DNA of 42,488 nucleotides from Bacillus sp. (in: firmicutes) (GTDB lineage Bacteria > Bacillota > Bacilli > Bacillales > Cytobacillaceae): assembly GCA_031177865.1 (NCBI GenBank), contig JAPSKD010000010.1:1-42488 (forward strand), written 5' to 3'. Made by a program: the position numbers and the translations under genes. The notes under the pieces are model-generated. The model did no database searches, was not told the origin of the DNA, and was given only the letters and a program-made list of their open reading frames with translations. This document shows, in pieces, positions 1-42,488 of this stretch. The number at the start of each line of letters is the position of its first letter. Within the stretch, counting starts at the first letter, position 1.

Positions 1-2
1 TA

Positions 3-98
3 GAAGATATCCAGCGAAATTGTGATCATGATTTTAATAGAAATCAATATTATGAAACATGTAGTAAGTGTTATAAAGTTAATATTTTATATTATTAG
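3..98 (+). CDS. C-terminal tail of an unknown small zinc-ribbon-like protein (cut by window start)
   Basis: An open frame enters from the left edge and ends at a TAG at 96-98, giving 31 residues with no start in view. The tail has a Cys and a His three residues apart (CDHDF) followed by a C-x-x-C pair (TCSKC), a spacing often seen in small zinc-binding proteins. I do not recognise the family. It could also be a chance frame, because only 96 bases are visible and no other support exists. The gene would converge on the azoreductase terminator. Confidence 0.35.
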   Translation, partial: EDIQRNCDHDFNRNQYYETCSKCYKVNILYY

Positions 99-202
99 CA
101 GCCAGGAATGAATTATGCAGTAAAGCTAAGAAGCGCCAACGGTAAGAAGTGCCCTTCTGTAAACATGTCAAAATATTAATCGTCACTTCGCATAAAAGAT
201 AA

Positions 203-238
203 AAAAAGGCGCTGGATGTTTATCCACGCGCCTTTCTT
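203..238 (-). terminator. Rho-independent terminator of azoR
   Basis: The arms at 205-217 and 222-235 form a G+C-rich hairpin with one bulge and a four-base loop. On the minus strand it is followed by a run of seven T residues. It lies 16 bases after the azoreductase stop codon. Confidence 0.85.
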
Positions 239-250
239 GTTTACTTCATG

Positions 251-886
251 TTATTGTACAGCTGCCGGTGATAATTTCTTTGCTGCTTCTTTTACCTTTT
301 CTAGACCTTCAGAAATAATCTTTTCTGCTTGTGCTGGCATTGCATTATGGCCTTCAATAATCACTTCGTCAACGATTTCCATACCGAATACGCCGCCAAC
401 CACGTTCTTAATATAAGTAGCCGCCATTTCCATTGGCGCTGCTTCTGGTGTTGAGTAAACCCCGCCGCGTGCACTTAGGATTACCGCTTTTTTATCATTC
501 ATTAATTGTACAAGTTGGCCATTCTCGTCATATTTAAAAGTGAAACCAGCTTGATATACATAATCAATGAAAGTTTGTAACGGTGCTGGGATTGTTAAGT
601 TCCATAATGGGAATGCGAAAACAACTAAGTCAGCTGCAGTCAGAGCATCCATGGCTTTTTGCTTTGCAGCAAGAAGACGCTTTTCCAGGTCAGTCATTTC
701 TTCTCCCGATTGAACTTTACCGAACGCATTGAATAAATCTTGACCGAAGTAAGGCATATCTTCAGCGAAAACATCGAAAGTTGTAACATTCACACCTTCT
801 AAGTTCTCCATAAAAGTTTCATACATTTTACTTGATACAGCCTCTGAAGCTGGACGATTATTTGCTTTTACTACTAAAACATTCAT
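251..886 (-). CDS. azoR: FMN-dependent NADH-azoreductase
   Basis: This 211-residue flavodoxin-fold protein has the usual length for the AzoR family, which uses FMN and NADH to reduce azo dyes and quinones by two electrons in the cytoplasm. The family's FMN-binding segments are visible: PLWN at residues 93-96 and SARGGVY at 138-144. The ATG is preceded by AAGGAGAA at a good distance. The gene has its own promoter and terminator and so is a single-gene unit. In Bacillus such genes are induced by quinones and catechols, and a MhqR-like operator half-site overlaps the start region. Its job here would be to protect against quinones formed by the aromatic pathways to its right. Confidence 0.93.
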   Translation of the reverse strand: MNVLVVKANNRPASEAVSSKMYETFMENLEGVNVTTFDVFAEDMPYFGQDLFNAFGKVQSGEEMTDLEKRLLAAKQKAMDALTAADLVVFAFPLWNLTIPAPLQTFIDYVYQAGFTFKYDENGQLVQLMNDKKAVILSARGGVYSTPEAAPMEMAATYIKNVVGGVFGMEIVDEVIIEGHNAMPAQAEKIISEGLEKVKEAAKKLSPAAVQ

Positions 887-934
887 AATATAATTCTCCT
901 TTTTTATCCTTGATTTTATTATTTTTAAATCATA

Positions 935-975
935 TATCTCGAATTGATAATATATTAATCTAGTATTTTTGTCAA
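935..975 (-). promoter_or_regulatory. azoR promoter with overlapping candidate MhqR-type operator
   Basis: On the minus strand there is a perfect -35 TTGACA (970-975), a 17-base spacer and a -10 TATTAT (947-952). Just downstream of the -10 is AATTCGAGATA (935-945). This matches one full half of the MhqR box of B. subtilis as I recall it (TATCTCGAATTCGAGATA); the other half is only partly kept. The box would lie over the transcription start, as expected for a repressor. The promoter is seen directly. The assignment to MhqR is an inference. Confidence 0.7.
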
Positions 976-1017
976 TGAATTACGCTTAGTATTTATTTCC
1001 TTATATATAATTGTAAT

Positions 1018-1057
1018 AAAAAACTCTGATGGAATTATCATCCCATCAGACTTTTTT
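1018..1057. terminator. Bidirectional hairpin terminator
   Basis: Arms CTGATGG (1026-1032) and CCATCAG (1043-1049) are flanked by an A run on the left and six T residues on the right. It lies just past the stop of the degraded minus-strand gene at 1081. Confidence 0.7.
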
Positions 1058-1080
1058 GTAGTCATATAACTTTAATTGAG

Positions 1081-1300
1081 TTAATAATATACAGGATATA
1101 CTGTTTTATGATCTGCAAGGATTACTAATTGATTTTCCTCGGGGTGAAAATCTATCTCTGCATAAGAGGAATAATACCAAGTCTTTTCATTTTCCTTTGC
1201 ATCAAAAATATTTATCTCATCCAGAATTCCAACACTTTTGAAGCTGTTTCCTCATCAATAGGAAGTGAAATTTTCCAGCGGTCATCCTTTTTTTCAATAT
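1081..1300 (-). pseudogene. Degraded gene of unknown family (C-terminal part)
   Basis: The minus strand carries two adjoining frames, one ending in a TAA at 1081-1083 and one upstream, that read like a single acidic protein broken by a frameshift near 1225-1235. The downstream part contains the segments DEINIFDAKENEK and PEENQLVILADHK. No start is visible, and the left side abuts a pirin fragment in the opposite direction. I do not recognise the protein. Confidence 0.4.
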
Positions 1301-1305
1301 ATCAT

Positions 1306-1392
1306 CAGCTATGGAAATATTCAGTGTATAAGTGCTGGAACGGGAGTACTTCATTCTGAATTTAACGCTTCCAACGATGAAGAACCACGAAT
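1306..1392 (+). pseudogene. Pirin family fragment
   Basis: The plus strand encodes about 29 residues with the pirin signature: an ISAGTGVLHSEFN core followed by an acidic stretch. Pirins carry a metal-binding cupin in which this GxGxxHSEFN loop supplies a His and a Glu ligand. There is no start, no stop in frame at the right place, and both sides abut unrelated minus-strand fragments. This is a small relic of a cupin or quercetinase-type gene, often found among quinone-stress genes. Confidence 0.65.
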
Positions 1393-1487
1393 GCATTCAC
1401 GAATGATTGTAAGAATTCGACTGTTCCGTCATCTTTAATTTTGCCGTTTTCATCAAATAAAGCTGAAACTATGGGGAATATTTTTTA
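1372..1487 (-). pseudogene. NAD(P)H-dependent FMN reductase-like C-terminal fragment
   Basis: The minus strand reads through a segment with FPIVSALFDENGKIKDDGT followed by a hydrophobic helix. This resembles the C-terminal end of flavodoxin-fold NAD(P)H-dependent oxidoreductases. It has no start and runs directly into the pirin relic, sharing a short stretch of bases with it near 1385-1400. The family call rests on pattern memory only. Confidence 0.4.
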
Positions 1488-1491
1488 AATC

Positions 1492-1540
1492 AAGAGGCTG
1501 GGCCACATGTCTATGACTATTGGCTCCAGCCTCTTTTAAT
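1492..1540. terminator. Hairpin terminator
   Basis: Perfect ten-base arms AAGAGGCTGG (1492-1501) and CCAGCCTCTT (1526-1535) are followed by TTTAAT on the plus strand and preceded by TTTTTTAAAT on the left. It isolates the relic region from the adhP remnant. Confidence 0.7.
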
Positions 1541-1726
1541 CCTATTAAATTCCTTTATAAGCCTGAGGGTAAATTTCAGCCAATTCCGTTACTAAGGAAA
1601 CTTCGGATTGGCAGTGGTACATTGGACTTTAAATAATTGCATATTCACGTCTCTCTTTGCAACCTTTTTAATATTTACTAAATAAATCGCACCAACGTTG
1701 GTTGAAACAGAATAAATATTTTACAC
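1541..1726. other. Gene-poor spacer with short unassigned open stretches
   Basis: No complete gene is visible. The minus strand has two short open segments (one containing VTELAEIYPQAY, one with NIKKVAKRDVN) in different frames, probably eroded coding DNA. No family could be named. The whole gene-poor stretch 887-1726 otherwise holds the azoR promoter, two terminators and the relics listed separately. Confidence 0.3.
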
Positions 1727-2299
1727 TAGCAATTACACTTGTGCTGTTTAAAATCGATTACCATACGACCTTGAATCTTACCTAGTTCCATTTCTTCGAA
1801 TACATCTTGTACTTCATCCCAAGCAACGAGTTTGCACAATCGGTACTACTTTACCTTCTGCACCAAATTGGAAAGCTTCCTCTAAATCTTTACGAGTCCC
1901 AACTAATGATCCGACTACTTCAATACCATCAAGTACAAGTCGTGGAATATTTAAATCCATAGTTTCTGATGGTAAACCTACTGCGACTACCTTACCACAA
2001 GCACGTACTGCATTAACTGCTGATTTAAATGCTACTTTAGAAACTGCTGCTACTACTGCGGCATAGGCTCCACCAACTTGTTCTTGAATAATTTTATCAG
2101 CTTCCCCTTGTGTAATAGGGTTGATTGTTATATCTGCACCTAATTCTTTGGCTAGTACTAACTTATCATCATTAATATCTACTGCTATAACTTTAGCATT
2201 GAACACATGTTTAGCATATTGGATAGTAAGATTTCCTAATCCACCACAACCATAAACTACAATCCATTGACCAGCTTTAATCTTAGAAACTTTGATATT
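1727..2299 (-). pseudogene. adhP: Zinc-dependent alcohol dehydrogenase remnant (AdhP-like), truncated and frameshifted
   Basis: The minus strand encodes the cofactor domain and C-terminus of an AdhP-type medium-chain dehydrogenase: the Rossmann glycine motif YGCGGLGN, an INPIT segment and the C-terminal GKIQGRMVIDF. Two lesions are visible. The N-terminal half with the catalytic zinc ligands is absent, because the frame abuts the aconitase stop codon at 2300. An extra base near 1830-1835 shifts the frame, so the C-terminus ([14 protein letters not shown], stop at 1727-1729) is read in another frame. It cannot make a working enzyme. The fusion at 2299/2300 marks a rearrangement joint. Confidence 0.88.
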
Positions 2300-4942
2300 C
2301 TAAACTTCTAATCTCTCTACCCATTGGTCTAGGATATTCTGAAAAACACCCTTTTTCAAATATAGCTTAATATCCATGCGGGTATCCAAACGCAACACTG
2401 TCTGGAACGCGGTCCTTGAGCCATCCGGTTTAATTGCTTCAACCCTCACCTTTTGAAACGGACTGAGCGGCTCGTTCAACCCTATGATAGAATAGGTTTC
2501 TAGGCCGTTCAGATTCATCGATTCATAGTTTTCGCCAGGCATAAATTGAAGGGGCACAATCCCCATCATGGCCAGGTTACTGCGGTGGATACGTTCAAAA
2601 CTTTCCGCTATGACTGCCTTAACGCCGAGAAGATAAGTGCCTTTAGCAGCCCAATCCCTTGCACTCCCCATTCCATAGTCTTTACCGGCTAAGATGATCA
2701 GCGGCGTATTTTCCTGTTGGTAAATCATGGAGGCAGAATAGACATCCATTTCTTCCCCGCTCGGTACATAACGGGTTAAACCGCCTGTATTCTCTACTAG
2801 TTTATTCTTTAGCCTCGGATGGGCAAAAGTCCCCCTGACAAGTACCTCGTGATTTCCTCGGCGCGAACCGTAAGAATTGAAGTCGGCGGGTTCGACGTCA
2901 TGCTGAAGAAGATATTGTCCGGCAGTACTCTTATAAGGAATGTGGCCGACTGGCGAAATATGGTCTGTTGTAACGGAATCACCAAGCATTAACAAAACTT
3001 TGGCTTGGTGAATATCTCCTGGCTGGTATTCTTTGATCTCTGCTTTAAAGAAAGGGGATGCTTTAAAGTACGTGGACCGATCATCCCACCTAAAAATCGG
3101 ATGATTATCATATTCTAGAGCCTGCCATCTATCGTCGCCTTCAAACACATTTTCATAGGCTTCGCGAAATACATCGGATGAAATCGCGGAATCTATTAAG
3201 CTAGCAATTTCCTCGGAACTCGGCCAAATATCCTTCAAATAGACCTCTTTGCCCGATGCAGATCGACCCAGCGGTTCGGACTCCAAATCAATATCTATGG
3301 TGCCTGCGATAGCAAAGGCGATGACTAAAGGAGGAGAGGCCAAATAGTTAGCTTTGACTAAGGCGTGAATGCGTCCTTCAAAATTACGGTTTCCGCTTAA
3401 TACCGCTGCTACCGTCAAATCATGCTCCTGAATCGCATTTTCTATTTTTTCATCCAGTTTGCCGCTGTTACCAACACATACTGCACATCCGTAACCGGCA
3501 TGATAAAATCCCAGATTTTCCAAATATGGCAGCAATCCTGCTTTTTGCAAATACGCTGTAACCGCCTTCGAACCAGGTGCCAAAGAAGTCTGAATGGTTT
3601 TTGGTACGGTTAAGCCTTTCTCCACCGCCTTCTTGGCCAAAAGACCTGCACCTATCATATTGAAGGGGTTTGATGTATTCGTACAGCTTGTGATGGCTGC
3701 AATCACGATGGATCCATCTTTTACTGGTGTGCTCTTGCTATTTATAGTGTTATCCTCGATAGGAGGAAGGGATTTAGGAAAAGATTGTCTCACCGCGCGA
3801 AGCGGCATTCTGTCTTGCGGACGCCTTGGGCCAGAAACACTCGCTTCCACCGACTGTAAATCAAACATCAAAAGGTCGGAATAAGCTTTTCTATTCCTGC
3901 TGGAATCGGATATATGGAACAGTCCTTGTTCCTTACAATATCGCTCCACAAGATCGACTTCCTCATCCTGTTTGCCCGTCATACGCAAAAATTTCAACGT
4001 CTCTTTATCAACCGGAAAGAAGCCGCAGGTTGCCCCGTATTCTGGTGCCATATTTGATATGGTCGCCCGATCGGGGAGGGAAAGACACTTTAAGCTAGGA
4101 CCAAAGAATTCAACAAATTTACCCACGACATTGTGCTTTCTTAGAAGCTGAGTTATCGTTAAGGCAACATCCGTCGCTGTAACTCCCTCATTTAATTGCC
4201 CAGTAATTTCGACTCCCACCACTTCAGGTACTTGTATACTGACAGGTATACCCAGCATGGCTGCTTCCGCTTCGATTCCTCCAACCCCCCAGCCCAGCAC
4301 ACCTAATGCATTCACCATTGTGGTATGGGAATCAGTTCCAATTACCATTTCGGGATGAGCCATTTTCTCATGATTCTGTTCTGATAATTGTACAATTTTA
4401 GTCAAACATTCCAAATTCACTTGATGAATGATTCCGTTCGCTGGCGGTACGACGCGAATGTTAGTAAATGATTGCTGCGCCCATTTTAAAAACTTATATC
4501 TTTCCTGATTTCGTTCATATTCTATATGAAGATTTTTTGAGAAGGCAGATGCCGATCCAAAATAATCAACTTGGACCGAATGGTCGATAACCAAATCAAC
4601 GGGAATAACGGGATTTACGTGATTTGGATCGATTCCTTCCTCCATCAATCGTTGACGAAGCGACACCAGGTCAACTAAAGCTGGCACACCCGATGCATCC
4701 TGCATAATGACTCGTGTGGGTACAAGCGGGATTTCAACCGATTCATTGGAGCTTCTTGAAGCCACCCGGATCAAATCCTGTTCTGTAAGCCCGAGTCTGC
4801 TTTGATTTCGCATGAGCGATTCAAGCAGAATCTTCGTTGTATATGGCAAGTTATCCACATTTACAAAGCCACTTTGTTCCAACAACTGCAGACTGTAAAT
4901 GGTAACCGATCCATTGGCAGTACTTAACTTTTGCTGATACAC
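2300..4942 (-). CDS. Aconitase family hydratase (AcnA-type), last gene of the island
   Basis: This 880-residue protein has the domain order and length of monomeric AcnA/IRP-type aconitases (about 900). It keeps the 4Fe-4S ligands Cys420 (SCTNTSN), Cys486 and Cys489 (GYGCAVC), the GTDSHTT motif at 202-208 and the C-terminal swivel-domain motif GSARDWAAKG. Aconitases interconvert citrate, cis-aconitate and isocitrate; relatives hydrate methylaconitate, maleate-type or dimethylmaleate substrates. It is 24 bases after HMG-CoA-lyase-like 1 and clearly part of the catabolic operon, so it is probably a second copy with a pathway role rather than the housekeeping enzyme. No terminator follows; the message would run into the adhP relic. 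Confidence 0.9.
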   Translation of the reverse strand: MYQQKLSTANGSVTIYSLQLLEQSGFVNVDNLPYTTKILLESLMRNQSRLGLTEQDLIRVASRSSNESVEIPLVPTRVIMQDASGVPALVDLVSLRQRLMEEGIDPNHVNPVIPVDLVIDHSVQVDYFGSASAFSKNLHIEYERNQERYKFLKWAQQSFTNIRVVPPANGIIHQVNLECLTKIVQLSEQNHEKMAHPEMVIGTDSHTTMVNALGVLGWGVGGIEAEAAMLGIPVSIQVPEVVGVEITGQLNEGVTATDVALTITQLLRKHNVVGKFVEFFGPSLKCLSLPDRATISNMAPEYGATCGFFPVDKETLKFLRMTGKQDEEVDLVERYCKEQGLFHISDSSRNRKAYSDLLMFDLQSVEASVSGPRRPQDRMPLRAVRQSFPKSLPPIEDNTINSKSTPVKDGSIVIAAITSCTNTSNPFNMIGAGLLAKKAVEKGLTVPKTIQTSLAPGSKAVTAYLQKAGLLPYLENLGFYHAGYGCAVCVGNSGKLDEKIENAIQEHDLTVAAVLSGNRNFEGRIHALVKANYLASPPLVIAFAIAGTIDIDLESEPLGRSASGKEVYLKDIWPSSEEIASLIDSAISSDVFREAYENVFEGDDRWQALEYDNHPIFRWDDRSTYFKASPFFKAEIKEYQPGDIHQAKVLLMLGDSVTTDHISPVGHIPYKSTAGQYLLQHDVEPADFNSYGSRRGNHEVLVRGTFAHPRLKNKLVENTGGLTRYVPSGEEMDVYSASMIYQQENTPLIILAGKDYGMGSARDWAAKGTYLLGVKAVIAESFERIHRSNLAMMGIVPLQFMPGENYESMNLNGLETYSIIGLNEPLSPFQKVRVEAIKPDGSRTAFQTVLRLDTRMDIKLYLKKGVFQNILDQWVERLEV

Positions 4943-4966
4943 TCGTAATCCTCCATTTCTCCCTAA

Positions 4967-5908
4967 CTATAACTCCACTTTTTGCTGAGTCATTGGACTT
5001 GCGGATAAATCCGAACATTTGCCTGCTTTTAGTACAAAACTGTCTACATAGTACGGAAGACTCTGCTGAATATCCTTGGCAGCCTCCAAGACGCTATTTA
5101 ATGAAACTCCGGTATGAATCCCCATTTCCTCAAATCCATGAATCAAATCCTCAGACGCTATATTGCCGCTCGCTCCGGGTGCATAAGGACAGCCTCCCAA
5201 TCCGCCAGCAGAGCTGTCAAAATGTACAATACCTTCCTCCCAACCGGCCACGGCATTGGCAAATGCCATACCTCTCGTATTATGAAGATGAAGGGAAAAA
5301 GTAAAGTCTGGAAATCTCCTCATTAATTCACGAACATTGTTTTTAATTCGCAGTGGATTTGCCATACCTGTTGTATCCGCCAGTGAAACTTCCTTAATTC
5401 CTAAGGAACGATATCGTTCACAGATCATCACGAGACGTTCAACCGGAATTTCACCTTCATAAGGGCATCCAAACGCAACAGAAATTGATCCCGACACCTT
5501 CATGCCACTTTTTTCTGCGAGTTCGACTAACGGTACAAACTTCTGAAAAGCCTCTTCCGTCTTGCAGTTTGCATTGCTTATGCTATGAGAATCGGAAGCA
5601 GACAACATCAACTTCACCTTGTCTACGCCAGATGCTATGGCTCTTTCCAAACCGCGGGTATTTGGAACCAATACCCGCAGCTTCACATGTTCCGAGCGCT
5701 TAATTCTTTTCAACACTTCATCTGCATCCTTCAATTGCGGGATTGCTTTAGGATGCACAAAAGAAGTAACCTCAATTTGTTTATAGCCGCAATCCATTAG
5801 TTGATTAATAATTCTGACCTTTTCTTCCGTTGGAATCCATTCACTAACGCTTTGAAATCCGTCCCTTGGACAAACCTCAGTAATGATAACCTCTCTTTTA
5901 CCCGCCAA
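4967..5908 (-). CDS. Hydroxymethylglutaryl-CoA lyase-like enzyme 1
   Basis: This 313-residue TIM-barrel protein of the HMGL-like family cleaves 3-hydroxyacyl-CoA thioesters to acetyl-CoA plus a ketone, aldehyde or oxo acid. It keeps the whole classical active site: Arg15-Asp16 in PRDGFQ, the metal ligands His207 and His209, and the Cys240 loop GGLGGCPYAPGASGN. The start is a TTG at 5908 preceded by AAGGAG. The gene sits 14 bases after CoA-transferase 1, so the pair probably acts in sequence: CoA activation then retro-aldol cleavage. The natural substrate may be HMG-CoA, citramalyl-CoA or a larger thioester; sequence alone does not decide. Confidence 0.9.
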   Translation of the reverse strand: MAGKREVIITEVCPRDGFQSVSEWIPTEEKVRIINQLMDCGYKQIEVTSFVHPKAIPQLKDADEVLKRIKRSEHVKLRVLVPNTRGLERAIASGVDKVKLMLSASDSHSISNANCKTEEAFQKFVPLVELAEKSGMKVSGSISVAFGCPYEGEIPVERLVMICERYRSLGIKEVSLADTTGMANPLRIKNNVRELMRRFPDFTFSLHLHNTRGMAFANAVAGWEEGIVHFDSSAGGLGGCPYAPGASGNIASEDLIHGFEEMGIHTGVSLNSVLEAAKDIQQSLPYYVDSFVLKAGKCSDLSASPMTQQKVEL

Positions 5909-5922
5909 GTTCGAACACTCCT

Positions 5923-7134
5923 TTATATCACTTTTTTCTCTTTTAAACTGGCAATGGTTTCACCGTCCAGCTCCAACAGATTTTTTAGTATTTCTTCATT
6001 ATGCTCGCCTAAATCCGGAGCAATTTGCCTGATGGAACCTGGTGTTTCAGAAAATTTTGGAACAATCCCAGGGATTTTGACTTTACCCAGACGCGGATGT
6101 TCAACTTCAACAATATTTTCTCTCGCCTGATACTGAGGATCTTCATAAATATCCTTGATGCTGTAGATTTGACTCATCGGTACACCGCATTTGTCTAGGA
6201 GATGCTGCAGTTCATCCTTTGTTTTCGTTTTCACCCAATCAGAAACTATCCCATTGACTTCATCAAAACGCGTCAATCGCACTGAATTGGTATGATAGCG
6301 TTCATCCGTCAGCATATCTTCTCGATTCATGGCTTTTGCCAAACGTTCAAAGGTCTTGTCGGAGCTCGTAACCAAAATAATCCACTGTCCGTCCTTAGTC
6401 AGGAAATTTCCTGCAGGTGCTGAGTGACCGCTCAAACCTGGTGATCTCTCCTTAATGTTGCCAGTCTGATCATAATCTGTTATTAAAAATTCCATCATTC
6501 TGAACATAGATTCATATAAGCTGACATCCACGTACTGACCTGTTCCTTCATCTTGACAATCCCTGTGATACAAGGCTGTAACCGCTGCAAAAGCGACATA
6601 AATTCCCGTTACATAATCGGCTAAGGAAAAAGAAGGACTAATCGGCGGTCGATCAGGGTATCCATGCAGATATGTAAAACCGCTGAAGGCTGTGGCGGGT
6701 GTACCGAACCCTGCTTTGTGTGAATAAGGGCCGGTCTGTCCATAGCCAGTTACCCGAATCATGACTAAATCAGGATTGTATTTCTTCAGCTCTTCATAGC
6801 CAATCCCCCATTTTTCCAGTGTACCGGTTCGGAAGTTTTCAATGACCATATCCGATTTGCTAACCAGCTTCCGCAGAATTTCCTTCCCCTCTTCCTGACG
6901 CAAATCCAACGTAATGGATTTCTTGTTCCGAGACATGCCCGGCCATCTTAATCCTTCCCCTTTATAATAGGGGCCAAGATTCCGCAATGGATCGCCGACC
7001 TCTGGCATCTCAATTTTTAAAACTTCTGCCCCAAAATCACCAAGAAGTGCGGCACCATAGGGGGCAGCAATAACCGTTGACAGATCAAGAATGCGGATAC
7101 CCTCTAAAGGACCTCTCGATTTAATAGATTTCAT
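5923..7134 (-). CDS. CaiB/BaiF (family III) CoA-transferase 1
   Basis: This 403-residue protein has the length and fold signature of family III CoA-transferases, which move CoA from a donor thioester to a carboxylic acid through an aspartyl-anhydride intermediate. Asp173 in LADYVTG is the expected catalytic aspartate, and the N-terminal LDLSTVIAAPYGAALLGDFGA motif is present. It is followed closely by lyase 1 and is separated from the upstream hydroxylase by 128 bases that hold a hairpin. The acid it activates is unknown; the tripartite importer in the same island suggests a di- or tricarboxylate or an aromatic acid. Confidence 0.9.
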   Translation of the reverse strand: MKSIKSRGPLEGIRILDLSTVIAAPYGAALLGDFGAEVLKIEMPEVGDPLRNLGPYYKGEGLRWPGMSRNKKSITLDLRQEEGKEILRKLVSKSDMVIENFRTGTLEKWGIGYEELKKYNPDLVMIRVTGYGQTGPYSHKAGFGTPATAFSGFTYLHGYPDRPPISPSFSLADYVTGIYVAFAAVTALYHRDCQDEGTGQYVDVSLYESMFRMMEFLITDYDQTGNIKERSPGLSGHSAPAGNFLTKDGQWIILVTSSDKTFERLAKAMNREDMLTDERYHTNSVRLTRFDEVNGIVSDWVKTKTKDELQHLLDKCGVPMSQIYSIKDIYEDPQYQARENIVEVEHPRLGKVKIPGIVPKFSETPGSIRQIAPDLGEHNEEILKNLLELDGETIASLKEKKVI

Positions 7135-7188
7135 TTACTCACGCCCTCGAATTTATATAATCAAATTATTCTATTAAAAAGTAAACTT

Positions 7189-7228
7189 AAAGGCTATATC
7201 CTAGAATGTATAAAGGAATATAGCCTTT
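7189..7228 (-). terminator. Intercistronic hairpin, probable terminator or attenuator
   Basis: Arms at 7189-7202 (AAAGGCTATATCCT) and 7214-7228 (AGGAATATAGCCTTT) pair over 14 positions with one extra base. On the minus strand a T-rich stretch follows. It lies between the aromatic hydroxylase and CoA-transferase 1 and may reduce expression of the last three genes. Confidence 0.6.
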
Positions 7229-7262
7229 GAAAATACTTGAGATAGAACCTGCCTGCTTAATT

Positions 7263-8447
7263 TTAAACAGTGGTAAGCACTCTCTCTTTGTATAACCAAT
7301 CTAAATATTTGTAATCGTCTGCTGAACGATTCAGCATGATTGTATTACGAAGGAGTCTTGTAACCGAATCTTCTGCATGCTTGATTTCTCCCCAAGTCCT
7401 TGCCCCTCGCTGTACCTCTGCCGTTCTAGGAATACGTTCTTTTTGATATTCGTCCAACGCTTTCGCTGTATTTGAGCCGTTCGCACGTATTTTTTCCGTT
7501 AAACAAACTGCATCTTCAAGTGCTTGGCAAGCCCCTTGTGCAAGATATTGCAGCATCGCATGAGCACTATCTCCCAGAAGTGTAACGCGATTGGTTGACC
7601 ATTTTTCCAACGGTTCAATATCAAACAGCTTTGTGATTAAACCGCGATTTGCAAACTTCAGGGATTCTTTAATGGTCGAACAGCTATCGGCAAACATCTC
7701 ATGGAGTTCCTCCGCTGTTCCCCAATCATCGGAGTCCTTATTATATTTATAGCTTTTGAACACAGCTACCTGATTAATTACACTCTTATGACGTACCGGA
7801 TATTGTACAAGATGAATACCAGGTCCGATCCAAGTTAATTTCTCGTCCCAGTCGATATCAATCGTCATTTCTGTCATCGGGACGGTAAAGCGATATGCCA
7901 CATACTGAGAGATAATTGGTTCTGCTTGACTTACTAGTTTACGTGTCATCGAACGGATACCGTCAGCACCGATTACTGTTTCCGCCAGCAGTACCGCTCC
8001 GTTTTCACAACGTAATTCTACATAATCAGCGAATTCTTTAACGGATTCCAATTTATGATTGGTTAAGAATGAAACATTATCTAGAGATTGACAAGCCTTC
8101 AGTAAGACACTATGCAAATCAGAACGATGGATAACAATGTATGGATACCCGAAGCGCTCGCGGAATGATTCTCCAAATTGAACAGCTGACAGCTCTTTGC
8201 CGCTTAACGCGTCCATGAACACATGACGGCGAGGAAACACCGCCAACTTATTGACCTCTTCCAGGACTCCCAAAGCATCCAGCGCCCGTAAGCCATTTGG
8301 ACCGACCTGTAATCCTGCGCCCACCTCACCAAACTGTGGCGCCTGCTCAAGCAGTGTTACTTTTTTTCCTAATTTAGCTATACCGTAAGCAGCAGCTAAA
8401 CCGCCAATTCCCCCGCCTACAACGATAACTTCTTTAATCTCGCCCAT
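7263..8447 (-). CDS. FAD-dependent aromatic hydroxylase, probable 3-hydroxybenzoate 6-monooxygenase
   Basis: This 394-residue class A flavoprotein hydroxylase shows the three family fingerprints: GGGIGG at 11-16 (FAD ADP moiety), GADG at 160-163 (FAD and NAD(P)H) and GDSAH at 292-296 (FAD ribityl). Its length and its place directly before gentisate dioxygenase fit 3-hydroxybenzoate 6-hydroxylase, which makes gentisate (2,5-dihydroxybenzoate) with NADH and oxygen. A salicylate 1-hydroxylase would yield catechol and would not fit the neighbour. The RBS is AAAGGGGTG. The family is certain; the exact substrate is an inference from context. Confidence 0.85.
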   Translation of the reverse strand: MGEIKEVIVVGGGIGGLAAAYGIAKLGKKVTLLEQAPQFGEVGAGLQVGPNGLRALDALGVLEEVNKLAVFPRRHVFMDALSGKELSAVQFGESFRERFGYPYIVIHRSDLHSVLLKACQSLDNVSFLTNHKLESVKEFADYVELRCENGAVLLAETVIGADGIRSMTRKLVSQAEPIISQYVAYRFTVPMTEMTIDIDWDEKLTWIGPGIHLVQYPVRHKSVINQVAVFKSYKYNKDSDDWGTAEELHEMFADSCSTIKESLKFANRGLITKLFDIEPLEKWSTNRVTLLGDSAHAMLQYLAQGACQALEDAVCLTEKIRANGSNTAKALDEYQKERIPRTAEVQRGARTWGEIKHAEDSVTRLLRNTIMLNRSADDYKYLDWLYKERVLTTV

Positions 8448-8483
8448 ATAATCACCCCTTTAGTAAATTGGTTATTTATTCCA

Positions 8484-9623
8484 TTAATCTATTGCTATTA
8501 CATCTGGGTATTCAGTCTCAAAAACGGATAGGATCTCCTGATAACCGCCATTTTCTGTATAAGCTTCTTCTCTTTCAAATCCAAAAGGCTCCAAAATCGG
8601 CAGATCATTCGTAGAGAACAAAAATGCCTCTTCTGTTTCCGATGTATTCACGTGCTCATGCCATGTCCAGGCCGGCAGTGCGAAGAAGTCGCCCGCTTCC
8701 CAGTCAAAACGAACACCGTTCATCACCGTATACCCGCGTCCCTTGTGTACATGATATACCGAGCTGTGCATATGGCGATGCGCTTTTCCCTTATATTGAA
8801 TCGGCAGTTTCTGCATCCTGGCGCCAATCCTTCCATTTGCGTCTTTGCCGGTGGAAGGATTGATATATTCTACTGCGAACCCGTCGAATAGATCAGGAAC
8901 AAATTCACTTTGTCCATCCAGTGCTTGTTTCGTCAAATCCCATGTGTATCGTCCGAGCGGTGCAGGTGATGGCTTACGATCCGAAATCGGTCGTACCATC
9001 CCGCCTGCATAACGCTTTGTGCCGTAATCATCAGGAAACTCAACCGGCTGCTGCTCCTCTGGATATAGTTCGAAGAAGGAACTTGTCAATGCCGAAGTAA
9101 AAGGGATATCTAAACAATCCATCCACAACACCGTTTCGTTTCCTTCATTTACATGATCGTGCCAGCACCACTCCGGCGTAATGACGTAGTCCCCTGGTTC
9201 GAAATAATATTTCACCCCGTTCACAATTCCGGATGCGCCCTGACCTTCCATAATAAACCGCAGTGCTGAAGTCATATGCCTGTGAGATGGAGCAATTTCC
9301 CCTGGATTAAGAGCTTGAACGGCAGCATACAGTGTTTGCGTTGCCCCGCCCCATCCGTGTGGCTCCAAATTCTTCATACCAGGATTGATTAAATATACAG
9401 CTCGCCGATCAATGGATCCCGTACCTACCTGGAGCAGCTCCTTTGCTTTGTCCAGCGCTTTGAGAATCTGATTCTTTTTCCACAAGTAGGGAACTGCACG
9501 GGGCTTTGGCTGTGGTGCGCTGAATATGGATGCCCATAAGGGACCCATATTCTGATCCTTCAGCTCCTGGTAGAAATCCAGCAATTCTGGTGTCAATTGT
9601 TGATTTGATTTATGTTCCGACAT
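8484..9623 (-). CDS. Gentisate 1,2-dioxygenase
   Basis: This 379-residue bicupin opens gentisate between C1 and C2 to maleylpyruvate with Fe(II) and oxygen. The N-terminal cupin carries the metal ligands His114 and His116 (SHRH) and His155/His157 (WHDH). The C-terminal cupin repeats a partial pattern around residues 283-330 (HRHMHS, WTWHEHV). Length and the paired WHDH/WHEH motifs match bacterial gentisate dioxygenases closely. It is 36 bases upstream of the hydroxylase gene and is the best-defined pathway marker of the island. Confidence 0.93.
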   Translation of the reverse strand: MSEHKSNQQLTPELLDFYQELKDQNMGPLWASIFSAPQPKPRAVPYLWKKNQILKALDKAKELLQVGTGSIDRRAVYLINPGMKNLEPHGWGGATQTLYAAVQALNPGEIAPSHRHMTSALRFIMEGQGASGIVNGVKYYFEPGDYVITPEWCWHDHVNEGNETVLWMDCLDIPFTSALTSSFFELYPEEQQPVEFPDDYGTKRYAGGMVRPISDRKPSPAPLGRYTWDLTKQALDGQSEFVPDLFDGFAVEYINPSTGKDANGRIGARMQKLPIQYKGKAHRHMHSSVYHVHKGRGYTVMNGVRFDWEAGDFFALPAWTWHEHVNTSETEEAFLFSTNDLPILEPFGFEREEAYTENGGYQEILSVFETEYPDVIAID

Positions 9624-9728
9624 ATTACATCCCCACTTTCGTAATTAACGTACAGTAACAATAAAGTCATTTAGGCAGTATCAAACTCGTCTAATGAGTT
9701 TACTTAACCTCTTATCAAAATAAACTGA

Positions 9729-10562
9729 TCAAATGCCCGGTTTATAGTCAACCTCTACAGAAAATTCACCGATTCTTTCAATGTGAATTTTTACGGTATC
9801 GCCTTTTGAAATTGGAGCCACTCCTTCTGGTGTTCCAGTCGTGACAATATCCCCCGGCAGCAGCGTCATTACACTGGAAGCCGCCTCAAAAAATTTATAG
9901 CAATCGTAAATGAGATCACTTGTGTTGGCTGATTGTCGGATTTCATCGTTTACCCACAAGTTCATCTGCAGTTGATTCGGGTTTTCCACTTCGTCACCAG
10001 TCACAATCCATGGACCGATTGGAGTAAAGGTGTCGAAGGATTTACGCCATGGTCGATCTTCCTTACCACGGACCGTAATGTCCATTAAGGCAAGGTATCC
10101 GAAGATGTACTTAGACGCATCCTCCGCCTTTACATCCTTGGCCTCCTTACCCACTACGAAGGCAATTTCCGCTTCATGATCTACTCTCCGGTCTCTGAAC
10201 GGCAGCAGGACCGTTTGATCAGGTCCAATAATTGAAGAAGGCGATTTGAGGAAAAAGCCAAGACCGTCCACCGTTAAAGCGGTGTTCATCTCTTGTTTGT
10301 GCAGGATATAATTAATAGGAGCTGCTACGATTTTGCTCGGATTTGGCACAGGCGCTCGAAGCGACACATCCGATACTTGATAAACAGGACAAGACCTCAG
10401 GCCTTCTTCAATTTTAGGTTTCAAAGCCTCAAATTCTTTCATCAGCTTGACTAGGGAAGCTTGCGGATCCTCGTTGTTCCAATCTGTTAATTCAGTAATA
10501 TCGATCACGCTGCTGCCATCAACAACACCTAAGCGATTTTCATTGAACAATGCAATTTTCAT
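9729..10562 (-). CDS. Fumarylacetoacetate hydrolase family protein, probable maleyl-/fumarylpyruvate hydrolase
   Basis: The FAH-fold enzyme is 277 residues long from the ATG at 10562 (MKIALFNE), which has GGAAGGAG at the right distance; an upstream in-frame ATG at 10625 lacks one and lies inside the preceding gene. The metal-site segment VDHEAEIAFVVG and the C-terminal GDIVTTGTPEGV motif are typical. It is next to gentisate dioxygenase, so the expected reaction is C-C hydrolysis of maleylpyruvate or fumarylpyruvate to pyruvate plus maleate or fumarate. No maleylpyruvate isomerase gene is visible in the window. Confidence 0.88.
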   Translation of the reverse strand: MKIALFNENRLGVVDGSSVIDITELTDWNNEDPQASLVKLMKEFEALKPKIEEGLRSCPVYQVSDVSLRAPVPNPSKIVAAPINYILHKQEMNTALTVDGLGFFLKSPSSIIGPDQTVLLPFRDRRVDHEAEIAFVVGKEAKDVKAEDASKYIFGYLALMDITVRGKEDRPWRKSFDTFTPIGPWIVTGDEVENPNQLQMNLWVNDEIRQSANTSDLIYDCYKFFEAASSVMTLLPGDIVTTGTPEGVAPISKGDTVKIHIERIGEFSVEVDYKPGI

Positions 10563-10596
10563 TATGATACTCCTTCCATTTGATTCCTTAATTGAA

Positions 10597-12060
10597 TCAA
10601 ACCATCTGTTTTTGATTAAAATCATTCAATTGGTTGTGTATCTCGTTTATCCAATCACTAAAGCATGTGAATGTATCGATTCGCAAACCTTGATCATACA
10701 GCTCATGAGCGATGTTCTCTATACGGCTATGTTGAAGTGAAGACTGAGCATAGTGGCTCAGGCAGCTGATCCACTTCTCTCGATGCTCTGCTTCACTCAG
10801 TGGTTTTTCTTTGGAGCCTGGTGCGTGTTGCATCTTTTTTTCATACACTGGTCCATTCGTTGTTTTTATTCTTATTTCTACCGCTAATCTTCGATTAAGC
10901 CGCTTGTCTTCCTCACATTCCTGCAATTCCAACACCTTGACAACAGGAATTAGCTTCTGAATGTCTGCACGGAGCACTTGATTGTCTTCAAAGCTGCTCA
11001 GCCTCACATGTCCATCGGCTATGGCCGCGAGTACGGTATATTCCGCACTGAACTTTCCTTGTAATCCAGTTACAGGTCGAGAATGAACTAAAGGCAAGAG
11101 ACTTCTCGGCTGAGCTTGCAGCACAATTTCATCTATATCCTCTAAGCTCAACTGATGCTCATCTTTAAGCTCTAGTGCTCCTTGTATAAAGCGGTGTGTA
11201 CCAAAGCAGCAAGGGAACTTTTTGACGGATAATCCTTCTAGCATATCGAATGGCTCTCCGAAAGTGATAGAATCCATCCCCTTTTGCAGCTCCTCTTCGT
11301 CCGCCCCGCCGCTAAATGCCATGAAAAAACCGCGTTTTCCAAAGATATCCTTATTCCCTGTGAAGCCTTGATCAGCTAAGATGGCTGCCTGAATGCCGTG
11401 TGATGCTGCCAATCCAACATGCAGCGATTTGGTCATAGAGCCGAAATTCTTCTGCAGCCCTCCGGTCATCGATGCAGCAATGGCAATGGCATGGGAGCAT
11501 TGATCTTCAGTGAGACGAAGCAGATAGGAAGCAGCAGCAGCCGCTCCAATCGTGCCCAATGTATCGGTTGCATGCCAGCCGAGATTATAATGCCGTATTC
11601 CCATCACTTGCCCAATTCGGATCATGACCTCCGTTCCGATACTATAGGCTGTAATGACTTCCTTACCCGAGCTTTTCAGCTTTTCGGCAAGAGGCGTTAT
11701 CGCAGACAGAACCGGAGCGCTGGGATGGATGACGACACCAACAGAAGCATCGTCATAATCCAACACATGGGAAGCGGTTCCGTTAATGATGGCTGCTTTA
11801 TCACAATCCGCCTTCACTGGCTCCCCCCAAAGAGAGGAGACACCACCCAGCCCGCTTTCCTGGTAGACATATACCTTTTTAGCCTTTTCTACGGCAGGTT
11901 CATTCCACCCGGCTATTGCCACCCCAAGGGTATCAATGATTGCCTGCTTGGCTAATTCCACCATTTCCTCTGGAAGCTTTTCATAGGATATATCTGTAAT
12001 AAAGGCGGTGAGCCTCGACATCATGTTATTGATTTTTCCATCTTGGTTTACGCTTTTCAT
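10597..12060 (-). CDS. MmgE/PrpD family protein
   Basis: This 487-residue protein belongs to the MmgE/PrpD family, which includes 2-methylcitrate dehydratase (PrpD) and cis-aconitate decarboxylase. The family features DYDDASVGVVIHPSAPV and GWHATDTLGTIGAAAAA are present in the N-terminal helical domain. The start is uncertain: the ATG at 12060 overlaps the enoyl-CoA hydratase by 35 bases, while an ATGATG at 12024/12021 (MSRLTAFITD) fits the family's usual N-terminus better; neither has a strong RBS. In this context it may dehydrate or decarboxylate a tricarboxylic or branched acid, perhaps with the operon's aconitase. The substrate is unknown. Confidence 0.85.
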   Translation of the reverse strand: MKSVNQDGKINNMMSRLTAFITDISYEKLPEEMVELAKQAIIDTLGVAIAGWNEPAVEKAKKVYVYQESGLGGVSSLWGEPVKADCDKAAIINGTASHVLDYDDASVGVVIHPSAPVLSAITPLAEKLKSSGKEVITAYSIGTEVMIRIGQVMGIRHYNLGWHATDTLGTIGAAAAASYLLRLTEDQCSHAIAIAASMTGGLQKNFGSMTKSLHVGLAASHGIQAAILADQGFTGNKDIFGKRGFFMAFSGGADEEELQKGMDSITFGEPFDMLEGLSVKKFPCCFGTHRFIQGALELKDEHQLSLEDIDEIVLQAQPRSLLPLVHSRPVTGLQGKFSAEYTVLAAIADGHVRLSSFEDNQVLRADIQKLIPVVKVLELQECEEDKRLNRRLAVEIRIKTTNGPVYEKKMQHAPGSKEKPLSEAEHREKWISCLSHYAQSSLQHSRIENIAHELYDQGLRIDTFTCFSDWINEIHNQLNDFNQKQMV

Positions 12061-12832
12061 TGAAAGCTGCCACTCCCTCTAACCGGTCTTGTGATGTTAC
12101 CAACTGGTTGTAAGCGGCAATATCCAAAGCGTAAGCAGTTTGGTAATCCGTGTCAGATCCTTTATTAATCGAGACCTTTGCCGCTCGAACTGCCATCGGG
12201 GCGGTTTCTGCTATTTTTTCCGCTATTTCCAGTGCGGTTTCCAGAGCTTTTCCTTTCGAAACGACGCGGTTAACCAAACCCCATTCGTATGCTAATGCCG
12301 CATCAATTTTACGGCCTGTATAGATAAGCTCCTTAGCTCGTCGTACGCCAATCGCTCTGGCTAAATTTTGCAATCCTCCGCCGCCAGGCAGAATCCCTCT
12401 TAATGCTTCTGACAAGCCGAAAACAGCTGTTTCTGCAGCAATAATAAAATCAGTTGACAGCGCCAATTCACAGCCGCCGGCAAGGGCATAGCCTTCCACG
12501 GCAGCGATAACAGGTACCGGAAAATCCCGTGTTAACAGAACTAAATCCTCAATGATATGATGCTGTCGTTTCCAAGTGCCGTCGCTCATTCCGTTGCGTT
12601 CCTTTAAATCGCCTCCGGTACTAAACGCTCTATCCCCTGCACCTGTGATGACAACGCATCTTAAATCTTCGTTATAGGCCTCTTCGCGGAACAGCCTTAG
12701 CCTTTCCTCGAGCATTTGAGTATTCATCGCATTCATTACTTCAGGCCGGTTGAGCGTAACAACCAGAATTTCGTTGTTTTCTCCTTTATATTCAACCTTC
12801 AACATTTCGTAGGATTCTTTCACTATAGTCAC
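12026..12832 (-). CDS. Enoyl-CoA hydratase/isomerase family protein
   Basis: This crotonase-fold enzyme is 268 residues long from a GTG at 12832, chosen because AAAGGAGG stands nine bases upstream; a longer frame to 12961 would overlap the acyl-CoA dehydrogenase by 100 bases and give an abnormal N-terminus. Both catalytic glutamates of true hydratases are present with the standard 20-residue spacing: Glu122 (GGCELA) and Glu142 (GLSEALRG). The oxyanion loop GGDLK is also visible. It probably hydrates the enoyl-CoA made by the adjacent dehydrogenase. Some crotonases also perform retro-aldol cleavage, as in feruloyl-CoA hydratase-lyase, so that role is possible. Confidence 0.9.
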   Translation of the reverse strand: MTIVKESYEMLKVEYKGENNEILVVTLNRPEVMNAMNTQMLEERLRLFREEAYNEDLRCVVITGAGDRAFSTGGDLKERNGMSDGTWKRQHHIIEDLVLLTRDFPVPVIAAVEGYALAGGCELALSTDFIIAAETAVFGLSEALRGILPGGGGLQNLARAIGVRRAKELIYTGRKIDAALAYEWGLVNRVVSKGKALETALEIAEKIAETAPMAVRAAKVSINKGSDTDYQTAYALDIAAYNQLVTSQDRLEGVAAFNEKRKPRWKNQ

Positions 12833-12861
12833 ACCAATCGTCCTCCTTTCTTGAATCTCTC

Positions 12862-14022
12862 TTAATATGATCTTGGCATTTTCAACACGTGCTGGCCTAC
12901 ATAACTTAAAATCAGATTTGAAGAGATAGGAGCGATCTTCATCATTCTTGCTTGCATCCACTTGCGGTTAATGTGATACTCATTTGCTGCAGCATAGCCG
13001 CCATGCGTTTGCATACACGCTTCAGCCGCATGATAAGCAGCCTCAGAGCACAGGTACTTCGCCATATTTGCTTCTGCACCAGCTGGCAGATTGTTATCGA
13101 ATTTAGTTGATGCTTTATACATAAGCGCCTCCGCAGCTTGAAGCTCCATATACGCCTGTGCAATCGGGAACTGGATGCCTTGGTTTTGACCAATTGGACG
13201 GTTAAATACAACACGCTCGTTCGCATACTTGACTGCCTGGTCAATAAACCATTTGCCATTACCAAGCGCGGAACCGGATACAAGAATCCTTTCAGCAACC
13301 ATTCCGTCCATCACACAGTAAAGTCCTCTTCCTTCCTCACCGATCAAACAATCTTCTGATACTTCAAGGTCGTTAAAGAACAATTGATTCGTGTCTCCGC
13401 CTAGCATCGTCGAGATTTTAGTTGATTCAATGCCGTTTCCAACGTCACGGGTGTCAATTAGGAATAAGCTGATGCCATGTGTTCTCTTTTCTACTTTGTC
13501 AAGCGGTGTTGTACGAGCAAGAAGCAGCATCAAATCTGTGTTGTTGAAGCGCGAGATAAAGATTTTTTGTCCGTTAATAATGTAACGGTCGCCCTTCTTC
13601 ACAGCAGATGTTTTAATTTTTGTCGTGTCCGTACCAGCATCCGGTTCCGTTACAGCAAAGGTTTGCAGCCTCAAGGAACCGTTTGCAATTTGCGGCAAGT
13701 ATTTGCGCTTTTGCTCCTCACTGCCGTGTCTCAGAAGCGCACCCATCGTATACATTTGGGCATGAACTTGGTTGGAGTTTCCGCCAGATCGGTTGACTTC
13801 TTCTAAGATAATGGCTCCCTCTGTAAAACCTAACCCTGAACCGCCGTACTCTTCCGGGATAAGTGCCCCTAACCAGCCCGCGTCACTCATCGCTTTTACA
13901 AATTCTGTCGGATAGGTACCTTCCTCATGGGATTGTCTCCAATAATCTAAATCGAACCGTGAACAAACCTCTCTCACGCCAGCGCGAATATCATTCTGTA
14001 AGTCAGTAAATTCAAAATCCAT
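12862..14022 (-). CDS. Acyl-CoA dehydrogenase with an altered catalytic-base position
   Basis: This 386-residue FAD enzyme starts at the ATG at 14022, which has GGAGG eight bases upstream; the upstream ATG pair at 14037-14040 lies inside that RBS. The FAD and substrate segments FAVTEPDAGTDTT and MQTHGGYA are typical of acyl-CoA dehydrogenases, which pass electrons to Etf. Unusually, the motif where the family has its catalytic glutamate (IYEGTSE or IAPxSxE) reads IAPISSN, so Asn369 stands where Glu is expected. The base may be elsewhere, as in isovaleryl-CoA-type enzymes, or the reaction may differ. EtfBA in the same operon support an electron-donating role. Confidence 0.88.
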   Translation of the reverse strand: MDFEFTDLQNDIRAGVREVCSRFDLDYWRQSHEEGTYPTEFVKAMSDAGWLGALIPEEYGGSGLGFTEGAIILEEVNRSGGNSNQVHAQMYTMGALLRHGSEEQKRKYLPQIANGSLRLQTFAVTEPDAGTDTTKIKTSAVKKGDRYIINGQKIFISRFNNTDLMLLLARTTPLDKVEKRTHGISLFLIDTRDVGNGIESTKISTMLGGDTNQLFFNDLEVSEDCLIGEEGRGLYCVMDGMVAERILVSGSALGNGKWFIDQAVKYANERVVFNRPIGQNQGIQFPIAQAYMELQAAEALMYKASTKFDNNLPAGAEANMAKYLCSEAAYHAAEACMQTHGGYAAANEYHINRKWMQARMMKIAPISSNLILSYVGQHVLKMPRSY

Positions 14023-14064
14023 CTTATATTCCTCCATCATCTACGATTATTTATTTCTATTAAT

Positions 14065-15033
14065 TTATGATCCTTGTACCTGCATCCACGAATGCGGCCT
14101 GATTCCAGAGAGGACTCCGCCTTTAGAAAGATGCCCAGGGAGCTCACGGCCTACCATCTCTTCAGCCATCTTGGCGCATTCGACCAAGGATTCCAAGTTA
14201 AGTCCTGTATCGATGCCCATTTGTTCGCATAGAAACGCGACATCCTCTGTAGAAATATTCCCTGGTGCCCCTTTCACTGCAGCAAATGGACATCCTCCCA
14301 GTCCTGCAACCGCCGTATCGAATTCCCACAGACCTTCATAAAGCGCCGCGTAAACGTTTGCGAGACCCAGTCCGCGTGTATCATGCAGATGCAAGTGTAT
14401 ATTAAGTTCCGGCCATTTATCTTGAATGGCACGAACTGTTCGCTTAATCTGTTCCGGGTTGGCCCAGCCCATTGTATCGGCTAGTTTGACCTTCTGAATC
14501 TTTTCTCCATAGCTTTCTGCTAAGGAAATAACCTTTCCCATGATATCCAGTAAATGGTCTAAGTAAATATAGCCTTCAAAGTTGCAGCCAAAGGAAGCCA
14601 TGAATCCCATCTGTTTCACCCGAATGCCTGCATTCTTATAGGCCTCAATCCATTCTGGCAGTGTTTCGAACATTTCACTCGTCGATTTATTCATATTCCG
14701 CTTTGAAAAGGCATTACTAGCAGATAGGACAAGACTTCCATCCATTGTTACGTTGTTGACCAGCGCCCGCTCAAGCCCTTTCAAATTCAGATATGCCGCC
14801 CGATATGCGACCCCCGGCACTCTATCAATCTTAGCTAATACCATTTCTGCATCTGCCATCTGCGGTACCCATTTCGGACTAACAAAGGAAGTAACCTCAA
14901 TGTTTTTGAGTCCAGTCTGGCTCAGTGAGTTAATGAAGCTAATTTTATCTTTGGTTAGAATCTTGCCTGGTTCCGATTGAAAGCCTTCCCTTGGTCCTAC
15001 CTCATACAATTCAACGTATCGGGGTAATGTCAT
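14065..15033 (-). CDS. Hydroxymethylglutaryl-CoA lyase-like enzyme 2
   Basis: This 322-residue HMGL-family protein is a second copy in the island. It keeps Arg15, the metal ligands His215 and His217 (HLHLHD) and the Cys248 loop GLGGCPFAAVKGAPGN. Where lyase 1 and classical HMG-CoA lyases have Arg-Asp, it has Arg15-Glu16 (PREGFQ), so the metal-bound acidic residue is one carbon longer. The glycine loop also has extra residues. It sits nine bases after CoA-transferase 2 with AGGAGG before its ATG. The divergence suggests a different thioester substrate from lyase 1. Confidence 0.88.
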   Translation of the reverse strand: MTLPRYVELYEVGPREGFQSEPGKILTKDKISFINSLSQTGLKNIEVTSFVSPKWVPQMADAEMVLAKIDRVPGVAYRAAYLNLKGLERALVNNVTMDGSLVLSASNAFSKRNMNKSTSEMFETLPEWIEAYKNAGIRVKQMGFMASFGCNFEGYIYLDHLLDIMGKVISLAESYGEKIQKVKLADTMGWANPEQIKRTVRAIQDKWPELNIHLHLHDTRGLGLANVYAALYEGLWEFDTAVAGLGGCPFAAVKGAPGNISTEDVAFLCEQMGIDTGLNLESLVECAKMAEEMVGRELPGHLSKGGVLSGIRPHSWMQVQGS

Positions 15034-15042
15034 GGCTGCCTC

Positions 15043-16236
15043 CTAACCAACAATGCTCTTACTCTTGAGCTGCTCCAATAATTCTTTTGAATAATTTAAT
15101 GAGTTAAGAATCTCATCCGTATGCTCCCCTAGCAGTGGAGGTAACGATTGAAGATTGCCTCGTTCTTCATTGATACGGAATGGAAGATCGACCATTCGGA
15201 AATCAGAAACTCTAAAATCTTCAACTGGTTTAATCATTGAAAGCGCATTGACTTGTTCATCACGGAGCACCCGATCCAATGTATTGATTGGACAACTTGG
15301 TACATTGTATTCGGCCATTAAGTTGACGAGGTCGTCCACTTCATATCCCAGGGTGCATTCTTCTATAATTCGATGAAGCTCTTTACGGTTTTGGACCCTG
15401 GTTGAATTGGATTCAAATCGAGGATCCTCGACTAGCTCTGGCATTTGAAGCGCCGCACATAAATTTTTAAACAGTCGATTGTTTCCAGCTGCGATAATAG
15501 CCCATTGATCCCCTTTGGTTTTAAAAGCTTCATAAGGTGCTGTCGTGGCCATTCCCGTTCCCATCTTCTTCGGAAGATTTCCGGATGCCATATACGTGGA
15601 AAGTTGTAATGTGACCCATGCAATTCCCGTTTCTAACAGACTGTTTGCTACTTTGCAGCCTTTACCGGTTTCGTTGCGCTGGTGAAGGGCACTTAGTATA
15701 CCAATTAGAGACCACATACCTGTTGCCATATCCACAATGGATACACCGACGCGAGCTGGGTCGTCACCCGCATTTCCTGTCAAACTCATAATGCCGCTGT
15801 ATGCTTGAATAAGCGGGTCGTAGCCCGGCTTGTTTTTCATTTTCCCCTTATCTCCGAACGCACTAATAGCCGCATATATTAAAGATGGATTGATTTCGGA
15901 TAAATGCTCATAGCCGAGTCCGCGGGATTCCTCACTTCCAGGCTTCAAGCTATGGATAAAGATGTCTGCAGTCTCGCATAATTTTTGGACTATTTTCTGC
16001 CCCTCTGGATGATTAAGATCGACGCAAAGGCTTTTCTTATTGCGATTTAATGCCAAGAAGGTGGAAGATTCCCCTCCCCATAACGGCGGATGCCAATGCC
16101 TCGTATCATCTCCATGTCCCGGTCGTTCAATCTTGATAACTGTCGCTCCTAAATCGCCTAACATTTGTGAACAAAATGGGCCCGCAACGTTTTGCGTCAC
16201 ATCAATGACTGTAAGACCCGAAAGAATATTAGCCAT
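15043..16236 (-). CDS. CaiB/BaiF (family III) CoA-transferase 2
   Basis: This 397-residue family III CoA-transferase carries the expected catalytic Asp169 in SIVDMATG and the N-terminal motif DVTQNVAGPFCSQMLGDLGA. It is clearly a separate subfamily from CoA-transferase 1, with little shared sequence outside the core motifs. It is cotranscribed with EtfA upstream and lyase 2 downstream. The acid acceptor and CoA donor (succinyl-CoA, acetyl-CoA or a product thioester) cannot be told from the sequence. Confidence 0.9.
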   Translation of the reverse strand: MANILSGLTVIDVTQNVAGPFCSQMLGDLGATVIKIERPGHGDDTRHWHPPLWGGESSTFLALNRNKKSLCVDLNHPEGQKIVQKLCETADIFIHSLKPGSEESRGLGYEHLSEINPSLIYAAISAFGDKGKMKNKPGYDPLIQAYSGIMSLTGNAGDDPARVGVSIVDMATGMWSLIGILSALHQRNETGKGCKVANSLLETGIAWVTLQLSTYMASGNLPKKMGTGMATTAPYEAFKTKGDQWAIIAAGNNRLFKNLCAALQMPELVEDPRFESNSTRVQNRKELHRIIEECTLGYEVDDLVNLMAEYNVPSCPINTLDRVLRDEQVNALSMIKPVEDFRVSDFRMVDLPFRINEERGNLQSLPPLLGEHTDEILNSLNYSKELLEQLKSKSIVG

Positions 16237-16261
16237 GTTCGTTTCCCCTTTCTCTTTTGTT

Positions 16262-17233
16262 TTATACTGGAACTTTCTTGAACTCTTCAGTCAACATTGG
16301 AACCACTTCAAATAAGTCTCCTACAATTCCATAATCAGCCACTTTGAAAATCGGTGCTTCCGGATCCTTATTGATTGCTACGATAATTTTGGAATTAGAC
16401 ATCCCTGCCAAATGCTGAACCGCACCGGAAATGCCGCATGCAATATATAAATCGGGTGTTACCACTTTCCCGGTCTGACCTACTTGCATTGAGTAATCAC
16501 AGTATCCTGCATCACAAGCTGCGCGAGAAGCACCAACAGCCGCTCCCAATGCTTTTGCTAATTCATTAATCGGGTTGAATCCTTCTGCGCTCTTTACACC
16601 CCGGCCGCCAGAAACAATAATTTTAGCCTCTGTTAAATCAATGGTGCCTGCTGTCTTTCTTACAACATCTTTAATGACCGTGCGAATATCCTTTATGGTC
16701 GCTTTATATTCAATCGTGTCTGCTGTACGCCCCGCATCAGGTTCTCCTTTGGCGATATTATTAGAACGAATAGTAGCAAAAATGATTCCGTCTGTTATTT
16801 TTTTCTTTTGGAACGCTTTCCCTGCATAAATCGGGCGAACAAAAATCACTTCATCTGCATTTACTTCTACATCAGTACAATCGGATACTAATCCAAGTCC
16901 CAGACGTGCAGCTACCCTTGGTGCCAAATCACGACCTACAGCTGTATGACCAAGCAGTATGGCGTCCGGGTTTACGTTTTGAAATACTTCTGTGAACGCT
17001 TGCGAGAATGCATCCGTTGAATAAGCATTCAATTCCTCGTTGGTAACCAGGTAGACTTGATCTGCTCCATATTGAGCCAGCTGCCCCGCATCTCCGTTGT
17101 TCCCTTGGCCAAATAATACAGCAGTCACTTTCCCGCCAGCCGCTATTTTTTGGGCAGCGGCAAGTGCTTCAAACGATACATTTCTCAAACTGCCATTTCG
17201 TTTTTCTGCAACAACTAACACATCTTTACTCAT
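16262..17233 (-). CDS. etfA: Electron transfer flavoprotein alpha subunit
   Basis: This 323-residue EtfA has the C-terminal FAD domain with SGGRG (208-212), GQTGK (252-256), GISGAVQH (267-274) and NKDP (289-292). With EtfB it accepts electrons from acyl-CoA dehydrogenase and delivers them to a membrane quinone oxidoreductase. It follows etfB by 39 bases. A dedicated Etf pair in a catabolic operon points to at least one acyl-CoA dehydrogenation in the pathway. Confidence 0.95.
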   Translation of the reverse strand: MSKDVLVVAEKRNGSLRNVSFEALAAAQKIAAGGKVTAVLFGQGNNGDAGQLAQYGADQVYLVTNEELNAYSTDAFSQAFTEVFQNVNPDAILLGHTAVGRDLAPRVAARLGLGLVSDCTDVEVNADEVIFVRPIYAGKAFQKKKITDGIIFATIRSNNIAKGEPDAGRTADTIEYKATIKDIRTVIKDVVRKTAGTIDLTEAKIIVSGGRGVKSAEGFNPINELAKALGAAVGASRAACDAGYCDYSMQVGQTGKVVTPDLYIACGISGAVQHLAGMSNSKIIVAINKDPEAPIFKVADYGIVGDLFEVVPMLTEEFKKVPV

Positions 17234-17272
17234 TGATGCCTTTCCCCCTTAAATATTATTATCCCGATATGA

Positions 17273-18040
17273 TTACACGACTTTTGCTTCAAAGCGCAGC
17301 ACTTCTACGAGCTCAGAGACCTGTTCAGGCAGTTCCCCTTGTAGAATTTTCCCGGCCGTTTTTTGCTGTGGTAAATATTGTTCCAGTACTACTGTCTTCG
17401 AAAGAATCTCTTTACTATTTAAACCTAGATCAGCGGCAGTAAGCCGTTCGATTGGTTTTTTCTTTGCCTTCATGATTCCTGGAAGTGAAGGGTATCGCGG
17501 TTCATTTAAGCCCTGCTGTGCAGTGAGTAGTACAGGCATGCTCGCTTCAATGATTTCGATATCGCCTTCCACATCTTTTTCGACTTTTACCTTGCTGCCA
17601 TCCACTTCCATATTCGTAATGGTAGAAATATGCGCGATCCCCAGCTCTTCCGCTAATCGTGGTCCAACCTGAGCAGCTCCATCATCAACTGCCATATATC
17701 CGCCTAAAATCAAATCATATCGATCTCTTTTCGCAACAGCAGCCAGTACTTTGGAAATCATATATTCATCACCGAAAACAGAATCATCATCTACGATAAC
17801 CGCCTTATCAGCTCCCATTGCCAAAGCCGAACGAAGTGCAGCTTCAGCACGTGACGGGCCTACCGTCACAACCGTTACTTCTCCACCGTGTTTTTCCTTG
17901 ATGGCCACCGCCTCTTCGACAGCGTATTCATCATAAGGATTAATGACGAATTTGACTCCGTTTTCGCTTACTTTTCCATTGGTGAGTACAATTTTCTCTT
18001 CTGTGTCAAATGTTTGCTTAAGCAGCACCAAAATGTTCAT
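17273..18040 (-). CDS. etfB: Electron transfer flavoprotein beta subunit
   Basis: This 255-residue EtfB has normal family length and the signature NEPRYPSLPGIMKAKKKPI at 179-197. It binds AMP and forms the dimer with EtfA. AGGAGG stands just before the ATG. A gap of 156 bases separates it from the MFS gene upstream, and that gap may hold a promoter. Confidence 0.95.
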   Translation of the reverse strand: MNILVLLKQTFDTEEKIVLTNGKVSENGVKFVINPYDEYAVEEAVAIKEKHGGEVTVVTVGPSRAEAALRSALAMGADKAVIVDDDSVFGDEYMISKVLAAVAKRDRYDLILGGYMAVDDGAAQVGPRLAEELGIAHISTITNMEVDGSKVKVEKDVEGDIEIIEASMPVLLTAQQGLNEPRYPSLPGIMKAKKKPIERLTAADLGLNSKEILSKTVVLEQYLPQQKTAGKILQGELPEQVSELVEVLRFEAKVV

Positions 18041-18159
18041 GTGATCCTCCTAAAAGTAAAATTTTCATTTTCATTCCGAAAAATTATTTTTGAATAATCT
18101 GTATATTAAAAATTTAACATAGGAATAAACATATTACTAATATCTATAAAATAGACTTC

Positions 18160-18178
18160 CCATATGATTTAAATATGG
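18160..18178. promoter_or_regulatory. Inverted repeat in the gap before etfB
   Basis: CCATAT (18160-18165) and ATATGG (18173-18178) form a perfect interrupted palindrome with a seven-base spacer, in the 156-base A+T-rich gap between the MFS gene and etfB. It could be an operator for an internal promoter driving the etfB-to-acn part of the island. No convincing -35/-10 pair was fixed. Confidence 0.3.
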
Positions 18179-18196
18179 TATTTAAGGATGATTCAA

Positions 18197-19378
18197 CTAC
18201 AAATGTTGTTTCTGATTCTCAGTCTTATCCACTTGCAAAGGCAAGGGGCGTGTTATATAACCAAAAACCGTAAGAACAAGCCCACTGCCCCAAAAAATCG
18301 CGGAAACCCCAAGCAAGCCGCCTAGTCCTCCAAAGATGACCGGAATGGCAAATTGGGAGACGCGATTAATCATCATCTGAACTCCTAATACTTCTCCATG
18401 ACGTTCGGGTAAGGATCCTTCCAGTAGCGCGGCGGTGCTAAGAGGCTGTGCAAGACCTAAACCAGCTCCTAAAATACCAACCAACACAAAAAGCACTACA
18501 ATCCAAGGGGAAAAAGGAGTGACAAGATAAATGATACCAGTAACGAAAAGAGACCATGTAAGGATTCTCATGCGGCCTAAAGAGCGGACGAGAGACGTTT
18601 GGGTAAACCGAATAACGAGCATGGTCAGACCGCTGAATGAGAGGAGAATCCCTGTCATTGTTGGACTGATGCCCATATTGTCGGCAAGCAAAGGAAAGTA
18701 CACGCTAAACAGCTCTCTATAGGAAAAGATCAATCCTCCAATTAGAATCGCATTCCTTATTTCACGGTTTCGCATGAGGGTCCAAATCGATTCTCTGCTT
18801 TGCAAATGTGCTTGTTGGTTCTGAACCGTTTTTTGCCTATTCTCTTCATTTAAATTCCTCATACCCATCTCGCTGAACAATGCGGTGGCAATGAGTGACA
18901 TATTAAAAAAGATACAAATATGGTACCCGTAGTGATCATATAGAAAGGAACTAATAATGGGGCCAATCATTGCGCCAACTGATCCAAACAGACTGTAGTT
19001 AGCCACCGTCCGATCGATGTCGCCTCCTAAGTTACCAATTCTCTTCTGCAAGGCAAGCATCAGGCAGGTAGAAGCAATACCAACCATAGCAAGCTGGATT
19101 AAAAAAATGAAAAAAGATGGAAATATGACACTTATTAATAATGAAATCAAATACATGACGTTCCCTATGATCACCATAGGACGTGTTCCTTTATGATCAA
19201 TCCATTTGCCAATATGTAAAGCCAATAAGGCCGGGCAGATAGCAGAACTAGCAATAATCATGCTGATTTCTTGAGGGGAAAGCCCCAAAGAGTAGGCGTA
19301 TAAAGAAACAACAGGCTTGATCCCTGTAATTGTTGTGATAAGGATGGTATTCATGAGAATAATAATGTAATAATTCAA
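18197..19378 (-). CDS. Major facilitator superfamily transporter
   Basis: This 393-residue integral membrane protein has about 12 hydrophobic segments and a central loop around residues 195-215 (QKTVQNQQAHLQSRE). An MFS loop motif is seen as GKWIDHKGTRP at residues 57-67. The start appears to be a TTG at 19378, since the reading GGCGGTGA lies just before it. It is probably a 12-TM importer or exporter for a pathway substrate or intermediate. The substrate is unknown. Confidence 0.82.
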   Translation of the reverse strand: MNYYIIILMNTILITTITGIKPVVSLYAYSLGLSPQEISMIIASSAICPALLALHIGKWIDHKGTRPMVIIGNVMYLISLLISVIFPSFFIFLIQLAMVGIASTCLMLALQKRIGNLGGDIDRTVANYSLFGSVGAMIGPIISSFLYDHYGYHICIFFNMSLIATALFSEMGMRNLNEENRQKTVQNQQAHLQSRESIWTLMRNREIRNAILIGGLIFSYRELFSVYFPLLADNMGISPTMTGILLSFSGLTMLVIRFTQTSLVRSLGRMRILTWSLFVTGIIYLVTPFSPWIVVLFVLVGILGAGLGLAQPLSTAALLEGSLPERHGEVLGVQMMINRVSQFAIPVIFGGLGGLLGVSAIFWGSGLVLTVFGYITRPLPLQVDKTENQKQHL

Positions 19379-19425
19379 TTGATTTCACCGCCAAGATAGA
19401 AGTACAAAGCAAAAGGAACGGAAAT

Positions 19426-19458
19426 AAAAAAGGACTCCCCAAATCTGGAGAGCTTTTT
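19426..19458 (-). terminator. Probable terminator between the aldehyde dehydrogenase and the MFS gene
   Basis: An imperfect hairpin (arms AAAAAGGACTCC and GGAGAGCTTTTT) is followed on the minus strand by TTTTTTATTT. It would cause partial termination inside the island. Confidence 0.5.
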
Positions 19459-19464
19459 AAACGA

Positions 19465-20910
19465 TCAATTATCACCTTTTTTATGGAAATTAATCCCATG
19501 GTATTCGATAAATTCATCAAAAACCTCGATGGACTTTTCTCTTCCGATTCCACTTTGCTTGATCCCGCCAAACGGGATGTATTTTGAACCTAAAGGTGTC
19601 TGTCCATGACCATTAATGAAGGTCATACCCGCTTCTATTTGGTTCGCAACGCCTAATGCACGGTCAAAATCCGAAGACCATACGGAAGAACCCAAACCGA
19701 ATTCTGAATTGTTGGCCATATGAATAACCTCTTCTTCCGTATGATATGGAATCAAAGGGAGCACTGGACCAAATTGTTCACAGGTCACAATTTCGGCATT
19801 AGGATCGACATCCCGTACAACTACCGGCTGCAGATAGTATCCATTATCCCAATTTTCAGGTTCCAGCACCTTCCCTAGCTTGACTAAGTTAGCACCACTA
19901 TGTTCAAGTCTTTCAACCAGTTCACTTATCCTATGATATTGAAGTTTGTTGTTAATTGGTCCCATTGTAGCTTCTTCATTCAGTGGATGCCCAATTTTAT
20001 AGGCGTCTGCCAATTCGCAAACCTTTTCATAGAAAGCTTCATACATTTCAGAGGGGACGTACACGCGCTTAATGGCAAAGCAAAATTGCCCCGTCCTTCG
20101 AAATGCCCCTTCCACAATCTTGGGAACCACTTCATTCAGATCAGCGTCATCTAGTACGATGGCTGGATCATTGCCCCCTAATTCAAAGTGAACTCCTTTG
20201 AGAGTATCTGCAGCAGATTTCATAATTACCACAGCAGTATTCCCCCCGCCGGTAAACGAAATTTTACGAACGAGGTGATGAGTAGTTAAAGCATTTCCCA
20301 CCTCACCTCCGCCAAGGACAACATTAATCACTCCTGGAGGGAAGAATCTCGCCATTGTTGTTAATAAAGCGGCTACCCCCATCGATGCAGTTGGAGACGG
20401 CTTAACAACAATGGTATTGCCCGCAAGAAGAATAGGCGTTATTTTTTGTAAGGTCAGTATGATAGGGGCATTCCAAGGAACGATACAAGCAATCACACCC
20501 ATCGGCCTTTTCACAACGCTGACCCAGCCGCTTTCATCCTCTGTTACCCTTTGTTGTAAGGCAGAAGGCGCCATGTCAGCCATATTTTTCAAATCCATCA
20601 AGCCTAACTTGATTTCATCAATGGTTCTGCCAAGCAAAATGCCGTTTTCTTTAGTTGTCACTTGGGCTATAGAATATGCATTTTTCTCAATTTCCGCAGC
20701 AGATGCTAATAGGATTGAAATTCTTTCCTCCAGTGAAGTTTGGCGCCACGAGAGAAAGGCTCGATGTGCAGCATCAACGGCACGTTCGATATGGCTCGCA
20801 TCCCCATTCGCGATATAACCCACGACCTCGTTTAATCTGCCTGGATCCCTCACTTCACTGTATTGCTCTGTTGTTACATCTTCATTGTTGATAAACAGGT
20901 TTACCTTCAT
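19465..20910 (-). CDS. Aldehyde dehydrogenase (NAD(P)+), benzaldehyde/vanillin dehydrogenase-like
   Basis: This 481-residue ALDH starts at the second ATG of ATGCATATG (20910), which has GAGGTG at seven bases. The catalytic set is present: Asn147 (PWNAP), general base Glu243 (FELGGND) and nucleophile Cys277 (GQFCF). The usual cofactor motif FTGSTxxG reads FTGGGNTA, a mild oddity. It oxidises an aldehyde to a carboxylate. Its ALDH subgroup and the gentisate genes downstream suggest an aromatic aldehyde such as 3-hydroxybenzaldehyde, but this is inferred. Confidence 0.88.
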   Translation of the reverse strand: MKVNLFINNEDVTTEQYSEVRDPGRLNEVVGYIANGDASHIERAVDAAHRAFLSWRQTSLEERISILLASAAEIEKNAYSIAQVTTKENGILLGRTIDEIKLGLMDLKNMADMAPSALQQRVTEDESGWVSVVKRPMGVIACIVPWNAPIILTLQKITPILLAGNTIVVKPSPTASMGVAALLTTMARFFPPGVINVVLGGGEVGNALTTHHLVRKISFTGGGNTAVVIMKSAADTLKGVHFELGGNDPAIVLDDADLNEVVPKIVEGAFRRTGQFCFAIKRVYVPSEMYEAFYEKVCELADAYKIGHPLNEEATMGPINNKLQYHRISELVERLEHSGANLVKLGKVLEPENWDNGYYLQPVVVRDVDPNAEIVTCEQFGPVLPLIPYHTEEEVIHMANNSEFGLGSSVWSSDFDRALGVANQIEAGMTFINGHGQTPLGSKYIPFGGIKQSGIGREKSIEVFDEFIEYHGINFHKKGDN

Positions 20911-20950
20911 ATGCATTCACCTCGTTATGTCCATTTCATTCGCTCCTAAA

Positions 20951-22456
20951 TTACATTTCAACATCGTCCGCCAGATTCCCACGCTTATTTTTCACTCCGC
21001 TATAGACGCTAATGGCAAATATAATGAGGGCAACGCCCATGATAACGGCTGAAATTGGCTGTGTAAAAAAGATAAGAAAACCTTCAGTTGAAATAGATAA
21101 GGATTGCAGCATTGAAGTCTCCAATTGGGACCCTAATATAAAAGTTACAATCATCGCGGACATCGGGATATCTAATTTTTTCAAGATATAACCAATAACC
21201 CCAAAAATCAGCATCATCGAAACATCCCAAAGGCTGCCATTTAGACTGTAGGTTCCAACTAAAATAACCATCAGGATAATCGGAAACAATAACTTATACG
21301 GTATCATCGCAATTTTGGCCCACATACCGACTAAAGGCATGTTCATGATCAGCAATAAAACATTTCCAATAAACATACTGGCAATCAGGCCCCATACAAA
21401 GTCCGGATTTTTCGTAAACAGGGCTGGTCCTGGCGTTAATCCATGCATAACAAACGCCCCTAAAATAACCGCCATGGTTGGCGAGCTTGGCAGTCCTAAG
21501 GAAAATAAGGGAATTAAAGCCGCACCGCTGTGGGCATTATTCGCCGTCTCAGGTCCTGCTACCCCCTCGATCGCTCCTTTTCCAAAGCGGGACGGATCCT
21601 TTGCAACCTTTTTTTCTAAAATGTAGGAAAAGGTTGATGCGATAATAGAGTTTGCACCTGGGATGACTCCAAGAAGCATTCCGATACCCGTTCCCCTTCC
21701 GACGGATTTAAGAGTTGGTCCCCATTCTTCCCGCTTAGGAAGAAGACCTGTGACCTTTTCTGGTTTGGAAACTTTTGTTGGGTTTTCCGCATTCAGCAAA
21801 ATCTCTGAAATTCCAAACAGACCCATGGCCATGACCGCAAAATCAATTCCATCCATCAACTCTATGGAGTTAAATGTGAAACGGAATTCTCCAGTGACCA
21901 TGTCTTGTCCTACCATCGCAAGCAATAAACCAAGGAATGCAGCAATTAATCCCCTGACCAAAGACTTTCCCATCAATGCCACAATCATCAGCATGCCAAG
22001 CAGCATAATGGCAAAGAACTCCGGAGGACCAAATTTCAACGCAATTTTAGACAAAGCAGGACCTACAAACGTAAGCGCCGTTACAGCAACAATCCCACCG
22101 ATAAACGAGCCAATTGCAGCCACCCCAAGTGCTGCTCCCGAACGCCCCTGCTTCGTCATCTCGTAACCGTCAATACATGTAATGACCGATGCAGCCTCAC
22201 CTGGCACGTTCACTAATACAGAAGTAATCGTTCCTCCATACATTGATCCATAAAAGATTCCGGAAAGCATAATAATAGCAGTGACTGGCTCCATCCCGAA
22301 AGTAATCGGAATAAGCAAAGCAGTTCCAGATACTGGACCAAGTCCAGGGAGAACGCCGATGAACATCCCAAGCATTACACCAATAAGGCAGTAGAGAAGA
22401 TTTGACCAGCTCAAAGCCGTTTCAAATCCATGCAAAAGCAATAACAATGAATCCAT
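20951..22456 (-). CDS. tctA: Tripartite tricarboxylate transporter large permease, TctA family
   Basis: This 501-residue polytopic protein carries typical TctA motifs: GVLPGLGPVSGTALLIP near residues 38-54 and the second repeat GVIPGANSIIAS near 260-271. It forms the main channel of a TTT system that takes up di- and tricarboxylates or aromatic acids with a periplasmic or lipoprotein binder. It is 12 bases after tctB. Confidence 0.92.
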   Translation of the reverse strand: MDSLLLLLHGFETALSWSNLLYCLIGVMLGMFIGVLPGLGPVSGTALLIPITFGMEPVTAIIMLSGIFYGSMYGGTITSVLVNVPGEAASVITCIDGYEMTKQGRSGAALGVAAIGSFIGGIVAVTALTFVGPALSKIALKFGPPEFFAIMLLGMLMIVALMGKSLVRGLIAAFLGLLLAMVGQDMVTGEFRFTFNSIELMDGIDFAVMAMGLFGISEILLNAENPTKVSKPEKVTGLLPKREEWGPTLKSVGRGTGIGMLLGVIPGANSIIASTFSYILEKKVAKDPSRFGKGAIEGVAGPETANNAHSGAALIPLFSLGLPSSPTMAVILGAFVMHGLTPGPALFTKNPDFVWGLIASMFIGNVLLLIMNMPLVGMWAKIAMIPYKLLFPIILMVILVGTYSLNGSLWDVSMMLIFGVIGYILKKLDIPMSAMIVTFILGSQLETSMLQSLSISTEGFLIFFTQPISAVIMGVALIIFAISVYSGVKNKRGNLADDVEM

Positions 22457-22468
22457 TTAACTGCCCCC

Positions 22469-22921
22469 CTAAAATAGTATCCCGCCTAAAGGTAAGTACA
22501 CCTTTAAAACTGTATTAAACATCCAGTAAATGAATACGGTTATTCCGACAGACATCGATAAGGTGGTGTACCATTTATACTCTTTGTAGAACAAAATGGC
22601 CAAAAAGATAACACCCGCAACTACGAATCCGAATAAAGAAAAGAGAATTACGAAAAGGACCAAACTGATAATGATAAACAAAATATGTTTTAAAGAACGT
22701 CCCGTTGGCCACGATTCACTGCTTACATTTTTCCCTTTTACGCTTTCATAGATATACCAAAACGAGAGGGCCATCAGGATACCACTCAACCAAGTAGGAA
22801 AGAAGCCCGGTCCCGGTCCAAGAGCACTAGAATAGGAATACTGCAAGGACAGTACAAACAAGAAAAGAGCTAGAAGGAAAATGACTGCACCAGCCCAAAT
22901 TCCTGACCTGTAATTACTCAT
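22469..22921 (-). CDS. tctB: Tripartite tricarboxylate transporter small permease, TctB family
   Basis: This 150-residue protein has four hydrophobic segments, the length and topology of TctB. An early FLFVLSLQYSYSSALGPGPGFFP segment region contains the family's GPGFFP motif. It sits between tctC and tctA in the usual operon order. Confidence 0.88.
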   Translation of the reverse strand: MSNYRSGIWAGAVIFLLALFLFVLSLQYSYSSALGPGPGFFPTWLSGILMALSFWYIYESVKGKNVSSESWPTGRSLKHILFIIISLVLFVILFSLFGFVVAGVIFLAILFYKEYKWYTTLSMSVGITVFIYWMFNTVLKVYLPLGGILF

Positions 22922-23010
22922 GATAGAAATTCATCCCCTTCCACAAACAAATCGAAAATGGAGGGCATTCAGGGTCAACCCGAATACCCAATTATATTCA
23001 AAACCCAGTT

Positions 23011-24030
23011 TTATTTAATTAGCCCTAGTTCCTTCAACATTTTTCCAAATCTAACATTCTCTGCATCAACCTCTTTTTGGACAACCTCAGGATTGCCATA
23101 TTGAGTCTGTAGAGAGGCTTTCTTGAATTCTGCTAACACTTCAGGATCTTCCATGGTTTTCTTAAGCGCTTCTTCTAGCATCTTAACAATTTCTTCTGGC
23201 ACACCCTTCGGTGCAAAAAGCGAGGTATTGCTGTCAATCGCAATATCGAAGCCTTTATCTTTCAAAAGCGGGATATCCGGAAAATAAGGAACAGGTACAC
23301 TTGCGACATTAAATAATCCGCGGAGCTCACCAGATTCAATCAGCGCCTTGGCATCACTCGGCTGTACCATAGCCCCCTGAACATGCCCGCCTAAAACACC
23401 TGTAATCGCTGGAGGCGTGCCTTCAAATGATACCGCCTTTGCTTCAAAGCCCGCCTGCTTTTCTAGTTCCGCCACCGGTATATGCGCTCCTGATCCAATC
23501 CCGCCAGCTACACCATATGAGAATTTACCAGGGTTTTTCTTCACATAATCAAGCCATTCTTCAAATGTTTCCCAAGGAGCGTCTGCTTTCACAATCATGA
23601 TTTGCTGGTTACCGAATACTTTTGCGATAGGTTGAAAACTGTCAGGGGAGTATTTCACATTCCCATACAAAGGCTGCATGGAAATAGCACGGTGTGTAGA
23701 CATTGCAAGGGTGTATCCATCAGGCTTGGAGTTAAATAAATCCGTGATTGCAATTGAGCCGCTGCCGCCTGGTTTATTCACAATTACTAACTTGGCACCG
23801 GGCAAATACTTAGGAAGGTATTTTTCTATGATTCTCGCACCAATGTCAGTAGAGCCGCCCGCAGCAAATGGTACGAGAACTTCAATCGGTCTTGTTGGAT
23901 ACTCAATTTTTGTCTGTTTTTCATTTTTTGCTGCCGTAGTTGCATCCGAACCCGTTGATTGTGAAGATTGAGCACAACCTGCCAGTACAAGAAGTAAAGC
24001 TGTCAAACAGAGCATAATGAACTTTTTCAT
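23011..24030 (-). CDS. tctC: Tripartite tricarboxylate transporter substrate-binding lipoprotein, TctC (Bug) family
   Basis: This 339-residue protein begins with a lipoprotein signal ending in the lipobox LAGC, so Cys19 would be lipidated and the binder tethered outside the membrane. The Bug-family motif PFAAGGSTDIGAR follows near residues 54-66. It captures the imported acid for TctAB. AGGGGGG precedes the ATG. Bug proteins bind a wide range of carboxylates, so the ligand stays open. Confidence 0.92.
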   Translation of the reverse strand: MKKFIMLCLTALLLVLAGCAQSSQSTGSDATTAAKNEKQTKIEYPTRPIEVLVPFAAGGSTDIGARIIEKYLPKYLPGAKLVIVNKPGGSGSIAITDLFNSKPDGYTLAMSTHRAISMQPLYGNVKYSPDSFQPIAKVFGNQQIMIVKADAPWETFEEWLDYVKKNPGKFSYGVAGGIGSGAHIPVAELEKQAGFEAKAVSFEGTPPAITGVLGGHVQGAMVQPSDAKALIESGELRGLFNVASVPVPYFPDIPLLKDKGFDIAIDSNTSLFAPKGVPEEIVKMLEEALKKTMEDPEVLAEFKKASLQTQYGNPEVVQKEVDAENVRFGKMLKELGLIK

Positions 24031-24130
24031 TTTCTAAATTCCCCCTAATTTTAAATTTAACAGCTTTAATCAAAACTTATTTAACCGTCCATCACCTCCC
24101 AACGAAATCATAATTTCAGAAAAACTTAGA

Positions 24131-25867
24131 TTAATAATCTTTCTGATTCGAAACTTTGGCCAGGCGGACATCCACAACAGCTGATTTTCCGTTTTTCACT
24201 TCATTCATGGCCTGCTGTAATACTTCAGGTAACTCCCTTGGATCTGTCACCATCCTGGCGTATGCTCCCCCTGCCGCTTCAGCAATTTTTGCTAGATCGG
24301 CCGATTGATCAAAATTCACCCAGTAACGGTCCGTTTGTTTGGCTATGCCGTCTGGATATCGCTTTAATAGATTCTGCTTCGTTGCATTCCAGCCTTCATT
24401 GTTGTAAATGACTGTTAAAAATGGCGCTTGATATCTGCGCGACATCCAGTGAACCGAGGCCGGAACGCTGAATAAGTATGAACCGTCACCGGTTAAATTG
24501 ACTATCGTTTTCGTTGGATCAGCGAGCTTGATTCCAATAGCTGCGCCACCGTTCCATCCTAAGGATGTACCTCCGCTGCTAAAATAGGTGCCTGTCTTTG
24601 AGCGCGGCAAATGTTTGGCTACCGTCATGGTATTCGTAATCGTCTCATCTAATATGATGGTCTCAGCGTCCACCACATTACGCAAACAAGCCGTAAGCCA
24701 TTCTGGCGAAATCGTGTTTCCTTCCCCCTGTTCTTTCTGCTTCCAAGATTCACGCTGCTCTTCGTGGTATTTCGCTAAACGGAGGTAACGTTCTTGTACT
24801 TGCTCCTGATTAATATCTGTCTGGGCTAGATCTTCATTTAATTGAATCAAGGAGGCATAGGCATCCGCACGATAATTCTTTACCGCGGGAATGTGCCATA
24901 ATGGAATGTCTTCCTTGATTGGATCTAAATCAATATAGTAGACTTTGCATTCGTCCTTTGGCCGAACTTGTGTAGCGACCCAAGGAACATCCGTATCAAT
25001 GGCGATAATGACATCTGCTTCGGAAATAAATGGATTTGGATCGTACCCCAGATGCAGAGCGTGGTCCCTCGGGAAATTAACGAAAGTAGGAATCTGCTCC
25101 ACAACAGGTATAGCCATCTTTTCGCAAAATTCAATTAATTTTGGGACCGCTTTCGTATTTCTACCTAGATAAGAAGTAATCAACAATGGATTTTGGGCTT
25201 CTAATAAAGCGCTTACGATTTCATCAAGACCCCATTTGGGTAAGGAGGACTGTTCAATTAACGCCCATTCCCCCCAAGAGTCAGGCAGTTTCTCCACATT
25301 TTCCTCTAGAACTTCTCTTGCTCCGGTCAAATATACCGGTCCAGCTGGGTCACTTTGAGCCATCTGCATCGCCCGGTAAATGAGCTGTTTAACGTTTTTT
25401 CCCGTTCTGATATCTGATTCCCATTTGACATAGGACCTAAGGATTCCACGCTGATCGTATACATTTTGCAGATAATTCACATAGGAATTGCGGCTGCCCG
25501 GAAGCTCTCCATCCATGGTAATCGGTGTTTCTCCAGCGAAAATGAACACCGGAACGCGAGCTCGAAATGCATTATGAACAGCACCTCCCAGATTTTGAGT
25601 CCCCACATCCGTATGAATAATCACGCCCTGTGCCTGGCCTGTCAGCATCGCATACCCTTGAGCTGCGGATAAAGCGGTACTCTCATGCGGACAAATGATG
25701 GCCTTGGGAAGTTCCTTCCCTTCCTCCTTGGCTTTTGCCAAGGCCTCAATCATCGAAGGATGATCGCTGCCTAGATTGCAAAACAGGTAGGAAATGCCGA
25801 CTTCCTGCAATGCTTCCATCAAAGCATCAGCTGTCGTGTACCTTTCGAACTTGTCTGTGTTGTTCAT
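24131..25867 (-). CDS. Thiamine diphosphate-dependent enzyme (acetolactate synthase/benzoylformate decarboxylase-like)
   Basis: This 578-residue protein has the three-domain ThDP decarboxylase/synthase layout: a Pyr domain with the activating Glu62 (CPHES), a central domain, and a PP domain with GDGS at 460-463 and NN at 489-490 (the ThDP-Mg motif GDG...NN). No clear FAD or acetolactate-synthase hallmark was found. Family members decarboxylate 2-oxo acids or perform carboligation. Two genes upstream of the aldehyde dehydrogenase (after the Tct genes), it could turn a 2-oxo acid into the aldehyde that enzyme oxidises. The substrate is an inference. Confidence 0.85.
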   Translation of the reverse strand: MNNTDKFERYTTADALMEALQEVGISYLFCNLGSDHPSMIEALAKAKEEGKELPKAIICPHESTALSAAQGYAMLTGQAQGVIIHTDVGTQNLGGAVHNAFRARVPVFIFAGETPITMDGELPGSRNSYVNYLQNVYDQRGILRSYVKWESDIRTGKNVKQLIYRAMQMAQSDPAGPVYLTGAREVLEENVEKLPDSWGEWALIEQSSLPKWGLDEIVSALLEAQNPLLITSYLGRNTKAVPKLIEFCEKMAIPVVEQIPTFVNFPRDHALHLGYDPNPFISEADVIIAIDTDVPWVATQVRPKDECKVYYIDLDPIKEDIPLWHIPAVKNYRADAYASLIQLNEDLAQTDINQEQVQERYLRLAKYHEEQRESWKQKEQGEGNTISPEWLTACLRNVVDAETIILDETITNTMTVAKHLPRSKTGTYFSSGGTSLGWNGGAAIGIKLADPTKTIVNLTGDGSYLFSVPASVHWMSRRYQAPFLTVIYNNEGWNATKQNLLKRYPDGIAKQTDRYWVNFDQSADLAKIAEAAGGAYARMVTDPRELPEVLQQAMNEVKNGKSAVVDVRLAKVSNQKDY

Positions 25868-25891
25868 GAATTCATCTCCTATATTTTCCTT

Positions 25892-27967
25892 TTAAAATTC
25901 CACCGACTTTTCAATGATTTCAGCAATATCCAGCGTCTGCACCTGTTCCTCGACTTCCTTAGCCTTCGTGCCATCGGAAAGCATCGTTAAACAATAAGGG
26001 CAATTGCTGCCAATGACCGTCGGGTTCGTTTGTAGCGCCATTTCCGTCCGTGCTATATTTATCCGGGTCCCTTCGCGCTCTTCCATCCACATCCTGCCTC
26101 CGCCGGCTCCGCAGCAAAGTGCATTTTCCCTGTTTCGTTCCATCTCGAGCAGCTTAATTCCCGGGATTGCACGCAGTATTTCCCTTGGTGAACCGTAGAT
26201 ATCATTGTAGCGTCCGATATAACAAGAGTCATGATAGGCCACTTTCTCTTCAACCTTCTTCGTTGGCTTAAGTCTGCCTTCTTTCAATAGATCAGCCAGA
26301 AGTTGGGTATGGTGAACGACTTCCGCTTCCAGTCCAAATTCCGGGTATTCATTTTTAAAGGTGTTAAATGCATGCGGATCTGTCGTCACAATTTTGCGCA
26401 CGTCGTATTTTTGGAACGTCTCAATATTTTGAGTGCATAATTCCTGGAATAAGTACTCGTTCCCCATCCGGCGCGCTGTGTCCCCTGAGTTCATCTCTTC
26501 ATTGCCGAGAATCGCAAATTTTACCCCAGCTTTGTGCAGCAGACGGGCAAAGGATCGGGCAATCCTCTGGCTGCGGATGTCGTACGAGCCCATTGACCCT
26601 ACCCAGAATAAAACATCAAATTCAGGGGTTTCATCAACGGTCTTGATAATATCCTCCATGCCTTCACGCCATTTGATGCGTTCATTGCGGTTCGAACCCC
26701 AAGGGTTTCCTTGTCTCTCGATATTATTGAAGTAGCGTGAAGCTTCAGCTGGCATTTCTCCTTGCGTCATAACCAAAAACCTGCGCATATCGATAATTTT
26801 ATCAACATGCTCATTCATTACCGGACATTGATCTTCACAATTTCGGCATGTCGTACATGCCCACAGTTCTTCTTGCGTGATGATATCCCCGATTAGATTT
26901 GGTGTTTCGACAGAAGCGGCTACCTCGGAATTTCCACCTACTGTTGCTTGTAGAGCCATTGAACTGGATTTCGCATCCTTAAAAGCAAAGGCTGGCACCC
27001 AAGGCGAACGCGATGTGATCGAAGCTCCCTTTTCCGTCAGGTGGTTTCGCATTTTCAAAATGAGTTCCATTGGTGAAAGGCTCTTACCTGTACCGGAAGC
27101 AGGACACATATTTGTACATCGTCCGCATTCTGCGCAGGCATACAGATCGATCAACTGCTGTTGGGTAAAATTCTCGATTTTTCCAACACCGAATTCCTCA
27201 GCCTCTTCATCCTCGAAATCGATTTTACTCAATTTTCCGACAGGACCGACTTTCTTGAAAAATAAGTTAAATAACGCGAATAGCTCATGCGCTTGCTTCG
27301 ACTGCGGGACGAAAACCATGAAGGACAACACGGTCAGCAGATGCACCCACCAAAATACGTAGAACAATATTGTTCCTGTACTCGTGCTCATGCCCGAGAA
27401 CACCGCAGCAACCACACCAGAGAATGGAGCATAGATGAAATCCGGTTCATGCCCGAGCATCACAGTTTCAAAACCCAGCGTAAGCAGGATGGACGCTGTC
27501 AGCGTGGTTAAAGCAATGATGACCACAGCCGCTTTGAAATCTCTTCTGGGCTGTAAACGCTTTAATTTTTCAATATAGCGACGGTAAAAAGCAAATACTA
27601 CTGCGCACAGCATGAGGAAGGTCGTCCACTCCTGCATAAGACTGAAATATTTGTGCAGGGTTCCAATTGGGAATTCGTATCCTTTGATAAATCCCTTGAT
27701 GATGATCTCAATGAGCCCAATTTGAATGATGAAAAAACCATAGAACAAGATCAAATGCATCAGACCGCTTTTCTTGTCTTTAAACAATTTCCTTTGACCA
27801 AACCCATTGACTAACACACTATTCAATCGTTCTTTAAGGTTCAGTTCAAATTCGGTTTTTTTGCCGAGCTTCACAAACAAATACCGACTGTATACAATTT
27901 GAATAAATAAATACAAAGCATATCCTGTCACAGCTAGAACTGCAGCAGCATTCAAATATACAAGCAC
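25892..27967 (-). CDS. FadF-like membrane (Fe-S) oxidoreductase, probable Etf:quinone oxidoreductase
   Basis: The protein is 691 residues from a GTG at 27967 preceded by AAAGGA; the longer frame to 28027 gives an implausible leader. An N-terminal part of about six membrane segments resembles a haem-b-binding NarI-type domain. Two 4Fe-4S sites follow: Cys278, 281, 284, 288 and Cys371, 374, 377, 381. The C-terminus has two CCG-type domains. The second is intact (SCYIGR, ALCCGAGGG), but the first reads WVGSMGSYD and EEMNSGD, so the expected cysteines are lost. The family moves electrons from Etf to menaquinone in Bacillus. It is the first gene of the operon. Confidence 0.85.
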   Translation of the reverse strand: MLVYLNAAAVLAVTGYALYLFIQIVYSRYLFVKLGKKTEFELNLKERLNSVLVNGFGQRKLFKDKKSGLMHLILFYGFFIIQIGLIEIIIKGFIKGYEFPIGTLHKYFSLMQEWTTFLMLCAVVFAFYRRYIEKLKRLQPRRDFKAAVVIIALTTLTASILLTLGFETVMLGHEPDFIYAPFSGVVAAVFSGMSTSTGTILFYVFWWVHLLTVLSFMVFVPQSKQAHELFALFNLFFKKVGPVGKLSKIDFEDEEAEEFGVGKIENFTQQQLIDLYACAECGRCTNMCPASGTGKSLSPMELILKMRNHLTEKGASITSRSPWVPAFAFKDAKSSSMALQATVGGNSEVAASVETPNLIGDIITQEELWACTTCRNCEDQCPVMNEHVDKIIDMRRFLVMTQGEMPAEASRYFNNIERQGNPWGSNRNERIKWREGMEDIIKTVDETPEFDVLFWVGSMGSYDIRSQRIARSFARLLHKAGVKFAILGNEEMNSGDTARRMGNEYLFQELCTQNIETFQKYDVRKIVTTDPHAFNTFKNEYPEFGLEAEVVHHTQLLADLLKEGRLKPTKKVEEKVAYHDSCYIGRYNDIYGSPREILRAIPGIKLLEMERNRENALCCGAGGGRMWMEEREGTRINIARTEMALQTNPTVIGSNCPYCLTMLSDGTKAKEVEEQVQTLDIAEIIEKSVEF

Positions 27968-28027
27968 CAGCGCACTTCCTTTCTTAACTAAAAATATATA
28001 TCTGAAGCCTCCACCAACCGTACACAT

Positions 28028-28249
28028 TACATTTCGGATTGAATGGGGCTTTGTTTCATTTACTCCTATACCTTTCTTATGAAACCATGCGCACGGTCTC
28101 TAGCTAAAACATCTCCAGCAATTGTTGTTTTGTGATTTTTATTATTCTGAATATTATTTATTTTGATAGTAGCATTTGATATACTAATACTTCAAATATC
28201 TATTTAATAGATTTGCGATACGAAAAAAATATGGATAGGTGATTCGTAC
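28028..28249. promoter_or_regulatory. Divergent control region between the island operon and its LysR regulator
   Basis: This 222-base A+T-rich gap separates the start of the minus-strand island from the plus-strand lysR gene. It holds the inverted repeat ATTTGA (28174-28179) and TCAAAT (28192-28197) with a 12-base spacer, the size expected of a LysR T-N11-A type site. LysR genes usually autoregulate and activate the divergent operon from such a region. I did not fix a promoter. Confidence 0.55.
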
Positions 28250-29131
28250 ATGGATATACGCCAATTACGTTACTTTGTGACAGTATCAAATGAAGGACAA
28301 ATTACACGAGCTGCAAAGAAATTGAATATGGCTCAGCCGCCCCTAAGCCAACAGCTAAAGTTAATCGAAGAAGAGCTAGGGACCTCTTTGTTCATACGGA
28401 ATAGCAGGAGCGTCGAGTTAACGGAGGCTGGAATGTTACTCTACGAACGCGCAGTTAGTATCCTAAATCAAATCGATGACACTGTAATGGAAGTGAAAGA
28501 AACGGGAGATGGCCTGCGGGGACAGCTCTCAATTGGTACTGCGAAAACAGTGGCCGCGGCCTATTTGCCGGAAAGAATTCAAGCCTTCCATAGTCAATAT
28601 CCACTCGTTACCTTCCGCATAGAGGACGGCCATCCCCATGAAGTTGTTAAGTTTTTAGAAGATAGATTAGTAGAATTAGCTTTCGTTCGCTTCGTTTCGG
28701 ACCTATCTTTAGATTATGCATCTAAAACTTTACACATAGAACCTTATGTGCTATTCATTCCAAGTAAATGGGAGTGGGATACATCTAGAACATCTATCCG
28801 TATGAAGGATCTCGAAGACATCCCTCTTGTCATGTTCGTACGAGAAAACAAGTATGGAAAATATACAGCCTTCCATGATGCCTGTATAAAACTAGGAGTC
28901 AAAACGAACATCGTCTGCGAATCTCATGATGCTGGCATTATCTTTTCCTTTGTCGCGGCCGGGATGGGAGCGGCCGTTCTGCCAAGATCAACACTCGCCA
29001 TTCACACGTCAGATAATATAAAAATTGTCGAAATAGAGGATTGTCCTCTTCAAAATAAAATCTCTCTCATCTGGGACAAAAATCGTCCTCTATCGAAAGG
29101 TGCCCAACGGTTTATTGAGTATTTTGATTGA
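28250..29131 (+). CDS. LysR family transcriptional regulator
   Basis: This 293-residue LTTR has the N-terminal winged helix-turn-helix (residues 1-60; AAKKLNMAQPPLSQQLKLIE) and a periplasmic-binding-like effector domain. The AQPPLSQ recognition helix is typical of the CatR/BenM/CbnR branch that controls aromatic catabolism. It is divergent from the whole island and so is the likely activator of the catabolic operon, with a pathway intermediate as co-inducer. A terminator follows. Its A+T content is closer to the flanks than to the island genes. Confidence 0.92.
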   Translation: MDIRQLRYFVTVSNEGQITRAAKKLNMAQPPLSQQLKLIEEELGTSLFIRNSRSVELTEAGMLLYERAVSILNQIDDTVMEVKETGDGLRGQLSIGTAKTVAAAYLPERIQAFHSQYPLVTFRIEDGHPHEVVKFLEDRLVELAFVRFVSDLSLDYASKTLHIEPYVLFIPSKWEWDTSRTSIRMKDLEDIPLVMFVRENKYGKYTAFHDACIKLGVKTNIVCESHDAGIIFSFVAAGMGAAVLPRSTLAIHTSDNIKIVEIEDCPLQNKISLIWDKNRPLSKGAQRFIEYFD

Positions 29132-29159
29132 ACGATCACTTCCTTTTGGTATAAATAAA

Positions 29160-29198
29160 ACAAGAGCCTTATATTATATATTAGGCTCTTAGTTTATC
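29160..29198 (+). terminator. Terminator after the lysR gene
   Basis: Perfect eight-base arms AAGAGCCT (29162-29169) and AGGCTCTT (29183-29190) with an A+T-rich loop are followed by AGTTTATCGTTTTTTTT. Confidence 0.75.
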
Positions 29199-29390
29199 GT
29201 TTTTTTTAGACTACGGCAGTGCATCCATTGCGTCCCCAAATCACTTCATAAGCATGACAAAGAAGCCTATTAAAATACGATTTTTTCGCTAGGCAGCTTT
29301 TTTCTGCTTTACTATCGTTTCATACACAATACCGAGAATATCAAAGACTGTTTTTTCTCGTGATATCGGATGACACTTACGCCGACTCTT
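29199..29390 (-). other. Possible degraded coding remnant at the island/meta-cluster junction
   Basis: The minus strand has open stretches in one frame (with segments REKTVFDILGIVYETIVK and RILIGFFVMLMK) broken by stops. This looks like eroded coding DNA, perhaps a mobile-element relic, but I cannot name a family. It lies between the lysR terminator and the AbrB-family gene, where base composition changes. Confidence 0.3.
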
Positions 29391-30470
29391 TTATATAGTA
29401 AATACTTTACTACACCTCCTTCTTGATTGTAGACAATCTCTTTTTTTTTCCTGCCAACGATAAAGTATTTTCAGCAAAGGCATAATTAAAATAAAAATGA
29501 ACAGCAGCCTGAACGTTTGGAACATAGTAACAAGCGAGACCTCTGCATTAACTGCATCAGCTAATAATACCATCTGATCTAAGCCACCTGGGGCTGTACT
29601 TAGGAAACCTGTAGCGAACGTTGTGTCCATTGCAGACGACATTAGAAAGCTTGAGCCATAAGTTAGGGCAATCAGTGCGAATGAGCTGAAAATACCGCCT
29701 ACAAGTACGCGTACTGGCAGCTTAATCATATGTGGCTTGAGCATGAGACCGATATGGGCGCCGATTAGTAACTGTGCGACGTCCATAACAATGCCAGGTA
29801 CTTGTGGCATTGCCATTGGTGTTGTGAGTTGCAACATCATTAACAATATAATTGGTGTGATGAAATATGCTACTGGCAAATGGATGCGTTTCGTTAAGTG
29901 TGAGCATACCCATGCTAGTGCAATTAATAAGACTAAACTAATCGTTAGCTTCGCGTCAGTTGGCTGCTTACTCATTACTTGGCCACTCACGATAAAGGGT
30001 ACGAATACAACGACTAGTAATAGCCGAATTACTTGAAAATAAGAAATAACGCCGATTTCTTTAACCTTTTCTTCCTCGGCAAAGACGACGATTTGACTTA
30101 AACCGCCTGGGATAGCCCCTAGTACAGCAGCTTTCATCGGGATTTTTGCCCATTTGCACGTTAAATAGGCGATGCCGATTGAGCCGCCGATTAAAATAAC
30201 GTTTACCGTTATCATGTAAAATAAAATAGAGCTCATCATGCCGAATAAATCGCTGTTAAATTCTACACCTATTGCGGTACCGACCATGACGACACCTAAA
30301 TCACACATTTGGCCGGACCATTTGAGCGGTCCTTTATAAATAAATTGGGCTAACATGACGACACCAATCGGGCCGAGCATCCATGGAATAGGGGTGTGCA
30401 GCAGGCTAAAAATATAACCGCCAAGTAAAGATAAGACTAACACCGTTAACATTGCCTTCAACAGCTAACA
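29391..30470 (-). CDS. AbrB-family membrane protein (AitA/COG3180-type transporter)
   Basis: This protein of about 359 residues is almost wholly hydrophobic, with roughly ten membrane segments and two repeated GAxPGGLxQ/APGGLDQ motifs (near residues 140 and 290). It belongs to the family often mislabelled as AbrB transcriptional regulators or ammonia monooxygenase; it has no DNA-binding AbrB fold. The start is probably the TTG at 30470, which has AAGGGG at seven bases; an ATG lies three codons further in. A hairpin separates it from the dioxygenase gene. It is probably a transporter of an aromatic or organic acid; the substrate is unknown. Confidence 0.78.
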
Positions 30471-30505
30471 CCCCTTCCTATAAAAAAATATCTACATTTA
30501 TTACT

Positions 30506-30548
30506 AAAAAACCACCAGTGTTTATCGTTGTAATTACTGGTGGTTTAA
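30506..30548 (-). terminator. Terminator after the extradiol dioxygenase gene
   Basis: Perfect 11-base arms AAACCACCAGT (30509-30519) and ACTGGTGGTTT (30536-30546) are followed on the minus strand by TTTTTTAG. It ends the hydrolase-monooxygenase-dioxygenase transcript and partly uncouples the AbrB-family gene. Confidence 0.85.
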
Positions 30549-30554
30549 GTATTA

Positions 30555-31532
30555 TTATTTCACTAATTCTTTTACTTGTGCTTCACGATCTACGTCGTCG
30601 CGACGACGATCACCCCAGTATGCAGAACCATTTTTCAAATATTCTTCATAAGTCCATTTCACTGGCTCCCAGTCTGGCTCAAAGATTAAGTAGCCGTTTG
30701 TAAAGATTTCAAGACGTAAGCCGCTTCCTGGGTCTTTTACATAAATGTACATTGCTTGCGAAATACCATGTTTACCAGGACCTACGAATTGTACATCAGC
30801 TTCGCATAAAATATCAGCAGCGCGTAGTAAGTCTTGTGCGTTATCTAACCAGTAAGCGATATGGTGCATTTCGTTTGGCTTTTTTGAACGTGATGTAGAC
30901 ATAATTGCTACATCATGTACTAAGTTTGTTACGGATAACCAGCTTGCTACTTGTACATCGTCTGGATTCACGAAATATTCGCGCAGCTTGAAGCCTAATG
31001 CTTCTTGTAAATATTTTACGATCTCAGCGTTGTCATGAGAAGTTTGTAAGTTTACATGATCGATACGGCGTGGAGATACACCTTTCGCCCAGGATTTATA
31101 AGTTTGGTTTTTAAGTACTGATTTGCGGGTTTCATCAGCAGGTGTTTTTTCCATATCGTAGTAAAGTTCGAAGCGGTGACCACTTGGTAATTCGAAGCGG
31201 ATTGCTTCACCTTGCGCTGCTTCTTCGCCAGCTTCTATCCAACGTACTTCTGTACCAGCATCTTCTAATAATTTTGCGAAAGTTGCTATATCCTCGCGGC
31301 GTTTTGTACGCCAGCCGATGTGATCGATGTAAGAAGTTTCACCAGCTGTAATGGATAATGTATGGTGCTCGAAGTCGCCCCAAGCTCGTAAGTAGTGTAC
31401 GCCATCTACAACCTCTGTTTCTTCTAAGCCGATTGTATCGCGGAAGAACCATAAAGATTTTTCAAGATCTGCTGACACTAAAGCTACGTGTCCTAATTTT
31501 GCAATTTCCGGTGCGTAAAGAAACTTTTCCAA
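30555..31532 (-). CDS. Type I extradiol ring-cleavage dioxygenase (catechol 2,3-dioxygenase family)
   Basis: This 325-residue vicinal-oxygen-chelate protein has two domains. The iron ligands of active extradiol enzymes are in the C-terminal domain: His159 (RIDHVNL), His224 (EMHHIAYW) and Glu275 (RLEIFT). It cleaves a catechol next to the hydroxyls to a ring-opened semialdehyde or ketone. The start is a TTG at 31532 after GAGGTGA. With the upstream monooxygenase and hydrolase it resembles the HsaC/BphC arrangement, in which the catechol carries a bulky side chain. Which catechol is used is not clear. Confidence 0.92.
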   Translation of the reverse strand: MEKFLYAPEIAKLGHVALVSADLEKSLWFFRDTIGLEETEVVDGVHYLRAWGDFEHHTLSITAGETSYIDHIGWRTKRREDIATFAKLLEDAGTEVRWIEAGEEAAQGEAIRFELPSGHRFELYYDMEKTPADETRKSVLKNQTYKSWAKGVSPRRIDHVNLQTSHDNAEIVKYLQEALGFKLREYFVNPDDVQVASWLSVTNLVHDVAIMSTSRSKKPNEMHHIAYWLDNAQDLLRAADILCEADVQFVGPGKHGISQAMYIYVKDPGSGLRLEIFTNGYLIFEPDWEPVKWTYEEYLKNGSAYWGDRRRDDVDREAQVKELVK

Positions 31533-31610
31533 TTATATTCACCTCATAGTCAATTGTTTTTTTATAAGAGGACATGTGAAATATTATTCATTCATTTTCG
31601 AATGCTGATA

Positions 31611-32780
31611 TTACCCTTGAATGTTTGTATTAACGCCGAATAAATGTCTGCCGTAACCTAAAATGCCGTCTTCATATAAAGAAGTAATGTGGGTTGCAAT
31701 TGCCATTAAGTCACGAGTAAATAGCTCTACTGGATGACCTTTTAATAAGGCGTGTCCGCCTAAAGTCAGCAGTGATTTTACACCGATTTGTGCACACTTA
31801 TCAATAATCTTTGCACGGATTGCTTTATATTTTGCTCCTTCGTAAAGGCCTCCTTTATCTCTTTCCATCATTGCGATGTATTCATTTAATAAGCTTTTAG
31901 CAGAGAGCATTTCAAGCTTTAACTCCGAAAGTACGCGTTGGCTCGCAGGAGAATCTTTTTCATTAATACCAGAGAACCGTACTCGGCCAGCTGTATGCTT
32001 TTCGAATTCGTCAAGTACACGCTCGGCACCGCCAACAGCCATCGCTGCAAACCCTACATAGAAGCCGGGGTAGAATGGTGTGTTGTAGTATAAGTAGTCT
32101 TGATCGAAATCTTCATACGGCGGCTGACTCTTTTCGATAATTTTGTTAAAGCGTAAAATGGCATCAGGCTTCACGAAAACTTTATCGACGATTAATGTAT
32201 TACTGCCGGATCCACGAAGACCAAGCGAATCCCAGGTTTTCACAACTTCTAAGTCAGAAACTTTTAATAAAATACCTACTCGCTCAGGCTTGTCATTATC
32301 TTCGAATTTCATAAATGCGCCAACGCCAACCCAATCGCAATAGTTGATACCGCTTACAAAGTTGTACTTACCTGAAACAATATAGCCGTTTTCAACTGGT
32401 TCTACTTTGCCGATTGGTGCAAATACGTCAGCTACGAAGCCGCCTTGGTTAATGACTTCATCACGAATGTGCTTTGGATAGTAGCATACCCAAGAGTTGT
32501 GCACGGAGAAGAAGTATGTTAACCACGAAGCAGATAAGTTGTGGTAACCAACTGTACTTACCATATCAACGAACGTGCGCCAATCAAGTTGTGGATAGCC
32601 AAACTCCTTAGGTAAAATTAAACGATGAATTCCCTCCTCGCGGATCATATCCGCGAGTCTTGGAGAAATGGTCGAGTTTAGATCTGCTTCAATGGCTTCT
32701 AACTCTGCAGCTTCCCCGATGCGCTTTGCTTTTTGCATAATTTCTTCATAAGGAGCTTTATTTTTAAGTGCTGTTAACAT
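31611..32780 (-). CDS. Acyl-CoA-dehydrogenase-fold flavin-dependent monooxygenase (HsaA/HpaH-type)
   Basis: This 389-residue protein has the acyl-CoA dehydrogenase fold but the C-terminal signature GGHALLKGHP...RDLMAIATH of group D reduced-flavin monooxygenases (HsaA, p-hydroxyphenylacetate hydroxylase C2). These hydroxylate a phenol to a catechol with reduced flavin from a separate reductase. The acyl-CoA catalytic glutamate is absent, in line with this role. A reductase gene is found at 37596-38069, and the dioxygenase follows directly. A true acyl-CoA dehydrogenase is less likely. Confidence 0.82.
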   Translation of the reverse strand: MLTALKNKAPYEEIMQKAKRIGEAAELEAIEADLNSTISPRLADMIREEGIHRLILPKEFGYPQLDWRTFVDMVSTVGYHNLSASWLTYFFSVHNSWVCYYPKHIRDEVINQGGFVADVFAPIGKVEPVENGYIVSGKYNFVSGINYCDWVGVGAFMKFEDNDKPERVGILLKVSDLEVVKTWDSLGLRGSGSNTLIVDKVFVKPDAILRFNKIIEKSQPPYEDFDQDYLYYNTPFYPGFYVGFAAMAVGGAERVLDEFEKHTAGRVRFSGINEKDSPASQRVLSELKLEMLSAKSLLNEYIAMMERDKGGLYEGAKYKAIRAKIIDKCAQIGVKSLLTLGGHALLKGHPVELFTRDLMAIATHITSLYEDGILGYGRHLFGVNTNIQG

Positions 32781-32804
32781 CTGATCATTCCTTTCAAAAA
32801 TAGT

Positions 32805-33701
32805 TTATTGTGCTGTAACTGCTTGATCTTTTTCAACAGCTAAAAAATCGATAACAAGTTTGTTCACGATTTCTGGCTGGTCCGTTTGTGCTTGGTGACC
32901 GCAGTTTTCGATATATTCGAATTTAATGTTCGGTAATAATTTCTCAAGCTTATAACCTGTCTCTACTGGTGCGACATTATCTTGGTTACCCCAAATGAAT
33001 AAACCAGGAATTTTTAATTTTGGTAATGAATCCTTAATACAGTAACGATTCCAAAGCTTTGGTTCTTCATTCATTCTGGCTAAGTAACCATCAAACGCTT
33101 GATTTGATTCTTTTACACCTGGGCGGGTTGCTGCTTGATGACGAAGTTGAATTAGTTCTTCAGGAATGACTGTGCCTTCACTAGAATTACGATACATAAA
33201 TTTACGTAACGATTCTTCTGTATAGTCGTAACCAATCACTTCTAAGAATGAACGCAGCTTTCTTTCAGGTACTTCTTGCATTGCTTGATAAATCGTATTA
33301 CTGCCAATGTAAACAACCTTATTTACTTTTTCAGGGTGGTCAATTGCATATTTAGCAGCAACATAAGCACCTTGTGAGTTGCCAACAAGTGATACTTCAT
33401 CCAGGCATAATGCTTCAATAAAATCATGTACATGATCCACTAAGCTTTGATGACCATTTACTGGCCATGCGTGAGGGCGTGCATCTGTAAAGCCCATTGA
33501 TAGTTGGTCTACTGCATATGCACGGAAGCCAGCTTTTGCTAATGCAGGCAACATAAAACGCCAACCCGCTGCGCCGCAGGCACCAGGTCCTGCACCATGT
33601 AGTAAAATTACAGCTGGTCCCTCTGTTCCAGCCCAAGAATAATGTGTACGTACCCCTTTTGCTAATACGTAACTATTATGAAATCCATCAAAAATTGTCA
33701 T
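32805..33701 (-). CDS. Alpha/beta hydrolase, meta-cleavage product hydrolase-like
   Basis: This 298-residue protein has the alpha/beta-hydrolase triad: Ser109 (VGNSQGA), Asp241 (WGNQDNVAP) and His269 (NCGHQ), with the oxyanion motif HGAGPG at 35-40. The HGAGPG and C-terminal pattern match carbon-carbon hydrolases of meta pathways (BphD, HsaD, MhpC). It would split the ring-opened product to 2-hydroxypenta-2,4-dienoate plus an acid. It is the first gene of the minus-strand operon and directly faces the divergent sensor gene. Confidence 0.9.
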   Translation of the reverse strand: MTIFDGFHNSYVLAKGVRTHYSWAGTEGPAVILLHGAGPGACGAAGWRFMLPALAKAGFRAYAVDQLSMGFTDARPHAWPVNGHQSLVDHVHDFIEALCLDEVSLVGNSQGAYVAAKYAIDHPEKVNKVVYIGSNTIYQAMQEVPERKLRSFLEVIGYDYTEESLRKFMYRNSSEGTVIPEELIQLRHQAATRPGVKESNQAFDGYLARMNEEPKLWNRYCIKDSLPKLKIPGLFIWGNQDNVAPVETGYKLEKLLPNIKFEYIENCGHQAQTDQPEIVNKLVIDFLAVEKDQAVTAQ

Positions 33702-33878
33702 TGTTTTGCCCCCTTGTACTGATTGGCTGTTTTTTGTTGTTTTGAGTATAACTGTTAATAAATTTAAACATAATAGCGATTTTTATTGAATGAATAGTCA
33801 GAATCATTAAAATTTATTGAAAAGCATACTTAATTTTAGTAATATGGGGAATAGAAAATCATAGGGGATGTGATTTTA
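33702..33878. promoter_or_regulatory. Divergent control region of the meta-cleavage operon and its sensor-regulator
   Basis: This 177-base A+T-rich gap holds the starts of both the hydrolase operon (minus) and the regulator (plus). On the minus strand a TATACT (-10 like) is preceded by a poor -35, which fits activator dependence. Further upstream the segment AATGATTCTGACTATTCATT contains an AATGA/TCATT repeat. A related ATTCTGA word occurs at about 37438-37445 upstream of the flavin reductase. No -24/-12 sigma-54 promoter was found. Confidence 0.4.
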
Positions 33879-35684
33879 ATGAGTGAAATAGCATTTGATT
33901 CAAACGAAACAAAAAATATTTTAATGTCGGCAAATGCCTTCCACACATTAAAAAACAATTTATTTAACAACATTGGCTCTCATAAAACGAAAGGTTTTTT
34001 ATTCCGATTTGGTAAAGAGTTTGGGATGGAATCAGCAAAAAATAGGCTTCAGAATAAAAACTCGGTGAGTCCTGTCGGTAAAAGACATTCGCGCTTAGGT
34101 CATGTAAAAGATGTAATTTTCATGGGAGAAATTGTGCGCCATCCGGACGGCACGATTGAATGTAACAATACGTGGGGACAATGGGTAGAATCATTCGAAG
34201 CAGCATTACACCTTAAAAATTACGGTTTAGCAAATGAATGTGTTTGTCACATGTTATGCGGGTTTGCGAGTGGTGCATTGACATATGAGTTTGGCGAGTC
34301 AATTATTGCCATTGAGTACAAGTGCGTTGCAAAAGGTGATCCATGCTGCGAGTTTAAAGTGCGTTTGGAGCGCGATTGGCTCAAAGAGAAAGAGGATCTT
34401 ATAAACCTTTATCAAAACGACAACATTTTATCTGAGCTTGAAATGACATATGATGCACTTTTGCATCATAAGCAATTGCTCGAAAAAATTTCGATGTTTC
34501 ATAGTCAACTCACGCAAAAAGTAACAGATAAGCATTCGATGGATGAAATTGTACAGGCTGCGTATGAACTGTTGAACATCCCGATTTTGATTGAGGATAT
34601 TCACGGCAATCCGTTAAGTCAAATTGGTTTAACGGAAGAACAGCAGCTATTAATTAAAAAAGATAAGGCGAAATTATCGTATTTTGATGATAAGCACAAC
34701 GTTTCGTATTACAAAGGCGATGAATATTGGAAGTTGACCGCACCTGTTCTTATTAATAAAAAAAATTATGCCTCTTGTTCTTTTTTTTACTTTGACGGTG
34801 AACGTATGGATGAAAACGATCACTTATTTTTAGAGCGTATTTCTACGGTCGTGGCATTATGTATTTTATACGAGGAAGCGCAGTTTGAAGAACAACAGCG
34901 TATGCGCAGCTCACTGTTAGAGCGCTTAATTCATAATCGAAATATTAAAGACATCGAATCTTACTATAAGTTTTTACTGTTTATGTTTCGGCCGCCGTTT
35001 TCTACAGGTATTATTAGTGTAAAAAAGAAAAAGAAAAATAACGAAATTATTGACATTCATGATCAGCTGATACAGCTCTCAAAGTTAGCAAAAGAGTGGG
35101 ATTTACCTTGTATTTTTGCAGTACTCGGGGAAGAAATTGCTCTCCTTAACTCACTAAATAGCGATAAGCAAGGCTGGCAAAAGAAAATGACTAAGATTTT
35201 TCATAAGATGGAGAAACAAAACAGCAATTATAAATATTCAATCGGGCTTAGCGGAATGTTTAGCAACTTTAAAGATTTTGAACGTTCTCTTCAAGAAGCG
35301 CGTATCGCACAGCGCTTCCCAAATCAAAAGCTGCTAACAGATTACGAAGATTTAGGTATGCTTGGCGATATTGTAAGGAACATGAGTATCGAACAGCTGC
35401 ATGAAATGGCGAAAAAGACGTTAAAAGATTTATACAATTTCGACGATCCTCGTAAAAAAGAGTTGCTGCACACGCTTTACGTTTATTTATTAAATAGCCA
35501 GCGCTTAAAAGAAACGATGGATGAGTTGACGTTATCAATCGGCGGTATCCAATATCGTATAAAGCAAATTGAAGAGCAGCTGCAAATTTCACTAAAAAAC
35601 GCTTCAACAGCCGCGTATACTTTATTAGTGATTCAGGCGCTAATATTGTCGGATAGTTTATGCTTTGAGGAATTTGCACGATAA
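33879..35684 (+). CDS. V4R (XylR_N-type) phenol-sensor regulator with PucR-type helix-turn-helix
   Basis: This 601-residue protein starts at the ATG at 33879 (AGGGGA about 11 bases upstream; the in-frame GTG at 33870 is too close to it). Residues 1-170 are an XylR_N/V4R sensor. The zinc ligands known from MopR are kept with exact spacing (Cys123, Glu146, Cys149, Cys157), as is the phenol-contact pair His75 and Trp102. A central linker and a CdaR-like region follow, and the last 70 residues are a PucR-type HTH (LSIGGIQYRIKQIEEQL). No AAA+ sigma-54 domain is present. It probably activates the flanking meta genes on binding a phenolic. Confidence 0.88.
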   Translation: MSEIAFDSNETKNILMSANAFHTLKNNLFNNIGSHKTKGFLFRFGKEFGMESAKNRLQNKNSVSPVGKRHSRLGHVKDVIFMGEIVRHPDGTIECNNTWGQWVESFEAALHLKNYGLANECVCHMLCGFASGALTYEFGESIIAIEYKCVAKGDPCCEFKVRLERDWLKEKEDLINLYQNDNILSELEMTYDALLHHKQLLEKISMFHSQLTQKVTDKHSMDEIVQAAYELLNIPILIEDIHGNPLSQIGLTEEQQLLIKKDKAKLSYFDDKHNVSYYKGDEYWKLTAPVLINKKNYASCSFFYFDGERMDENDHLFLERISTVVALCILYEEAQFEEQQRMRSSLLERLIHNRNIKDIESYYKFLLFMFRPPFSTGIISVKKKKKNNEIIDIHDQLIQLSKLAKEWDLPCIFAVLGEEIALLNSLNSDKQGWQKKMTKIFHKMEKQNSNYKYSIGLSGMFSNFKDFERSLQEARIAQRFPNQKLLTDYEDLGMLGDIVRNMSIEQLHEMAKKTLKDLYNFDDPRKKELLHTLYVYLLNSQRLKETMDELTLSIGGIQYRIKQIEEQLQISLKNASTAAYTLLVIQALILSDSLCFEEFAR

Positions 35685-35710
35685 TATAACGAGGTTTAAA
35701 AAGGATGAAA

Positions 35711-35756
35711 AAAGACTGGCAGACAAACTTATTTTCTAGTTTGTCTGCCCGTCTTT
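35711..35756. terminator. Bidirectional terminator between the regulator and MFS 2
   Basis: Perfect 12-base arms GGCAGACAAACT (35718-35729) and AGTTTGTCTGCC (35738-35749) lie inside outer AAAGAC/GTCTTT arms. The two genes converge here and share it. Confidence 0.9.
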
Positions 35757-35770
35757 CTTCATGTGGGAAT

Positions 35771-37072
35771 CTATTGTTCTACAGAAACATTTAGGCTCAT
35801 TTGCTTTTCTTCCGTAGTACGACGTGCATCTTCTTTTTCAGTTGCTGTAATTTTTAATTTACGTGTAGCTAATAACACTATTGCAGTTACAACATATAAA
35901 CTAACGATCACTAACACCCCTGAGTTGAAACCGGAGCGAACGTCATCACCTGTAAATGTAATTAAGTAACCAGTAATCCATGGACCGATTACTCCAGCCA
36001 TACTTGAAATAGATAATGAAATCCCTGTTACACTGCCCACTAATTTTTTCGGAATGATCAACGTTTTTATTGCAACATTTAACGGTAATAGGCTTGTGTT
36101 CATTACCAGGCCTCCGCCTAAGAAAATACATGCTAAAACTGGTGAAGATACAATTGTTGTCATTGCGTAAGAGGTCGCACCAACCAGTAATACTATAACT
36201 AATACACGGTCATAAGATTTGATAAGGCTTTTATTTTTCTTGAATAAGATGTCTGTAAATTTACCTGCACAAATTGCGAATACAGTACCTGCAATACCCA
36301 TTCCAGCAAATACTAAGCTCATAATATGTGGCTCAAGACCAACGATTTTTGTTAAGTAAGTTGGTGCCCATGTTAGAACCCATGTTGTTATCCACATTGA
36401 TACGAAACCTACAACTAAAATTGATAATACATACGGGTTGATTAAAACTTCTAAAATATACTTGAACGGTACTTCCTTGTTAGAAGCTAAAGATTTTACG
36501 TCTTCAACCAGTGGCTGCTTAGGCTCGTCTCTCATAAAGAAGAATAATAATGCCCATACAAAGCTTGCTGCCCCTAATATTGCGAAAGTATGTTGCCAAC
36601 CTAAGTTTGTAATCCCGATAACCAAAAGTGGTGCAGCTAAATACGTACCAACTGTTGTACCAGAAGTCATAATAGCTGAAGCGACACCGCGTTGTGAACT
36701 AGTAAACCATCGTGCAAGGTGTACTATGCACAAACCGAGCGTACCACCCTCGAAGAAACCTAAACTAACACGTAGTAAAATTAAGTTTGTTACCGTTTCT
36801 ACAAAATAAGCGCTTGCTAATGAAACAGTCCATCCAGTAGCAATTATCATTAATAAATATTTTGTGTTGAAGCGATACGTTAATGTACTTAAAATAATAC
36901 TTCCGACAGCGTATGCAGCGAAGAAGCTACTTCCTACTAAACCAAACTGATCGTAAGATAAATCTAGTTCAGACATGATTGGTTCTGCGGCTAATCCTAA
37001 AACTGATTTATCCGTATAGTTTAAAACAGATAGTAAGAATAGAAATCCTAATACAACCCAACGCATATGCAT
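35771..37072 (-). CDS. MFS transporter, anion:cation symporter-like
   Basis: This 433-residue protein has about 12 hydrophobic segments. The N-terminal motif NYTDKSVLGLAAEPIMSELDLS and the central amphipathic loop fit the ACS (anion:cation symporter) branch of MFS, which imports organic and aromatic acids. It is in the A+T-rich meta block, transcribed toward the sensor gene. It has GGGGGATTTT before ATGCATATG; the first or the second ATG may be used. The substrate is unknown but is likely a phenolic acid of this cluster. Confidence 0.85.
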   Translation of the reverse strand: MHMRWVVLGFLFLLSVLNYTDKSVLGLAAEPIMSELDLSYDQFGLVGSSFFAAYAVGSIILSTLTYRFNTKYLLMIIATGWTVSLASAYFVETVTNLILLRVSLGFFEGGTLGLCIVHLARWFTSSQRGVASAIMTSGTTVGTYLAAPLLVIGITNLGWQHTFAILGAASFVWALLFFFMRDEPKQPLVEDVKSLASNKEVPFKYILEVLINPYVLSILVVGFVSMWITTWVLTWAPTYLTKIVGLEPHIMSLVFAGMGIAGTVFAICAGKFTDILFKKNKSLIKSYDRVLVIVLLVGATSYAMTTIVSSPVLACIFLGGGLVMNTSLLPLNVAIKTLIIPKKLVGSVTGISLSISSMAGVIGPWITGYLITFTGDDVRSGFNSGVLVIVSLYVVTAIVLLATRKLKITATEKEDARRTTEEKQMSLNVSVEQ

Positions 37073-37595
37073 AAAATCCCCCTTGTATTACTGAACTTTC
37101 CTATCCACATCATTTCATAATTAAATTGTTAGATTTTTCCGAAAATTCTTGAGGTAATTGTTAGCGTTTTCAATATAATGTTAGAATAATATCACACCTC
37201 CATCTATTTTACTAGAAATACATTCATTTCGGCACTTTTTTTACTTTCTTTTTAAAAAAAATAGTGTCTAATGGAAAAATTCAATATACGAATCTTCTAT
37301 GAAAAGAATTCTATTTGAAAAAAAAGAGATTTACAAGGAAAAAAATGATACTTATTTGGGTTTGAATGAGAACAAAAAAGAAAAGATTAAATTCCCAATT
37401 CCAAAAATGTTAAAATTTTTCATTGACATATATTGATAATTCTGAACTTTTTTGAAATTTTTGCACAAAAAATTTCAATTCGGTCTTGCGTAAATTTTAT
37501 TGTTTTTTTCTCAATTTTCAATAAAAATAACAATGACAATTTTAAATGGACTCCTTTATGATTAAATTATTCGATTAAGGATGGAGGAATTGGGG
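37073..37595. promoter_or_regulatory. Divergent control region of MFS 2 and the flavin-reductase operon
   Basis: About 520 bases, strongly A+T rich, with no gene seen. For the plus strand, a -35 ATGACA (37533-37538), an 18-base spacer and a -10 TATGAT (37557-37562) lie 34 bases before the reductase start. Upstream is an 11-base inverted repeat at 37452-37478. The rest (37073-37440) shows poly-A/T tracts and no feature I can name. Confidence 0.6.
37452..37478. repeat. Perfect inverted repeat, candidate activator site
   Basis: Arms TTGAAATTTTT (37452-37462) and AAAAATTTCAA (37468-37478) pair over 11 bases around the five-base spacer GCACA. It lies about 55 bases upstream of the -35 element, as expected for an upstream activator site. 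No T-run follows, so it is not a terminator. Confidence 0.6.
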
Positions 37596-38069
37596 ATGGA
37601 TGATCGTTTATTTAGAGATGCAATGGGGAAATTTGCCACAGGTGTAACAGTTCTTTTAACTGAAAACGAGGGAGAAACACATGGAATGACAGCAAACGGT
37701 TTCATGTCAGTATCATTGGATCCGAAGCTTGTCTTAATTTCTATTGGACATAAAGCAAAATTTTTAGAAAAAGTCTCACAGTCTAAAAAATATACAGTAA
37801 ATATTTTAGCTGAAGATCAAGAGCATTATTCACGTCATTTCGCCGGGAAACCTGGTGAAGCAGTAGAATTTGAAACGTTAGCTGAACTACCAGTACTAAA
37901 AGGGGCTATCGCTCAAATCGCATGTGAAGTTGTATCAGAACATGTAGAAGGTGACCATACATTATTCATTGGCAGAGTGGTAGATTTACGTCTTGAGGAT
38001 AAAAATCCGTTATTATTCTTTAGTGGTAAATATCGTCAATTGACAGAGGTAGAAACAGTTAAGTCTTAA
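37596..38069 (+). CDS. Flavin reductase (HpaC/PheA2/HsaB-type)
   Basis: This 157-residue split-barrel flavin reductase begins at the ATG at 37596, which has GGAGG eight bases upstream; an earlier ATG (37581) overlaps that RBS. The family segments KFATGVTVLL and GMTANGFMSVSLDPKLVLISI are present. It uses NAD(P)H to reduce free FMN or FAD for the partner monooxygenase at 31611-32780. It is the first gene of an operon with the hydratase (14 bases later) and the FAD synthetase homologue. Confidence 0.9.
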   Translation: MDDRLFRDAMGKFATGVTVLLTENEGETHGMTANGFMSVSLDPKLVLISIGHKAKFLEKVSQSKKYTVNILAEDQEHYSRHFAGKPGEAVEFETLAELPVLKGAIAQIACEVVSEHVEGDHTLFIGRVVDLRLEDKNPLLFFSGKYRQLTEVETVKS

Positions 38070-38083
38070 AAGGAGAATTCTGT

Positions 38084-38878
38084 ATGAATATTCAATTAAT
38101 GGCTAATGCATTGCTTGAAGCAGAACGTACGAAACAGCCAATTACACCATTAACTGAAACCTATGAAAATATTACAGTTGCTGATGCCTATGCAGTGCAA
38201 TTAGCGCAAATTCGTCAAAAGATTGACTCCGGGGCGACAGTAAAAGGGCTAAAAATTGGTTTAACAAGTAAAGCGATGCAAGAAATGTTGAATGTATATA
38301 CACCAGACTACGGTTTTATTTTAGATACGATGGTATATGATGAGGCAGATGGTTTAGCTGCTGAGTCCTTTATTCAACCAAAGGTAGAGTTTGAAATTGC
38401 ATTTGTTTTCAATAAAGAGTTAAAAGGACCAAAAGTGACACAGCAAGATGTAATCGATGCCACTGCTTATGTTGTACCAGCAGTAGAAGTAATCGATAGC
38501 CGTATCGTAAATTGGAAAATAAAATTCGAGGATACAGTAGCAGACAATGGTTCTTCAGCAGGTGCGATTTTAGGTGAAAAGCATACACTGCTCAAAGATA
38601 TTGAGGACATTACAAATATCCCAATGATTGTGAAAAAAAATGGTAAATTTTTAGACGAAGCAACGAGCTCGGCCGTGTTAGGTAACCCACTCAATGCGGT
38701 TGTTTGGCTAGCAAATGAAGTGAGTGCATACGGCATTTCTATCGAACCAGGCATGTTTGTTTTATCAGGAGCACTATCAAAAGCTGTTCCCTTTGAAACA
38801 GGCGATGAATTTGAAGTTGACTTCGGTATACTCGGGAGAGTAAACGCTAACATTTTAAAGGAAGTCGTGAAAAAATAA
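38084..38878 (+). CDS. 2-oxopent-4-enoate (2-hydroxypenta-2,4-dienoate) hydratase family protein
   Basis: This 264-residue protein has the MhpD/TesE/HsaE length and motifs: VKGLKIGLTSKAMQ near residues 48-61 and QPKVEFEIAFVF near 99-110, with the divalent-metal glutamates in the latter. It hydrates 2-hydroxypenta-2,4-dienoate to 4-hydroxy-2-oxovalerate after the hydrolase step. It follows the reductase within one transcript. The next enzymes (aldolase MhpE/HsaF and acylating dehydrogenase MhpF/HsaG) are not in the window. Confidence 0.9.
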   Translation: MNIQLMANALLEAERTKQPITPLTETYENITVADAYAVQLAQIRQKIDSGATVKGLKIGLTSKAMQEMLNVYTPDYGFILDTMVYDEADGLAAESFIQPKVEFEIAFVFNKELKGPKVTQQDVIDATAYVVPAVEVIDSRIVNWKIKFEDTVADNGSSAGAILGEKHTLLKDIEDITNIPMIVKKNGKFLDEATSSAVLGNPLNAVVWLANEVSAYGISIEPGMFVLSGALSKAVPFETGDEFEVDFGILGRVNANILKEVVKK

Positions 38879-38924
38879 AAAAGCAATGAGGTAGCACAAA
38901 TAAAAGAAAAAGGAGAGAACCGCA

Positions 38925-39713
38925 ATGAGGGTAATCTATGTGAATGCTAATAACTTACAAGAGATTAAACAATCAGCTCCCAATGCAGCGATGGCACTTG
39001 GTTATTTTGATGGTGTGCATTTAGGGCATCAAAAAGTAATTCAAACAGCTAAAGAAAAAGCAAAAACACAAAATTTATCATTAGCGGTCCTCTCTTTTTT
39101 CCCGCATCCAAAAAGTGTGTTATTTTCGGACATAGAAGTCTCATATCTAGAGCCACTGGAACAAAAAGTTGAAAAGTTAGAAAGGCTTGAAGTTGACATT
39201 TTTTATATCGTAGAGTTTACAAAGGAATTAGCTAAAGTTGAAGCGAACGATTTTTTAGATGATTATATTATCGGTTTGAATGCTGAGGAAATTATTTGCG
39301 GTTTCGACTATACATATGGGGCAAAAGCAAGTGGTACTGTTAAAACACTGGAAGTTTATGCGGCTGCACAACAAGTAGGCCTAACTGTTGTCGAAGAGCT
39401 AAAGTGGAATAATCAAAAAATAAGTTCGACTTTGATTAGAAGACACTTACGAGAACGAAAGCTTAGTGAATTACCGAGTCTATTGGGAGGCTTTTATAAA
39501 ACTAAGTATTGTCAAAAAAACGGTTTACTGCCGAATTATTCGTTACCGAATGTAGGTAGTTATAAAGTATTGATTGAAGATCGGCATTCTTTTATTGAAT
39601 GTATTGCGACTGTAAAGTGTAATAGATATATTCAGATTCATAATGAAATGTCCACGCTGCCGAATTTATTAACGATAATATGGGTTGACCAATTAGAAAC
39701 AATACCAAGCTGA
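38925..39713 (+). CDS. FAD synthetase (RibF/RibC-like) with an apparently degenerate riboflavin-kinase domain
   Basis: This 262-residue protein is shorter than bifunctional RibF (about 310). The N-terminal adenylyltransferase domain is well kept: ALGYFDGVHLGHQ (residues 24-36) with the HxGH motif, and ISSTLIRRHL near 165-174. The C-terminal part lacks the riboflavin-kinase GFPTANL loop and keeps only a vague LPNVGSYKVL, so kinase activity looks lost. It should turn FMN into FAD. Its place in the flavin-monooxygenase cluster suggests it supplies FAD to the hydroxylase or reductase. Such a gene is normally a single housekeeping copy next to truB. Confidence 0.85.
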   Translation: MRVIYVNANNLQEIKQSAPNAAMALGYFDGVHLGHQKVIQTAKEKAKTQNLSLAVLSFFPHPKSVLFSDIEVSYLEPLEQKVEKLERLEVDIFYIVEFTKELAKVEANDFLDDYIIGLNAEEIICGFDYTYGAKASGTVKTLEVYAAAQQVGLTVVEELKWNNQKISSTLIRRHLRERKLSELPSLLGGFYKTKYCQKNGLLPNYSLPNVGSYKVLIEDRHSFIECIATVKCNRYIQIHNEMSTLPNLLTIIWVDQLETIPS

Positions 39714-39800
39714 GATTCCGGTTATTCTAGGAAAAGTGTATTGTTCAACCAAAGCATATTAAAGTACACCGCCAACTTTTATACTTTCTTATCAATTTAA

Positions 39801-39836
39801 AAAACTAATCGAAAGGCTCCGATTAGCTTTTTAAAT
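39801..39836. terminator. Terminator after the FAD-synthetase operon
   Basis: Arms CTAATCG (39805-39811) and CGATTAG (39820-39826) are followed by CTTTTTAAATT on the plus strand and preceded by an A run. It serves the plus-strand operon and probably the minus-strand mhq operon. Confidence 0.8.
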
Positions 39837-39847
39837 TAATTAAGATT

Positions 39848-39907
39848 TTATTGGTTTGCTCCTAAGGTCACGCGTAAAATAAGTGCTCCAATTTCATTTT
39901 TTAACAT
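39848..39907 (-). pseudogene. DoxX family (MhqP/CatD-like) gene stub, truncated after 19 codons
   Basis: The minus-strand ATG at 39907 has GGGGGAA upstream and encodes MLKNEIGALILRVTLGANQ before a TAA (39848-39850). The first 16 residues match the typical N-terminus of DoxX proteins (NEIGALILRVTLG, the start of the first membrane helix), whose full length is about 130. All later membrane segments are missing. It lies 25 bases after the mhqD stop, so it was the last gene of the mhq operon. The break is directly at the edge of the meta cluster. Confidence 0.75.
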
Positions 39908-39932
39908 TTTCGTATTTCCCCCGTTTAGTTAT

Positions 39933-40547
39933 TTATTTAGTAATAAAATTCCTTCGATACCAAGTTGCAGCTGCTTCTACTTCTTGACTGGTTAATTGAT
40001 GACCTTTATTTTCCCAATGGAGTTCTACCTTCGCATTTGCCTTTTTTAATAAAGACTGTAGCTCTGTAGATTCCATAGGAGAACAAATGGGGTCATTTGT
40101 CCCCGCTGCAATAAATACTGATTTCCCTGTTAAGTCAGGAAGGTCAATTCCTTTTCTCGGCACCATCGGATGATGTAGAATCGCACCCTTTAATGCATGT
40201 TGATAGTGAAATAATAAACTAGCAGCAATATTTGCTCCATTTGAGTAGCCGATTGCAAGAATATTATCGCGGTCAAAATTATACTTTTCAGCGGCTTCAT
40301 CTAGAAACTCGTTTAGTTCTTTTGTTCGAAAAATAAGATCTTCCTCATCAAAGACACCTTCTGCTAATCTGCGGAAAAACCGAGGCATGCCATTTTCTAG
40401 TACATTCCCGCGAACACTTAATACATTTGCCTCATCATCAATCATTCCTGCAAGTGGGAGCAGATCTAATTCATTGCCTCCGGTACCATGAAGCAATAAC
40501 AACGTTGGTTTTGTTGGATTTTGTCCCTTATTGAATATATGTTTCAT
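39933..40547 (-). CDS. mhqD: Alpha/beta hydrolase, carboxylesterase/phospholipase type
   Basis: This 204-residue alpha/beta hydrolase has HGTGGNELDLLPL near residues 20-32, the nucleophile Ser in GYSNGAN (near residue 101), an Asp near 150 (AGTNDPICS) and His in NKGHQ near 185. It matches MhqD of B. subtilis, which belongs to the MhqR regulon for quinone and catechol detoxification. Its ATG overlaps the mhqO stop by one base (TAATG), so the two are translationally coupled. The physiological substrate is unknown, perhaps a ring-cleavage product. Confidence 0.88.
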   Translation of the reverse strand: MKHIFNKGQNPTKPTLLLLHGTGGNELDLLPLAGMIDDEANVLSVRGNVLENGMPRFFRRLAEGVFDEEDLIFRTKELNEFLDEAAEKYNFDRDNILAIGYSNGANIAASLLFHYQHALKGAILHHPMVPRKGIDLPDLTGKSVFIAAGTNDPICSPMESTELQSLLKKANAKVELHWENKGHQLTSQEVEAAATWYRRNFITK

Positions 40548-41491
40548 TATTTATCTCCCTCCAAAACTCGAACCTCTACCGGTGGTAAGATTTCTTCTAA
40601 TTCTTGTCTTTTTGACTCTAGCCAAGACGGTAACATAAGTTTTTTCCCAAGGTTAGCGACTGGTTCATCCACTGAAAAACCTGGTGGGTCGGTAGCTATT
40701 TCGAAGAGGATGCCCCCTTCTTCATGAAAATAAACTGCTTTAAAATAGTTACGATCACGAATTTCTGTTGGATAGTGTCCTTTGTCTTGAAGAAGTAATC
40801 TCCATCTGAGTAACTCCTCTTCAGCCTTAGCTCTCCAAGCAATATGGTGAACAGTACCTGCACCCATTAAACCGCGGACAGATGGATTAAGCTGAATATC
40901 CACAGTGTTTCCCAGATGTCCTTCTGCCTTAAACCTTAGATAATCACCTTCTTGACCAATGCAATCTAATCCCATCACATTCTCGAGTACATCTGTTGTT
41001 TTATGCGGCTGTGCAGAGTAAAGAATCGCACCGCTAAACCCTTTTATCGCATTTTCTGCTTGAACCTCGCCAAAGCTCCAATTATTAATTGGTCCTTCAT
41101 CATTTTCGACTAGTTCAAGCAGCAAACCGTCTGGATCGCTAAAGCGGATATACTTTTCTCCAAATCGAATGGAAGAGGTAGAATCAATATTGAATTTTTT
41201 CAATCGTTTTTCCCAAAACGAAATGGAGCCCTTTGGGATGCTGTAACTAGTTACACCTACCTGTCCGGTACCAATTCGTCCTTTTAACTGTTTTTCCCAA
41301 GGGAAGAAGGTAATGACCGTTCCTGGGTCGCCTGTTTCATTTCCAAAATAAAGATGATACACTTCAGGACGATCAAAGTTGATTGTTTTTTTAATAAGCC
41401 TTAATCCAAGCACACCTGCATAAAAATCGATATTCCTTTGGGCATCATTGACCATCGCCGTGATATGATGAATCCCTGCTGTCTTCTGCAT
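40547..41491 (-). CDS. mhqO: Ring-cleaving dioxygenase MhqO (VOC family)
   Basis: This 314-residue protein has four vicinal-oxygen-chelate modules. Metal ligands are visible as His8/His9 (IHHITAM), His near 218 (GTVHHIAWRA) and Glu near 259 (GGILFEIATDPPGF). MhqO proteins cleave substituted hydroquinones or catechols, and the B. subtilis gene is repressed by MhqR. It is transcribed just before mhqD. A second copy lies upstream at the window edge. A 97-base gap with a palindrome separates it from the reductase gene. Confidence 0.9.
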   Translation of the reverse strand: MQKTAGIHHITAMVNDAQRNIDFYAGVLGLRLIKKTINFDRPEVYHLYFGNETGDPGTVITFFPWEKQLKGRIGTGQVGVTSYSIPKGSISFWEKRLKKFNIDSTSSIRFGEKYIRFSDPDGLLLELVENDEGPINNWSFGEVQAENAIKGFSGAILYSAQPHKTTDVLENVMGLDCIGQEGDYLRFKAEGHLGNTVDIQLNPSVRGLMGAGTVHHIAWRAKAEEELLRWRLLLQDKGHYPTEIRDRNYFKAVYFHEEGGILFEIATDPPGFSVDEPVANLGKKLMLPSWLESKRQELEEILPPVEVRVLEGDK

Positions 41492-41505
41492 TTATTTCAC
41501 TCCCT

Positions 41506-41530
41506 TTCATAAATGAGATATTTATATGAA
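41506..41530. promoter_or_regulatory. Palindrome upstream of mhqO, candidate operator
   Basis: TTCATA (41506-41511) and TATGAA (41525-41530) form a perfect inverted repeat around an ATGAGATATTTA core that includes GAGATA, one half-site word of the MhqR box. It lies 15-39 bases before the mhqO start. The link to MhqR is an inference. Confidence 0.35.
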
Positions 41531-41588
41531 CTTTCATGTGACCAAGAAGGAATAGAGAATACGTTAAAGTGGTCGGGTCACATAGAGA

Positions 41589-42206
41589 TTATTTAGGCCG
41601 TTCTATTTCAAAAATCTCACCGATTTTGGCGTAATTATGACCAGCCAATCGGCTCACCGCTGCTAAACCCCTAGGGTCAATTCTTCCATTGTCATAAATG
41701 TCACTTTTGATATGAAACTGAACGATTCTTCCAATGAAATGATCACAACCTGGTGAATCCAAACCGCCTAATTCAAGGGAATGCTCTAAAAGGCATTCCA
41801 TTCGAATTTTGGCTTCTTTTACACCTGGTACAGAAATCTTTACACTATCAACTGGAGTTAAGTTAGCTAACTCAACTTCACTTTGATCAGAAGGAAGACT
41901 TGCAGCCGTCTCATTTATTTTTTCAACGTTGTTTTCGTCAACAATGTGGACCACAAATTGCTTAGACTCAATGATATTTCTCGCAGTATCCTTTGGTCTC
42001 CCAGCTGAACGTTGAATAGATAATGAAATCATCGGTGGATTGGATGACACAATATTAAAATAACTAAATGGTGCCCCGTTAATAATTCCATCTTTTGAAA
42101 TCGTTGTTACGAAAGCAATAGGTCTTGGGATAATGCTTCCTATAAGAAATTTATAATTTTCTCTTTCAGACAATGAAGCTGGATCGATTGAAAGCAAAGA
42201 AATCAT
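41589..42206 (-). CDS. Flavin reductase-like FMN-binding protein
   Basis: This 205-residue split-barrel flavoprotein has the family segments IGSIIPRPIAFVTTIS and NGAPFSYFNIVSSNPPMISL. It resembles YwrF-type flavin reductase-like proteins, whose reaction is poorly known. It lies between two mhqO copies in one operon. The start is uncertain: the ATG at 42206 is right next to AAAGGGA, while a TTG three codons in (42197) has better spacing. A function in quinone reduction or flavin supply is plausible. Confidence 0.8.
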   Translation of the reverse strand: MISLLSIDPASLSERENYKFLIGSIIPRPIAFVTTISKDGIINGAPFSYFNIVSSNPPMISLSIQRSAGRPKDTARNIIESKQFVVHIVDENNVEKINETAASLPSDQSEVELANLTPVDSVKISVPGVKEAKIRMECLLEHSLELGGLDSPGCDHFIGRIVQFHIKSDIYDNGRIDPRGLAAVSRLAGHNYAKIGEIFEIERPK

Positions 42207-42220
42207 TCCCTTTCGTAAAA

Positions 42221-42488
42221 TCAGTCTAATTCTCTTACTTTAAATGGAAGCAATTGGTGTTCAATTTGATCTCTGTGTGATTCATACTGTGCGGGCAGCA
42301 TTAATTTCTCACCCATTGTCGCTACGGATTCATCATGGGCAAAGCCTGGAGGATCTGTTGCAATTTCAAATAAGATTTCCCCATGTTCTCTAAAATAAAT
42401 CGCATTGAAATAGTTCCGATCCTGTACTGGAGTGACACCATAACCATTGGCTGCAACATACTTTTGCCATTCCAATTGATCCTGGTCG
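42221..42488 (-). CDS. Ring-cleaving dioxygenase MhqO, second copy (C-terminal part, cut by window end)
   Basis: The frame is open to the right edge and encodes about 89 residues. It repeats the C-terminus of the 40547-41491 gene with high similarity: DRNYFNAIYFREHGEILFEIATDPPGF, then DESVATMGEKLMLP and a charged tail. Only the last VOC module, with the metal-ligand Glu, is visible. It is 14 bases before the flavin reductase gene, so the operon is mhqO-like, flavin reductase, mhqO, mhqD. Confidence 0.88.
   Translation of the reverse strand, partial: DQDQLEWQKYVAANGYGVTPVQDRNYFNAIYFREHGEILFEIATDPPGFAHDESVATMGEKLMLPAQYESHRDQIEHQLLPFKVRELD

Follow-up and report, generated by a model that had tools for sequence, protein, structure and literature searches.

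A regulator encoded in the window (the whole 42,488-nucleotide stretch of DNA analysed here, from a soil bacterium related to Bacillus with an assembly of 5.43 Mb) joins a sensor of the DmpR/MopR phenol type to a PucR-type output and lacks the sigma-54 module, an architecture that a preliminary description had read from the DNA and that domain search, structure model and family comparison now support. The fusion of this sensor to another kind of output is real and well conserved; from it and its surroundings we infer the function, namely that the regulator probably turns on nearby degradation genes for a phenol-like compound. In the scheme that we favour, the protein would activate transcription as a one-component system, with a substituted phenol bound in a zinc-braced XylR_N/V4R pocket. 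The signal would pass along a linker helix and a module of GAF-like and GGDEF_2 domains to switch on the PucR-type HTH. The HTH would bind TTCAATAAAAA-N5-ATGAT, an element that extends into the -35 region at two promoters whose -10 boxes are sigma-A-like. Ligand would thus increase transcription of a hydrolase-monooxygenase-dioxygenase operon as well as of a flavin reductase-hydratase-FAD synthetase operon, and activation would need neither sigma-54 nor ATP hydrolysis. We give a probability of roughly 0.72 to the scheme as a whole, that is, to one-component, phenol-responsive activation of both operons without sigma-54. The strongest new points are a corrected candidate for the ligand-contacting histidine and the GAF-like domain, together with the promoter element, the linkage to an FAD synthetase and how many such proteins exist.

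Domain architecture and sensor pocket of the regulator

The regulator gene (33879..35684, + strand, 601 aa) occupies a frame that could start at GTG 33870 or ATG 33879 and runs to a stop ending at 35684. An upstream AGGGG fits ATG 33879 better, the start chosen previously. Four domains score above their Pfam gathering scores, including the three named beforehand: XylR_N (residues 9-59), V4R (102-162), GGDEF_2 (396-479) and HTH_30 (529-583). The XylR_N score is weak, at 28.7 bits compared with about 100 in some other proteins. The two sensor domains make up residues 9-162 (33903..34364, + strand), and their predicted model takes the PoxR/MopR/DmpR fold, in line with what the preliminary description had expected of a comparison with MopR. 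MopR is also the top PDB match by sequence, far beyond chance (HMMER, residues 4-187, E 1.9e-15). In the same predicted structure (model m46733f3110ca), a linker helix of residues 182-216 (34422..34526, + strand) may occupy the place of the DmpR B-linker. A GAF-like domain, overlooked in the preliminary description, spans about residues 198-338 (34470..34892, + strand) between the sensor and GGDEF_2. It was found by structure model and fold search, the latter run with the whole model, so that single domains can escape and unlisted families may occur. Pfam gives no credible GAF match in the regulator (top match PAD_N, E 0.16), nor in the Parageobacillus plasmid protein L113 discussed below (SpoVT_C, E 0.014). 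The C-terminal part, GGDEF_2 followed by HTH_30 (35064..35627, + strand), is the PucR/CdaR arrangement. Pfam finds no AAA+ family in any of the 42 members of family alignment A2, the regulator included, which bears out the reported absence of that module.

The residues that define the DmpR/XylR/MopR sensor subgroup, a Cys/Glu/Cys/Cys zinc site and a His/Trp hydroxyl dyad, are all present. As the preliminary description had stated, Cys123, Glu146, Cys149 and Cys157 align with MopR Cys155, Glu178, Cys181 and Cys189 at identical spacing (23, 3, 8), and Trp102 (codon 34182-34184) aligns with MopR Trp134. Its choice of His75 as the phenol contact fails: in a multiple alignment with MopR, PoxR, DmpR and relatives His75 falls on MopR Met111, and MopR His106, within a GPxxH motif, corresponds to His70 (codon 34086-34088). 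The HMMER pairwise alignment puts Gly74, and so neither histidine, on MopR His106 and alone does not settle the matter; we make the correction to His70 because of the multiple alignment and the common GPxxH motif. In DmpR the phenol hydroxyl sits between His100 and Trp128, and in XylR a tyrosine replaces that histidine (PMC7264223, excerpt), while in MopR His106 and Trp134 anchor the hydroxyl and further pocket residues are named (PMC10715001, excerpt).

His70 and Trp102 are invariant in 98 of 98 aligned sensors, MopR, PoxR and DmpR among them; 29 of the 38 genome-search loci L069-L106 entered this alignment. A second alignment of 64 proteins holds the window regulator, its three own-genome paralogues and 60 of 61 relatives' loci (L022, split in two frames, was omitted). 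Rows of both alignments were selected by the zinc pattern, and therefore conservation of the zinc site in them is partly by construction. By eye, the same residues occur in L022 and in eight of the nine L069-L106 loci outside the 98-row alignment; the ninth, L078, is a short fragment and shows nothing.

The residues lining the pocket differ from those of MopR, a point absent from the preliminary description. MopR aromatics are replaced by small residues (Phe132 by Gly100, Tyr165 by Ala133, Tyr176 by Ala144), and Leu134 is another differing position. Summed over nine pocket positions, side-chain volume in the window's clade is the smallest of the 98 rows (1123.5 versus 1395 in MopR); this sum is crude, with MopR positions 99 and 103 excluded for unsure alignment, the former being one on which two alignments disagree. 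The corresponding sum for the L113 protein, from a phenol operon, is 1213. We considered, and dropped, the idea that the enlarged pocket proves the ligand to be large, because L113 likewise has alanine at MopR positions 132, 176 and 191. In modelled sensors of p-cresol and p-ethylphenol, the distal pocket faces are enlarged (PMC10715001, excerpt).

The His/Trp dyad fits a phenolic hydroxyl, so that the earlier proposal of phenols as ligands stands in part; a substituted phenol seems likelier than phenol itself, since the pocket aromatics are small here and the neighbouring cassette has a hydrolase branch. In meta-cleavage, 3-substituted catechols are processed through the hydrolase branch, which would point to an ortho- or meta-substituted phenol. 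It is also conceivable, though we consider it unlikely, that the sensor has kept its fold while its ligand is no phenol at all, but for example a catechol or a compound formed in the pathway by ring cleavage. The strongly un-MopR-like pocket (Gly100, Ala133, Ala144, Leu134), its lowest volume sum in the alignment, and the crystallisation of MopR with catechol as well (5kbi) would suit such a ligand, but the residues that hold the hydroxyl are invariant, and the cassette's first enzyme is similar, if below the family cut-off, to phenol-type monooxygenases. We thus retain a substituted phenol as the preferred ligand.

The catabolic cassette

Three genes run divergently from the regulator, all on the - strand: a meta-cleavage product hydrolase of the HsaD/BphD kind (32805..33701, below NCBIfam cut-offs), the oxygenase part of a flavin-dependent monooxygenase, HsaA-like with an acyl-CoA dehydrogenase fold (31611..32780, below cut-off), and an extradiol dioxygenase resembling catechol 2,3-dioxygenase (30555..31532, 302.6 bits versus a cut-off of 320.2). 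On the other side of the regulator lies an MFS transporter gene identified by family search (35771..37072, - strand), and beyond it, on the + strand, come the flavin reductase of the monooxygenase (37596..38069), a 2-keto-4-pentenoate hydratase (38084..38878, below NCBIfam cut-offs) and a RibF-like FAD synthetase with only the FAD_syn domain (38925..39713, by domain search). For the flavin reductase, ATG 37596, which stands behind GGAGG, is the more likely start than 37581.

Across 61 loci with relatives of the regulator, a monooxygenase relative is present in 56, a dioxygenase of either type in 57 and a hydrolase in 56, with all three together in 54; flavin reductase and FAD synthetase relatives each occur in 50. 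Two of the 61 loci (L024, L045) have no relative of the monooxygenase, dioxygenase, hydrolase, flavin reductase or FAD synthetase. The queries in this search were the window's own proteins and the LigB-type dioxygenase of L006, at E 1e-8, and weaker relatives are therefore missed.

The genome has six FAD_syn matches, three of them inside such cassettes. An FAD synthetase in the cassette of a two-component monooxygenase suggests that cofactor supply is induced together with the pathway. The genome also encodes three further XylR_N-PucR regulators, L005 (contig C315), L006 (C480) and L007 (C18). The L005 and L006 regulators adjoin monooxygenase/dioxygenase/FAD synthetase cassettes of their own, in which the FAD_syn-only synthetases lie at 4987-5850 of L005 and 4668-5480 of L006 and the L006 dioxygenase is LigB-type by eye; beside the L007 regulator only a hydrolase relative, at the contig end, was found.

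A 108-kb plasmid of Peribacillus asahii (L114, NZ_CP085716.1), typed as non-mobilizable, carries a cassette of this kind, and its regulator is 91.5% identical to the one described here; the regulator of Neobacillus drentensis (L008) is 92% identical. In the window the hydratase is directly followed by the FAD synthetase (38084-38925); in the plasmid copy, genes for acetaldehyde dehydrogenase and aldolase lie between them. Elsewhere in the window, genes resembling 3-hydroxybenzoate 6-hydroxylase and gentisate dioxygenase (7263-10625, below NCBIfam cut-offs) stand within a longer run of catabolic-looking genes and perhaps form a second aromatic pathway. A pair of hydrolase and ring-cleaving dioxygenase-like genes at 39933-41491 presumably resembles MhqD/MhqO of quinone resistance.

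Promoters and a shared element

When the promoter regions are aligned and read towards the genes, both operons share TTCAATAAAAA-N5-ATGAT-N19 followed by TATACT (hydrolase operon) or TATGAT (reductase operon), so that the element keeps a constant distance to a sigma-A-like -10 box. In the window, the candidate activator element of the hydrolase/monooxygenase/dioxygenase operon reads TTCAATAAAAA-N5-ATTAT-N19-TATACT (33745..33790, - strand), and the second copy, at the flavin reductase operon, reads TTCAATAAAAA-N5-ATGAC-N19-TATGAT (37517..37562, + strand). Each scores 18 of 19, whereas 300 first-order shuffles per promoter region reached at most 15 and 16; in the direction of the MFS gene the element does no better than shuffles. 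The orthologous loci L008-L023 score at least 17 at both promoters in 13 of 16 cases. The others are L015 (17 and 15), L022 (19 and 15, the latter one base out of register) and L020, with 18 at the first promoter only and a contig that has no flavin reductase relative. The Peribacillus asahii plasmid copy scores 19 and 17. Among 48 other loci, a score of 16 is reached only in L026 (18) and L024 (16), in both directly upstream of the regulator on the opposite strand. Both belong to a five-member sister clade, the remaining members of which (L007, L025, L027) stay below 16, and in L026 the gene divergent from the regulator is a hydrolase relative. A degenerate pattern covering both window sites has two exact matches in the 5.43 Mb assembly, both at these promoters, and one further match with two mismatches, while a reversed control pattern matches nowhere. 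These scans are not independent evidence, since the window was part of the alignments and its two sites served to fit the genome pattern; for the latter reason, the genome scan shows only the absence of further close copies.

PucR/CdaR-type and DmpR-type regulators are mostly activators. A regulator that instead represses the cassette until released by a phenolic ligand is therefore improbable, the more so as the poor -35 hexamers of both operon promoters would resemble those of activator-dependent promoters; even so, such hexamers could fit a repressor too, and at both promoters the element extends into the -35 region, so that a protein attached there could obstruct the polymerase. We continue to favour activation. 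We further infer that the XylR_N-PucR regulator, rather than another protein, binds the element. That the element should be the site of another regulator and the XylR_N-PucR protein act elsewhere would accord with the indirect link between protein and site, with the A+T-richness of the element and with its presence without a cassette in L024, but is doubtful on two grounds: within 5.43 Mb the fitted pattern matches exactly at the two promoters only, an argument against a global site, and in the scanned loci the element does not occur outside the regulator's clade and the sister clade. In L024 (Paenibacillus prosopidis, 8332-8823) the element lies with a sister-clade regulator, the divergent gene is, by eye, a short acyl-CoA dehydrogenase-like frame, and the locus is possibly a decayed cassette.

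The sequence data indirectly support the proposal that the regulator, bound at the element near sigma-A-like -10 boxes, acts independently of sigma-54, which leaves that part of the preliminary description favoured but unproven. A GG-N10-GC core is absent from both strands of all 16 divergent regions (177 bases in the window) and of the last 300 bases before the reductase in all 14 promoter regions compared (the window and 13 loci; L012, L014 and L020 missing). A consensus scan of the window for sigma-54 sites gave 27 matches versus 21.8 expected, as by chance, and none in 33702-33878.

The divergent regions, taken from the window and 15 of the 16 loci L008-L023 (L014, unaligned, omitted), also hold a probable promoter of the regulator itself, TTGAAA-N17-TAATAT (33817..33845, + strand). 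A search of that region found four promoter-like sites versus 1.8 expected, and a TTG(A/T)A(A/T) / TA..(A/T)T pair recurs at -60 to -64 in 14 of 16 regions. The direct repeat TTATTGAA (31-32 bases) occurs in 14 of 16 when TTATGGAA is counted as a match. We set it aside as a tandem operator because its distal copy overlaps TTGAAA, the likely -35 box; autorepression of the regulator at this repeat is possible.

Relatives in Bacillota and known regulators

All 61 loci found in a scan of public genomes are from Bacillota, as judged by record title. Alignment A2 (42 rows) comprises the window and 41 of these, picked by hand; the 20 omitted are near the kept ones by eye. With five other proteins and the three own-genome paralogues, 50 Bacillota XylR_N proteins were scanned with Pfam: 50 of 50 have XylR_N, V4R, GGDEF_2 and HTH_30, and none, the window's included, has an AAA+ family (sigma-54 interaction domain). 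Neither a Walker-A nor a GAFTGA pattern occurs among 37 loci (L078 absent), most of these sequences being incomplete at the ends; together the two patterns flag five of five sigma-54 proteins (four by one, one by the other). Counts of genomes with XylR_N, the own assembly included each time, are 19 of 40 among relatives, 33 of 299 in the order and 7 of 398 in the phylum. The arrangement is widespread in Bacillota, yet patchy. The preliminary description placed it "in a Firmicute", correctly for the host but understating its spread, since many Bacillota have it and PheR of Geobacillus was reported in 2008 (PMC2590616). The own assembly, with an estimated contamination of 5.99%, holds four XylR_N proteins, but as many as eight occur in other genomes of the genus.

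In a tree of 82 of 103 sensors (21 near-copies removed by name), one branch (100/99) separates the eight sigma-54-fused ones from the rest. The tree agrees with a single exchange of output but does not show it, because all eight are from Pseudomonadota, all other sensors are from Bacillota, and the tree has no fixed root. With the sigma-54 label inseparable from phylum, we do not claim such an exchange as a proven event.

DmpR, MopR and PoxR are sigma-54 phenol activators with an AAA+ module and -24/-12 promoters, and the DmpR group requires both sigma-54 and ATP hydrolysis. The window regulator has their sensor fold, zinc site and His/Trp dyad in common, but by sequence neither their AAA+ module nor their promoters are found here. 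With PucR/CdaR-type regulators such as Rv2242 and AdeR it shares the GGDEF_2 and HTH_30 C-terminal part; unlike them, it begins with an XylR_N/V4R phenol-type sensor, followed by the GAF-like domain. Also among the closest known proteins is PheR of the Geobacillus stearothermophilus phe operon, which has a sub-domain architecture unlike that of DmpR and XylR and, like the window regulator, is encoded among phenol meta-cleavage genes in Bacillota (PMC2590616, excerpt). The pheR gene lies inside its operon and is co-transcribed, whereas the window regulator is divergent; the excerpt proposes no operator for PheR, and the word PucR is absent from the main text. PheR is listed with 642 residues, as is the protein of L113, a Parageobacillus plasmid with the phe gene order, which combines XylR_N, V4R, GGDEF_2 and HTH_30. 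With L113 representing PheR, the window regulator has all four domains of this type; it is 25.9% identical to the L113 protein.

The architecture has already appeared piecemeal in publications and in database labels. Such proteins carry the label "XylR N-terminal domain-containing protein", and in a 2021 description of Parageobacillus thermoglucosidasius phenol loci a gene is labelled pucR, on the chromosome together with ribF, flavin reductase and hpaB; there pucR is an annotation label, with the sensor undiscussed in the excerpt (PMC8696081). V4R can be fused to regulatory domains, PucR not being among those named in the excerpt (PMC2253512). The 2-isopropylphenol pathway is no close parallel, because it runs via hydroquinone (PMC12442392, excerpt). 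A literature search by narrow and broad queries, largely outside subscription journals, gave among the papers listed none that joins these pieces into a sigma-54-independent phenol sensor.

We tentatively propose a Bacillota regulator class in which a DmpR-type sensor would control sigma-A promoters through a PucR-type HTH, with a GAF-like second input and a substrate-induced FAD synthetase feeding a two-component monooxygenase. If this is true, the same hydroxyl-binding dyad, here with a simple HTH output, would illustrate how a single sensor drives two unrelated activation mechanisms. DmpR is widely used to sense aromatic compounds (PMC7264223, excerpt), and a natural version with HTH output would suit sigma-A-based sensors in Gram-positive hosts. 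How Bacillota regulate the degradation of aromatic compounds was called mostly unknown in 2008 (PMC2590616, excerpt), and a named promoter element would make this directly testable. In a sister group (L107-L109), the regulators adjoin HpaB-type monooxygenase genes (L107 by Pfam, L108 and L109 by eye), and L107 also has a flavin reductase relative, an FAD synthetase and an intradiol dioxygenase.
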